This document shows, piece after piece, positions 1 through 64,000 of a stretch of DNA of 64,000 bases. Numbering within the stretch: the stretch's first letter is position 1; the number at the start of each line of letters is the position of its first letter. Made by a program: the position numbers and the translations under genes. The notes below the pieces were generated by a model. That model saw only the letters and a list, made by a program, of their open reading frames with translations. It was not told the DNA's origin and searched no databases. Source of the DNA: Cladochytrium replicatum (lineage: Eukaryota; Chytridiomycota; Chytridiomycetes; Cladochytriales; Cladochytriaceae); the NCBI GenBank assembly GCA_025526935.1, contig JAHLKD010000026.1:186001-250000 (forward strand). Reading direction: 5' to 3'.

Positions 1-27
1 TTTTCCTACATCGAGCAACTCTGGAGA

Positions 28-939
28 ATGAATCTCGATTCAGACGGTATCCCGCCATTACCACCAAGCAGCGCAGAGTTCTTCTCTGACGCCACTGCTG
101 CCGACAACTACAAAGAAGACGACGACCTCTTGGATGAAGACGATGAATATGACGACGAGCACGACCACGACGACGACGATTACGACGAGGAGGATGACCT
201 CCACGGCTACGAGGAAGACGATGAGTTCTACGATGCCGACTTCGTGCAGCCGCGATGGGGCACGCCTCCGCAGCGACGGGACGAGGTCGCGACACGCGAA
301 GCAGGGCTCGCATTCTCAATATCCCCGCCGAAATATAATCAACCTCCATCGATCCTGGTCAAACCGCCCAAAGCGGACTACAACGATTCCGACGACCTCA
401 CAACCGACCCGCAAGATCTGAAGCTTTTGCCCCGACGGCCGAAACGCCGCGTGGAGCCGTTGGACGATCCGGGATCTTACTCTGCGCCGGAAAACGTCCG
501 TGAAGCGAACTTGGTTGACCGTGCACGTGGGTGGATCGCAAACACTGTCAACAGACAACCGAACACCACCACCGCCTCGTCGTCGCTCCAGCGACCCATC
601 CAACCTGTCATAACACCACAACGTGGCCCCGCTCCACCAGCGTCCACGCGCACATCATCGAACACGCCGAGGAGTAGAGCATCTGGTGGACGGAGCGCAA
701 CAGTGTTGCCGGCGGAGCAGCAGGATCGGCAGATTCAGCTACCCAAACGGAGCGCCCCACTGATTCCTGCGTTGCAGAAGCAAAACGAGCTAATGCTGGT
801 GGTGCTGATACTTTGCATTGCGTTGTGTGTCTTTATGGCTGCGGCGAGCACGTTGGTACTTTGGAGGGTCAGAGGGATCGTGTTGAAGATGGAAAGAATC
901 TGGGCGTTTGGGAGGGCGGCGGGAGTTGCTGCTGGCTGA
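28..939 (+). CDS. Hypothetical acidic protein with one C-terminal membrane segment
   Basis: Uninterrupted 303-codon frame from an ATG. Residues about 25-70 are almost entirely Asp/Glu with some Tyr and His. The middle (about 75-245) is Pro/Ser/Arg-rich and looks disordered. One hydrophobic stretch at about residues 255-280 (LMLVVLILCIALCVFMAAAS) is followed by a short basic tail, which would suit a tail-anchored or single-pass membrane protein. I recognise no family. The acidic run comes from GAC/GAA-rich DNA at about 115-240, so its length may vary between strains. The gene is near the left edge, but the frame is closed inside the window. A role cannot be stated. Confidence 0.6.
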   Translation: MNLDSDGIPPLPPSSAEFFSDATAADNYKEDDDLLDEDDEYDDEHDHDDDDYDEEDDLHGYEEDDEFYDADFVQPRWGTPPQRRDEVATREAGLAFSISPPKYNQPPSILVKPPKADYNDSDDLTTDPQDLKLLPRRPKRRVEPLDDPGSYSAPENVREANLVDRARGWIANTVNRQPNTTTASSSLQRPIQPVITPQRGPAPPASTRTSSNTPRSRASGGRSATVLPAEQQDRQIQLPKRSAPLIPALQKQNELMLVVLILCIALCVFMAAASTLVLWRVRGIVLKMERIWAFGRAAGVAAG

Positions 940-1157
940 GCTGCTCTGTTGCCTGCAATTTGTTCCCGTATTGAAGTGCCTTCTTCGGTTCGTCTGGCTG
1001 CGAGAAACCAAACCAAAATACTTGTAAAATTACAACACATCTTCCTTTTTTTTCTCTCTCATATTGCACCAATGATCGTTGTTGCTGCATTTGTTTTGTC
1101 GTTGCTTCCTGATTCTCTCGTTGCATTTCACCTCCAAAAAGCCCAAACTTTTCAATC

Positions 1158-1604
1158 TCAAAGTGCCCCTTCTTCATCTCGAAACCCTTCTCTTCCACTA
1201 ATAAGAAAAACCACGGCGGTTCTTTTTGGACGTTGTTTTGACGAAAAACATGGTGTAATACAATTGACAAACGTTGTCTCTACATTGCATGATGCTTGCC
1301 TTTGCGTCTCCGTGCACTTGCCTTTGACATAAATATGTGAGATCGCGAAACCCGTCACGAAAGCGAACGCCTTTCCAAACCTCCCCACGTTTGATTTAAT
1401 ACCATACACTCTCCTCCTGACCACACCCAATGCCGCCGCGCCAGCAATAGCCTGCGCAACCGCCGACGTAGCACCAGATCGTCCCTTCAAACTTAGCGGG
1501 TCCCAGAGGGCAGTCGTGGTCACCAGGAGCACGGCCCAGATCTGCACGTTCGAAATGACCCTTTCTGACATGTCATTGTAGACAAGATTATAGCTAATCT
1601 TCAT
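1158..1604 (-). CDS. Putative small multi-pass membrane protein
   Basis: Reverse-strand frame from an ATG at 1604; a second ATG lies 11 codons in. Three hydrophobic segments can be seen: one containing VQIWAVLLVTTTALW, one Ala/Gly-rich (AVAQAIAGAAALGVV) and one containing FAFVTGFAISHIY, with a basic loop (RRRVYGIKS) between the last two. The tail after the third segment is Cys- and Lys-rich and reads poorly. A sequence matching the GC-type donor (AAAG|GCAAGT) directly follows the third segment, so the last third of this frame may be intron. Family not recognised. Confidence 0.35.
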   Translation of the reverse strand: MKISYNLVYNDMSERVISNVQIWAVLLVTTTALWDPLSLKGRSGATSAVAQAIAGAAALGVVRRRVYGIKSNVGRFGKAFAFVTGFAISHIYVKGKCTETQRQASCNVETTFVNCITPCFSSKQRPKRTAVVFLISGREGFRDEEGAL

Positions 1605-1999
1605 GTTCTGCTCACAATGGTTATTGTGAACGATCACTGGGATCTATCTCTCTCTATTCGAGAGAATAATGTTTATATTAGATATTTCCAAAATCTATAG
1701 CCACAGGTTAATTATAAAAGCCGAAACGACAGTATATTTGAATTGTTTGCACAATTCAAAGAGCCTGTGCGATGTGAGATTTCGGGTGGCTGTGGCGCAA
1801 GAGCGTGATTGGAGAAACACGAAACTCTGCACACTCACAGATCAACCTGAGGACTATCTCCAGCGCAAGTCAGATCAGCAGCACTTAAACTGATCAAATC
1901 ACATCGCCCTCAAACAAAACTTCGACAACAAGATCAACAGCATCAACATTGATCTTCGGCATCTTAATCCCAAGCATGCAACCTGTACAAAGAATTGTA

Positions 2000-2960
2000 C
2001 TTAGGTGAGTATACTGAACCGCTGATGTAATTCTGCGCATTCATGTACTGTCATACGTGACGTGTTGCTCGAACCTTCTTTTGCTGGAACAGAAGAATAC
2101 AGGTCAATAGTATTCTCTTTGAGTGTTGCTGGAGCTGGACTTACATTCAAAGGTCCGTACTCGTAATACACATCAAAGTCTGTGTTGTGTATACCAGAAC
2201 CTTCACTCTTATCTTGTCCAGATTCTACGTCCAAAGAATTCCTTGATTGTTTCGCATGATGTGTACCGTATGGTCAATCTTTACCTTCAATGCCTTAATC
2301 ACGCCTACATTGGTGTGATCTGAGATTCAATCAGTACAAAGTATCAAGCCTACATTGGTGTGATCAGAGATTCAATCAGTACAAAGTATCGAGGAGGAGG
2401 GCTAAACAGCAGTGTCTCTGACCTTTGAGTTGGGATTTGATTGATTGTCTGTATCAGAATCAACCTCCATGTTGTCCAAGCTCTCTTTGCCTTGGCAGCA
2501 TTGCCTATGGGATTCTGAGTTTGCCTTAATGTACAACGTTCACTTGGCTGAATGTGACCTTTCTTTCCACAGAAATTACAAATGATGTTCTACGGTCACC
2601 AGTCTTAGTCCGTGATGGTTTTGACTGTGATCCACTGATCCTTAACCGCTCTTCTTCTCCTTCACACCAAGCATCTTCTTCTGAACGCAACACTCAGCGT
2701 TCGTATGCGGTTCTGGTGGATCTGGATGAAGGACACAGGGATCCATCGGATCGACTCCGGCCTTGGTGAGAGACTCCAGCTTGACTTTGGCCGACTGTGC
2801 GTGACACTTGATAGCATGTCCCGAACCATGACTTTTTGTCACCTCCAACTGGATGACAGTCCGGAACTTTGTTAACATCACCAGTAAGGTCCAGTTGTTG
2901 TGCTCCACTGAAAGGCTTCAGCTTTGTGGATGTTGATGACATAGTTGGATCGACACTCAG
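2000..2960 (-). mobile_element. Decayed retrotransposon gag region with zinc knuckle
   Basis: On the reverse strand the DNA at about 2527-2580 encodes a CCHC-like zinc knuckle: Cys-x2-Cys-x4-His-x6-Cys, reading CNFCGKKGH and then a later Cys. The usual spacing in retroelement Gag is His-x4-Cys, so this copy is altered. Upstream on the same strand (2694-2942) is a polar stretch typical of Ty1/copia Gag, and downstream (2001-2234) an open acidic stretch. No frame runs through; stops and shifts break it. I read it as a Ty1/copia Gag relic, which fits the copia integrase relic near 14.2-14.9 kb. No long terminal repeats were identified. Confidence 0.5.
2303..2392. repeat. Tandem direct repeat, 45 bp x 2
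   Basis: A unit beginning GCCTACATTGGTGTGATC occurs at 2303 and again at 2348, period 45 bp. The copies differ only at a few bases (for example ATCTGAG versus ATCAGAG). It lies inside the decayed gag region. The period is a multiple of three. Confidence 0.85.
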
Positions 2961-3263
2961 CTTCGAGAATGATTGTGAAATATTGAACGCGTGATTGTTG
3001 TAGTTGTTTTGTCCTCGGTGACCGTTGATGGTCTGTCGATAACTGTTATGTGGAGTGTTGTGGTAGATCGGCGTAGTTGGAATATGGTATACTCTGTTCA
3101 GTGATTGAGTAGGAGTCGATCCTGAGACTCATACACGCCATTCAATCAGCGTTGCATACTCTTATATATAAACAGTATGGCTTAATTGCTAAACTACTGT
3201 TCCCAATAAGTAAATGTTATTATAGTGACTGTAGTAATAGAGTCCTGTAACGTTCATAATCCA

Positions 3264-4650
3264 TTAAGGTCCCACAATTATCAAATGTGATAGCAACGGC
3301 GCAACTCCCTTGTCTTTTGGAGAGCAGAAGCACACGCTTGCAAAGCATATCAACACCCAATGAGCAAGATGATCAGCGTCAAAGTGAGGGGAAGTGTTGA
3401 AATGGATCATGGTAGATCTCATTGTTTCGTGTGGCACTTTTATAAAGCCCATTCTGTGGCACTTTTGCCGCTAGAATAAGCTCTTTTAACTATTTTTATA
3501 GTGCCCCAGTGAGGCCTTTAGTTCATGCTCTACCAACATAATGAATACTAGATAGCGGTCAATGACACGGATCCCATACCCAACCACGGTTAGCCTTGAA
3601 CAAACACCCTTCCACAGAAGTCTCATCGCATGAAACCCCCAAGGTAGACTGCCACCAACTATAAAAGGAAAATTCCAACACACCAGCTCCCCCTCAGGCT
3701 TCCACATAACTATTTCCCACTATGCCCTGTTCTGGATCGTCAGGAGTAACTCTACAACTGCCTTTACAAACTCTGATAGCCTCCTGACCACCTTCCACCA
3801 ACACTTTGGTCCACTCCTCCCAGCCACCAGCTTCCGACTCTTGATTCCCATATAAACCTGCAACCCACACCAACTTTGCATCAAACCATTCTTTTGCTTC
3901 AACAGGACATTCTCCTCCTATAGCATGGTGTGGATTGCAATCAAAACATTGATACTGTTTGGTTCTGCATTGTCTTTGCACATTGTTCTGCCGCTCCTTC
4001 CCAGACTTTGTTCACTTTAGTAGGGATGGGATGCCTTTTCTTGCTCCCAAATCACATCTCTGATTCCAGATTATCCCTCGAGCAAGCTCAGAGGTCCTCT
4101 ATACAATCCGCCAGCAGGCCATGAGTAGCTTATCCTGGGGCTGGCAGCAATGCTGTTGTTGCTGGTCTGCATCTATAGAGGGTTCTGTAAGCTCCTGTTG
4201 TGTGATGTGTGCTGTGACTATCCGGGCCCAGCTGGCTCTCTTGCCTCACTACACACTCTTCAGCACCCTCATCTGCACGCTCGTTGCCAGGGATTCCTGA
4301 GTGCCCTTAACCCCTTCAATCTGGGATTGTGTATCAGGATGCTTGTCAATTGCACTCCTTGTTGCCGCCTAGATCTCACCCCCTTTCCACAGGTGATAAG
4401 GAAAAGTGTGTACCTTCCTGGTATGGTGCAACTGCACAGCCTGGGCTTTTGTTACAACTGCCCTGTTGTCTGCTCTGATGATGACTTGTTGGCATCCACC
4501 TCCCAATATTATTGCTGCCAAAAGTGCGACTGGCTCTGGGTAAAATGATATGGCAGGAATATTCTGGATTTTCTCAGCTACTATTAGCCAGTGACAAATC
4601 TTCTCACTGCTCGATGACTGCATATGTAATTGAGACAGCACCATCCCAAA
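3264..4650 (-). mobile_element. Decayed retroelement pieces, including an RNase H-like stretch
   Basis: Reverse-strand open pieces of 60-95 codons with transposon character. The piece at 4369-4644 contains ALLAAIILGGGCQQVIIRAD followed by NRAVV, resembling the RNase H-like core in which an Asp-Asn pair follows a hydrophobic strand (compare xDNxxVV). The piece at 3694-3981 has a Cys-rich start (CFDC) and a Trp-rich middle. Frames are broken and no terminal repeats were found, so order and class (DIRS/Ngaro-like or LTR) cannot be settled. Confidence 0.35.
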
Positions 4651-5158
4651 CAGCTACAGAACGATCTGCATAAGAATAAGCTCTTTTCACTGTGGCAATG
4701 TTTTTCGTTTTGCCTTTGTTTTCCTCTTTGTTGGTTTTACAAATGGAGTTGGAGTTTTGTTTTGAATGTTGGACTTTATGAAGGCTTTTGTTTTCTCCAA
4801 TACAGGTGGCATTTATTGCGTCAACTGTCTGGAGAATCTTTCAAAGGATCTCGATCAACCTTAGAATCACCCACAGGCACGACACAGCCTTCTCCTCAGA
4901 TGTCACCTGATCATGGTGGGAGATACTCCCTAAAATTTGAAAGGGGCGGAACAGTACAGTCCCCAAACAACGGCAGCAACACGACAGAACATAAAGCAAA
5001 TTCAATTTCAGAGGCAGCAAGCTTGTGGAAACTGTGTCAACGTAATGTTTTTTAATTTTGAAGAATTGCCAAAGATCAACGGTGCTGATGAATTAACTGT
5101 ATTCATATAATGGTTCCCATAATAGGGAGACTAAAGAATGAAGAAGAATCTGTCATGC
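4651..5158. other. Intergenic, no supported gene
   Basis: An open stretch on the + strand (4630-5055) has a hydrophobic, Cys/Phe-rich start and a polar end, with no recognisable domain. I do not call it a gene. The 3' end of the ABC transporter lies immediately to the right. Confidence 0.4.
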
Positions 5159-7470
5159 CTACGTCCTCACAATTCCATGCTTCAGATAACGGAGGTTGAC
5201 ATAAGCTCCAATCCTGAACACCAGCCAAAGAACCACAAGCATCACAAGACACAGCGCAATGTTTGTGTCAGCTCCATTGATTGCGCGGAGGATCTCAGGT
5301 CCAGTGATGGTGTCGCTCGCGGTTTTGCAGACGCCGCTGAGAGTACCGGCAATGTTGGCGTTAGGATCGCACTGGAACACGGGGTTACCAATAGTGAGTT
5401 CGAACCACTGGCAAGCACTGAACGCCCAATAGAAAACCGATATGTATTTAAGCCAGGCGAGGTAAACCGGGATGTGCTGTGCAAAGAAGCCGCCAACTAG
5501 CATGAAGGTGAGCATCACGATCGTGGCGATAACAAGCCCAGTCTTGAGCTCGCTAATTCCAGTTCCGATGAAGAGACCGAGTGCTTCGCCTGCAAGCACC
5601 GCTAGTAACTCGGCAAATACAAATCTAGGTACATTCGAACATTCAGTCGAACTAGCCACCACTGCATCTCCTGCAACTTACCCCAAGAAAGCAACAAAGT
5701 TGGGGTTGAGACCGCTCATGAAGTACGCAATGATCAAGAAAACGATAGGCAATGTCAGAATCAAAGGCATCTCGGCTAACGTCTTTGCCAGGAAGTAAGC
5801 TGACACGCGATAGCTTCCTGACGAGCGCTCTTTGTTGACAACCGAACGTTCGCTGGGGAAAACCAAGAGTCCACTGAAAGCTGCGTTGAGTGGCCAAAAG
5901 GTCATGATAAAGAAGATAAAACCGCTTCGTTCCGTAATGTAGCCGATCTCAACTGGCATACGGAACCAGATCAACTGCAAAACCTTTTGTCAGAATCTCA
6001 TGTGATAAGGTGGGGAAGCACTGAAAACGTACACCGACAATGACTGCCAAGATCACAGCTTCGAACAAGTTGAGCATGGTGAAGAGCTCTCCGCGCTTGC
6101 TGATAATCGTTCTCCGCAAGAGAACTTGCAATTGAGTCAAGAACGAAACGGCGAACTTTTGGTGGGTGATAGGAAGTGGTGCACCGTCAGAGTCAGATTC
6201 ATCCTTCAATGGGGTTGCACCTTTGTCTGCAAACTCTGCTACTTCTGGCGGGTGTTGGTAGATCTCGGTCAACCGCTTTCGAACTTCCATATCTGTCTGG
6301 ACCAAATCCATGATATGGTCTGCTGGATTATAGAGAGGTGGACAAGGGTAGCCCACAGAGGCGAAGTAATCAACGACTTTATTTGGGTCACCGTTGTAGA
6401 TTGTCTGTATGAAGGTCTTTGTTCAGCTGATTTTGTAGTGGAGAATGAGTTTACGAACCTTTCCATCTGCCATCAGAATCACGCGATCAAACGAAAGGAA
6501 CACTTGGGAGCTCGGCTGGTGAATACTGGTAATGATAGTTTTTCCCTTTTCGCTCAAATCTCTGAGCAAGCGAACAAGAGAGACGGCGGAGGTAGAATCC
6601 AGTCCACTGGTCGGCTCGTCCAGCAATACCAGCGCCGGATCTGTCAACAACTCGGTCGCAATATTCGTCCGTTTCTATTGCGCGATTACTGTCAGCTCAC
6701 TCATCCTCCAAGTGAGTTCCGAATAACATACCTTCTCGCCACCAGAGATTGTAGCGATTGGAGAATGTTCACACCGTGCCAAACCAAGAGCAGCAATCAT
6801 CTCATCCACACGAGCAACTTTTTCCGAATAAGGCATTCTTTCAGGAAGGCGGAGAAGAGCAGTGAAGAGTAGTTGCTGTCGAACGGTAAGATCGAAGAAG
6901 ATATCCTCTTGAAGAATATATGCAGTGAATCGCTTCATCGACTTGTCAGTCTTCACGCCATTGACGGTGATGTACCCTTCATCTTGCTCATAAGTTGCGC
7001 GCCCACCGAGGACGTTAAGAAGAGTGGTTTTCCCTGATCCCGAGGGACCCATAAGCGCAACCAGTTCACCAGGTCGAATCTAAAGTGGAACCTACTTTGA
7101 GCCTTTTTCACGAGCGCAAACATTTCATGCTTACCTCTCCACTTGCATGATGAAGGATTTGTTTCTTAATCTTTTGGGGCTTTCGAAGACCCAACGCAGT
7201 GCCCACAGAGCGACCGATGTCCCCGATAGTCTTTTTGCTGCCCTCCCCGCTCACCACTGGCAACGGCTCATCTACCTCCACATATTTCGAGATGTTTGCC
7301 CATCGAAGGTGCACGCTTCGCTGACTAGCGAGCGGGGCAGGAATATTAATGCTTGGAAGAACTGTAGACACGTCGGAAACCATTCCCTCGAGAGGATTGG
7401 GCGATGGTGTTGAATCACGTTCGATTTCCGCATCGGCGTCCGTCCCAACTTTCAACTCTTTGTAAGACAT
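5159..7470 (-). CDS. ABCG-type half-transporter
   Basis: Six exons join in phase: 7470-7135, 7079-6732, 6674-6459, 6416-6033, 5974-5682 and 5624-5159, giving about 680 residues, the usual size for an ABCG half-transporter. The order is nucleotide-binding domain then membrane domain, as in the White/ABCG2 group. Visible motifs: Walker A GPSGSGKT, signature ISGGEK, Walker B LVLLDEPTSGLD and the switch region IHQPSS. The C-terminal half has about six hydrophobic segments (for example VIATIVMLTFMLVGGFF). Such half-transporters dimerise and move lipids, sterols or drugs; the substrate cannot be read here. Another ATG lies 16 codons upstream (7518), but a TATA-like box at 7521-7530 favours 7470. 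Confidence 0.9.
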
Positions 7471-7520
7471 TGTTATATTCGTGAGTTGACTTTGCGAGGC
7501 ACACAGTTCCCCGTCCAAAG

Positions 7521-7530
7521 TTTAAATAGC
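7521..7530 (-). promoter_or_regulatory. TATA-like box of the ABCG gene
   Basis: On the reverse strand CTATTTAAAC lies about 50 bp upstream of the chosen ATG at 7470. A TATA box there would put transcription start between it and 7470, excluding the upstream ATG at 7518. Confidence 0.35.
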
Positions 7531-7840
7531 ACGTCCCTCTCGCAGGCGCAGCACAAATACAAATCAATTTACTTGACGCGCAGTGCCGAGACAAAAAGAA
7601 CACGGTCGCGGCCTTTTGCGGCCTCGGCCATCAAAATGGCAGGCAGCGCAGCCGAACGTGGAGATTTTTCTGCAGGTGGTGAATGTGCTGGCGCAACCAT
7701 TACTTTTCAATTTGTAAGTGTACCGCTGTAATTTCTCAGCAATCGCCCAGGTGGGTTGAAGCTGATGGCGAGTCGAGATTGCGAACGTTCCTGTCAAATT
7801 TGAGGGAGAACGAACTTTATCGCTCATAATCAAATCTTTT
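7531..7840. other. Spacer between ABCG gene and F-box pseudogene
   Basis: Open stretches on both strands are short and have no recognisable domain. I see nothing beyond the putative ABCG promoter at the left. Confidence 0.4.
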
Positions 7841-9042
7841 CCGTTCGAGGAACTGTCAACGCCGATATCTTGTCTTGTCTCCTGCAAGAAATCGTCGTCC
7901 TTGATTCAAGGATAGCATTTAATGGCTGAGAGATACAGGAAAGGTGTGTAAAAGACGGCGAATGATTCTTTGCCCGTGGGATTGTATCATACATCTCCGA
8001 ATCGCCATTAGTTTGGGAAGCTTGTCACCGCTAAAAGCTCCCGTCGACCTTCTGGCGACATGAAACTCCACGACTCCTTCAGAAGGACCTAGGCGGGCGG
8101 AACCCGAAGTTTATTGTCAAAGTCATTGAAACAGGGGAAGCGAAAGGCAAAAAATGCGGCACCAGTGGTTCTGCTTATTACAAACCATTGGAAACATTCG
8201 ACTATCTTTCGACTTTACACGGCTTTGCATCAGGATCTCTCGAGGCCACTCCTCTTGTCATGGACATGGACGGCTCAACGTTGGCGCTCTGGGCCGTGTT
8301 TCAAAAATCTTGAATTTCGCCATCCTGGAATCGCGTTGTTCGTCGACTCGTCGAAATCTCGAATGGAGCCGATTCGAATCATCGAGGCGAAGTACGGGAA
8401 CATGTTCAACTTGCTTGTCATCCGGGGTTCTTCGGCGTACTTCATCGGAAACTCGTTGCGGATCATCCATGTTTGGAGCTGGGATATTGATGTTCAGCAG
8501 AGGTCTCTGTATGGTCACGAGGATCACACAAATTGCTAGGAACGGAGATACACACTTGGTTCGGGGCGGCAGAGTGGGAAAGTTCGTTTGTGTGATCTCT
8601 CTACGCAGACGTGCACTGCCGGAGGGGGATCATCCGTGCCAAGGTCCCAGGTCAACTCACTAGATTTTCAAGCTGCCGCTCAATGGAAAACCGGCAGTGG
8701 GGTTCACCGCTGACCGGGATTTTACAAGGACTGGATGTAAACGATCACATGTCTGCACTCGCAAGACTTTGTTGCTCGCGAAAGCAACTTCGATTCGTTT
8801 CGGTGAAGCCTGATATAGTGGCGAGTAAGCTATTGACAAATAGGAAGTTTCATTGTTGCATTGGATTCTGTCGGAAAGGCTATCCAATAAGGGAGATTTA
8901 CGGGCGGAAGTTTGCGACTTTTTTTGGAACGAGTGTGGCAAGTCCACTAACACCAATCCGGATTTACGCACGTCGATTAGCACTGGACAATGATTATTTG
9001 GTGCTTTCATTATACTTCGGAAAGCTTATTGTACTCTGTTAG
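7841..9042 (+). pseudogene. Decayed tandem copy of the F-box/WD40 gene
   Basis: This block follows the gene at 9278-10666 collinearly. Bases 7841-7874 match 9321-9354 with one difference in 34. Around 8363-8560 the encoded text runs parallel to the paralogue (MEPIRIIEAKYG against MEPVRMVKTGYA, then an IHVWSWDI repeat against INVWNWDT). The copy is broken by frameshifts and stops: the readable frame changes several times and most of the F-box region is gone. It lies directly upstream in the same orientation, so it arose by tandem duplication and then decayed. A regulatory RNA role is possible but unsupported. Confidence 0.8.
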
Positions 9043-9277
9043 AAAATTGTTTGCCCTCAACTGTTTATTTTAACGTTCAACAGCGGCAATAGTTGAATTT
9101 TGGTTTCCCCCAGTTTGATCACAACGTGCAGCAGTTATGGGCACCCACAAGGATTCTCAGCAGGTGTTGAAGTCGATTGTGCAACCGGAACGTACCAACT
9201 TGTAATGAAGCAGTCCATTTCTTCTCATAAGAGTAACCTCATATGAACTCCACAGGTTACGATCCCTTCTGGCGAGT

Positions 9278-10666
9278 TTGAGCGACCAAGAACTCTTTCG
9301 AATTCATTTTCACATCGTGTCCGTTCGAGGAACTATCAACGCCGATATCTTGTCTCCACTCCCAACAGAAATAATTGAAAAAGTACTTCTACGTTTTATT
9401 CGCCTGGACTCTCCACTCGATGTGCACGAAAGCCTGAGATGGTTGGGAAGGGTTGGGGGAGTATGTAAACGATGGCGGCAAATGATCTCCGCCATGGACC
9501 GAATTTATCTGCCCATCGCCACACGATTGGGCACAACACTCTCGTTAATGTCCGCACCGCCGAGCAACTGGCGACATGAAGCTTTGCGACTGTTTCAGAA
9601 AGACATTCGCTGGCGGGAACGCAAGTTTGATGTCACACAAATCGATGCGGGGACACGAAAGACAAAGGACGCCCCACCCATGGTCCGACTTAACGGGAAT
9701 CGATTGGTTTGCGTCACGAACGACTGGTTCGAGATCCATGATCTAGGACAGGTTCAAAGGGATAAAATGGAAAACGCTGGACACACTAAAGGCCTATCCC
9801 CTCGTCTGTATGCGTCTGGATCACTGCCGGCTACACCGCTTTGTATTGACGTGGATGGCATCATTTTAGCTCTGGGCGACGTCTTTCGGAATATTCTGGT
9901 GTTCAACATGCCGGAATCCGAAATTGCATCCAGCCCAACACGAATGGAGCCTGTTCGGATGGTTAAAACGGGGTACGCATACATGTTCACTTTTCTTGCC
10001 GTCCGCGGTTCTTTGGTCTTTTCGGTCGGATATACATCTAGAATCATCAATGTTTGGAACTGGGATACCAACGTACCACGGAAGCCGCTCACGGGACACT
10101 ATCATCCCATCACGGCACTGGCAAGGAGTGGAGATACCCTTGCGTCGGGAAGCGTTCGAGGATCCCTCCGTTTGTGGAGTCTTTCTTCGCTTTCGTGTAT
10201 TGCTGTAATCGATGGGATCCTAAGTGCTCCGATCAGATCCCTTGCGTTTCCTTGTACTCCTGAAATTTACAGGGCTCCAGACCTGTTGGTGGTGTTTAGT
10301 GGTGATTGGGAGGTAGTGAACTCTGAATGTACCATTGGATGCATCCATTGGAGAGATTTTGTAGAGCAGAAAACCACCCCTCGATACGTTTTGGAAAAAC
10401 CCAGCGCTCCTGTCAACAGGGTCTTTACTGACGGCAGATTCATTGCGGCTCTCCACACTTTCAGAAAAAGCCTTCAGGTGTGGGGGATCAGAGATCGCGA
10501 AGCCTCTGGAAATGGCATGCCTTTGTTGGAACAAGTTTGGCAGGTTCGCAACTGCGTGGGTGAATGGAGTGACCGTGAATCGACACTCCATGGCATAGAT
10601 TTTGCGATGGACAACGATCGTTTTGTGCTTTCCTTGCACGACGGTAGAATTCTCCTGCTTAATTAG
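9278..10666 (+). CDS. F-box protein with C-terminal WD40-like repeats
   Basis: Residues about 25-72 form an F-box (SPLPTEIIEKVLLRFI ... VCKRWRQMI). The rest contains weak WD40-type blades (VNVWNWDT-like and SLRLWSLSSL). F-box proteins bind Skp1 in SCF ubiquitin ligases and the propeller picks the substrate. The frame is intact to a TAG at 10664-10666, but there is no ATG ahead of the F-box: the open frame starts at 9209 after a stop, and the first in-frame ATG would delete the F-box. A short 5' exon is therefore likely, for example spliced to the CCACAG at 9251-9256, or the start has been lost. The substrate is unknown. Confidence 0.7.
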   Translation: MSDQELFRIHFHIVSVRGTINADILSPLPTEIIEKVLLRFIRLDSPLDVHESLRWLGRVGGVCKRWRQMISAMDRIYLPIATRLGTTLSLMSAPPSNWRHEALRLFQKDIRWRERKFDVTQIDAGTRKTKDAPPMVRLNGNRLVCVTNDWFEIHDLGQVQRDKMENAGHTKGLSPRLYASGSLPATPLCIDVDGIILALGDVFRNILVFNMPESEIASSPTRMEPVRMVKTGYAYMFTFLAVRGSLVFSVGYTSRIINVWNWDTNVPRKPLTGHYHPITALARSGDTLASGSVRGSLRLWSLSSLSCIAVIDGILSAPIRSLAFPCTPEIYRAPDLLVVFSGDWEVVNSECTIGCIHWRDFVEQKTTPRYVLEKPSAPVNRVFTDGRFIAALHTFRKSLQVWGIRDREASGNGMPLLEQVWQVRNCVGEWSDRESTLHGIDFAMDNDRFVLSLHDGRILLLN

Positions 10667-11071
10667 GACCCATGTTGAAGTTTCTGTAACACAGACGGAA
10701 TATGTCTGCACGTTCAAAGAGGTTAACGATCAAACCAAAAGTGGAATCACAGCACCCAGCTCTTTTCAATCGAAAAAAAGGCAGATAGATCAACAACATT
10801 TTTCAATGAGCCTTTGAATTCTAATGGTGATAAAAGCACTGCCCAAAACAAGCGCAACCGTCGGTATGAGCACAGCAAACGATCAGCCGATGAACGATTT
10901 GTGCACTTCGTAACTGTTCTTGATCATATTCCCTGTTTGATGCAATTCTGTTTGACCATGCTCTCTTTTTGGCGCAAACCCTGGTGCATCCAGGAATCCC
11001 TATTTGGATATCTTTTTGGAACGTAATTCTACTAGAATTTCTGTGTTTTCCTAAGCCAAAATGAATTGTAA
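10667..11071. other. Convergent intergenic spacer
   Basis: Lies between the 3' ends of the F-box gene (+) and the HET-like gene (-). Short open stretches have no recognisable domain. It must carry both 3' ends, but no clear terminator motif was seen. Confidence 0.4.
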
Positions 11072-12457
11072 TCAAAGAGACACCCGGGTTCTTTCTCCAG
11101 CAAGAAGCACTTCTATATGTGTCTTACACAACGTTTCGTCAACGAACAGCCCAACTGCACTCCCCAATTCATCCAAACATGCCAGAATAGCTTCGCCTCG
11201 CTTTACGCGTGTTTCTTCACTCTCCTCTTTCTCTCTACTATCGATCGCTAGCAAACACGCATCCGCGCGTATATGCGCCCCAGCGTTGCCTTCTGCAAAG
11301 AAGCAAAGCTTTGAGCACTCGGGGATATCTTGCGTCTTGGTCACACGTCCCCAAATGCAGACATTCCCGTCTTCGTCAAGCTCGACGGGGACCCGACCCG
11401 CTTTAAAGCCAGGTTTTGTTCTGTCTCTGAACAAAGAGTTTGGGAGCTTGTACGCTCTCCGTCCATCCTTCTCACATTCTGGAGGTTGTATTGGTAGAAC
11501 ACTCGTTCGACCAACCTTATCCTTTTCGAGATCTACGTCCACCAGCGATATCTTGCCGTTTCGAAGCATTTTCACCAGAAACTCGTTCCATACCAGTGTG
11601 AAATCTCGGTTGTAGTCTACCGTCACGTTTACGTCCAAGAGACCAAGAATTGAATAGACCGCGTCATGAAGGTACGAGCTGTACCGTCCGTTGTGGAATA
11701 CGCTGAATATAGCTATTTCCTCCCGTGTCACTGGGCTCCCATCTACGCTCACATCTCTTGGCGAAATCTTTCGCAGCAGCTCTCGAACCTTTCCAGACAC
11801 CGGCCCGATCTTTGAGCTCCGACCTTCTTTGTCCGCACGCTCAACGTGTTTCAGCGTGCGATCGCACAGTTTCGTCATTTCGTCCGACGTGATCAAGAGT
11901 TCCGCTTTCTCGTCGAGCCAGAATATCCGCTTTGCGAGGACGTATTCCTGCAACGTCCACGCTCTGGAAAAGTACTCGAGCGTTCGAACCTTGTTCGCTG
12001 CCTCGGTGAGAGCTTCAATCGACGGCGCTGGTTTCCTCAATGCTGTAATCGCAATTTTGAGATTTTTACTATCCTCTGGGCTCAGGATCACGAGAACGCA
12101 ATCTGCGTTCGCGTACACTTGGGACATGATGACCACTTGTGCACACTTGTCGTCGTAATCATTTTGTACGATCGAATAAACGTCGCACCAGGTCCGCGGG
12201 ACACCTCCACTCTCCGCGACCTTTCCCTTTGATTTTCCAGCACCGGAATGAAATGCATCCATTCCAAATTTCCGAACTTGCAGAGCGCGTTGAAGGGCGG
12301 CGACTTTACTGGGAGACGATGCGGAAGTGATGCATTCGTTGACTGTATTTAGCGGGTCGGGGAGGGGTATGGCTTTTGCCCAGACATGCGAAATGGCCCG
12401 ATAACCGCCCTTTGAAAACTCGATGTCTTCAAACGTTGATGTGTTGGCATTGTACAC
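11072..12457 (-). CDS. HET-domain-like protein (heterokaryon incompatibility type)
   Basis: A 461-codon reverse frame shows HET-domain landmarks in order: PVPIRVYNANT just upstream of the listed start, GYRAISHVWA (first block), DDKCAQVVIMSQVYANADCV (middle block) and SRAWTLQEYVLAKRIFW (third block). In filamentous ascomycetes HET domains trigger death when unlike individuals fuse; elsewhere many are of unknown function, with possible immune roles. No ATG precedes the domain: codon 12457-12455 is GTG and the open frame extends back to a TAG near 12556 without an ATG. The true start is probably in a small upstream exon. The C-terminal half has no recognised domain. It is intronless where readable. 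Confidence 0.7.
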   Translation of the reverse strand: MYNANTSTFEDIEFSKGGYRAISHVWAKAIPLPDPLNTVNECITSASSPSKVAALQRALQVRKFGMDAFHSGAGKSKGKVAESGGVPRTWCDVYSIVQNDYDDKCAQVVIMSQVYANADCVLVILSPEDSKNLKIAITALRKPAPSIEALTEAANKVRTLEYFSRAWTLQEYVLAKRIFWLDEKAELLITSDEMTKLCDRTLKHVERADKEGRSSKIGPVSGKVRELLRKISPRDVSVDGSPVTREEIAIFSVFHNGRYSSYLHDAVYSILGLLDVNVTVDYNRDFTLVWNEFLVKMLRNGKISLVDVDLEKDKVGRTSVLPIQPPECEKDGRRAYKLPNSLFRDRTKPGFKAGRVPVELDEDGNVCIWGRVTKTQDIPECSKLCFFAEGNAGAHIRADACLLAIDSREKEESEETRVKRGEAILACLDELGSAVGLFVDETLCKTHIEVLLAGERTRVSL

Positions 12458-12530
12458 GCGTATTGGAACGGGTGCAAGTTCTCCTGCGAGACTCCTCTCT
12501 GTAATCTGGCTCTTTAAGCTTAATGGAGTG

Positions 12531-14199
12531 CAAGCAGCAGCAAATGGTCGCCTTGCCTACCAAACTGTGTGTCATTCGTGAGACACCGCAGGGAAAATTT
12601 GGGAAGGGGAAACAAACTCTTTTTAAAAAATAACCAAAGTGGAAAGCACTTTCTTGTTAAAACCTGGACAAGCAAAGGTCACAGCTCCTCATTGCTGACA
12701 CACATTTTTTTCAGCTTCTCATTTTTCCGGGCAAGAATGGTCTTGAGATTCTGCACTGCTGTCATATCGAGTTTTCCTTACCTTCTGTAGCAATGCTATC
12801 TCTTGCTTTATTGCGAATTCTCGTCCTGAATTGAAGGCGAATCACCTAAATCTCGATCGTCCTGTGCAGGAATGTAGGCTCACCATCACCGTTTTCCATG
12901 CTGCACGATAGTCTACCGTGGTCCCATTTGAATTTTCATCGATTCTGTTTACTACTTGACCTACTACAATCGGTGATCCACTCCTGTATATACTGTCTGC
13001 GGATAAGAAGATGAACGAAAACGTGGTTCGGCAGTTCAAGGATCTTTGGTCTTCACACCAAGCACCCTACACAAATACAGCATTTGATCAATTGTCGGGA
13101 AAAGCAGCTGAAACTGATCAAACCTTGTCCACGACCATCACATCTGAGAACTGACCCTTGTGCTCTTCCACCTGTATGTAGATGGCCCCGTCCTTCGGGG
13201 CTGCTTAGGCTGCACCAATTCTGATCCGTCGCCATTTTCGTTTCCTGACGACATATCACTCCAACTCACTCCAATTCGCGTCCTGCTCTTCCAGATGTTC
13301 ATAAATGTTCAAAATCCTCCCTTTCGTTGATAATTTCAAATTATGTACAAGATCTGATATTTCTTTATTCTGTGTATCCAGATTACGAAAGTCTTTTGCA
13401 AATGATATTCCCGCTACTTTGACTCGTAGAAATAGTCGGGTCTACGAACATTGATCCCATGGTCCCCGAGAGCAGCGGATAGATCCTCCATTGTTAACAC
13501 CATTCGTTTATCCTTGGAAATCGCGCACGTTAACGACGGTTCATCCAGCTCATCAACAACGGACCTACTTTGACTTGCCCACGGTTTCCTTTCGTCGGGT
13601 CTACGAACATTGATCCCATGGTCCCCGAGAGCAGCGGATAGATCCTCCATTGTTAACACCATTCGTTTATCCTTGGAAATCGCGCACGTTAACGACGGTT
13701 CATCCAGCTCATCAACAACGGACCTACTTTGACTTGCCCACGGTTTCCTTTCGTTGCTGAAGTCTGCTGTCTCAACTCATCATGCTGCATAGCGTCCGTC
13801 GCAACGTCCGCAATAAAAGTTTGTGCTGCCAGCGCATCAATCGCTTTCTAACTCCGCACAGTCAGAAAACTCTTCGTTCCCAAACTCTGCAGGAAAACTC
13901 ACAATCGTACGTCTTCACATTCAATACCCGAACGTGAAAGATAATAATCCGTCACAGCATCAGGAATCTTGTTTTTGGTAACAAAAGTGATTTGTTGAGA
14001 ATATTTCTACAGTAGCGAGTCTTCATGAAGAACCTCACGATTGGGCTATAATCATCCATGATCATCAGCAGCTCTGCCAAGCTTCGATCTTTCCTTGCAG
14101 GTACAAGAACCATTTTACAGCTCACAATCACGAGCTCCAAAAGGAATTCTCGCGTCTGCTTAGATGTTGTTCCTTCTAGAAAGATCAGGACCGTACTGG
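12531..14199. other. Gene-poor region with decayed open frames
   Basis: Only short frames, most on the reverse strand (12842-13039, 13053-13259, 13414-13662), none with a convincing domain. The region holds the 159-bp tandem duplication at 13436-13754 and leads into a copia integrase relic, so I read it mainly as degraded transposon DNA. Confidence 0.45.
13436..13754. repeat. Exact 159-bp tandem duplication
   Basis: The unit beginning TCGGGTCTACGAACATTGAT at 13436 recurs at 13595, and the two copies read identically base for base through TTTCCTTTCG. The period of 159 bp is 53 codons, so a reverse-strand frame stays open through both and repeats the peptide MVLTMEDLSAALGDHGINV. Identity shows the event is recent, or that the repeat is an assembly artefact. 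Confidence 0.9.
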
Positions 14200-14862
14200 A
14201 TGATTATCATCGATGATTACACATCCTTTATCTTTATTTACTTCCTCTCAAGGAAGTCTGACGGGACAGATTGCATTATTAGACATCGCAAAGATCGAAA
14301 AGTCAACTGGTAAAACTCATGGAACTTTGAATGGACTTTGGATAATCTATCACCAACGAGCTTGGTAGATAGGTCGCCGAAAAGGTACCATCCATTGCAC
14401 TTCAGCCGTCACCAGCACATGTGAAGGAAGTGAATGGATCTGCGGAGCGAAATATTTGTTCAATCAAGGAGTTATCAGAAGCAATGCTGCTACAATCTGG
14501 ACTACCTCGCAACATCCAATTCAGGAAGTTTTCAATCCTCTATGCCATGACCTGTCAAAAACAGGGTAGTTCACAAACGAACTAAAAGCATACCCTTTGT
14601 TGCTTATTTTGGCAAGATTATGGATATGGCATCTATCCACACCTTCGGAACATTGGTATTTATCTACATACCCAAATCTGAAAGATTGCGTCGGAAAACA
14701 GAAGATCACTCGGAACTTGGTACTTTCCTAGGCTATGTTGGAGATGATCTTATGATCAAGGTTGTCCTCAACTTCAGAACAAACCAAACACCGGGATCCA
14801 AGCACGTTAAGTTTCATGAGGGAGTGTTCGTCGGGTCTCGACCAAAAACCAGATCTTCTTGA
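14200..14862 (+). mobile_element. Ty1/copia integrase relic
   Basis: Three forward blocks in copia integrase order. At 14200-14340: IIIDDYTSFIFIYFLSRKSD, the core strand with the catalytic Asp region and the FVDDYSRF-like motif. At about 14400-14570: VNGSAERNICSIKELSEAML followed by LLQSGLP, matching the conserved NGVAER...MLxxSGLP motif. At 14620-14862: FGTLVFIYIPKSERLR, then GTFLGY and HVKFHEGVFV, the region after the core. The blocks are in different frames with stops between them, so the element is dead. No long terminal repeats were identified, and reverse transcriptase is not seen nearby. Confidence 0.8.
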
Positions 14863-15404
14863 AATGCTAAGGATGAAATATCCAGTTCCGCAGGTGTCTA
14901 CAGAACGGGAAGAGACACACCGGCGGATGAATCGGAAGTGACGACGATTTCATGCCATCAAATCGCTATCTCGAGCCTCTTCAGCGGGACGCAGGAGAGG
15001 AATACGTTCCGTACTATCACTTGGAGTATACTGCTCCAGTGATGAAAGCCGAGCCTGCTCCAAGATCCTGTGATCCATTATAACTTGGCAAGACTTCCCC
15101 GGTGAGCGCTTTTTAAATGAGCGGTATTTTGAGACATTTTTTCATATTTTCTGTTTACACATGTACATCACAGGTTCTGATCGGCCGGGGATGCAGCGAG
15201 GGACCTAAAAAGTAGCAAGCCTGGCAGGGTTGCGGAGAATTTCCAAAATTTTATCATTCATGATGAATACTTTGAGAGGATCAACCAGATCCAAAGACAG
15301 ATTCAGTTCGTCAATTTGATTATTGGAAACGCTTTAGCGTCTCTTATGTAACAATGAATTGATGGTAATAAAAACGTGGCTTAGTGACAAGACACTTCTC
15401 AAAC
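14863..15404. other. Spacer between transposon relic and SF3B6
   Basis: No supported gene. The left part is probably more of the decayed element (Ser/Glu-rich text after the integrase). The right part must contain the SF3B6 promoter; no clear TATA box was seen. Confidence 0.4.
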
Positions 15405-15950
15405 ATGGCAATGCAAGCAAGAGCACGGGCGAATGGCAAGTATCATCGTCGTTCTATCGTCGGGTTATCTGTACTGAATGTCTTATTTATATATAGTACG
15501 CCTCCCACCAGAAGTGAACAGAATATTGTTTGTGAGGAACCTCCCTTTCAAAATCACTGCAGAAGAAATGTACGACTTGTTTGGAAAGTATGATACATTT
15601 GGGCACTTCACGGTGAAATATTTTAACGGTATCATTGTTCAGGTACGGGCCAATTCGTCAGATTCGTGTCGGAAACGCACAAGATACCAGGGGGACTGCA
15701 TTTGTTGGTGGGTGGAAATGGATGTTTATTATTATTGTAGTTCTTTACAGTTTCTTTCTATCCAGTTTACGAAGACATCTTCGATGCCAAAGCGGCATGC
15801 GATCATCTCTCAGGCTTCAACATCATGGGCAGATATCTGATTGTGCTGTACTACAATACGTCGAAAGTTGTTAAAACGAAGAAGGATACAGAGACGAAAG
15901 AACATGAGATTGATGAGATGAAAAAGAAATACGGGATCGTAGATGATTGA
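15405..15950 (+). CDS. SF3B6: Splicing factor 3B subunit 6 (p14, branch-site protein)
   Basis: Four exons: 15405-15435, 15497-15587, 15643-15707 and 15766-15950; stop TGA. The protein opens [11 protein letters not shown] then [19 protein letters not shown], matching the p14 N-terminus, and forms one RRM with RNP2 (ILFVRNL) and RNP1-like (GTAFVVYE) strands. The segment [10 protein letters not shown] and the tail [11 protein letters not shown] are also characteristic. p14 sits in the SF3b part of U2 snRNP, contacts SF3B1 and touches the branch-point adenosine. Introns are 61, 55 and 58 bp. The first has a GC donor (see separate entry). Length about 124 residues, as expected for the family. Confidence 0.95.
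15436..15496 (+). other. GC-AG intron in SF3B6
   Basis: Intron 1 must begin GCAAGT and end TATATAG for the frame to join AN-V-RLPPEV. The alternative GT donor four bases on (GTATCA) puts exon 2 out of frame. G|GCAAGT matches the known consensus of GC donors, which need strong pairing with U1 elsewhere. Confidence 0.75.
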
Positions 15951-16301
15951 TTTGGACATTGGTGGTTAATCGAAGTTGGCACTCTCAGTTGGGCCGTGAC
16001 GAAGCAATGGCTCTGTGCGATTTTTTTATTTAACACAATTGAATTCAAAATCTGTTGTATTGATCCATTACTGGGCTTCCCACTTTGCATTGAAACCTCA
16101 GCTGGATGCATGCTGGCCTTGTGCGTTTGGTTCTTTGGCTGGTGTCAGGATTGGAGGCATGGAAGTGAGGCGGTGATGCCAGCTTGTCAACAAACAGAAG
16201 GATACAAACGATGAAAGAAGAAACACACTGAGATTGGTGGGGAGATGTTGCTTGAAATGGCTCATGATGAAGCAATTGCGCTGTAATATTACTATTTAAC
16301 A
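15951..16301. other. Convergent spacer after SF3B6
   Basis: Between the 3' end of SF3B6 (+) and the 3' end of the hypothetical reverse gene. Contains a T-rich stretch and overlapping short open frames on both strands with no domain. Nothing else seen. Confidence 0.4.
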
Positions 16302-17208
16302 TTATTCAATTTGTGCAATATGATAATTCTGTGTTGACATGTCAGGCCAGTCCTCCCACACAGCATCCCCGCTTGGTTCATCTGGCTCAGAGGCTCGAGA
16401 CTCCATATGGGAGGCCGGCGTATTGTCATCGTTCGCGTACTGATTGATTCCGGCAATGTACCGCATCATTCTTAATCGAGTGCGTGCTGGGGTCAATCGA
16501 AGCGTAACAGTTGAGTGAATAGAAATGTCAATTGAGTCGCCGTCTTACCTCATTCGAAGATATTGTATGCATGTAGCCCAGCGAATCAGGAAAAAGGATG
16601 GAGGCGGCAGTGTTCATTATCTCTCGTTCGTGCAAGTCCGGCTTCGTAGGTAAAATGGACCAAAGTCCCCCAAAGTCCCCCAAAAAGCAGGTCCGGATGT
16701 GATCCGTTGTTTGAGAGTCCACCTGTTGTTCGAACTTCCGACTTCCATAGACAGCCTGAAGTTCTGGTGGATGCGACGGTCCGTCACTAGCTTTCCACCC
16801 AGCCCTCCAAGAACAGCCCCCCCTTGCTTCCGCTGAAATCATCTCCCTTACGGACTTCTAGCTGAGTCGGATAGCGAACAAAACCACGCCTTTCTTTTTA
16901 CGGGAAACTTCTGGTCGATCAGATGTTACAAATGGTCTCGGCTCTGGATTGTCAAGTGTCGCTGAGCCAGCGCCGGCTGGTTGATCATCCAGAATATCGT
17001 CTAGGAACGCTATGTCAGCTGGGTACATCAGCTCCTCCTCGCCCTCATCAATCTCTCGTTTCCGCTCATCCAATAAATTTTCATCCAGCAATGAATCTGG
17101 AGTGTGTGGTAGAGATTGTGATTCTGCGATTGCCCCGGTCGAATTTTGAGCACTCGCAGGCAGAGGCAGCAATGCGGCGGTCTCAGCTGAATTCTGGGTG
17201 GTGTTCAT
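16302..17208 (-). CDS. Hypothetical acidic multi-exon protein
   Basis: A first reverse exon from ATG 17208 encodes a Ser/Ala-rich start, then an acidic segment with DERKREIDEGEEELMYPADI and a basic end (SRKKKG) at about 16870. Downstream open blocks on the same strand look like further exons: about 16528-16842 (KPDLHEREIMNTAASILFPD, then SLGYMHTISSNE) and 16302-16480 (MMRYIAGINQYANDDNTP to a stop). A clean donor GTAAGA follows SSNE. I could not fix the splice between the first two blocks. No family recognised. It lies just downstream of NME7 on the same strand. Confidence 0.45.
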
Positions 17209-17503
17209 TGTGCGTGCTGAGTCGATAGATGTTCTCGAAATGGAGGAGCTCAGTACTGGACTCGATGGTGGACGTTTGCTGCGAGAAGCCGTCTGGGTTT
17301 CATCTTAAAGGATTCAAGCGCCTTATGGGTGAGCCATTTGCGGAACACATCGGACAGTATAATATTTGCACGAACCACTGGTTTTAATGCTGAAGAGGCC
17401 GAAAAGTGCTTGCACTTGACGAGTGGAGCGCCCCGGTTGATTTGGAAACTGAAGAGGTGAGGAAATAGGAAATGAAATATTTAAAACACAAACGACTTTA
17501 CAT

Positions 17504-19143
17504 TCAGGAAACAAGAATTTTGAAAAAGTACTCCACCTGTAGTCCATGCCATCAGTGGGATCGATCACTCTGATTGACTAAGATCTCACCTCCAACGGCC
17601 CATCCTCAGGCAAGTCGGTACAATGAATGGCATTCCGGACTTCGTCCACACCAAACAATGCCCTTAAAGACTTTGGTCGCACCTGTCGAGCCAATAAAGG
17701 ATCACTCGAACCACAAAGCTCTCTGAATGACTGAACCACGGTTGTCGATTTTGCATCGTCCCGAGATATAATTTCCCTATGGAGAAGTTAATTGATGTTA
17801 ATGAATCTGGCAACTATGAGTTTCTATACATCGCAATCAATGATCCCGAAGTCAGTTGATAGAGCATGTGCTTGTATTTTTACATAAATGATCCATTCAT
17901 AAAGTATTCAATGCTATTTTTACTTACATGATACTCTGGCACTACGCCTTTGTATACTTCAAGGAACTCCTGTGCATTCACCCCTTCTAAGTGGAACAAT
18001 TCAAGGTCGGTAACCTGAAATCCATTTGAGAGAATGGCACTGATAATCTTTCCGGTCAAACCTTTGAAAGTCGAAGAGTGAGTAAGAACCAAAACTATCT
18101 CTCCCAAAATCATCCTACCAGCGTTCACAGCATGCGGCCGAATGATCGCGAGAGTCGAATTGGCGAATCTACTCGTCCGAAACTTTCTCTGAGCGGCCCC
18201 AAACACTTTTTCACAAATCTAAAATATTGCCACACTGAGACAGTGCTCACCGAAAGGACAATCAACTAGATACCTGCTATGAGGATCCTGCTGATGATGG
18301 TATGAAGACTGCATTCAAAGATCCCTGTTCCCCGAACTTCGCTCGCGTGAATTTGGTTTATCTTTCTTCGCCTCTTCAACTGAATCAGGTCCTAAGCCCA
18401 CAACCTAGTCAACTATGGCTAACTCTCACTTCGAGACCCGCCTAACCTGCCATGTTGCGAAGCACATTAACGCCATTTGTCCTCATTAGCTCAAGTGCCA
18501 AAGTGTGTGGTCCTTCGAACGACTCTGCTTGCGTGCTGTATTTCTATAAACTATCTGCCTGAAACTCTGGACGGAAAAAAAATAAAATACCTGCTCTCAG
18601 GACCAAGAAGTGATTTGATTGTATCTCGGTTAAGGGCCAACATTCGCGCGCGACAAATAGTGAAACGTTCGTTCAAGACATGGTCTATGATTTCGTCGAA
18701 GCGGTCGTAAGCGTGGGGTTTAATTATCATCAAAATCCTATGGAATCATTCAAGCAAGGAGAATTGAAAATAACATTTGATGGAACTTTGGAAGTTTGTG
18801 AGCAGGAGCTCAAGTACCTCTCAGTACTATTCTGCAGATTTGAGATTGTAAAATCGTCTCCATATTCGATCACATATAATTGCCTTGAGAACAGATTGAC
18901 TGCTGCTCCAATGTAGAGATCTTCGAGTTTCAGCTGATCATGCTTTGTTCGCTTCAAGAACATCCTCCGCTGCTTGATATCGAACTAAGCAATCGCCTCA
19001 GCTCTAGAATGTACATATAGGTTGAAGCTCACCATTTCCACGCTATTGTCTTGCGAGTAAAAGAACAGCTGGTACTCTCTATTGAGCTGAGCATGTGAGT
19101 CGAACCAGTGCACTATGAAGCAGTAGCGTTCCAAAGCGGACAT
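17504..19143 (-). CDS. NME7: NME7-like protein: DM10 domain plus two nucleoside-diphosphate-kinase domains
   Basis: Exon 1 from ATG 19143 gives a DM10 start (ERYCFIVHWFD ... DNSVEM), continued by FLKRTKHDQLKLEDLYIG and NLFSRQLYVIEYGDDFT, close to animal NME7. Then comes a first NDK domain (MIIKPHAYDRF, GPHTLALELM) and a second (TLAIIRPHAVNAG, FYEVYKGVVPEY-like EFLEVYKGVVPEYH, NAIHCTDLPEDG) ending EYFFKIL-VS. The second domain keeps the His of the NAxH motif. NME7 is a ciliary protein found in the gamma-tubulin ring complex and inside doublet microtubules. The first NDK domain reads with an apparent frame break near 18340-18350, and its active-site region ends NAVF rather than NAVH. It is head-to-head with TRAPPC2, 59 bp apart. 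Confidence 0.85.
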
Positions 19144-19202
19144 GGTCAACAATTCTGCAAGAACGCGTTGACTAAATTGTCGAACATTTCAAAATCATCA
19201 AC
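19144..19202. promoter_or_regulatory. Bidirectional promoter, NME7 / TRAPPC2
   Basis: Only 59 bp separate the two start codons. Both 5' leaders and any shared promoter must fit here or overlap coding sequence. No TATA box was seen. Confidence 0.5.
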
Positions 19203-19829
19203 ATGACCACCACACACTCGTATTTTGTCATTGTGGGCACACGGGACGATCCGCTCTACGAAGCTGAATTCGGGCCAATGTCTAGAGGAGACGCTGGAAA
19301 GGTAATGGCTAGCCCTGTTCAGAAATGGCACTCACTGAACATTTTGCGCAGAGAGACGAGCACAGACATTTGAATCAATTTATTGTGCACGCAGCGCTAG
19401 ATCTTGTCGATGAACTTCAATGCGGAACAAATAACATGTGAGCTGCTTTAGTTCGCTACCACTACAAAACTGACACGGTTCGGTTAAGGTATCTCAAGGA
19501 GGTCGACAAATTCAATGACTGGCACGTTTCTGCATACGTAGCTGCAAGTGGTCGCACGAATTGGGAAGGAATTGTTGATGAAAGCTCACGGGGCACTGTA
19601 GGTGTACGATTCATGTTACTTCATGATTCACGCAATCAAGATGGAATTCGGGGATTCTTCCAAGACTGTCACGAGCTATACATCAAGGTGTGTTCGTTTT
19701 GTGTTTTCCAATATTCTCTCAACTATTCTCCATCAGGCCCTTTTGAATCCTTTCACCGAACTCAATTCGCCGATAACTACCACAACATTCGACACAAAAG
19801 TGAGAGCAATTGGAAGAAAATACTTATAA
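19203..19829 (+). CDS. TRAPPC2: TRAPP complex subunit 2 (sedlin / Trs20)
   Basis: Five exons join in phase: 19203-19301, 19352-19437, 19489-19550, 19602-19687 and 19737-19829, giving 141 residues against about 140 in animals. The text follows the family throughout: [76 protein letters not shown] and [13 protein letters not shown], then F-D-T-K-V. This is the longin-like fold that holds the TRAPP tethering complexes together in ER-Golgi traffic, where TRAPP acts as the exchange factor for Rab1 (and Rab11 in TRAPPII). Introns are about 50 bp, all GT-AG. Its 3' end lies 75 bp from the convergent RBM26-like gene. Confidence 0.95.
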
Positions 19830-19904
19830 ATGCTGCATTCGTTTTGTATTAAGCATTTGAAATGACATGTACAGAATAACTCGCTCCAAAGTATCTCAGA
19901 TCTT

Positions 19905-22900
19905 TTACGGCCTGTGCTTCCAGCTCTTCTCACGCTCTTCATCATCTTCTTCCTCGTATCTCCACTCATCATTCGTTGTCTGCACCGAACCCGATGTCGG
20001 TTCCGCGGAAGGTTCAGAGATAGCACCTGAATTACCCGTCGGGGCCGTTGACAAAGCCGAAGGTACTGCTCCCACATTCTTATCTGTGTACCACGTCAGC
20101 TGTGCAGTAGCAGACAACCCAGCGATCCCAACCACAAGAGCCTGGGATAATGGATGTCAGATAATGCTGGTGCAACTACAGAAAACTAACCTTTTCTGCA
20201 TCCTTTCGGGTCTTCATGCTCACAACATAGGAGTTTGCCTCCGCTTCAGACACCGATTCAACTTCGCCGAAATTCTGAGATTGATAAGTAGATCAGTCAT
20301 AAATGTTTTTTTTCGCAGCGATCAATAAAGAAACCTCGAAATTGCTCTTCAGGATGTCCTGAGTTATTGGACCAACGTCTTTGACCAATATCTTGGTTGT
20401 TCGATTGTCCAGTCTGAACGACCTCGGCTGTGAACCGTACGCATATCCTCCTCTGGCAAGCCAGGACCCACGACCCCTCCCTCTCCCAACAGTTGTCGCG
20501 GGAGACGACAATACTGCGGCAGGATCGATTCCCAAAGAAAGAGCCTGTTCATACTTTGTAAACTAACGAGAAAAATCACCGAGAACCAATCACTACCTCA
20601 GATTTCAGGGCATCAAGCTGTGCCTTTAAAGCAGGGTCAACTTCCTCATTCGTCCCATCCTGCCCGGCTGTATCATTAATCTTGTGCAAAAAATCGAGCT
20701 CCCTGTCGAGCCTCTCTCGTTCCTTCTCTTCAAATACATTCTGTGAAGGAATGATTGGCCCAGTTATCACAGGCACTGCGGCAGGAACAGCTTTGGCTGC
20801 GTCCGCTTTCTGTTCTTCGAACAGTTGCTGAAGCTTTTTCTGAACGGCAGTCAACAGCAAGGTCAAGCTCTTTACTTGCTCAACAGTCATCGTTTGTTTG
20901 TTCTTCAGCTTGGCAGTGAGCTCTCGCTGTTGTTGCAGATATTTTTCGATGAGAGATTGGCGCTGTTTTTGTAGCTCCAGGCGCTTCCGGATGCGTTCCT
21001 GCTCTGCTCGTTTGTCTGGTTGTACCAGTGTTTGAGCAATATTGCCGCCCGTTCCCAATGCAGTCGATTGGGTTGGATCCGTTTCTGGCGTCCCAGTCTG
21101 AACTGCAGGTCGCTGTCCAGCAGACATTCCCACAACAGACCCTGACGCACCACTTTCCGCAAATGTCCCATCCTGGTTTGCCTCCGGTTTGTGCCAGTAA
21201 ACTTTGACAAAGCGATTCTCGAAGATGGGGTCAGGGGAACTCAGCGCTGCTCTTGCTTCGTTGTTGGTGGTAAACTGGATGATAGCTCGCGATTCGAGAG
21301 GCTGGACCGAGATATTGACAATAACGCCAAACTTTTTGAAAAAGTCGTTGATCTTGTCGATTCGACAAAACTCAGGTGGAATGTTTTCGACAACCAGTGA
21401 ATTGTTGTTTCGATATTGTGGATTCTGCTGTCGAAATCCACCAGTCCCACCGCGTCCCCTTCCACGAAAACCACCGCGTCCTCCACGGATTCCGCCTTGC
21501 ATTCCGTCAGCGAATCCACCCAATTGGAAACCTCCTTGATTTTCGATGGGGATTTGCGTCGGATCTCGCATGTTTTGGAATCCCCCTCCGGTAATCATTC
21601 CACTTCCCGCGCCGGAAATTGTTGGTCCACCGTTCATCGGATTCATCATGCGCTGAGGGCTGAAGGTTGCTCTCTCAGGATCGTACCCTTCCTGCGGAGG
21701 TGTTGCTGGCTGACCTGGGTAGCGTCGGCAAATCGAAAACAGAAAGAAAATGTTCGTATTTTTGGTTTGTTTTTTGGTTTGTTTTTCGTCCCGTTTGCAG
21801 TTCGAATGTTGTTTTTTGTTTTGAAATTTTTTTTGTTAGTTTGGAGACGAAATACCCGATTTTTTTGCTCGTCGATTTTCCAACACACCCCTTTCTTTGT
21901 TCTTTTTGACATCCTTTTCTTTTCAATTTTTTAATCTCTGAGACCAACACCCGTATCTTACCGAATGCGTTTGGTGCTGCGTTCATGGGGCCAATAGGTT
22001 GGAACGTCCGAGGCTGAGGCAGAATCATCGCGCGTCCGGGGGTTATGTCGAATTGTCCGACACCGGCCATCCCAGGAACATCGTCCACCACAATGCGATC
22101 CACTCCGTGATCATACATGCACATGTCACCACGAAGGCAGTACCCTTTTTCTGCAAAGAGTTGAGGTTTGCAGTTGAAAATATGGCAACAATACATACCG
22201 TCATAGTCACGACACCTAGGACGCCTACCCATTCCTCCAGGTGGACCAACTCGGTTGTCCATTTGGCTCCCACCTCTCACTTGCTGCATGCCAAAGCCTC
22301 TTCCTGCACCCTGTCTATCGCCACGCCAGCTTCCTCGACCACTTCCGTAGTTGTTATTGAATCCACCGCGGTTATATCTTTGATCTAGCTGCGGGATAAC
22401 GCCTGGCATTTCCTTCATTTGGGTATTCCATTCGTTTCGGCTGAACCGGTTGTCGTCGGTTGGGATGTTCGGGTCATATCCCCGTCCTATGCCTTGTCCT
22501 CCTCCCACCATCCGATTTGTGCCTTGGTAAGCTGCTCCACCCTGAACTCCGATTGGCGTGTTTGCTCCTATTGAACCGTCGTCCCCCACAGTTCGAATTT
22601 GTTGAACTTTTGCATACTCTTCATCTGAAACTCCATCTGGTCGGGGGTATTTTCCCCCTGGAAGGAAACCACTCTGATCGCCAGGAGCTTCAGGGTCATA
22701 TTCTTTGTCGTCGCCTCTGCGTTTGCGTGGATTATCATATTGAGGCGTATAGTACACATTCTTTTGGTCTCCAGGAGAATCTTCCGACGCCCTTCCACGC
22801 CGATGTTTAAAATTTCGGTCGCCGTCATCTTCTTCATCGTCGCTATCGCGATCCCTCCTCCGGTTCTGTACTTCGAGCACACCGGATGATTGGGAGACAA

Positions 22901-23284
22901 CTTCATTCCAAACTCCAGATGTGCCGTCAGCTGCTGAGAGCGAAAGGTATTCCTTCGACTCCAAAGCTTGGAAAAGTTGGTCAACGAAATCAGCGGTTTC
23001 TTTGGTTCGAGTTACATCAGAAAAGATTCCCTTGCAATTTCATGACAAACTTGCCTTCTCTCAAGAAATCCTCTAGATGCGAAATGCACATTTCTTTCAA
23101 ATCTTCGGTTGGCTTGTCATGAATGAGCAATGCAATAATGTAATCGGCGAGGACCGCAGGATCTGCATCACAGCTGTTCGAATACTTCGGTCAGCTCAGA
23201 CTAAAACATGAAGAGATCTACTTGCATTGGATCAACTTTCCGACAGAGATATTCCTTGAGCGCTTCTGTGTTTTCAATAATCAT
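19905..23284 (-). CDS. RBM26/RBM27-like RNA-binding protein (PWI-like, CCCH finger, two RRMs)
   Basis: ATG 23284 opens MIIENTEALKEYLCRKVDPM, the PWI-like N-terminus of RBM26/27, followed by DADPAVLADYIIALL. A disordered Arg/Gly/Pro region leads to a CCCH zinc finger near 22090-22150 (KGYCLRGDMCMYDHG). After a 245-bp A-rich intron an RGG-rich stretch precedes RRM1 (NNSLVVENIPPEFCRIDKIN; about 21220-21420), a coiled-coil (ELQKQRQSLIEKYLQQQREL) and a second RRM (TKILVKDVGPITQDIL; about 20300-20400). It ends in an acidic tail at 19905. The family belongs to nuclear RNA-decay adaptors (PAXT in animals; Rmn1 in fission yeast). It runs head-to-head with the RALGAPB-like gene. Confidence 0.9.
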
Positions 23285-23509
23285 GGTTGCCAAGTTTGTG
23301 TGCTTTTTCACTGCACCACAACAAGCCACCGCCAACCCAGCTCACTGCAATAAAACCACATGAATATACAATTTAGACATGCGTTACAACATTAGTATTC
23401 TATTCGAAAGGGTATATCGGTGTATCTGAATAATAATTCATAGCATATCTTTCCAAAGTATCGGCTACTCCAGAAAACCAGTAACTGGTCATGTGACCGT
23501 CGCGACACG

Positions 23510-26500
23510 ATGCTTCTCGAGCGAATTTCATTCTTGGGATTGCTCGAGCCCGGTCCTGGTGCGAACATTTGATCTGGGTCCCTCATGAATAGTTTGATTG
23601 AGAATCTTTGGTTTAGAAACAAATATCCTTCTACGTTTCCCATTAGCGGTAAAGCGACGATTGATCCAAGAAGTAACGCAGTGCCTTCTCCCAAATACAA
23701 CACTGGTGCCCGATCCCACCGTACTGCTTACTTCTCCCGCACACGTAACTTGGGCAATGGAAGTGGTTGGGCAGGGTTTTGCACTTCCCATTGAGGACAC
23801 TCAGACAATCAAGGATTGTATCACATTGTACCAGGCATGGTTGGTGGACGTTATCCCACGACCGCTGGCAATCCGTGAACTAAGAGGGACTGAAGTTGAA
23901 CAGCAATTTGTTCAGGTGTGATGTGATTCTCGGACTCTCAACATCTACCTGTTGCTAATTACAAATCTTTGCAGACAATATTCAAGCACTTCTCGGTCCT
24001 GTTCAAGCACAGGCAAGCGGCAAGCTATGTTCATAACTCTGCGAATCAGTCTCGAGAGAGAGCGAATATCATTAGCTCGCCTACGGAGGAGCCAATAGAT
24101 TTAATTGCAGTTCATGTTTCGCTTTGTGGTCAAGTCCTGAAGATAATGACGGCAGCAACTCGCAAACTTGGTTATGAGTTTACTGAGTCAACATGGATCG
24201 TGCTTTTAAAGGTGCTTATTGGAATAGCGGAATGCATTTTGAGTGTTCCTTGTGCCCCTCCTTCGCGAGGAGTCCAACATAGGCTGGATGGGGCACTCGA
24301 GGACCCTGCACCTCGCATGGGAGACCAACTTTGTGAACATTTGATGAGAGTATGTACAACTCAACGCTACTAATGGGTTTAAAATAACAGAAAACTGAGG
24401 TGTTAATTGAGACCTGGCTACGATCACGAATTGTTCGAATAGACATGTGGGACTGTTTGTCGGTGAGGGCGTCACTTTACCTTTTATTGATTGCTCATAA
24501 AGTTTTGAAGCGCCTTTTCGTTAACTGGACACACCGGGTTGCAGTAATCCATCAGTGGAATGCGACTACCTTAGGGCTCACAAGAACGGTAATCCGGTTG
24601 CTGTACGGGGATAGGGAAGGATCTGAGAGTGTCCTTATTTCTCTGTAAGAACTTGTTTCTGCCCGCGTACTCCGCTGAAATAACGCGAAACACTATGATA
24701 GTGGACCTTCGTACAACGTTCATTTACATCTACCACTCAATTTTGTTTTCCACAGCTGGCATCGAATGATCTGTAGGATGTGATTTATCAATATTATACC
24801 AACTTATGATCTTTCCAGATATGATCGGCAATCCGAACACCCTTTCTCCCCGAAACTTCGAGGTTGCAATAGTGGTGAGAGAGATCAACGTTAAGAGACA
24901 ATTTCTTTCGCCAATGCTATGATAATTCAGGGAATTTCTAAAATAGTTGAAACACTTCATCAAATCGGTGCTCAACAAGAACCGGTATTGCAGAATGCTT
25001 CAAAGAATTCCTTATTTGCTAAGATGACGTCAGAATCAGCCGAGTGCAACCATCCCCGATGGAAATACAATTCTGCACATGTTTGGCGCATGGCTTTTTG
25101 AGGCAACCACAATGAAGTCCCCCGAGTACGTATCCGCAAAACTTCTTTCAACAATACATTTATATCGGTTAGGTACGATGAAGGGAAATCGCAAGCGTAC
25201 GGGGTTCTCTGTCGAATCTTTTGTCAGCCTCAAAGACGCGTAAAGTTTCTTCGGACATACTTAGAACGATTCTATTATTCCGTGTCGGATGTAATCCGGT
25301 TGTTGTTGACCTTATGATTCAAAATGTTCAATCTACTGTACAGGGCCTCAAAGGGGACAGCCAGTCGCTGACTGCGATCATCATGAACAGCACCAATTTG
25401 TTTTGTTCAGAGCTGGAAGGATTACGGACCTTGGCGGCCGATTATGTACTCGGTTTGCGGCGTGTCTTACCCCACTCAAGAGGACTGAGGAACAAAGTTA
25501 ATGTGGAAGAACTCAGACGAGCTGCCCTTCATATTATTGGAACGATCTCAGCCAACTCTAATCGCTTCGATTGTGTTTTAATCGAGGATTGGTGTGACAA
25601 GGAAAGAGAGTTTGGGTCGAAAAGTCTTCTACCTGAAGACAGTTTCCTTTCCAAGATGGTACATCAGCTGTGAAAAAGTCCTTGAAACAAATGTGATGCT
25701 TTATCTCTCAGATACGGAATGTATACGCACGAGCCCAGGAACCAAATGAGGACGAAACCAATGCTTCATTTATCGTGGTACGAGAATTGGGCGAGTGTAA
25801 GAAATCCTCTTGCTAACAGTTGCGATAAAGCTGAAGGTTCATTTGCTCGAAATACTCCTTAGCTCGATGCTTATCGAAACCGAACAAAGCAATGCTCGAT
25901 ACATTCTGAACTTGCTGGCATGCTTCGTTGTTGAGGATCTTGAATTCAGCCCTGGAACACCTGCGCTGGTCATCAAAGCTATTCAGGATAAGGTACATGC
26001 CCAGCACACCAAATAATAGTATATAGGCTAGAAGTGCAGTTTCAGATGCTCTCATTCCAATGGTCCCCAGACGTGATGTCAAGCGCATTTCAATTCTTTT
26101 CGGTGATGACCACGATTTGGGAGCCTATACATCGTGCAAGTCCGGTGAGTAAACGTATCTAATTTGTAAGGATAGAGCTGATTAAAATAGGAAGAATTGC
26201 CCAAGGGAGTTGTTACTCGCTATATGTCGCTACATCGACACTCTATTCATGGAGGATAACATTGTGGTGAGTGCGGTGCGGTACAAAAGCGCTTTAAACG
26301 TACCTGATCCGTTGTTTGCTAGGCGAGCTCTCAGCTAATAATCAAAGCCTATGACATATTGTTGAAATGCATAATCTCTGGGCAGTGGATTCAAGATGAT
26401 CGCGAATGTTTGAATGCAGCAGTATGCACTCTTTGCCGAGGTATTGGTCTCGCAGACAAGGACGAGGATTTCGCGACAGTTGGCCCTGGAGCCGCAGCTG

Positions 26501-29398
26501 TTTCTAGCTCCACGGTGGTAACATTGATGCATAATACAAGCTTGATCAAGGACACCAGCAGTACCATCATAAACGGCCCTTCAAGTTCGACGACAGCACC
26601 AGGATCTTTGGAGAGGCCATCAGGAACTATCGGTGGTGGAAACGACAAGAAAAAGTTGACGGCCCGAAATCAAGCGTCGAAGCTGTTTGCAAAGCATGCA
26701 GGAAAGATTGCAGCACAGTTTGGTGGTGCAGGCGGGCCAAACACTGGAGCAGGTGTTAGTACTGGAACAAGGGACGGAGGTGTTGGTATTCCCACGTTCG
26801 CTGTTGTGTCAGCAGAGATGGCCGTCAAGAGTGCGGCAGATCAGTGTATGATGCAGCTTATCAACTACTTTGGAAACTTTCCACCTTCAGGAGAGCTCAC
26901 TGGCGTCAGTCGACAAGGCACTATGTGGAGGGAAGACACTGAAACACAAATGATTCTCGACGTGCATCATAGTATCAGAGCCAATGGTGATGAAAGCTCC
27001 AACGATAATCCTGAGAGTTATCAGAAGTTCTTGCGGTATTTCATTTATGACAAGCGCATTATTATTGGTCTTTTGGAGCAGCCTTCGTGGACGTATAGGT
27101 CGTTAAATTCAACTTCCCCAGCTCTTGCTGTGATCTTTCGGGATGGACATGGAAAATTCTCTTGGACTACAGCCATTCAGTATTTAGACCCAGAGGGATC
27201 TGTTCAACCATCAGATGAAATGCCCAACTATGAAGTCCCTGTGAGCTCTGATGAAGCCTCCATACCTCCGCTTGATGATCTCTTTACCAATAAGACAAGC
27301 GCAGCGAATTTGAATCTCACAAATATGTTAGAGGATACTGACTCCAAAAACAGCTCATCAGATAAGCGGAGTGAAACTCTAGCGTTATCAGTACGGAAAT
27401 CTTACAGACCGCTTGAAATTCCCTATCTTCCAAATGTTCAAGCGATGTCGACCAAAAGCTTCAATGAGGAGTGCATTCCTCAGGTTGACCAAATTCTAGA
27501 TGTGGTCACAGAGTCTTTCAAGGTGTACGACACGATAGAGAAGTTGACCTTCTCACAAACCACAGTGGAGACGAAAATGGCCTCAAATGCTATTCAAAGG
27601 TCTGGGAAGTTTTAATGTTGAAATTTTAATCTAATCATCATCAAGGTTGCTCCAGCTTAATGTGAACGTTCAAATCCCCGAGGTACAAGACATCACAGAT
27701 TTAGAAAAAAGGTTAGCATCACTTGTGAGAATTTATCTGAACGAACAATAGCAATCTGCTTTACCCTTCAGGCTGTCTGGATTCAGAAGATTGCTTGCCC
27801 ATCTGGGATTTGCATCGGTTGATTCCAGATCCAGATTGATGCCGTTGAACCTTTCAGGCGGCCTTCTCCGTGACTTGGAAGCATTCGATCACCTCCAAGA
27901 GTAAGAAAAAAATCTACGAAGACTAATTTTTTGAAATCATTCTCTTGCAGGAGGGACTGTATTTCGATTTGCACCATATTCTGCAAGTCCGGATTGGACA
28001 GCTTCGATGACATGATTGAGCCAAAAACAGTTAGCCACGATTTTGAACAGTTTGTTTACTGCTTGGGATGGCCGGTAGGTAGCGGCAACACAGCGTCTGC
28101 AGAATTTATGAGTCTAAACAATGGAAGGTCGACATGCATTCACATCCTGGATTCAAAGGGAAACTGACAGTGGAAATCTGCAAAACCGCGCCGTATTTCG
28201 CAAACAGGACGGTGGAAATGATTGTTCATTGTCCTTGCTATTTCCAATATGTTCCGTCGGTTGCGCCATCAGTCCACGTTAACGAACAAATGAACACGAC
28301 AAACGAAGTCCTTGCAGGAGAAAACCAAGGAAGGGGATCGTTTCCGGAAATCCAAGCTCATCAGGTACTAGATGATATCAATGGCAGACCATACGAGGAC
28401 GCAGGACAGCTCATCGATGATTTGGACTCTGGGCTGTTTCCGGAGTCAAATCTTGTCGAAATTTCCCAGAGGAGCTCATCAGATATAAGGCCGAGTAGTG
28501 GAGCACAATCATTCTCATCCACTCTGAACAGGCAGTCTCAATCAAATGCAACTCACGTTCTATTCGTCGATTCTTCAAACTCAACTCGCACTATGCTGGT
28601 ACATGACGATGCCGACACGGATATTAGTGAAGATACCATGGGCCAGAGCGAGGAAAACATTGATATAACTGAATTAAGCGAAGAGCAGATTCGATCGCAG
28701 TCCGATTTAACACCGTCAAATCTGTTAACTAGTGGAATACCACAGCATGTACTTGATGCACCGCAGCAAACACAAACAATATTCACGCAATCTCTACCAC
28801 AGCAGCAGTCCCAACAACCTATCGAAACTCAAAGTCAATCTCCGAACGAAGCTAACAACACCTCACATGGATCTTCGCATCCAAGGACAGGCTTATCCTC
28901 TGAAGAAAGTCCGGAAAATGTCACCAAAGTTTTCCAAAACATTGACGAGCTCTTTTCGCATATCACCGAACAAGATCTGGTTTACATCGTCTGGATCGAA
29001 GACTTTCACCGAGTCAACTTGATCCAATCCAAATTGAGGGAAAATTCGACTGTAATGTTCATCATCTTTATTCATCCCCTTCCGAATACTCCGGGATTGT
29101 ATCTGATTAGATTACTATCGATGAATCGAAGTTGTGACGACTTCACACTGATTGGGCCGTTGACAGACGGATTGGTTGTGAGTCGCCATGCCCTTGGGAA
29201 TCTGGTCCGTACAACCGCAATTTCTGCCCATCTAGCCTGTAGAATACTGAAAGGGAACTACAGAAAGCCGTAAGTTGACTGACCGGACTTTGCTACCATA
29301 GTAATGTTATACAATTATTTCCTAGTTACTCAGTAAGAAGAGCGAAGATTGACGAGATTTCTTCAAAGCACAAGGGCAGTTTTTCATCGGAAGCGTAA
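23510..29398 (+). CDS. RALGAPB: Ral GTPase-activating protein beta-like subunit
   Basis: Many exons spell a protein collinear with animal RALGAPB. N-terminal: WAMEVVGQGFALPIED. Middle: ILHMFGAWLFEATTM near 25070, and FLRYFIYDKRIIIGLLEQPS near 27040. C-terminal Rap-GAP-like half: SHDFEQFVYCLGWPV, VDMHSHPGFKGKL, VIFIHPLPNTPGLY-like text (FIIFIHPLPNTPGLYLIRLL), DGLVVSRHALGNLVR and YSVRRAKIDEISSKHKG. The beta subunit partners an alpha subunit that carries the catalytic Asn; together they switch off Ral/Rheb-type GTPases and feed mTORC1 control. The start is unsettled: the first clear exon (from about 23598) has no ATG, and ATG 23510 joined by a GTGCGA donor to TTTAG|AA is one possibility. Confidence 0.85.
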
Positions 29399-30440
29399 GT
29401 AGAGTAATGAGCTTTCAATTTATGGTCCTCATTGGTTACAAAGATTCTATGCGGGATTATTCTCAAATTCATGTTGAACATACCGATTGTCATCAGGGGT
29501 TTCACTTTCAGTGCATTGCTTTGTATTGTACTTATTAACAACAAAGATAAAACATTGACCAACGTTTGTACCATTTCCTTTTCGGGAATATCGCTTGAGG
29601 TGCCACGGATGGCCAAACTACCAACTACCGTGCAGTCATTCCTTACAGCTGGGAGACTCCGTTATAACAGTCGCGGGATTAAGATATGAATCCTGTGCCG
29701 TCGCTTGTTGAAGGAGTTCTTCGTCCTCGTGTTTCTCGTTTTCCGCATCGGCGCGGTGTTCCCTCATTTGTTTTCTCAGAGTGAGCTTGATCGAGTGCAA
29801 GAACGTGGTTGATCTCGCTCTATGACAATGGCTTAAATGGAATACTTGCGGATGAGATGTTAATTGGATCATTACTCGGATGTTTAAACCCTGATGGCCT
29901 CGGCAAAAAAATTAAAAGTATTTCATTTTTGGGATATTTAAAGGTTTTCCGGGAAAATTACGGGACCTGATCTGTTCATTGTTCCAAAATCTACGCTTCA
30001 GAAGAGGATGAACGAATTCACAAAGGGGTCCCGTATTTGAAAGCTTTTATCTTTCACGGGACGAAATATGAACGGGTAAGAAGATTCCTACAGCTGAAAT
30101 GAGGATTGGGAAGTCAAGCAGATGAGAACAACAATGGAGCAGAGCAAAATTGATCTTGGTAAAGGAAAGCTTCTGCATTTGGATATCAAAGATCCTTCGC
30201 CTCAAACTCCAGAGATGCTTCGTACGCATATTGAATGGTGTCATTGATAAAGTATCGTGGGTTGCTCAACACAGATATGCAGTTGCATACCCTGGCAATG
30301 TTATCTCGGAGAGTAGAAATTTCCTGGCAACCTTTAGCATGAACAACAAAAATCAGTCTCAACGCGATAGAATTGTTGGATGGCATAACACAAATCCGCG
30401 GGCTGCAACGCAACGTGGATGGTTGCAGTCGCCATGACGA
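29399..30440. other. Region with unresolved open frames
   Basis: The reverse strand has two coding-like stretches: 29636-29872 (polar, Lys/Glu-rich) and 29326-29616 (IPEKEMVQTLVNVLSLLLIS), the latter overlapping the RALGAPB 3' end. They might be exons of one small gene, but no family is recognised and no clean splice joins them. A further reverse stretch at 30186-30413 is also unassigned. I list no gene. Confidence 0.3.
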
Positions 30441-30880
30441 TGCCGCCGAAACTCGGACGCATCGGCGTGGTGCAGTGGTATGAGGAGGCTATTCGAGGAA
30501 TTCATGTTCGACCAGATCTTCTTCATCGTGATCTCTGGGCGGGGAATGTAGGTTTTGAGAACCACCCATTTTTGATTCTGCAGCCTACTACGGTCATCGC
30601 GAAGCAGACTTGGGAATGTGAGAATCCTCCATTGTATTTGACTTACACATCTTGACGATGCAGCATGAAGATGTTTGGAGGATTCTCAGCAAGTTCTTTT
30701 TCATCTTAAACTCATTTATGGAATACTGAGATCGTCTGGTTATTGTCTACCTTTCACCACCAGATCTTACTACAAAACCCGCTTTTTTCAAGGACGAATA
30801 GAGTTTTACCAGATTTACCACTTTCTCAACCACTACAATATGTCTTGTTCGAGCTACAGATCTCAGTGTTTGCCTTGCTT
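30441..30880 (+). pseudogene. Fructosamine/ketosamine-3-kinase relic
   Basis: Forward text matches the C-terminal half of the fructosamine-kinase family: PDLLHRDLWAGNVGF (family: LLHGDLWxGN), then after a +1 shift FDSAAYYGHREADLGM, then MFGGFS, and finally FYQIYHFLNHYNM and SYRSQCL. The catalytic HGDLW is HRDLW here, the frame shifts inside the FDPAxYYGHRE motif, and the N-terminal lobe is missing. No intron can explain the shift. The relic abuts MMM1 and shares its reading frame at the end, which could mislead automatic start calls. Confidence 0.7.
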
Positions 30881-30944
30881 TCTCGTCTTGTATCATATGT
30901 ATCATGGCAATAGTAATAATACGATATTTTCGAATGATTTTAAC

Positions 30945-32350
30945 ATGGACCGTGGCGCAAGTATGGGAGAACGCAAAGTGAAGAATGCGCAGAGCGTCGT
31001 CCTACCTCCACCTGGAGGAGCATCCGTTGGCGTGGGAGCAACAGACGCTAACGCAAATTCACCCAATCTATACGAGTCGTATTTCCAGCACGAAGTGAAC
31101 CTTGCATCGCGAGAGTTTATCAAGGGCTTCGTGTTTGGGCAGCTTGGTTTCTGCATCCTAGCATTTTTCCTGCTCAAGCTCTTTTTCTTTCGTGGGAGTG
31201 ACGAAACAAAGGTTGAGATTGCACGAAGGAAAAGGAAACAGAGGAATTTCGAACCAAAGGTGGTTTGTTTGAGCAATTTGAATCACAAGCTCCGATACTC
31301 ATATCTTGCTTCGATTTGCAAATGTCTACTCGCTCAAGCCCAGGCTCCGCATCAACATGCTCTGTACTCCGACGTATTGACACGCACTAAATATGATATT
31401 CTGAACCACCAACCAGAATCGACGGAGTGGATGAACGTGCTGATTGCGCAGTTGCTAGCGAAGCATCGCCATGATGCTGCATTTATCGGGAACATGGTTT
31501 CATATCTTGACACTCGATTGAATGGGTCGTGGAAGCCATCTGTGATGGTACATAGAGACTGGGCGGTTTTCGATTGCTTTACGATTTCGCGTTGCAGGGT
31601 CCTATCACAATCACCGAAGTATCTCTCGGACAGAACTACCCTGTTCTACACTCTGCTGCTATTCGTCAGGAAGAGCATTCATCTGCAATGGTGCGTCAAT
31701 GTTTCGCTGTGTGGAACATAAATTCACAACCAATTTTTCAGAGGGCTGAAGTTGAATTCTCATTTGATGATCAAATCACACTATCTGTGGACACAGAGAT
31801 CATTATTAACTGGCCTAAAAGCTACATGGCATCACTGCCGATATCATTGGCAGTTTCTGTGGTTCAGTTTTCGGGAACGGTAAGCAGATCATCGCATCCC
31901 CTTTAACGATGCTAAATTGTGTTTCAGATTGCACTCGAATTCATCAATCATCCCGAAACAAATGAATCTTATGCATCGGTTTCAGTGTTGGAAGACTTTC
32001 GTCTCGATTTTGAAGTTCGATCGGTACTCGGGCATCGAACGAAAGTGAAGGATCTGCCAAAGCTCACAAGCATGCTAACAACAAAGCTGCGTTCTCTGTT
32101 TGCGGACGAAATCGTGTGGCCGCGATTCCGGCGATTTAAGTTCCCCTATCTCTTTGGACCACCGCCAGCACCACCCCAATCGTCAGATGTTTCACCAAAT
32201 GCAACACCTCAACCACAACAACAAATGCAGCAAACAAATCAGCAACAGCAAAGTCCTGGATCAGCACCAATGTCAGTTACTCCAACCACTGCAACTGGTG
32301 GGATGCTCTCACAAAACGAAAGCTCCTTTCTCGCACCCCAAAGGTTATGA
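30945..32350 (+). CDS. MMM1: Maintenance of mitochondrial morphology protein 1 (ERMES subunit)
   Basis: Exons 30945-31259, 31344-31547, 31598-31690, 31742-31879 and 31928-32350 give about 390 residues. A short luminal N-terminus precedes one membrane span (GFVFGQLGFCILAFFLLKLF); the rest is the SMP lipid-transfer domain (TEWMNVLIAQLLAKHRHDA, GPITITEVSLGQNYP, EVEFSFDD, LALEFINHPE-like text, DLPKLTSMLTTKLRSLF, WPRFRRFKFP). Mmm1 anchors ERMES in the ER and tethers it to mitochondria for phospholipid exchange. The tail after about residue 320 is Pro/Gln-rich. The 84-bp first intron is a multiple of three with no stop, so retention would add 28 residues. The open frame runs back into the kinase relic; I chose the ATG before DRGASMGERK. 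Confidence 0.93.
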
Positions 32351-32732
32351 TTCTGTGCAAGAATTGGAGCTTAGAGATCGTTTTCTTCAAGTGCTTTTCA
32401 GACCCTCCTCGACAAATAATTGCATCTGTTGCCACGGTATTGTTATATGAAGTATGTAATAGAATGCGATCGTCTGAAGCTCCTACCTTGAAAACACCCG
32501 TGTCAATGGATTTCAATGGAACCATGGAAGCATTGTGAACTCTTGCTTTATCATCAACTGGGATCCATTCCCCGGTTCCCTGTATAAGGAACCATTAGTA
32601 GGCCGGTTTAAAGCAGAATCAACAGCGAAAACACACGGCAGTTAATGTGGATGGCTCTACCTCATCTTCGAGATCCATTGCTAGATAGAAGGAGCAATCT
32701 TCAAAGCAAACATAAGTGTCGCAAGCTTCATT
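32351..32732. other. Convergent spacer MMM1 / REV7
   Basis: Between two 3' ends. On the reverse strand the first 100 bases past the REV7 stop remain partly coding-like (DTYVCFEDCSFYLAMDLEDE), which may be a lost or unrecognised last exon. Otherwise nothing seen. Confidence 0.4.
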
Positions 32733-33468
32733 TTACGATGTCTCACTACCTGGGGGATTGGGTGCCAAGAGAGCTTCGCAGGTAAATAGTTTCGCAATGA
32801 AAGCCTTCAGATGTTGTTCGATATCCCCAGAACTAATGCTTGTGAGTGTCCTTCTCGCCCCAAATATCAGCGATTTGATCCATTTCAACTAAAGCTCCAA
32901 ACCCCACGTCTTTTTCATATCCTCTGTTGCGCCTTTCAGAAGTGATTTCATTTGAAACGTAAACGTTTCGACCGGAATTTTAGTGACGTCGTCTACCACG
33001 ACACAGTGGACTTGCCGAATGATACCCTGCCGCGAGTGCAATTTAGCAACGATCCAACTGCACGTCTGTACCTGCTCACACCTTCTCAAGATCCGGTCTT
33101 AGGGTATTCAATATGTCTTGAATGTAATTTTTGAGATCTGGGTGCCGCGACTGCCAAACTGTCATTTTGTATTTCAACACTCGCTCAAACCAAGCTGTGC
33201 ACTGTGAGCATTGATCGATAAGCATTAAATGTTCGCTTACCAACCGGGTATACATTCCTGAGGAAGAGAATGAGGTGGATCGCAACTTCCAAGAATTCTA
33301 ATAGTGCATCTGCAAAAGGGGTTGATTTTACGTCCGTGTGCGCTGGTACAGGAATACCTATAACTGCTGTGCGGAGGAAATCCCCAAAATCAGCTAGTCA
33401 GACGATCATCCGCCTCGCCCGGAGTGTTTCTCACCTGGATATGTCAACCCTTGGTTCTGTCCTCCCAT
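32733..33468 (-). CDS. REV7: REV7/MAD2L2-like HORMA protein, short C-terminus
   Basis: Five exons join in phase: 33468-33435, 33366-33241, 33194-33082, 33026-32908 and 32832-32733, giving 152 residues. The core matches REV7: LLEFLEVAIHLILFLRNVYP, KYKMTVWQSRHPDLKNYIQD, VHCVVVDDVTKIPVETFTF and IEQHLKAFIAKLFTCEALLA followed by PNPPG. REV7 links Rev1 and Rev3 in translesion polymerase zeta and, in animals, acts in shieldin. At 152 residues it is about 60 shorter than human REV7 and lacks the C-terminal safety-belt region that closes over partners. A GT...AG pair only 24 bp apart follows PNPPG and would extend the frame by about 34 codons, but that is too short for a normal intron. Confidence 0.85.
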
Positions 33469-33644
33469 CGTGTGAACCCCGAAAACAGCGAGTGGGGCTT
33501 GCACCAATCTGAGTACTGGGTGGATCACATCGGTTCGTTTGTGTGATCCAGGCCATATCTGCTGGAAATTTTTGGAAATAGGTCATCAATAAATAAACCC
33601 TCGAACCAAGGGAAGATCAAACGCACAGTGAATAGAGCGAGATA

Positions 33645-35699
33645 ATGGATTCGTCTCCTTCAGGAACAACCGATTTCGGATCCATCTTCATCTCTCATGG
33701 ACTATCACCACTTCAATCACCAGATGCTCCGCTCGATCAACCGTCTTTAGCTATCGACACCGCCTCTGGTTCATCCAACAATATTGGAAGGGATCACGAA
33801 GAGGAAGAAGACGACGAGGACGCATTAGGTGCTAGAGGAGGGGGCGATGCACTTCCAGAAACGCCTGTAAACGTTTTTCCATTCGGTGCACCGGGAACTC
33901 CCATGTCTGCAACCTCCGGATCGTCGATGAACGTCAGCGGCATTACGAAACTTGAAATCGATGGAACCATATCCCCACCTAAGAAGAGGGCAAGTAGGCA
34001 CTCGTATTCGTTCAGCAAGCCCGGAACTGGGAAGAGAAAGCCAAAGCGCAAGCGAACGACGCCGGAGCAATTGGAGTGCTTGGTCAGTGCTTTCGAACTT
34101 AATGATTCTCCGGGGATAGAAGTCCGTGAAGCCCTTGCGAAGCAATGCGATATGACCGCTAGAGAGGTGCAGGTAAATTCCGTATGACTGATTTTCTTCA
34201 GTAATTTCAATTCAGTTGATTGGTGTTTGCAGGTCTGGTTCCAAAATCGCAGGGCCAAGCTTGCTCGATTGGAGGGCCAACCAAGGAGGAGAGGTAGCAA
34301 GGCATCCCCAACAAGGAAGTCCATCTCCGCTCGCGGATCTTCGTCTACGTCGGCAATCCCGTCAGGAGACATTGCGTTTTTGCCGACTGGACAAATCCCA
34401 GCGAACTTGATCATTGCCCCCAATCCCTTCGAAGCTCCAGGTCCGTTGCAGTATCACCCACAGGGCGGGCCATCGATAACCAAATATTACGGTGCGCCAG
34501 ACCCTACTCAAGGAGCCCTCTATGTGAGTCCCACGCTCTTTTCGATGCCTGGAAGCCTTCCTGCACACGAATTGAATCCCACATCCGCGCAATACATGAA
34601 CCTAGTGCATCCTACCGGGAGTTCACCTGCACACGCGGGAATGCATGGTACTAACTATAATGGTGGAAACATGGTAATCGGCCCAGGTGGGTCTTCGATG
34701 CTGCCGTTGCCGCCGCATCAGCCATCGGCAGCGACGTTGACATCTTCAAGCACCCTATCACCATCTTCGGCGTCGTCTAGTGCTTCGCCTCCCGCGACTG
34801 GGCTACCCCACCATCACGCTGCCACAATGAGCGATGGCACTGATGCGCAAAATTCTCCAGGGTACTACTACCAGTCTTCATGGCCGCCTGTATTTATGCA
34901 ATACGACTCCACCGCTCCGTACCCATTTACGGCCAGAGACGCTCAAGCAAACTCCCAGTACTACATGCGCGAAGTTACCCACGGCCACCAGTTCCCAGGG
35001 ATGGTCCCCCACCTTCCACACGTGCCGTACCAACAGCCGCTGAGCTACCCGGAGCCTCCGCAACAAAGCGGGTACCGAGAAGACTCTCTCATGAATCCCG
35101 TTGGGAACGTGGTTTGGACAATGATGCCTCACGGTTCGCAACTCTTCCAAAGAACACCGAGCGGATCCGGACTCGAAATCGACCTGGCTCAATACCACAC
35201 CAGCTCGAGAGAACCCCACCTTTCCTACCCCGAGGACCGCAGCACTGTACAGACGGGATGTACGTGGCCAACCACGCCTCCGTTCGCGATGCAAAAGATA
35301 GCAAGCAATTCCAGCTTGACCGCGTCAGATCGGTCGATCTACCGTACATGTCGACGTGGATCAGCCATCTTCCTACCTGCAAATCCGTCGAATAGCTATG
35401 TTTACGGAAGCAGCAGTGCGCAGGCTTTGGATGCGTACACTCCGCGGTCTCTCCCGAGACTCGCACAGACGGTCTCAAACGCTGAAAAGCACGAAGGTTC
35501 AACTGCGACCGGAAGTCAACGACCGGAGGATGGGAATGAAAAAAGCGGGAATGCGGAGAGTGCAGGACCAGCTTCGGATGTGACCATGGCCGATGCGGAG
35601 GCTGCATCGCTCCTGCTCAGCACGGTAAATTTGATTCGCAGGCAGTCGGGCAATGAAATGTGGGCGGATGGAATCAATAGAAGTACTTTTGGAGTGTAG
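33645..35699 (+). CDS. Homeodomain transcription factor
   Basis: Two exons, 33645-34172 and 34233-35699, with one 60-bp intron, give 664 residues. The homeodomain spans about residues 125-185: KRKPKRKRTTPEQLECLVSA ... EVQ | VWFQNRRAKLARLEG. The intron falls inside recognition helix 3, just before VWFQNRRAK, a position common in homeobox genes. Trp, Phe, Asn and Arg of the WFQNRR core are all present. The rest is low-complexity: an acidic run EEEEDDEDA near residue 50 and a long Pro/Ser/Gly/Tyr-rich C-terminus likely to be an activation region. It resembles fungal non-TALE homeodomain regulators (Pho2/Yox1-type), but I cannot name the subfamily. Convergent with homoserine kinase, 79 bp apart. 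Confidence 0.9.
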
Positions 35700-35778
35700 T
35701 TCCCAAGCGTAGATAAACCCTTTATTGAGCGGTTCTGTGAGCCGAAAATAAAAGCGAAAAACAAACCAAGCTGCCAGT

Positions 35779-36852
35779 CTATGTGAATTTCACAACGGTG
35801 CCATCATGCACAATGTCCAAAACTTTGACCATGCTTTGTATTGGCCTGCCGTCGGGCCCAATGTGTTCGCCAAAGATACTTTGGATACGTTTTCCTATGC
35901 TCTCAACGTTTTCGGTGGCGAGGGCGAGAACGGTGGGGCCGGCTCCGGATAAGCAAGTTCCCAGGAGTCCAGGGAGATCCGATGGCTTCAACGCCATGAT
36001 TTGAGTCAATCCGGGGACGAGTTGTGTGCGATATGGTTGGTGCAAGCAATCCTGCATTGCAACTGAGACGACGTTGGGGTCCGGGTGGTCCGCTGCGAGG
36101 GCCGTTGTGAGTAGTGCGACCCTTTGCATGTTGAAGACCGCGTCGCTACGCGAGTACGATTTGGGGAGAACCTCTCGCGCAAGCTTTGTGGACACCTCGA
36201 AATGCGGGATGACGACAACAGCTTTCACTCTGTGCGAGCAAGGCAGGTTGACAAAGCTTCCAAGACCAGGTGGTGGAGTCGGAAGCTGCTTATGAATCCC
36301 GTTCGGGGTCATTGGACCCTCTGCTTCTTGCTTTGCTATCTCCGTTGCAAGGCGTTCGACCGCATCCGTGGTTTCATCTGACACTTCTTCACGCACGAAG
36401 GAGGTGATGAATCCCCCTACAAGTGCAGCAGCTAGGTTGTCCGGGTGATTCTCGATCATCAAGCAGTAATCTAGAAGGCGATCCCTCGAAAGCCCAAGCT
36501 GGGCTGATGAGTTGCCGAGGCAGCTGCCGGCAACGATAGCGGCTGCAGAGCTCCCAAGTCCGCGGCCTAACGGAATCTGATTGTCGACGAGGACATGCAT
36601 AGAGCGCGGAAGGCTCCTCCCGTTGGCAGCGGCAACATACACGGCGGTGCGTGTGATCAAATTCTCAGCGACAGATAGTGGCACCTTTCCGGATTCCGAC
36701 TGCTTCGTGTACTCGATTGTGATGGCATTGGGGTTGGCACCCGGTATTGTCGCTTTTACGGTGAGGAACAGAGACAAGCTTAGTCCTAAGGTGTCGAAAC
36801 CAGGGCCAATGTTCGCGGACGAGGCAGGGACAGTAATGGAGATGGAGGGCAT
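35779..36852 (-). CDS. THR1: Homoserine kinase
   Basis: Single-exon frame of 357 residues from ATG 36852. GHMP-kinase motifs are plain: VPASSANIGPGFDTLGLSLS at the N-terminus, the ATP loop PLGRGLGSSAAAIVAG near residues 100-115, and a C-terminal glycine motif (GTCLSGAGPTVLAL). The enzyme phosphorylates homoserine with ATP to O-phosphohomoserine, the step before threonine synthase, in the cytosol. The length matches the yeast enzyme (357 residues). A longer frame runs upstream to a GTG at 36873, which is not a eukaryotic start. It is divergent from the Ser-rich gene at 37175. Confidence 0.95.
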   Translation of the reverse strand: MPSISITVPASSANIGPGFDTLGLSLSLFLTVKATIPGANPNAITIEYTKQSESGKVPLSVAENLITRTAVYVAAANGRSLPRSMHVLVDNQIPLGRGLGSSAAAIVAGSCLGNSSAQLGLSRDRLLDYCLMIENHPDNLAAALVGGFITSFVREEVSDETTDAVERLATEIAKQEAEGPMTPNGIHKQLPTPPPGLGSFVNLPCSHRVKAVVVIPHFEVSTKLAREVLPKSYSRSDAVFNMQRVALLTTALAADHPDPNVVSVAMQDCLHQPYRTQLVPGLTQIMALKPSDLPGLLGTCLSGAGPTVLALATENVESIGKRIQSIFGEHIGPDGRPIQSMVKVLDIVHDGTVVKFT

Positions 36853-37174
36853 CAGGATATGGAGGAACGCCACAGGAAAGGCAGATCAGATCTGCCAAAA
36901 TATAGAAAGGAGAAATAAGCAAGCAATTAATGTTTGTGTATCAATATATACTGACGTTTTGATGACGACGATGCTCAGCTGTTAAAATATCACTCCTGGC
37001 CACACTCGAGACTCATCATCCACAAGAGCGCTATGTACTACGTAATAATAGTTAATTGGAATCAATCCAAATAAAAATGTATGGCGAATCTAATTTTCTA
37101 AAAACGGAAGGGAGCTGGCTGCTCACGTGTGTCCATACTCCTAAGCTAATATTATACACTCACTCGCAGAAACA
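36853..37174. promoter_or_regulatory. Divergent promoter region, THR1 / Ser-rich unknown gene
   Basis: 322 bp between two start codons, AT-rich, with CAATCCAAATAAAAATG-type stretches but no clear TATA box at a fixed distance. Nothing else identified. Confidence 0.4.
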
Positions 37175-37873
37175 ATGGTTCTCCCCTACTGCTTGGGCAG
37201 CACCTCGCAATATCCACAGAACCTGCAAGAACCTGCCACCGAAGATGTCGATATATTCACCCAGCGCAAACGCAGGAACGAGAACTCTACTGTGAGTACT
37301 GTTGTTGTGACCTTTTTGAGCCAAAACGCCTGACTATACCAACCACAGTACTCAAACAGCGAGAACTCACGAACAAGCTCGGTCTCGCTCAGCTCATATT
37401 CTCAAAGAGTGCGGCTCCAGCCTGCCCGCGGCATTTCTCGAACATCCTCTGTCAACGGTTTATATCCTCGGTCCTCCAGTGTTCTAAGTCTTGAATCTAA
37501 CCAGGGGGTGTTTTCAACGAGCAGTGGTGAATTGCGCGCGGCATCCATTGTGTCCCAGCCACGATCCAGCGGAGTGCTTCCAGTGGGCCGGTCAGGCTCG
37601 CTGAAGCATCTCATCATATCCGACGAAGCTGACACGGATCGAGATAGTTTCACAAAGCGGAGATCTTGCGCTAGCCTCACCACGGAAGATGATGGTGATC
37701 AGGTAGTTCGGGACCATTGCAGTGCCACTGCCGCCGACGCTTTTCCATCGTCGTTTGCCTCGCCATGGTGCATTCCTGTTTACTCCGGTGTAACTATGCC
37801 TGGTGCACATGCTCAATCAGCGCACCCTTCAGTTGACCAACCTCTGTCCCCAGAACTCATGGTGATTGACTAA
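37175..37873 (+). CDS. Hypothetical Ser-rich protein
   Basis: Exons 37175-37291 and 37349-37873 join in phase over a 57-bp GTGAGT...CACAG intron and give 213 residues. The protein is rich in Ser, Arg and Thr (SENSRTSSVSLSSYSQRVRL; GISRTSSVNGLYPRSSSVLS), with several RxxS/T sites that suit AGC- or CAMK-type phosphorylation. No folded domain or membrane span is visible. I do not recognise the family. Confidence 0.6.
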
Positions 37874-38078
37874 CCGGCAGGGATCGCCACTGGCAGACCC
37901 ACCTGGTCTGATCATTAACTTTATTTTCTATCATTATTTTTTTACTCTTTTTCTTGTTTTGTCCCACATCTAATAACAAAGTCGGTCCGAATGATCCATT
38001 CTTGCCACCATTAACGTGGGAATCTCATCATCCCAACGCCACAGCTCCGAGCACCTTGTGACCTTCAAATTCAAAGTT

Positions 38079-39530
38079 ATGGCCACCTACGATTCTCTGA
38101 AATCCGGCTTCGAAAGTGCCGGACAGGGCCATGTTTTTGCTTTCTGGCAAAACCTTTCCGATGCTGAGAAATCAGACCTGCTCGCCGACCTCAGCCAAAT
38201 CGATCCTGCTCGTGTGAGCAAGATCTTCAAGACAGCGACAAATGCACCCCCGCTGACCGCCGAAAACTCAAAGATCGAACCTCTTCCAGAAAGCGCTGTC
38301 GATTCAGTTCTGAAATCCACCCCAGAGAAGGTGAAGGCCTGGCGCGAAACCGGTCTGCGACTGATTGCTCAAGGCAAAGTCGCCGTCCTGTTGCTTGCCG
38401 GCGGACAAGGAACTCGCTTGGGCTCCTCTGCTCCGAAAGGATGCTACGACATCCAACTTCCGTCGCACAAATCTCTCTTCCAGCTCCAGGGCGAACGGAT
38501 TCTGCGTCTCCAAAAGGTTGCCAAAGATGCCATGGGCATCAGCACCGAGGTTGTGATTCCTTGGTACGTCATGACCTCCGCACCGACCCGTGCGGCGACA
38601 GAGAGCTTCTTCCGCGAACACAAATTCTTCGGTCTCAAAGAGGAGAACGTCTTTTTTTTCAACCAGGGTATTCTCCCAGCTTTCAGCAATGACGGAAAGA
38701 TCCTTTTGGAGACCAAGAGCTCTGTTGCGGTCGCTCCAGACGGAAATGGCGGTATCTACGCTGCTTTGCGCAAGGAAGGAGTGATTTCAGACCTTGAGCG
38801 CCGGGGCATCCCGTATATCCACGCCTACTGTGTCGACAACTGCTTGGTCAAAGTCGCGGATCCGCTCTTCATTGGCGCCATGGTGGAGCGCAACGCGGAC
38901 TCTGGTGTCAAAGTCGTCCCGAAAGCATACGCCGCTGAGCCCGTGGGGGTGATCTGTCGCCGCAACGGCCGCTTCGGTGTCGTCGAGTACTCCGAGATCG
39001 ACCCCAAGATGGCCGAGCAGACCAAACCCGACGGATCTCTCATCTTCAACGCCGCCAACATTGCAAACCACTACTACACCCTCGACTTCCTCAAGAAGAT
39101 CGACGCCAAGGAGGACGAGCTCGAGTATCACGTTGCAAGGAAGAAGATCAAGCACGTTGACGTGGCGACGGGGGCGGAGGTCAAGCCAGAGAAGCCGAAC
39201 GGAATCAAGCTGGAGCTGTTCATCTTCGACGTCATCCCCTTCGCAGAGCGATTCGCGGTGCTCGAGAATGCAAGGAACGAAGAGTTTTCGCCATTGAAGA
39301 ACGCGCCTGGTACGCCTGCGGGAGATAACCCTGAGACCTCGAGGGCGGACATCCTCGCACAGCACCACCGCTTTGCCGTTGCGGCTGGCGCAAAGATTGC
39401 TGACGGAGTCGAGCTCGAACTTAGCCCGTTGGTCACCTATGACGGTGAAGGATTGGGAGTACTGCACGGAGTTAGAGTTTCGACGTCTACGCACGTTAGC
39501 AACGAGGCCGAGCTCAAATCATTGGCTTAA
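38079..39530 (+). CDS. UAP1: UDP-N-acetylglucosamine pyrophosphorylase
   Basis: Intronless 483-residue frame from ATG 38079. The nucleotidyltransferase signature VLLLAGGQGTRLGSSAPKG lies near residue 110, with the substrate loops FNQGILPAF, APDGNGGIY and YCVDNCLVKVADP further on and KIKHVD near the C-terminal third. The enzyme makes UDP-GlcNAc from UTP and GlcNAc-1-phosphate, feeding chitin, N-glycans and GPI anchors. Yeast Qri1 is 477 residues. A longer open frame runs back to a GTG at 38016 and is ignored. The gene is markedly more GC-rich and C-ending in codon use than its neighbours, as for a highly expressed gene. Convergent with WDR70, 84 bp apart. Confidence 0.96.
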   Translation: MATYDSLKSGFESAGQGHVFAFWQNLSDAEKSDLLADLSQIDPARVSKIFKTATNAPPLTAENSKIEPLPESAVDSVLKSTPEKVKAWRETGLRLIAQGKVAVLLLAGGQGTRLGSSAPKGCYDIQLPSHKSLFQLQGERILRLQKVAKDAMGISTEVVIPWYVMTSAPTRAATESFFREHKFFGLKEENVFFFNQGILPAFSNDGKILLETKSSVAVAPDGNGGIYAALRKEGVISDLERRGIPYIHAYCVDNCLVKVADPLFIGAMVERNADSGVKVVPKAYAAEPVGVICRRNGRFGVVEYSEIDPKMAEQTKPDGSLIFNAANIANHYYTLDFLKKIDAKEDELEYHVARKKIKHVDVATGAEVKPEKPNGIKLELFIFDVIPFAERFAVLENARNEEFSPLKNAPGTPAGDNPETSRADILAQHHRFAVAAGAKIADGVELELSPLVTYDGEGLGVLHGVRVSTSTHVSNEAELKSLA

Positions 39531-39614
39531 ATTGAACGTGTCTGGGGTGATACCCATTAATTCAACCCTCGTCGTTCATCAATACAAACGATATATATCA
39601 CAATATAGATGAAA

Positions 39615-42120
39615 TCACTGCTTCCGCTTCTTGAGGCTTTCCCTCTTTTCTTCGTCTTCATCCTCAAACACTGCCTCCGCGTACACTGGCTTGGGTTGTG
39701 TTTTCTTGTAGGCAGGGTTAACCCAGTATGGATCGCCTAGTTAAAAAAGCCATCAATTAGTTAGAAACGCACACCGTGCACCACCAGAACAGAAAACTCA
39801 CTTTCCGCATCCGTCGCATGACGCAGGAACGCTTCACGCGGGTCAGAGTCTCGACTCGTATCCTTGATGATTCCACGCATAATGTGCTGAGTCAAATTAG
39901 TTCCAACCTTTCCACCACGTCCTGGGCCAGTGATTGGCGCATCTTCAAATTGACGTGGTTACGAAATAGAAAAATGGTTCGTGTAGATTGGCTAACCTGG
40001 GCGTAAATCTCTACGGAGCTTGTTGCGCTTCCGCTTTTCCATTCTCTGCTCTTCCTCGTCTTCCGGATCTCCACTAATGATTGGCCTAGTCTGAAGGATT
40101 AGCTCGGCAAACATGCACAAATAATCTAACGCACGGATTTAGCGAGCTACTGTTTGAATGGAAAAAATGATTGAGTTATCCCCAAAAACTTTCAGAATGA
40201 GATGTACTTACACGACATCTTCTTCTGCGTGAAGTCTCTTGGGTTCCTTTCCAGCGCAAAGCTTTGCACCGTTAATGCTCACATTCGGATCGTAAAGCAT
40301 GTGAACTGATCCGCGCGACATCCCCACAATAACTTGGTTCAGTTTCTTGTGCCATATCACGCGCAACACCGCTGATTTCAGCTGCCGTTTGGTTGGCTGC
40401 TGCGAGGTTTGCTGCGGCGGGGGCTCGTCGATCGTGATCCTTCGTTCGACAGCAAACGTCTGTCGGCTCAGCATCACCAACACGCCATCGTCTGTGCCAG
40501 TCAGAACGTGCTGCTCGTCCGGTGAGAAAATGGCGTTGTTTTCTTCAAATGATGTCGGAAGGGATGTCGCGGTGTGTACTGGGGCGCGGAAATTGCGGAT
40601 ATCCCACAGTTTGACGGAGCTGTCCGTTGATCGCGAGAGGAAACTGTGGTTGTCGACTGAAAACGTGAGAGATGTGATTGGCTCTCCTGCGGCGTGTCCC
40701 TCCACAGACTATTGCGTAGAGCGGTCGATTAGGTGTTGAAAGGAACAGACAGAGCCTAACTCACGTAAGTAGGGTTGATGTACTGCCCCCCGACTTTCCA
40801 TAACCTGATCACACCATCTTCGCCACCTTGAAGACACCGGTTAGTTGAGTTGGAGATGCTTTTAATCCTACTACCTGCAGCAATTAGCTTCCCATCATGT
40901 GAAAAGTTTGCAGAGCATATTGGTGTTACTCCGCCTTTGATCTTCGATTTCACAACAATAACCGACTTTTGACCTCGCTTATCCTCAATGTCCCAGATTC
41001 TAAGAAGAACACATTGGGTCATTGAACAGGAATTAGATTGAAAGTTGTCACAAACCGCACTGTGCTGTCCGCCGCAGCTGTCAAAAACGTCTGTTTGTCG
41101 CTAGGGTGCCACTTGATCGTGGTCAGAGCTGCAACATGACCACTTGAGGACATAATATATCAGTTTGTTTAAGCTGCTCTTCACTGTAAAGCCCTACTGT
41201 GTATGTCTTCGGTCCCGTATGTACATATCTCCTTTCGCAAATTCGGCTCTAGGTGAATGATATGGGTCATAAAATGGTAAACCATGGACCTTGAAACAGG
41301 CATACAGTTGATTTCCATCTCGATGGTACAGCTTTGGCACCCATTCCGCAGATGCGATCATAAATGTTTCTCCCGTCAGGTTGAAATTCATCTCGCGGAT
41401 CTATAATGTCGAAAGGATTAGCAATGCACAGTTATGGAATATGCAATATGAATACCGGATTTCCTCCAGACGGTTCGAATGATTTGAATGGGCGCAAAGA
41501 GTTATCCATCCCAGCAAAATCCCACATTTTCACAACGCAGTCTCGTCCGCTTGTGACCATTCTTGATCCCGAAGGATCTAGCCCGATAGCACAAACTGCC
41601 TGAATGTGATGAACGCGATAATGAGCGATAAACAGAATTGGTCTTGCAGCTCTTATCATACTCGTGTGTGATCCATTAGCTTGATCTCGTGTGTGAATGG
41701 CAAAATGTCATCATCATCTTCACCATCATCTGTCGTATCATCACTGTCATCGTCGCTTTGGTTTCTTGGTGGTGGGGGTGTGGGCCCGAACTCATTTTCC
41801 TCTAACACGAGATTATTCACACTCCGTTCGAGACGCTTCGGCGATGCATCAGCTGGTGGTGGGGGTGGTGGTGCGGGTCCAAAATCCCCATTTTCAGCAC
41901 TCGAATTTCCTTTGTTCCGCTCCACCTTCTTCCCAGCAGGTGGTGCCAGTGATGGCTTCTGCTGCGTTTCAGGGTTGTCGGAGACGGTTCGCTTCGATGC
42001 AGAAAAATCTCGCTGTGCTTTGCTCTTGCTCTTGCCGAAAGCCATCGGTAGCATTTCCCTCATCGCATCCCCATCCATTTTGGTTGCTGATTGCACACGT
42101 GACCAAGAAAGAAGAGGCAT
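39615..42120 (-). CDS. WDR70: WD40-repeat protein WDR70
   Basis: Multi-exon reverse gene. The N-terminus (KMDGDAMREMLPMAFGKSKS, then acidic PPPP segments and DEDDDILPF-like text) leads into HEIKLMDHTRV and a WD40 propeller: AIGLDPSGSRMVTSGRDCVV, FNLTGETFMIASAEWVPKLY, GEDGVIRLWKVGGQYINP, LSRSTDSSVKLWDIRNFRAP and LTGTDDGVLVM. The end is DPYWVNPAYKKTQ and ESLKKRKQ. WDR70 works with CUL4-DDB1 in histone H2B ubiquitination and DNA-end resection in yeast and man. Two in-frame ATGs are possible, 42120 and 42078; the latter has a better context (ACCAAAATGG). The gene starts head-to-head with HEI10. Confidence 0.92.
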
Positions 42121-42125
42121 CACAA
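42079..42125. promoter_or_regulatory. Overlapping divergent start region, WDR70 / HEI10
   Basis: Start codons of the two genes are 47 bp apart if WDR70 begins at 42078, and only 5 bp apart if it begins at 42120. Leaders must overlap or lie inside the partner's coding sequence. Confidence 0.6.
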
Positions 42126-44070
42126 ATGGAGATGGAGCTGAGGTGCAACAACATACAATGCAGAAAAAATTTAAGCAGCAACTCCCGTGCTTGTGTTACA
42201 ACTTGCTCTCGTACGTAGAATGTTCTGCATGATCTTGGATTTGGAGTGCAGAGAGAGAGAGTCAGATTTGGACCCGTTTTTGACATGATCCGCGTTCGAT
42301 AAATGTGCTAATTCTGCTGAAATTAACTGAAATAGATATCTTCTGCGTTGATTGTGCGAATCAGGCGTTCAACTCGGCATTAGTTTGGTATGTTCAGCCA
42401 TGACAGCATGAACATTTTTCCAGAGGAAAAATGGCGAGGATGCCTTTCTTCGAGCATATTTTGATAATGATTCCCTCCGTTGGTCTTCTGTGTCATCAGC
42501 CCAGCCTGTGAAACGTCTCTGACCGAATCGTGAGTATTGTTGAGATTTCAACCTAATCCTTTCAGCTCAAATGTTGTGCAGGGATGATATCGTTTTTACT
42601 GAGCTCAACCCCTCTGAAGACTATAAATCGGTTTGGAAGCTTATACGAACCCGTTTATTTCCGAAGAAAAGATGTTCACAGGAGCTCTAGAGTGTCCTTG
42701 CTGGACTTCGGCCTGAACTGATAATGGAAATCGCGAGCCGCGCGCTCTCATTTTGGGTGTATCAGACAACACAGGAAGCGTGTTTCCAAGAAATGGTAAG
42801 GCGTTAGGTCATTTAAGGTCTCCCAACTGATGGGTTTCCAGCTTTATAAGTCTTTGGACGAGAAGTATACCAACCTGGATCGTCAAGTGGCTTCCATTAT
42901 ACGTGAAGCGAATCAGGAGATTCAGAGTAAGCGCATGGGTGTTATTTCAGCTTCTAGAAAGATGACATTTGTCAAATAGCTCTCCGTGAGAAAATGTCTT
43001 CGATGCAGAAGGAACAAGAGTTAGAGAAACGAAGGAATCACGAACTCGGAGAGCAGTACGCCGAGAAAACACGTCAATTCCAAAAGCTGCAGGTACTAGG
43101 GGAAAAGGATATACTCGGAGATTTTTAACTACTTGCATCAAGCTTATCTATGACAAATTGAAACGACGGACGCTCTTGACCCAGCAGCAAGGCGCTGTGC
43201 TGGCAACTCCTGGTCCTGCAGGAATGGGAATGAACGGATTATCACAATCGCAGGTAAATCATGAGTCTCAATCTGATCTCGCCAACTTCCAAGCTGCAAA
43301 TCAGCATGGTGCGATGAGTAGCTTCCAGTTCCAGCCCGTGAACAATGGAGCCCAGCCGATAAACGCCCAACAGGCAGTCTTCAACACGGTTGATAACCAG
43401 ATGCAACAGAATATGCAGCATCTCCAGCAACACCAGAACAACCAACAGGCCTTTCAACAGCAGCAACAGGCTCAGCAACATCAAATGCAATTGGATCAGC
43501 AACAGCAACCTATTCAGCCGCTTGGACAGCAAGTTTCCGGCTTCGCGCAAGGTTTGTTCCAGCAACAGACAACTGCCCGTCGCCCCTTTGCACAGGTGAA
43601 TGGACGAAACGGAGGTCAGTGCGTCCCTTTAAATTGCTTAGTGTCCCCCGAACCTCTGATAACATCAATGCTGGATTTTCTGTAGTTGCCCAAAATTTCG
43701 GACAGAATGTTCCCGCGGCTGCTCCTTTGCTGTCAAAGAGTAGGTGCCATATATCTTTAATCCAAACAACGCTCACAAGTGCTTACGAATAGGACCTGCC
43801 GCTTCGGTGACATTCGGAAATATAGCCGCAAACAACGCAGTGGGTAACGGTGCCGGTCAGGGCTTTGGAATCGGTCCGAACAGTGGCGGATCATCAACTC
43901 GAAGCCGAATGTCGTCCAGCAACTTCAATGGAATCCAGATGATGCCGTTAACCCCTCGCAAAGGAGCCCCAAAGACTGTTGTTCAAGGCCAAGGGACTCC
44001 TCGGTCCGCTACGATATCAAGTGGACGTGCAAGTTTAAGTGGGGTTTCAAAAGCAGGAAGAATGTTTTGA
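42126..44070 (+). CDS. HEI10: Meiotic RING E3 ligase HEI10/CCNB1IP1-like (Zip3 family)
   Basis: Ten exons join in phase: 42126-42210, 42336-42387, 42500-42529, 42582-42630, 42691-42795, 42842-42926, 42980-43092, 43143-43614, 43686-43739 and 43793-44070, giving 440 residues. The spliced N-terminus forms a RING: RCNNIQCRKN, then CVTTCSHIFCVDC, then CPACETSL. Next come TELNPSEDYKSSVLAGLRPE and RALSFWVYQ, the HEI10 signature, and a coiled coil (REKMSSMQKEQELEKRRNHE). Residues about 200-310 are Gln-rich from CAG/CAA runs, and the tail is Ser/Gly-rich. HEI10/Zip3 proteins mark crossover sites on meiotic chromosomes through SUMO/ubiquitin ligase activity. Exon 1 shows no overlap with WDR70 coding sequence. 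Confidence 0.93.
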
Positions 44071-44155
44071 AAGGAAATGCATATTCAAAGCCAGCTGTTG
44101 CAAACTGTACAGTGTCTCAGGTAAACAAATAGCAAAACAAACAAAACGCTGTGAA

Positions 44156-45205
44156 CTAGTTGATAACCACCACAAACTTTCCCACATTCGAGTTTGACTC
44201 CATGCGCTTCTGAGCCTCCTTGATGTCTGGCCACGGGTATACTGTGTCAATCACAACCTTGAGCTTCCCGTTCACGATATGGGGCAGTACATTTGATACA
44301 ATCTTATTCTTCAGCTTGCTTTGGAAATCAAGATCGCGAGATCGAAGTGTGGATCCCTGTATCTGTAATCGAGAGCAATGAGCATAGAAATCCCATAACG
44401 AGGTCTTCCATACAGCAGTTTGACTAATGTTGGTGTTATGTACAGCAGCCCCGCCAAGGATCCAAGCATCACCATCCGACAGTCCATCCCAAGAGCAGCT
44501 AGATTCGCGTCCCAGTAGTCTCCTCCAACAAAGTTCACCAAACAGTCAACGCCGTTTCCATCTGTGATCTCCGATACCTAGCCCACAGTATTGTCAGCTC
44601 TTCGCGATCATGAAAGCATAGATGGAAGGATACCTTGTTTGCAAACTGCTCTCTCTTGTAGTTGATTCCATGGATTGCACCCCACTCCAAGCAACGGTCA
44701 ATCTTGTCCTGGGAACCAGCGGTAACGATAAGATGCTCGCCTTTGATCTGGCAGGAGTAGAACAGAGCTTTGTATGCCGTCATCCAGTTCTCGGGAATGG
44801 ACACGCCAATCTCGAACGAGAGAGACTGTAGAAGCAAAACCGCTAATCGATAGTCGACCAACGCAAACTCCGCGTAAGCGCCACCACTGATCAGGGACCC
44901 TTTTGAGAATCCGTGAACTAGCAACTCTTTGTTAGATACTATGTGATCAGGTCTGACCATCGGGATTCTTACCTTCAGCACCTAACTCTTCAACAACACC
45001 TGCGAATTCCACTCTCAGTAACTCTGATGCTCCAGGTGGAGGCGGATAGCTTCAACTTCGCTGAAGAATACCCAAGCTGTTCACTCCAAACGCATGGACA
45101 CGAACGAGGATCTCGGTTGGTTTTGGGATGGGGCATTTACCCTTACTATGTACCTCCAGGTTCGTTAACCACAATTTTGCCGGCATTACCAACGGACAAA
45201 TGTGG
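44156..45205 (-). pseudogene. Quinone oxidoreductase (PIG3-type, MDR family) pseudogene
   Basis: Reverse text follows the PIG3/TP53I3 quinone-oxidoreductase family: GKIVVNEPGG, PIPKPTEILVRVHAFGVNSL, YPPPPGASELLRVEFAGVVE, SIPENWMTAYKALFY, TAGSQDKIDR, GINYKREQF, VDCLVNFVGGDYWDANLAAL, GSTLRSRDLDFQSKLKNKIV and NSNVGKFVVVIN. Lesions: an in-frame TGA in LQR-x-x-x-YPPPP, where the family has QGK; loss of the Rossmann GxGxxG segment between KGEHLIV and TAGSQ; a one-base shift after MVMLGSL; and an unspliceable 33-bp insert before QGSTLRSRD. It is therefore a decayed copy of an NADPH-dependent reductase. Confidence 0.88.
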
Positions 45206-45411
45206 CGCATTATTCTCCAATTGGGAATTATTACAATTTTTTGACGAGAAAGTGGTTGGACAATAACGCGGGTTGTTTGGTGGTGCAAGGAAAAGAGACC
45301 ATGTTGAGGGGGCGCAACAATTAGGCCCAGGTATGGAGGGGAAACCAAAAGGCAACGATCACAAAACAGGTGATAGCTCCTATCGAGTCTCTCCTGAGAG
45401 GTGAGTGGCGT

Positions 45412-46686
45412 TTACAGCTTGTTGAAGGTGTGAACGTCGACGGACTGGACGTAGTCTTCAAAAGCTGTGATCTGGTCGGACAGATCGTCGACACCGACCT
45501 TGTCGTCCTCAACAACACAGCCAATGCGGAGCTTGCTGATACCATAACCGACGGGAACTAGCAACAACCATAAGATAGGAAAAAAAACCAGATTGTGTGA
45601 GACATACTAAGCTGGCTGGCACCCCAGACAAGACCGTCCATGGTGATGCTACGAACAGACTTCTCCATCTCCTTTAAGTCGGTCTCGTCGTCCCACGGCT
45701 TGACATCCAGCGAGATCATAGACTTGGCAACGACCTTTGGCTCTTTGAACATGAAGCAGGTCAGAAATGGAACATCACAATGCTTGCAATAAAAAAGATC
45801 GATTGATGATCCCAAAGTCAGTCAAACAGTTGTTTAGGTAGCTCAAGAAGTTTGACATCATTAACTCCACGACGCGAGAATCGCCCCGTGTGTCGCAGAC
45901 AAATGCCTGAATCATCATTCTGGGATCCAACATGCACAATTGCAAAATATTGGTCGAAGGCGGAACTTCTCCGCTCATTGCAATCCAAGAAGTTTGAAAA
46001 GAGGAGGTTGAGAGCAACGTACTGTTGGCCTTCTTTGCGTGGTATTCCTCCAAGCGCTTCTGCTTGAGCTTCTCAGCCTCCTCGTCAACCTCCTCATCTT
46101 CAGAGCCGAAAAGATCGATATCATCATCGTCTGCGGCATCTGCAGCAGGGGCAGAGGCTTCAGGACCGTATGCGGAAGCCGCCTTCTTGGCGCCAGGCAA
46201 ACTAGAACGTAATCTAAATGAGTAATAAGGACGTAAGCTTTGGGTTCTCTATCACCTCGACTTGGCCGCACCAAAAGATGCAATGTGCTTGAACCAGCGG
46301 GCGGCATGGGGATAAGTTGTAGCGTTGGGAGCCTTCTTGACGGCATCGAAGACGGCAACGTCCGCCTGTGAGGGAGTGAAGCTGAAAAGATGAACCAAAG
46401 AGGGTCAATTACACAGATCGGCAAATTGCAAGAACAAGTTGCATTGGACTGACTGGCTTTAGATCAGAATGCACAAGTGCTGTATGGCTTATAATCTGAG
46501 ATGGGGGTCTTAAGCCCACCGGTCATAAACACGGACCAATACTGTTCATCATATCTCAAATGGCCAAAATGAAGTCGGCGGAAAGTGACTATGATAGATC
46601 ACTTACCCTTCGATATATGACTTGTCCTCAAGGAAGGCGTTGAGGACGGCGAGGCCAGCATCGGTGTCAAGAGCGGTGAAACCCAT
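45412..46686 (-). CDS. EFB1: Translation elongation factor 1-beta (eEF1B-alpha, GEF for eEF1A)
   Basis: Five exons join in phase: 46686-46607, 46381-46256, 46201-46023, 45742-45608 and 45557-45412, giving 221 residues. The N-terminus is GST-like ([31 protein letters not shown]), followed by an acidic linker ([20 protein letters not shown]) and the catalytic C-terminal domain ([39 protein letters not shown]) ending VHTFNKL. It recharges eEF1A with GTP. Introns 1 (225 bp) and 3 (280 bp) are far longer than the usual ~55 bp here, and each holds a box C/D snoRNA candidate. The yeast orthologue's intron hosts snR18. Confidence 0.96.
45808..45927 (-). ncRNA. Box C/D snoRNA candidate in EF1B-beta intron 3
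   Basis: C box ATGATGA at 45918-45912 and D box CTGA at 45821-45818, set inside a perfect 7-bp terminal stem: GATCCCA (45927-45921) pairs with TGGGATC (45814-45808), 2 and 3 bases from the boxes. A C'-like ATGATGT lies inside. Size about 120 nt. I could not match either guide to a known rRNA site. The stem and box spacing are as expected for intron-encoded C/D snoRNAs. Confidence 0.7.
46458..46560 (-). ncRNA. snR18-like: U18/snR18-like box C/D snoRNA in EF1B-beta intron 1
   Basis: C box ATGATGA at 46552-46546 and D box CTGA at 46467-46464, flanked by a short stem (TTTgAGA at 46560-46554 with TCTAAA at 46463-46458). Six bases after the C box lies TTGGTCCGTGTTT (46539-46527), exactly antisense to AAACACGGACCAA, a universally conserved LSU rRNA stretch. 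It is followed at once by ATGA, one base off the D' consensus CTGA. The five-nucleotide rule selects the A in AAACA, the site I recall for U18/snR18 (yeast Am649, with Cm650 beside it). Yeast snR18 also lies in the EFB1 intron. Confidence 0.85.
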
Positions 46687-47152
46687 TGTGTAATCTGTGG
46701 TGAAGTGTAAGACGGGGCTCGTAGTGAGAGAAGTTTGTTTTGGTGAGCTGTCAAGAGTTTTCCTTTCCCTTTTTTTGGGATGTGGCACAGCCATCATTTG
46801 ACTATGTAGGGCTTAATGGAGCGACTATTTATTCAGCCAGATTGTGCCCACATACCTACCAACCATCTCTTCTTGGTAAGTGGGGAAACTTGTCGGTGAC
46901 GGTGGATGAGTGTAGTGATGAGAAACTGATAGGGACAACTGAGAACTTCAGCACAGCTGAAGTGACGTGACAGATTCATATCAGGGTGAACAATTGTTGA
47001 ACACTCATGGATGTAGTGAACCTCAACCTTTGCTGTATGAAACTTCGGAAGACTTACTGGTTTTATTTGCAGGCTCCGGAACAAGTTCTGTTTGCGTTTT
47101 AGCGTTAATCAATATACTTTTTCTTGGAACATGCGCCACCACTATTAAAGCG
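46687..47152. promoter_or_regulatory. Divergent promoter region, EF1B-beta / NPHP4
   Basis: About 466 bp between the two start codons. Short open stretches on the + strand may include a 5' exon of NPHP4, since the frame is open back to about 46967 without an ATG. No TATA box seen. Confidence 0.4.
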
Positions 47153-50100
47153 ATGGTCTGCAATTGGGCTGCCCTCCAGTGCAACGACTTTCTACCTCCA
47201 CAGAATGTCCTTTCTACAAAATCCCTGGAGAAGCCCGCTGGGGTCTTCGAACCACACGTTGTGCAGTTGGATTTTACGCGTATCACAGGCCTGGAAGTCC
47301 CACAATTTCATGCAAACCAATTCACAGATACTTCGAAACCACTCTTTCTGGAAGTCCGATTGTCACTCTATGATGCTGAATCCGGCTCGTTCATTGGCAA
47401 GACATGTCGCGGTATGACTAAGCCGATTAACTTGCGAGATCTCGTGCTTGCTCGGACTGATCCTCCTGTGGGGAGTAAACACAGTGGTGGTACAAAGTCC
47501 ATGAGCTCGGCAAATCCAAGAAGAAAGATGGTTGAGCAGAGCGATGAGAGCGATAGCGGTTCTGAAAGTCTGGGAGAAAGTGATGCGGATTCAACCATCG
47601 ACAGCGAAAATGAAGAAGTTAACTATAATTACCAATCCATCAGCGGAGTCACGGTTGACAACAATAATGAAGCAACAATAGTCGGGCATTCATTATCTGT
47701 GAAGATGAAAGATCAGGTTCAAAAAACATTTGTAAGGTTCATCTCATATATTCTGATAATCAGTTGCCTTTCAGATTGTATTTTTATATGCACAATGTGG
47801 CACCCCTTCAGTTTTTATTGTAGCGGAGTTTGTTCTTATGAGTATGTCAAAAAACTCTTGTTTGTCGACAATACCTTGTTTGCTAACAGCAATTGCTTTA
47901 GACACAACTGAAGAACCAAGTGAAGGAATTGGTGTTGGGTGGACATTTTGGAGTCTCTTTAATGCAGAAAAAGGTGGGATTGACCTGTTGGGACTTAAAA
48001 ATGGGAAATCAAATGAAAAGTTAAAGCTGTGAGTATACTAGTTATCTTCAAATCCACATCTTTTGCTCATCCCTGTTGTTCAAAAGAGCACCACTATATT
48101 ATGGTTCACCAAGAGCTCTCATGTTTATGGGTCCAATGTTGCTGTCATCTATGCATAAATATCCAATGTTGACATCAAGCTCAGGTGGCTCTTTTGAGTA
48201 CGGGGCGAAGTTGCGCAATGATCTCAAGCATTCTGTATCACTTCTCAAACCAAACTTCTTCTTTGGATTAAACAGTAATGTTCCAGGCTTGGTAGTTGAT
48301 AGATATTCCCAAAATATAGGAATTGCTTCAATGGAGTATATTACGGTTTCGCTGGTATGCTAATAGAATAGATATATCACAATAACCATCAGATAATATT
48401 TTTTTCAGATAAGATTTTGTTTATCCCCATCTGTGGCAGCTTTTGAGCATGAACTATTGGACAATTTAGCAACAGTTTTCATCCATAGATACCCACAGTT
48501 AATAAGTGGTGGAATTAAACCTGATTTACTTCACTTTAAGATTATTGAGAGAAGAGTTCTAGTTGGAATACATAATACGCATGTGTTTATAACAGATCCA
48601 GTTGCAGCTACTTTACAGAAAGAACATCATCTGATGGATGATGTTACAAACCAGGATGTAAAGCAAGTTATTTTCAATGGCAATATCCAACTTCCAAAGT
48701 TCAGTGATTCAATTATTGAACAGGCTTTGCTTCTGGTGTTCATTATTGAGTACAAAATCAAAATTAATAGACCAGCTTTCAAAAAGAGTTTAGGTGGTCT
48801 TTGTGCAATCAAGGATATGTTTGGGAACAACTCTCAATTGAAACATGATTATGAAACAGAAGAGCATACAGTTGTTGTAGGATGGGGTGCTCACCCATTG
48901 TCTGATCAAAATTGTATGTTATTTGTCTGAAAGTGCTCCAATATTGACAGTCAGCTAATTTTGCCTTTATCAGTATCAAAGAATATTAAAACAACAATGA
49001 ATCCATATCCTGGTTTAAATCCCCTGGCTGAGTTTACATATAATATACCGCCATCTGATTTAACAAATCACGCTGAGGATGAGAGCAAAGATTTAACAGA
49101 TCAATCATCATTTCTCTTATTTGATTTTGAGGACCTTGATGGTAAGAGTAAAACACACCATACATAAATTATACAACTACTCACAATCAGCAATCAAGAA
49201 GTGCCCAATTTCCAACCGTCACCATTGCTTGTATCTCATGTAGATGGATCTACATCTCCAATTACAGATGTCGATGACCAATCTAATAACGAAGAAAGTG
49301 TGATATCTCAAGAAGAAGAAATAATCCCTTCAGACCAGAAAGAAATACCACAGATCAGTAGTAAATATTCAGTATCCCGAATGGAGCGAACAAGACTCTT
49401 GAAGGCAAACTTTGCTGATAGCTGTGACTCTCTTGGCCAGAAAATATATCTATCAGAGAAGCACGATTTTGATATGGCACAAGTTCTTTCTGCAAACCTA
49501 TCTGACACATACGCTAGCAATGAGATAAACATACTGTTCATGGGTGTCTCATTTGATGAGACTCAAATGAGAGAAGTTTTAGGTAGTAAACATAGTATGT
49601 AATAATTTGTTCTCAACTTTTTTCAGGGAGATCACCAGAATCACTCATATTTACTTTCAAATTCTACAATAGCTCTGTTGTCACATCAGAAAGGCTTCAT
49701 CTATATACAGGCCCATTGCCCATGAAAGCTAATGAGACATATGTGCACCAAAGAAGAGCATCAATGCCACAAAATAACCACTTTCGAGCGAAATCACAGC
49801 AATCACATTTATCATATCAAACAACCGCAAGAAATCCAGCCAAATCCGATATGTTCTGGCCTGGGATCATTTACCCATTCCTGTCAAAGAAGACTCCTAA
49901 TTGTATGTTAAAATGACGATTAAGTTGTTACATCTTACTAAGCATTGGTTAAAGATTCAGAAAATCCAGGTTTGCTAGTTTCTTATAATGTTCCAGTTGA
50001 ACAAGATGCTTGCCCTCTGGGCCCAAGCAGAAATTACCCACAATTTTTGCATTATATGTTAACACAAAAGCTTCACATTGATACATGGGATGGTGACTCA

Positions 50101-52595
50101 CTGCTCCACATTGGTCAAGCATCATTTGACCTGAAGTATTGTACTCGCATGGGCAAAGCAGGCATTGCAATTGAGGATGGAATCGATATAATATTTAATA
50201 GGGTAATATATGTGACTTGTGCAGGTGGCTAGGGACTAACTCTGTTCAGAAATCAAGTAATATCAATACTGATGTATCAGTCGGGAAAGTCCATTTGCGT
50301 TTCACAAATGTCGGAAGGGATAAGCAGCAGACAAATAGTCAACCTGGACCTATTAGCCTCATATTACCAACTCTCCAAGAGAAGATCATTACGCACCCAC
50401 ATTGTGTTATCGCTGCACGAAAGGTTTTATTTATTTTGGTGAACTTAGTTAGATAACTCACAAGCAAGTTAGATTTCAGATGTTGACTCGGAGTTAAAGA
50501 CCATGCTGCTTCATAAAGCGCAGACTTCAGAGGGCAAATATGCGGATATCGAGTCTAGACTTCAAACATTTATAAGAATCACTGGGTCACATGGTAAATG
50601 GCATGTTGATACATCTTTAACAGCTAATACATTTGTGTTTAGAAACTTCAAAATACAGTAAACATTTGAATCATCTTCAGGTACCTATATATATTTGTAA
50701 CACCTGAACCGTGAATTAATTCTGTGAAGACAGCAGATAATAGACTGGACATCATTTCAAGCTATCGAGAAAGGTGTTGTCAATAAGTTATTAGAGATAA
50801 ATCATCTAAAACTATCTTTTTATTCCAGACTTCACAACAATGTTATTGAGCAGCATATCCTGAATCAACTTACCGTCAAGCATACAATTCATGCAGCAAT
50901 TGGCCAGGCAATATATTTTGAATATCCATTCAAAAATATTTATAAAGACCATAGGACATTCTCAATAAGTTGGAATGACCATGACTTAAGGTTACTAAAT
51001 AATGTCATATACTGTAGTTTATTACTGATTTATGTTAAAGAGTTATAACTGAAAGTGGAGAAATTGAATACATCAGAAGCATTCACAATATTTTTGAGAC
51101 TGTCGATGAGCATACCTTTAATGTTATTTCGAGTTCAAATCAAAGTAATCTGGGGACAACAAACTCTTTGGCAGTTGAAGTTTGTCTAAAACCTGGAGAG
51201 ACACTTATGATTCCATTTGTTTTCCAAACATTTGTGACAAGCAGAGTTCTTGGGCTTAACAAAAGACTCTTTGGGAGTATTGATCAGACAAATGGCAATT
51301 GTTCGGGTCAGTCCCGGATTATCAATGTAATGTAAAAGTGCTGTCTATAAATAGTGAGCTCACTGCATGATTTTGCCAAAGGTTGTTTTTAGAACTTCTA
51401 ATGACATTCTGGCAAATGTTCTTGCGATTTGTGCCAATGTTCAGATAGCTCCTGATCATCATCACAAAAGATTATTCTGTTCAGAGAATGTAATAGTCCA
51501 AAAGACACTCAAAGTCTCACTGGAGCCACTGGCAGGAAGTAATAATGGAATCAGCTCAAATGAACTGTATGTTCGTTGCAGCAATCCAAATGTGACATGT
51601 TCTGTGGATTCTCAGGTATATGTATTGAATGGGACAAACACCCAAGCTAACACAGCATCCAGAACATTCAAAACTATGCAATTGTCTTTAAATACAGAGT
51701 TCCACCTGCAAATAGTTTTGTTCTACTGGATTTTATTGTGTACAGAGATCCATTCTGTTTAGCCATTTTTGATCGATACAGTGTTTCAATTCATTCATGC
51801 AATAGGTAGGAGCTGTCATGTGATTTTGTCAGTGCATAAATACATAAAACTACAGATTAGATCTAACATGTATTCCTGGTCAAATGAACCCTGCTTCAAT
51901 GGTGCTTAAAGGTTTAGGCACTGCATCTATGGTGCAATGTTATACAAGCCAGCCAGATTTAATATTTGTGAGCAGATTTTAGTGATAAAGAAATATTTGC
52001 CTCATTTTCCTTCCCACTAGGTTTCAACGCCTATGCCATTTATGCTTGGACCACACAGTTTGACAGAAATTCAGCTGACAATTTGTCCAGCAAAAATGAC
52101 AGAGCATGAAATTTCCTTGAATATTGTTGGTATGGGTGCTTGTTATAATGTTGAATTGTCCACTGACAGATTCTCAACTACAGACTCCACATCATGTAGC
52201 CTTATCAATAGATGGCTAGTAATTCTCCATACTCAGAGGCCTTCCATAACTAAGAAGTTTGACTTGCAAATTGCAAGAAACAAAGCAACTACAAAGGTAT
52301 CTGCCAGCAAACAACCTATCTTAACACTAATATCTGTCTGTCTTAGCGTGTCAGCTACACCAATCCATACCAACAGAGGAGAATATTTTATCTTCATACT
52401 GATAAGCCAGATCTATTGGATTTCAGGGAAGATGTGTTGGACATGAATGGGGGGCAAACACTGCATATTGGGCTAAGATTTTTGCCGAACTCGCAGCCAG
52501 CTGGAATTTCCAATGCAACGGAAATCCTTATATTTCTGAATGACGAGAACAATGCACTTGAAGAGTGTCTCTGCATTAATACTGTCTATGTATGA
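47153..52595 (+). CDS. NPHP4: Nephrocystin-4 (NPHP4), ciliary transition-zone protein
   Basis: Over ten exons spell a long protein collinear with animal NPHP4: [17 protein letters not shown] near 48090, [58 protein letters not shown] near 50080, [11 protein letters not shown] near 50290, [20 protein letters not shown] near 50480, [16 protein letters not shown] near 51570 and [17 protein letters not shown] then [15 protein letters not shown] at the end. NPHP4 works with NPHP1 and RPGRIP1L to gate the transition zone at the ciliary base. The C-terminal half carries Ig-like/MSP-type domains. The start at 47153 is the first in-frame ATG of the first exon; an earlier exon is possible. From about 47750 the gene is much more AT-rich than its neighbours. 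Confidence 0.9.
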
Positions 52596-52708
52596 TAAAT
52601 AACATGATATTTATTGCAAGTTCCTGTCTTCGCCACCACCACCACCACTGCAACGTCCGAGATCATAAGGCACACAAATCACCTACTTTCGCCTTCAATC
52701 AGAAAACC

Positions 52709-54350
52709 ATGAGCAAGCCAACTTCCGCCCCTAGCAAGTACTCGTACCAGTCGGGTTTTGGGAATGAGTTCTCCAGCGAGGCGCTGCCCAATTCCTTGCC
52801 GGTTGGCCAAAACTCACCCCAAGTCTGCCCCTTTGGGCTCTACGCCGAACAGCTTTCGGGAACTGCCTTCACAGTTCCACGCGGGCAGAACCAGCGATCG
52901 TACGTGAAAACTCATCAAATGTCGTTAGTTCTGGTTTTGATTTGAACAGTTGGTTGTACCGCATTCGCCCTTCGGTGTGCCACAAGCCCTACGTTCCGGA
53001 TCTCCCTCACCTAGGACTCGTGAAGACCTTTGGCGTGAACTCTGATGAGTGCGTCTCGACCCCCAACCAGTTGCGTTGGTCACCTTTCGAGATTCCTGAT
53101 TCCACGAAGCCCGTCACTTTCTTGGATGGTCTGAGGAACATTGGTAAGTTATATAAACGAAACAAGACCGAGCTGCATAGTCTTGACTTCAGTTATGCTC
53201 AGCTGGTGCAGGTGATCCATCAATGAGGAGCGGTTTGGCTGTTTATATCTACGGAGCCAATGCGAGCATGGAGAAGCAGGCATTCTACAACTCTGATGGC
53301 GATTTCTTGATCGGTTAGTTAAATGGGATGAGGAAGCATGATGTCATGACTAATGCAGAAACCACAGTTCCCCAGCAAGGCACCTTGGAGATCCAGACCG
53401 AGTTTGGTTGGCTTACAGTCGAACCGCTGGAAATTTGTGTGATTCCTGTTGGTTATCGCAATTTGTCTACAATTCTTTTACTTTTACTAACCCAAAACAG
53501 CGTGGAATCAGGTACAGAGTGAATCTGTCAGGTCCATCGCGGGGATACGTCCTCGAAGTGTTTGATCGCCACTTTGAACTGCCTGATTTGGGTCCAATTG
53601 GCGCCAACGGGCTTGCGAACCCCAGAGATTTCCTGTACCCTACTGCAGCATTCGAAGATGTGGAGGGGACGAGTTATGAAATTAAAACGAAGTACCAGGG
53701 TCAGTTATTCCATGTTGTGCAGGAGCACTCTCCATTCGACGTGGTCGCATGGCACGGAAACTATGCTCCGTACAAGTATGACTTGCGAAAGTTCAACACC
53801 ATTGGTACGATCTCATTCGACCATCCCGTAAGTACTGTTCCGATGTGGCAGAATTATTCCTCTTGAACTTTAGTTCGTTTAGGATCCATCTATTTTCACG
53901 GTATTGACTGTGAAGTCCGCAAATCCGGGTGTCGCGATTGCCGACTTTGTCATTTTCCCTCCCCGCTGGCTTGTCGGTGAAAACACCTTCCGTCCACCGT
54001 ACTACCACCGAAACTGCATGGCGGAATTCATGGGCCTCATAACGGGCACATATGATGCCAAGGCAAGCGGATTCCTGCCGGGCGGTGCTTCACTTCACTC
54101 CATCATGTCTCCTCATGGCCCGGACGCAACTACTTTCGAGAAGGCGAGCAACGCCAAGCTCGCTCCGGAGAAAGTGTCGGAAGGTGCCATGGCTTTCATG
54201 TTCGAGACTTCTCTCATGCTTTCACTGAGTCACTGGGCGTTGTTGAACAAGGAGGGCGGTGGTAAGGTGCTCCAAAAGGATTACTACGAGTGTTGGCAAG
54301 GAGTCAAGAAGAACTTCAAAGCACCATCGTTGATTGACGGTTTCTTGTGA
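52709..54350 (+). CDS. HGD: Homogentisate 1,2-dioxygenase
   Basis: Multi-exon gene from ATG 52709. The N-terminus [20 protein letters not shown] and [19 protein letters not shown] is diagnostic, as are [55 protein letters not shown] and the C-terminal metal region: [13 protein letters not shown] (His and Glu ligands) and [13 protein letters not shown] (His ligand). The enzyme opens the ring of homogentisate with O2 and Fe(II) in tyrosine/phenylalanine breakdown. Introns of about 50 bp are GT-AG. Only 113 bp separate it from the NPHP4 stop. It is convergent with the Xaa-Pro dipeptidase. Confidence 0.95.
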
Positions 54351-54543
54351 TTTCCAGATGTATCACCCTTGTTTGTACAGCTTAAAATAATGCAATGCCG
54401 ATATGGTTGCACATTTGAACCGCTTCTAGTTTTCGTTGCATTTGTTACTGGCCGCAGTTTGGAATGAGCTCAAGAGGCAAGAAATGAAAGCAACCAGTGC
54501 AAATTTGGAACCAAACCAAACCAAAATTTTCAGAACAGATCCT

Positions 54544-56511
54544 TCATAGCCTTGAAACAATCTCCTTCCGTCCGAAAGTGTCAATCATCACGACATCCTC
54601 AATCCTGACACCACCCAATTCTTCATAGCGTCCGCTTTCGATCTTGGTCCAGTTAACGAACTTGCCAGGACCGTCCGGGTTCTCCTTTATGGACTTCAGG
54701 AGGAGAGGGACGAAGTAAACTCCAGGCTCAAGGGTTGTAATGTGGCCAGGGAAGATGGGGTAATCGTATGGCCGCATTTCCGCACGGAGGGTCTCCGGGA
54801 GCCAGGTGGGGGGTTCAGGTAGAGCCTGTGAGACCTGAATGTCAAGCACGGACGCAATAGAGACAGACGAGAGCAAGTTTAGAGGGGTGGGGTCGTGGAC
54901 GTCCAAACCAACTGGGTGACCAAGTCTATGGAGTTAACAGAAAAATAAGAAACTAATTCTAGTCAGATCCATTAGTGCTATCTTACCCGTGAGGGAAGAA
55001 CACGGACTGTGCGTTGTTGAGCAGAAGGGTGAAAGTGTCGGCTCCATAAAGGAATCCTTTGCGGAGAAGTTGATCGACCCTATCAACGGGGAACATTGTA
55101 TCAAAATAGTAGCAGAATCCAATCTGGGATTTACATCACAACATTCGCGACGAAGTTGACAAACTAAAAAGATTTTAATATTTTTCGATACATTTCCCCG
55201 TATTTCACTCACCTGGAATGAAACACCTGGTGCGTACACCTTCAAGCAAGCATCTTGCACAGCTTTAACGATAGAATAGACTTCCTTCATCTCAGGTGTC
55301 CATTCACCTTTCCTCGCGTAGGTACGTGTGATATCACTGCTGTATCCTTTGAACTCTGCAGCAGCATCGATCAAGACAAAGTTGGGTGCTTTGATGTTAG
55401 TATATCCATCCTCTTCGTTTTCTCCAGTTCGGAAATGAAGAACAGCAGAGTCTTTGCCGGCCCCAACAATCGGTGGGTAACCCTGTTGGCGGCCACCGCA
55501 AATGGTGGAAAGGTGACCAAACGCGGATGCAAGCTCGATTTCTATAGGTCGATTTAATAAAACAAGGTACAATAAGGATTGGAAATGTGGCCTCACCGCT
55601 GACTTGGGGATTGAACGTAATCATCTCATCCATCTTAGCATGGACCCAAGCGGACAACTTGCTGGCGAACTTGAGCAGCTCCAGCTCTTCCTGACTCTTG
55701 TAGAAACGGGCCTCGACGAATGACTCCTTGGCAGCAATTGATCGCTCAAGGCCGTCTGAAGACACCCCCGTGTAAGACGTAAAATCTTTAGGGGAAACTG
55801 TGGTCAATGTGTTGTGCCCTGCAGCGTACGCGGGAAACTCTGCAACAGTGTACACGTTTTTGACGAAGAAGTCCGAAACCAATATCTCTGGTGTAAGTTG
55901 CTCTCCCATGAAAATAACCTCTCGCAGAGACATCACGGGAAGGTACACGTCCAAAGCAAGAGAAGAAGACTCGGCATAAAGAACAATGATCGCACTGCCA
56001 ATGTTGAATTTCTGCCCAAGAAGGTACTGAGAATTGAAAAATGTTAAGCTACTTCAAGGGCAATAGGCAATAGGCACGAGTTGCTCATACCAAAACGTTG
56101 CTGGACTGATGCCAGTTCAACTCCATATCAGACTCAGCACGGAGCAGACGAGGTGCACTTGGGATAGCGATCGACACGCTCCCATCACTGAACCCTTCGA
56201 CATTGTCGGAAAGGAAGCCGAACAAATGCTCGCGGTTACGAAGGAACATGGCTGTCTCGTTAACCGAAGGCACATTGAAAGGACATTCTAAAAATGATAA
56301 AAGAATTAATAATAAGTGCAGCGTTGCTTCAACATGACAAACCAGGAGCGACAAAAGCTACATCAGACAAAGGGGCATCCAACATCCACGACAACGACAG
56401 CATGCAGAAAGCGAAGATAGTTGTTGCAGCAAGGGTCCTGAATTTGCTCTTCTTTGGGGCACTATGCGCACCCGCTGCCACTGGGCGAGGAAGGAGCGCT
56501 TGTTTGTCCAT
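54544..56511 (-). CDS. Xaa-Pro dipeptidase-like M24 metallopeptidase with N-terminal membrane anchor
   Basis: Reverse gene from ATG 56511 with several short introns. After a basic start comes a single hydrophobic segment (TLAATTIFAFCMLSLSWML, residues about 27-45), which suggests a type II membrane protein or signal anchor. The aminopeptidase-P N-terminal fold follows (FNVPSVNETAMFLRNREHLF), then the M24 'pita-bread' catalytic domain. Its metal ligands are all visible: Asp in VLIDAAAEF, Asp in YSSDITRTY, His in HGLGHPVGLDVHD, Glu in TLEPGVYF and Glu in GGVRIEDV. Such enzymes cleave Xaa-Pro dipeptides with two Mn2+. Fungal prolidases are usually soluble, so the anchor is unusual. Confidence 0.88.
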
Positions 56512-56673
56512 CGCGTGGGATGTCGCACGGCGGTCGTGGCACAGGAAGGTGGCAGAACGAAGACACAAAAGAGAAAAAGAGGAGTTTTAAGATTGTGTTA
56601 ACAGTAAGGGTATATAATTATTTCTACATCAAATTGTCCGGCCCAAAAACATGTCCACATTGATCGGTGGTTT

Positions 56674-57693
56674 TCAGTGTGCAGGAATGGATATAATCTT
56701 CTCATCCTCCTCTTTTCCAGAAAAGATCCCTCCTTGACGTTCCTCATCCTCGGGACATTATTAAATCTTATTTTGTGTGGGTGATCAAAAATGTTCTCAC
56801 CTCAATAAACTTGAGCACCTCATCTGCAAAGTTTTCTACCGCACTAGTGGTCGCTCCATGCTCCTTGTAGAAGGCTGCCTTCTTTATTGCCTCACGGAAG
56901 GCGGCTACAACATTAGTTCCATCCGAAGCTGAGCAGAAAAACAGAGGAAGGTCTTCTTCGCGACCGCCCCGTTCTTTTCTCCTTCGGTCAATAAATCCAT
57001 ATGCTTTTTTAGCTCTAGATGGATCGGCGTCCACTTTATTTGCAACCACCACGATTGGCATGCCCATTCCACGATGCTGCAGAAGCTCGTCGTACCACCT
57101 GTCCACGTTCTTGTATGTCACTTTCCGCGTCAAGTCGAAGCAAAGTATGCAGCAGTGTGAGTGGTAGTAATATGATGCATGCATGCTTTGAAACCGTTCC
57201 TGTCCGGCAGTGTCCCAAAATTCGATCGTCATATTCTGGTTAGGTTTTTCAGGGTGGGGTATGGAGTGACGATAAAGGGTGAGCGCATAGGTAGAAAGCT
57301 GATGAGGAAGATAATGTTGGAGAAGAAAACGTTCGATCAACTTGGACTTTCCGACAGCAGAGTCACCCAATAAAATAATCTAAACGAAGAATACTTAAGG
57401 AAGACATTTGGAAGTCAAAGTTTCTGCTTTCAAACCTTGACATCCGCGGGCTTTTCGAATTTACTCCCTGCAACTGCAAGCGGATCAAACTCGGGAGAGG
57501 TTCTACTGGTTCCCCAACTTGAAGAAGTGGGAGATGTTGACATTGAATCCACAAGAGGGTGAGAACGCAGTATTTCGCAAGTATGTGGATCAGTGCGACA
57601 CCAAACCAGATTCTCACGGGCAACACAAATCAGAGGGGCTGAGTATGGAACACGTGTTGGGGTATTCAAGGCATTCGTACTGCTTCTTTTCAT
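56674..57693 (-). CDS. RABL2: Rab-like protein 2 (RABL2), ciliary small GTPase
   Basis: Exons 57693-57436, 57379-56801 and 56748-56674 join in phase. GTPase motifs: G1 GDSAVGKSKL, the RABL2 hallmark QLSTYALTLYRH, G3 WDTAGQERFQSMHASYY, G4 VVANKVDADPS and G5 CSASDGTNV. The last exon adds an acidic tail (SGKEEDEKII) with no C-terminal cysteines, so no prenylation, as in animal RABL2. RABL2 binds IFT-B via CEP19 and starts intraflagellar transport at the ciliary base. An N-terminal extension of about 85 residues precedes the GTPase domain if ATG 57693 is used; a second ATG at 57543 gives a shorter one. Confidence 0.92.
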
Positions 57694-58753
57694 CTCAAGA
57701 TTGAAAGTTTGTCAACGTTTTGCTTTGCTTCTTGCCTTTGCATTATCACGGTGACACTTCAACCTTCTTGAAACACTCACAACTTGTTAAACTAAATTAA
57801 TTCTTCTTGGACTTGCCAAGCAATGGAAACTACACGGCGAGAGCCCAATCGACAACGTTTGGTTGGGTTGAGTGCCAGAAGTCTTCTTGTCTCACGGGCT
57901 CATGTGTTATATCTAAACGCCGAGCCAAAATACCAAGGTATTCTAGCCACAGTGTCGTTTACCCTTATCCCTCGATATCCAACATGGGGTATTTGCACCT
58001 CTCATTGTTCGTTCCTTTGCAGACGACGTAAATTGAACTTGGTATCGTAAGCAGTAGAGTAACCCTTGTTGCTACGATCTGCTGAGATTAAGCCTTTGTT
58101 CACAGATTTGTACTCTAGTAATAGAGGACAACTTTAATTAAGAACAATAATATGGGCGTTGGTTAAAGAATTCACTTTGCAATTTTCTTTGACAACCACA
58201 GCAACCACGTTTTTGAAAGCACGAAAATATCAATGTTTGTATGGCTTGTGCGTCAGAAAATGAGCTCAAACAGCTCCTTCATCAGTAATAACTGCAACCT
58301 GCCGCTTTCACCGGTGAATGTTGAATGTGTGGGCAAATTTAACAGTCTTCTAGTGTCAATAACTTCGATGATCATGATCTTGCCAACTTTGCTATTTCTC
58401 CAAAAGAAAACAACACCGTAACATCAAGACCTACTTGAGATGATTGACAACTTCTCGGAGACATGTCTGAAGGTGGAAAAGTAGTTGGTGCAGGTAAGCA
58501 AAGAAGCAATACCTTGTCGCTTGCATTGCTATCACCGCTCACCGGCGGTGGAACTACAACCCTATCTTCTTTAACCAAATGGCTCCCACAAAATGATCGA
58601 TGATCCTGTTGAGCACTGTCTCTTATTCCGCTTCATCTTTCTGTTTCCAGAGAGGGCCATGCATACTTTATACTTTGCAACTGTAATGAATCTTTGCGAG
58701 ACTGTCTATTTTCTTAACCGATTGAAGAACAAACGGGGTTTATGGATGCAAAT
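57694..58753 (+). other. Possible small multi-exon gene, unresolved
   Basis: ATG 57823 opens METTRREPNRQRLVGLSARS and continues to AEPKYQ just before a possible GTATTC donor. Further + strand coding-like pieces follow: NFDDHDLANFAISPKENN near 58360-58420, and an uninterrupted 48-codon ATG frame at 58460-58603 (MSEGGKVVGAGKQRSNTLSL ... WLPQNDR, TGA). I could not join them with normal introns; the pairs found are 32 bp or break phase. No family recognised. If real, the gene would be divergent from RABL2 with 129 bp between starts. Confidence 0.3.
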
Positions 58754-59428
58754 CTAGTTCGCAATGGCGTTGTACGCAGCCTCATCCAGCAGCGCGTCAT
58801 ATTCACTCTTCGAAGAAATCTCGATCTTCGCATACCAACCTGTGCAAACCGATTGTTAAAATTTTGAGTCCATGACATCATCGTTGAAAATACCTTTCTC
58901 ATAAGGACTGCTGTTGAGCAGCTGAGGTTCACCTTTGAGACCTTCGTTGGACTCAACAATAGTACCAGAGAGTGGTGCGTAGATATCAGAGGCCGCCTTT
59001 ACAGATTCGACTGCTCCGATTGGGTCTAAGCAGAGCAAAGTTTAAAAGCAATATGACAAACAGAGGACCGAAGTTAAATAAATTCTAATTGTTGGAAACC
59101 AATCTTCAATAATAACGTACCGGATTGCTTCACTTGCTTTCCAACTGCTGGGATTTCGGCGAAAACGACGTCGCCGAGCGCGTTTTGGGCAAAGTCTGTG
59201 ATACCGATAGTTGCGATCTTTCCGTCCCCGGAGAGAGTCACCCATTCATGGTCGCTGGTATACTTTCGCTCGAGAAGTTGGCGAGCAACTTTGAGATATA
59301 CTGCGTTAGAAAAACAGTCTTCCGAAGGATCGTTGGGAAGATAGATTACTTGAGAATTGGCGGATCGCAAACGAGCGTGACGGCACGGCGCGGAAAGCGG
59401 CGGCGAATCGACCGGCAATGACAGGCAT
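58754..59428 (-). CDS. GCV3: Glycine cleavage system H protein, mitochondrial
   Basis: Exons 59428-59350, 59300-59121, 59025-58894 and 58839-58754 give 132 residues. A basic Ala/Arg/Ser N-terminus ([20 protein letters not shown]) is a good mitochondrial targeting peptide. The H-protein fold follows: [31 protein letters not shown], the lipoyl-lysine motif [16 protein letters not shown] and WYAKIEISS. The lipoylated Lys shuttles the aminomethyl group among P, T and L proteins, turning glycine into CO2, NH3 and methylene-THF. Introns are 49, 95 and 54 bp. Confidence 0.95.
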
Positions 59429-60253
59429 TTCTTTTTGGGACAAGATAGAGAGGTGGCTTGGCCGCAGTATGTAACCGATATTGAAAAAGCATAAATACTC
59501 TGGGAAATCTCTGTGTTGCCATGCGGCTATCAATGATGGGCTGGAGTTTTGCCGGGTAGGTCTTGCAGATTAATCCCGGTGCGATTGCTGACGGTATGAT
59601 CCGATAAATAGTATTAACAAGCTTCCCAACAACCTCAACCATGCAAGGCACCTCGGAAGTCCACAGCACGGCATTATAAATTGCGGCCCAAATCAAGTCC
59701 GACTATACTGCAACCGTCGCGTTACTCGACACCGATTGCCCAGGCATGTCCATCATTTTGCCTATCGCTGGTGATGGTGGAGTTGGTCTTCCAGAGATCG
59801 GAAGGTACACCATGTTCTGAAGTCGTGTCGTAAATAACCAGTCCCGTTTAAGATCAACCCAGCATCGATTTCCTGTGGTAATTTCGTCACCGTAGTAGTT
59901 GCACGTCGAGCTTAGCAGCGCAAATATAACCATTGAGCTGGAATACGAAAAGTGAGCGTGTGAGTAAGGGAATGATGGTTCAGATTAAACAAGTCTGCCT
60001 CACCAGCATAGACATGGGCGGTGTTTGAGAAAGAGGAAAATGAAGAACGAGACCAGGAACAGCGAGGACGCTTGGGGAAACGGGATCAAGAAAAGCACTA
60101 GAAAGTATTGCATACACCACTTTGAGATTGGGGTTAGGACACTTTGCCTTCGTGCGGGTGCAAATAAACACAAACCATTTCGTATTGTGTTTGCGCCACG
60201 CTGCTATGCTTCCAGTATTGTATGTTATTAATTCCATCAAAATACAGAGAACA
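59429..60253 (-). other. Spacer with an unresolved reverse-strand frame
   Basis: A reverse frame from ATG 59933 runs 76 codons (MVIFALLSSTCNYYGDEITT ...) to TAG at 59705-59703, then stays open in the same frame for over 100 more codons (SDLIWAAIYNAVLWTSEVPC). A 108-bp GT...TATAG intron (59810-59703) would remove the TAG and keep phase. No family recognised. The end would run into GCV3 exon 1 on the same strand, so the 3' limit is unclear. Confidence 0.3.
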
Positions 60254-63200
60254 TCATCTTTTCCTTTTCTTACGATCACGATCCCTATCCCTATGCGAAG
60301 ACGACAGGGGAATCATCGATGACCCGTTACCATGGTGGAAATTTGATGATTGTCCGGCCTGAGGCTGTCCATGCGACTGTGGTCCTCCAGACTGCCATTG
60401 AGATCCCCCGCCAGTGCTAGAATTGTTTGAACTAACAGGTGGAGCCGATTGGCCCCCACCAGAACAAGCATCTTGTGAAAGTCGCGGTCGTTTGGATGGA
60501 ACCCCATCAGTCGAGGCCGTAATGGTCATTCCACCATTCCCAGACGAAGTAGAAACGGTGCGCGATGGCGCTTGTGGCAGCGGGTGAGTGGTACTGGCTG
60601 TGGCAGGCTGGGTAGGCAGATTATGGGTTGTCTGGTGCGGCTGAACTGACGGAGGTGGCCGAGCATCTACTAAGAATAACAGATAGTGTTAGGCGAGGTT
60701 AAAAGAGCTTTTGCTTGATCGTTACTTTCGTCAGGAGGCCTTTTTCTACCTTGGTTGGCTCCAGTGACGCTACTCTGATTTTGTCGGTTTTGATCTGAGT
60801 CTGCAAACCGACAAAATATGAGAATGGAATTCGTTCTGTGAAAAGCAGTTAACATACCATTAGCGCCTTCATCACCTCTCCTGCGCTTAAGCTCCCTTGC
60901 GTCGCCATCACGATCATTTCGCTCTCGCTTCCGCTCCTTTCGATCCTCTGAGGCGACCTCCAGTACATCCTTTGCATGATTAGTTCGTATACTTACCGCA
61001 AAATAAATTTTCTTATGAGTTTACTTTGCTCTTGGTGCCTCCCGACGATCGTACGTCTCGATCATCCCGACTGTCACGAGCAAACTTCTCTCTCCTCCGA
61101 TCCTTCTCCGCCTCTCTGTCACGATCACGAGTCCGTCCCCGTTCTTTGTCCTTGGCCAGTGAATTTTCGGTTAAAGAAGGAGAATTACTGTGGCCTGCCG
61201 CTAGTTCGCTCGACCTTTCAGCTCGTCCATCCGGTCCGCTCTCTCCACGATTGCTCTTTGCGTCCGAGTTTTCTGGCTTGAGCTCTCCTCTCTCTCTGGC
61301 TTCTGGATGCTCTCTTCTGTCCCGGATACGGTCACTTAAAATTTGAGCGGGGGACTGGGACTCTGCACTAACAAGGTTGCTGCTCCGGGGCCCATCATTG
61401 GATTTCGAGGAGGATTGAGAAGTCACCGGTAAGGAGGGAGATGGTTGACTTCTTTCGTCGCGCCTGTCTCTGTTGGGCACACTGCTTTGGTTTCGGTCTC
61501 CATTGCGATCACGGTCCCTCCTCGGAGATTCGTTTGCAGCCACTGCATTGCTACTCCTGTCATCATCTGCTCGTCGCACTCCAAGTCTTTCGAGTGCTGG
61601 AGTAGATGGACGGCTGTTGGTACCACTCGACAGTCCCTCACGAGGTCTCTTCAGCGACTGTGAATTGGAGGCCGGAGCACTCTGGGAGTTCGAAACACTC
61701 GACCCTGCGTCGCGAGGTCTGTTGGACGACTGTGAGACAGAACCACTTCCGCTCTGAGAATTTGATGTAGTTGTAGTGCTTTCCCTTCTCCGGTCTCGAT
61801 CCCTGTCGCGTTCTCGATCTTTTTCGTGCTCACGATCTCTCTCACGCCCAGCGTCTCGACCGTCTTTCTCCCTATCGACCCGGGAGTGCGGGGAAGAGGT
61901 TGAAGAGTTTGCATCGGGTCGACCGATGCTATTCGCCGAAGGCGTACTTGTCGCGTTGCCATTGCCACTGCGTACTCTCTCCCGCCCGTCATCTCGATCA
62001 TCACGACGATTCCGATCTGACATAACAGTCACGTCTTCATTTTTGGAGGTAGCCCCATGATCATTGTTTCGACTAGAGTCACTGCGATCTCTTGGAGACC
62101 CCGTATGCTTTCGCCGATCGTCCCGCCTATCCTGAGAATGAGAGCTCGTCTGACCGCCAGTTGAATCTCCTCCTCCAAGCCTCGAAGAAAGCGGCTCATT
62201 CCGACGAGGCAGAGGTCTGTCGCGAACAGCACTTGAATCGGACTCTTTGTTGCTTAACGACGGAGAGCCGTGGTCGTTATTGATGGATTTTGTAAACAGC
62301 ATGGGCGATCCAGTAGAAGGTGAGTCAACTCTGTCTCTCGATCGATTTGGAGATTGACGTTCAGACCTCCGTTTCGGTGAGCTGGGCGGACGGCTAGACA
62401 CTGGTGCAGCGGATTTCGTTTCACTTGATCCAACATCTTTTGATGATTTCTTTCCTTGATCAACGACATCTTCTTTCGCCGGAGGTGCGTCGGTCATTGG
62501 AGTATCACTACTCTTGTTTCTCGCTGTGTCACTCTCCTTGGGTGATGGAGCTGGTTTCACATCCGTCACCGACTGGCTACGAACTTGCAAGCAGAAATCT
62601 TTCAATTCGACCCATTTCATCCCGTTCAGCTTGCCCCTGTACGACCGAGCAAGAAGCTTGAGATCTTCTCTCTTCTCGGTTTCCTCAATTTTGAGAACGG
62701 CCTTCTCGATCTGCTCACCAATACTTCTGATAAGTGGGAAGTAAAGTCGAACTTTATCCAGAACGAGAAACGCATTTCGCATCTGCATGTACTCTCCACA
62801 TTCAAGACATTGAATAAATGCCTTTTGCGATAATGTCAACAAATTTGATAAATTTTAAATCATTTGTCAAACCTTTTTCAGTTTTCCGTGCCATTTCTGC
62901 ATCGCCCTTCGGAACTCTTCGTAGTCAATCAAGTCGCTTGAAGTTATATCAGTGGGATTTGACGTCTGCCATCGCCTCTGGAACCCTGGTAAAGACTTTC
63001 CGTGAGCTTCTTTGATGAACTTTGCGGAGTCTTTGTGCCAAGAAGTCAATATCTGCAGATTCATCGCCAAGAAGTGACCTGCGAAACAAATGCATCAGCA
63101 CGGCTTTTAAATCCCTAATCGGCGCCTCACCATAATTTTTTGCTTCGTATTCGCTGCAAGAGAATAATGTGGAGTGAACGTTCTCTCGGTTAAGTATCTG

Positions 63201-64000
63201 CAAAAATTGTTGGCACTCCTCCACAATACACTACATCATTTCTGATCTTACCCTGTCATACAGCGACAAGCTCGAGAAATTTGGTGTTCCTAGCTCATGC
63301 AGGAGATACACCAGTTTCGCACAGTACGTAGCATCAGACGGTGAGAACAAACACCGCGGAAATAGACAATACTGCATCAAGTTGATGATGCAATCCGCAC
63401 GAGTTTGAGCTTTTGCGCATATGATCAGAGATGATATCTTCAAATGCGGCAATATCGATTACCTGTTGCGAACCATCCGTCTTTCTCCCGCTGGAGTCGA
63501 GCCTTAACGACAACATAGTTTGCAATCTGAACTTTACGCTCATGTTGCAACATTGTGACCGTTTGCAGAAACCGCTCCTTATCCTTCTTCCGCTTCTGCA
63601 CTGCCGCGTTGCTGTTGTCAGACTTGTCACTCTCCAGTTGCTTGATCAAGGTTTCTTGTCGTTCAATTTCAGCGCTGTACCGAGTCTCAGGAACGTAAAT
63701 ATCGAATAAAGATAGCTGCCAGAATGTTGTGTAGAACTGTGGTGTGACTCCCTTCCACACATGGGGAGGAACAATATTGTTAACGGCAAGGATTGTGTCG
63801 TGCAAACCTCGTTCCCATAAGCAACTGGTGGTCGGTAGCGACTCGGGGTTGTTATCAGGTTTTGTGGGCTGGTGTCAACTGTGAGAAATTAGATCCTCCG
63901 ATGTGTGTTTAAGTACTCACTGTGTCCACATCCATGGAGTCCGACGAAGATTTAAGGTTTATGCCCTCACCACCTGGGGTGTCTGGGAGAGGCGTCCCAG
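60254..64000 (-). CDS. THO2: THO complex subunit 2 (THO2/THOC2), C-terminal part
   Basis: The gene enters from the right edge and ends at TGA 60254. Reading 5' to 3', text near 63440-63830 (VTPQFYTTFWQLSLFDIYVP; KKDKERFLQTVTMLQHERKV) and near 63260-63420 (FPRCLFSPSDATYCAKLVYL; LGTPNFSSLSLYDRV) matches the THOC2 core. Next come DYEEFRRAMQKWHGKL and CLECGEYMQMRNAFLVLDK. From about 62600 the protein is a long disordered Arg/Asp/Ser-rich tail (RDRDRD-type repeats), as in animal THOC2. THO couples transcription to mRNP assembly and export. The N-terminal half lies outside the window. Several short introns cut the 3' end. Confidence 0.92.

Follow-up and report, generated by a model that had tools for sequence, protein, structure and literature searches.

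A candidate U18-type box C/D snoRNA in the first EF1B-beta intron of a zoosporic fungus, at the intron position of the yeast snR18 host gene

In Saccharomyces cerevisiae, the box C/D RNA snR18 (U18) is produced from the intron of EFB1 (TEF5) (PMC4330371, PMC3938493, PMC2705663), and snR18 of Candida albicans, a member of the same guide family, is likewise hosted in the EFB1 intron (PMC2926782). Beyond these two yeasts, no U18 in an EF1B gene was found in the literature searched, as far as the available parts of those reports extend; the likeliest source, the Fungal snoRNAome survey (Canzler 2018), lies outside that search. Intronic U18 is also described for Neurospora crassa, where two copies are named CD46A and CD46B (PMC2780460), and for Fusarium graminearum (PMC9606315). 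Animal U18 (SNORD18) belongs to the same guide family and addresses the same LSU rRNA site (PMC2653536, PMC3511168), but resides in a different host gene, and its Rfam consensus has CUGA as box D' in contrast to the AUGA of the element described here. In chicken, U18 is located in introns 2, 5, and 6 of RPL4, whereas introns 3 and 4 of EEF1B2 carry a U51-type RNA and ACA41 (PMC2653536), which represents a vertebrate without the linkage of EF1B and U18. The family itself has been counted among the guides traceable to the last eukaryotic ancestor (PMC3511168). Long-lasting associations of a host intron with its snoRNA have been reported for snR59 in RPL7 and snR191 in NOG2, which are retained in most fungi surveyed and concern other genes and other guides (PMC8476143); the terms snR18 and EFB1 are absent from the main text of that study.

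The window analyzed here, a stretch of 64,000 nucleotides, contains on its minus strand an EF1B-beta gene (45412..46686) with five coding exons at 46686-46607, 46381-46256, 46201-46023, 45742-45608, and 45557-45412 (stop codon included). Its product of 221 residues matches the Pfam domains EF1_GNE (115.1 bits) and EF-1_beta_acid (47.3 bits) as well as EF1-beta chains in the PDB, and the Pfam assignment identifies the gene as a counterpart of the yeast EFB1 host of snR18. The organism is apparently a flagellated (zoosporic) fungus, as judged from the joint presence in the assembly of a radial-spoke protein gene (PF04712, best stretch 165 bits), 22 stretches matching chitin synthase (PF01644), and an EF3-type 4HB domain (42.7 bits), and the description of its source as a deep-branching fungus in the initial annotation thus appears reasonable. 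The first intron of the gene (46382..46606, minus strand) extends over 225 bp, the length annotated initially, from GTAAGT to CAG and interrupts codon Gly27 in phase 2. The preceding 80-nt exon 1 ends with ..ACAAGTCATATATCGAAGG and exon 2 begins with C TTC ACT CCC TCA, together encoding DKSYIEG / FTPSQAD. Exon 1 of yeast EFB1 is taken to be 80 nt long as well. The primers printed for deletion of the yeast intron place the end of exon 1 at ..ACAAGTCATACATTGAAGG (the reverse complement of CCTTCAATGTATGACTTGT) and the start of exon 2 at TACTGCTGTTTCTCAAGCTGA (PMC2705663). Yeast accordingly encodes DKSYIEG and then TAVSQAD, and its intron falls behind the first two bases (GG) of the Gly codon. Both introns therefore interrupt the same codon in the same phase, after GG in the Gly of DKSYIEG.

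The candidate snoRNA occupies positions 46460..46557 (minus strand) within this intron, as supported by the Rfam model RF00093 and by its conservation in a second EF1B gene on contig C10. It consists of a box C (AUGAUGA, 46546..46552), a 13-nt guide (UUGGUCCGUGUUU, 46527..46539), a box D' (AUGA, 46523..46526) directly preceded by a U, and a box D (CUGA, 46464..46467), all on the minus strand; the element lies 54 nt inside the 5' splice site and 82 nt ahead of the 3' one. Box C of the C10 copy reads GUGAUGA, and both variants are compatible with the RUGAUGA form, while guide, D', and D are identical in the two copies. The C and D boxes and the D'-like ATGA directly behind the antisense element, all proposed initially, are thus indeed present. 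The proposed short closing stem stands in a qualified form: as judged by eye, a 5' arm at 46554..46558 pairs with a 3' arm at 46459..46463 (both minus strand), yet this pairing is weak in the window copy (A-U, G-C, A-U, a mismatched G x A, U-A, and a further outer U-A, hence five pairs and one mismatch), and the folding energy of either copy lies at the level of shuffled sequences (z of 0.01 in the window and -0.03 in C10). The C10 copy lacks the outer U-A pair by eye, but shows five pairs without any mismatch (A-U, G-C, G.U, G-C, G-C). From the window to C10, one U-A pair is replaced by G-C through a double change, one A-U pair becomes G.U by a single change, and the mismatch becomes G-C, so that the changes include compensating ones and mostly preserve pairing. 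No clear match to the C' box of yeast U18 (AUGAGUGA) was recognizable by eye between D' and D in either copy, an apparent difference from the yeast counterpart. As a separate observation, a six-pair hairpin GRUGGG..CCCAUC with the loop CUUAAGACC, identical in both copies, may be drawn by eye in the segment between D' and D (46468-46522, minus strand).

The guide is complementary in 13 of 13 positions to the sequence AAACACGGACCAA in the LSU rDNA of the same genome, where this match is found in five stretches (L019, L021, L024, L025, and L027); the exact LSU antisense claimed in the initial annotation therefore holds against the organism's own rRNA genes. The antisense segment to LSU ..AAACACGGACC.. 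is placed directly 5' of box D', as is characteristic of U18. Across the 50.5 Mb of the genome, 10 exact copies of the 13-mer are present, twice in the EF1B elements and eight times in what appear by eye to be LSU surroundings, six of the latter within stretches recognized by the Rfam LSU model (C110, C49, C19, C116, C41, and C122) and two in stretches below its cut-off (C5 and C53). No better U18 candidate was found among these 10 copies. In dinucleotide-shuffled versions of the intron, some 13-nt complement to rRNA appeared in 567 of 20,000 cases (2.8%), but such a complement followed within 1 nt downstream by NTGA appeared in only 31 of 20,000 (0.16%), both values referring to a set of 8,145 distinct rRNA 13-mers that includes spacer beside the rRNA and from which most of the LSU 3' half is missing. 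The guide match taken alone is thus modest evidence, while its combination with D' is a stronger argument. That an ordinary intron should carry fortuitous boxes and an rRNA complement may appear conceivable from the frequency of the complement alone and from a scan of viral contigs with TTGGTCCGTGTTTNTGA, which returned three records containing the 17-nt guide-plus-D' pattern without a box C or snoRNA-like surroundings as judged by eye. The rarity of complement plus D' in the shuffles and an Rfam E value of 6.1e-4 across all families argue against such a coincidence, the sharp-edged constraint between the paralogues described below speaks strongly against it, and we regard its probability as practically negligible. 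A scan of viral contigs with a eukaryotic LSU stretch and a scan of genome contigs with the pattern TGATGAN{3,20}TGGTCCGTGTTTNTGA returned no records.

Additional pairing between the snoRNA and the LSU rRNA adjoining the guide was considered and dropped because shuffled sequences do equally well. For LSU sequence upstream of the target, 125 of 500 shuffles equaled the pairing of the window copy and 321 of 500 that of the C10 copy; for sequence downstream of it, the respective numbers were 73 and 60 of 500. The conserved stretch before box D showed no convincing target in LSU, SSU, or 5.8S pieces, with the best matches being rich in G.U pairs; the LSU 3' half was represented in these target searches by pieces only.

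Among the Rfam families, SNORD18 (RF00093) is the top match of both copies, with scores of 32.7 bits in the window (E = 6.1e-4 for 1.2 kb searched with 4227 families) and 32.4 bits in C10. These scores remain below the gathering cut-off of 41, which is a database inclusion rule rather than a biological trait, and this explains why SNORD18 is absent from a scan of the window at gathering thresholds. The check with the Rfam U18 model suggested initially has thus yielded the expected family as best match in both copies, but not a score above the cut-off, and we accordingly use the name U18-type without implying Rfam-level membership. RF00093 gave no match when run directly against the complete genome, a result of little weight since it gave none in the 14 control genomes either (0/14). 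The assignment to the U18 type made in the initial annotation is nevertheless supported if the Rfam match is viewed together with the yeast-like guide, target, and D' sequence AUGA at 46526-46523 (PMC5389607) and with the constrained second copy.

A search of the genome with the whole element returned two matches only, one in intron 1 of each of two EF1B genes. The gene on C10 shares the exon pattern of the window gene, and 212 of 221 residues of the products are identical. Between the two U18-type elements, 8 of 98 sites differ, compared to 54 of the 99 sites that could be aligned without gaps in the remainder of intron 1, where 16 gapped sites were excluded (Fisher 7e-13), and to 29 of 100 four-fold codon sites of the two genes (Fisher 2e-4). 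The conservation between the copies starts and stops at the element. These values also bear on the possibility that both copies are decayed or inactive descendants of a former U18 guide, which might be suspected from the Rfam score below the cut-off, the imperfect terminal stem, and, by eye, the lack of a clear C' box. Boxes C and D, the guide, and D' are intact in both copies, however, the constraint is strong relative to both intron flanks and four-fold sites, and none of the 10 exact 13-mer copies in the genome offers a better U18 candidate, all of which renders decay very improbable.

Two further conserved non-coding blocks accompany the U18-type element at both loci. The arrangement differs from that of S. 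cerevisiae EFB1 in having two host genes, four EF1B introns, and additional snoRNA-like elements. Block one (46908-47006, plus strand, opposite to EF1B) is an snR64-type C/D element conserved at the C10 locus, with 5 of 99 sites differing compared to 37 of 64 in the flanks. Its Rfam scores for snR64 are 23.9 and 22.7 bits in the two copies (cut-off 38), and its GAGTGT/ACACTC stem folds with a z value of -1.71, equaled by 9 of 200 shuffles. The block lies between a GTAAGT at 46876 and a CAG ending at 47072, an interval that may be an intron in the 5' UTR of the divergent neighbor gene. The region targeted by snR64 is present in one diverged copy (L028) among the LSU 3'-half pieces recovered. 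Block two (45808-45927, minus strand) is a C/D snoRNA-like element in EF1B intron 3, where 7 of 120 sites differ between the copies compared to 41 of 105 in the flanks, and where an unchanged GATCCCA/TGGGATC stem is accompanied by a box C (AUGAUGA) and a box D (CUGA). Its segment AGGCAUUUGUCUGC agrees in 13 of 14 letters with the guide and D region of Rfam SNORD15, while the match to the entire model is weak (9.4 bits with a cut-off of 75, E of 4.9) and absent from the wider scan. Yeast snR13 is the clan counterpart of U15 (PMC3511168) and uses a D'-side guide (PMC5389607), and block two may represent a U15/snR13-type RNA.

The three blocks together also bear on the origin of the similarity between the two loci. 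Recent gene conversion, instead of selection on an RNA, might be considered for paralogues residing in one genome, but converted stretches would not be expected to break off at the borders of three distinct snoRNA-shaped elements. Given adjoining sequences that are 39-58% different (54/99, 41/105, and 37/64) and four-fold codon sites differing at 29 of 100 positions, we consider such an origin highly improbable, even more so than decay. The EF1B region is duplicated on C26 and C10 (L002 and L023), and a short piece of the divergent upstream neighbor is also similar by eye; the duplication therefore seems to span more than the gene.

A comparison with S. cerevisiae shows that the host gene, the codon and phase of the intron, the target of the guide, and the D' sequence AUGA are shared (PMC4330371, PMC3938493, PMC2705663, PMC5389607). 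Two points made in the initial annotation, that budding yeast snR18 lies in the EFB1 intron and that it guides the same site, are borne out by the yeast literature, the former by its reported location (PMC4330371, PMC3938493) and the latter by the agreement of guide, target, and D' with yeast U18 (PMC5389607). The identical intron position suggests, as far as sequence comparison can tell, that host gene and guide RNA remained linked during a large part of fungal evolution. Our preferred reading, to which we assign a probability of roughly 0.88, is that a U18-type C/D snoRNA is made from the spliced and debranched EF1B intron 1 and that host intron and guide descend jointly from an ancestor shared with budding yeast.

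A genuine U18 guide might also have entered the EF1B intron independently here and in the yeasts, given the tendency of snoRNAs to relocate into introns of genes with broad expression. Such mobility and the occurrence of unrelated snoRNAs in equivalent introns have been reported (PMC3511168), and the chicken genes, with U18 in RPL4 introns and other snoRNAs in introns 3 and 4 of EEF1B2, fit this view (PMC2653536). An independent entry would have to account for the same family arriving in the same phase-2 intron at the same codon and for a D' of the yeast type (AUGA) rather than the CUGA of the Rfam consensus, and we therefore judge it unlikely, although less so than decay or conversion. The candidate extends an arrangement known from yeasts to a zoosporic fungus in which the intron position matches. 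With common inheritance, the guide would have kept its place in one and the same intron in lineages as far apart as a flagellated fungus and budding yeast, which would make the link of host and guide about as old as the fungi and place it alongside RPL7/snR59 and NOG2/snR191 (PMC8476143). Otherwise, snoRNAs are frequently described as mobile among introns, and one broad comparison concluded that the oldest of them were not ancestrally intronic in eukaryotes (PMC3511168). The presence of the U18 guide may help explain why the EF1B intron survived in intron-poor yeasts.

A more far-reaching version, which we put forward tentatively and with somewhat less than even confidence, holds that the EF1B intron and U18 were joined before the split between zoosporic fungi and the yeast line and never parted on those lines, and that EF1B was an ancestral multi-snoRNA locus with a U18-type RNA in intron 1, a U15/snR13-type RNA in intron 3, and an snR64-type RNA in the facing intron of the divergent neighbor. 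In such a locus, guides for LSU methylation and an elongation factor would share one promoter region.

By analogy to yeast, splicing and debranching of EF1B intron 1, followed by trimming, would yield the C/D RNA. A dependence on debranching is known from F. graminearum, where the intronic U18 and four other intronic snoRNAs decrease upon deletion of the debranching-enzyme gene (PMC9606315). The D'-side guide would then pair with AAACACGGACCAA, a conserved segment of the LSU rRNA, and thereby place the fibrillarin/Nop1 methyltransferase on the A located five nucleotides from D', which corresponds to A649 of yeast 25S rRNA. The predicted 2'-O-methylation site is thus the A (or C) of 25S AAACACGG; transcription, processing, and methylation, like the continuous linkage by descent, are what we infer from the features described above. 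The neighboring C (C650) is perhaps methylated as well. For yeast U18, a D' consensus of AUGA with UAUGA as possible five-letter box and methylation of two adjacent nucleotides have been reported (PMC5389607), and the window copy shares the U-AUGA, which makes the C adjacent to the A a possible further target. However, the second methylation in yeast additionally requires the inserted base of the C' box (AUGAGUGA) (PMC5389607), for which no equivalent was found in the element, and the second site is therefore a guess.

Several minor observations concern rRNA-related sequences of the same genome. A fragment of the LSU rRNA 3' end (51.5 bits) is located in the window at 58013-58106 (plus strand) and recurs at five other genomic places with 95-99% identity over all or part of its length, either as a piece of rDNA that has dispersed or as a repeat derived from rRNA. 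Two contigs, C116 (L025, 1-130) and C41 (L026, 1-120), start with telomere-like repeats, mostly of the 10-letter unit TAACTAACCC as judged by eye, which directly adjoin truncated LSU rDNA. Partial or diverged LSU rDNA copies are found inside contigs in L019, L021, and L028, and in L028 other sequence is joined to the LSU stretch around CTTAAGGTAGCC.
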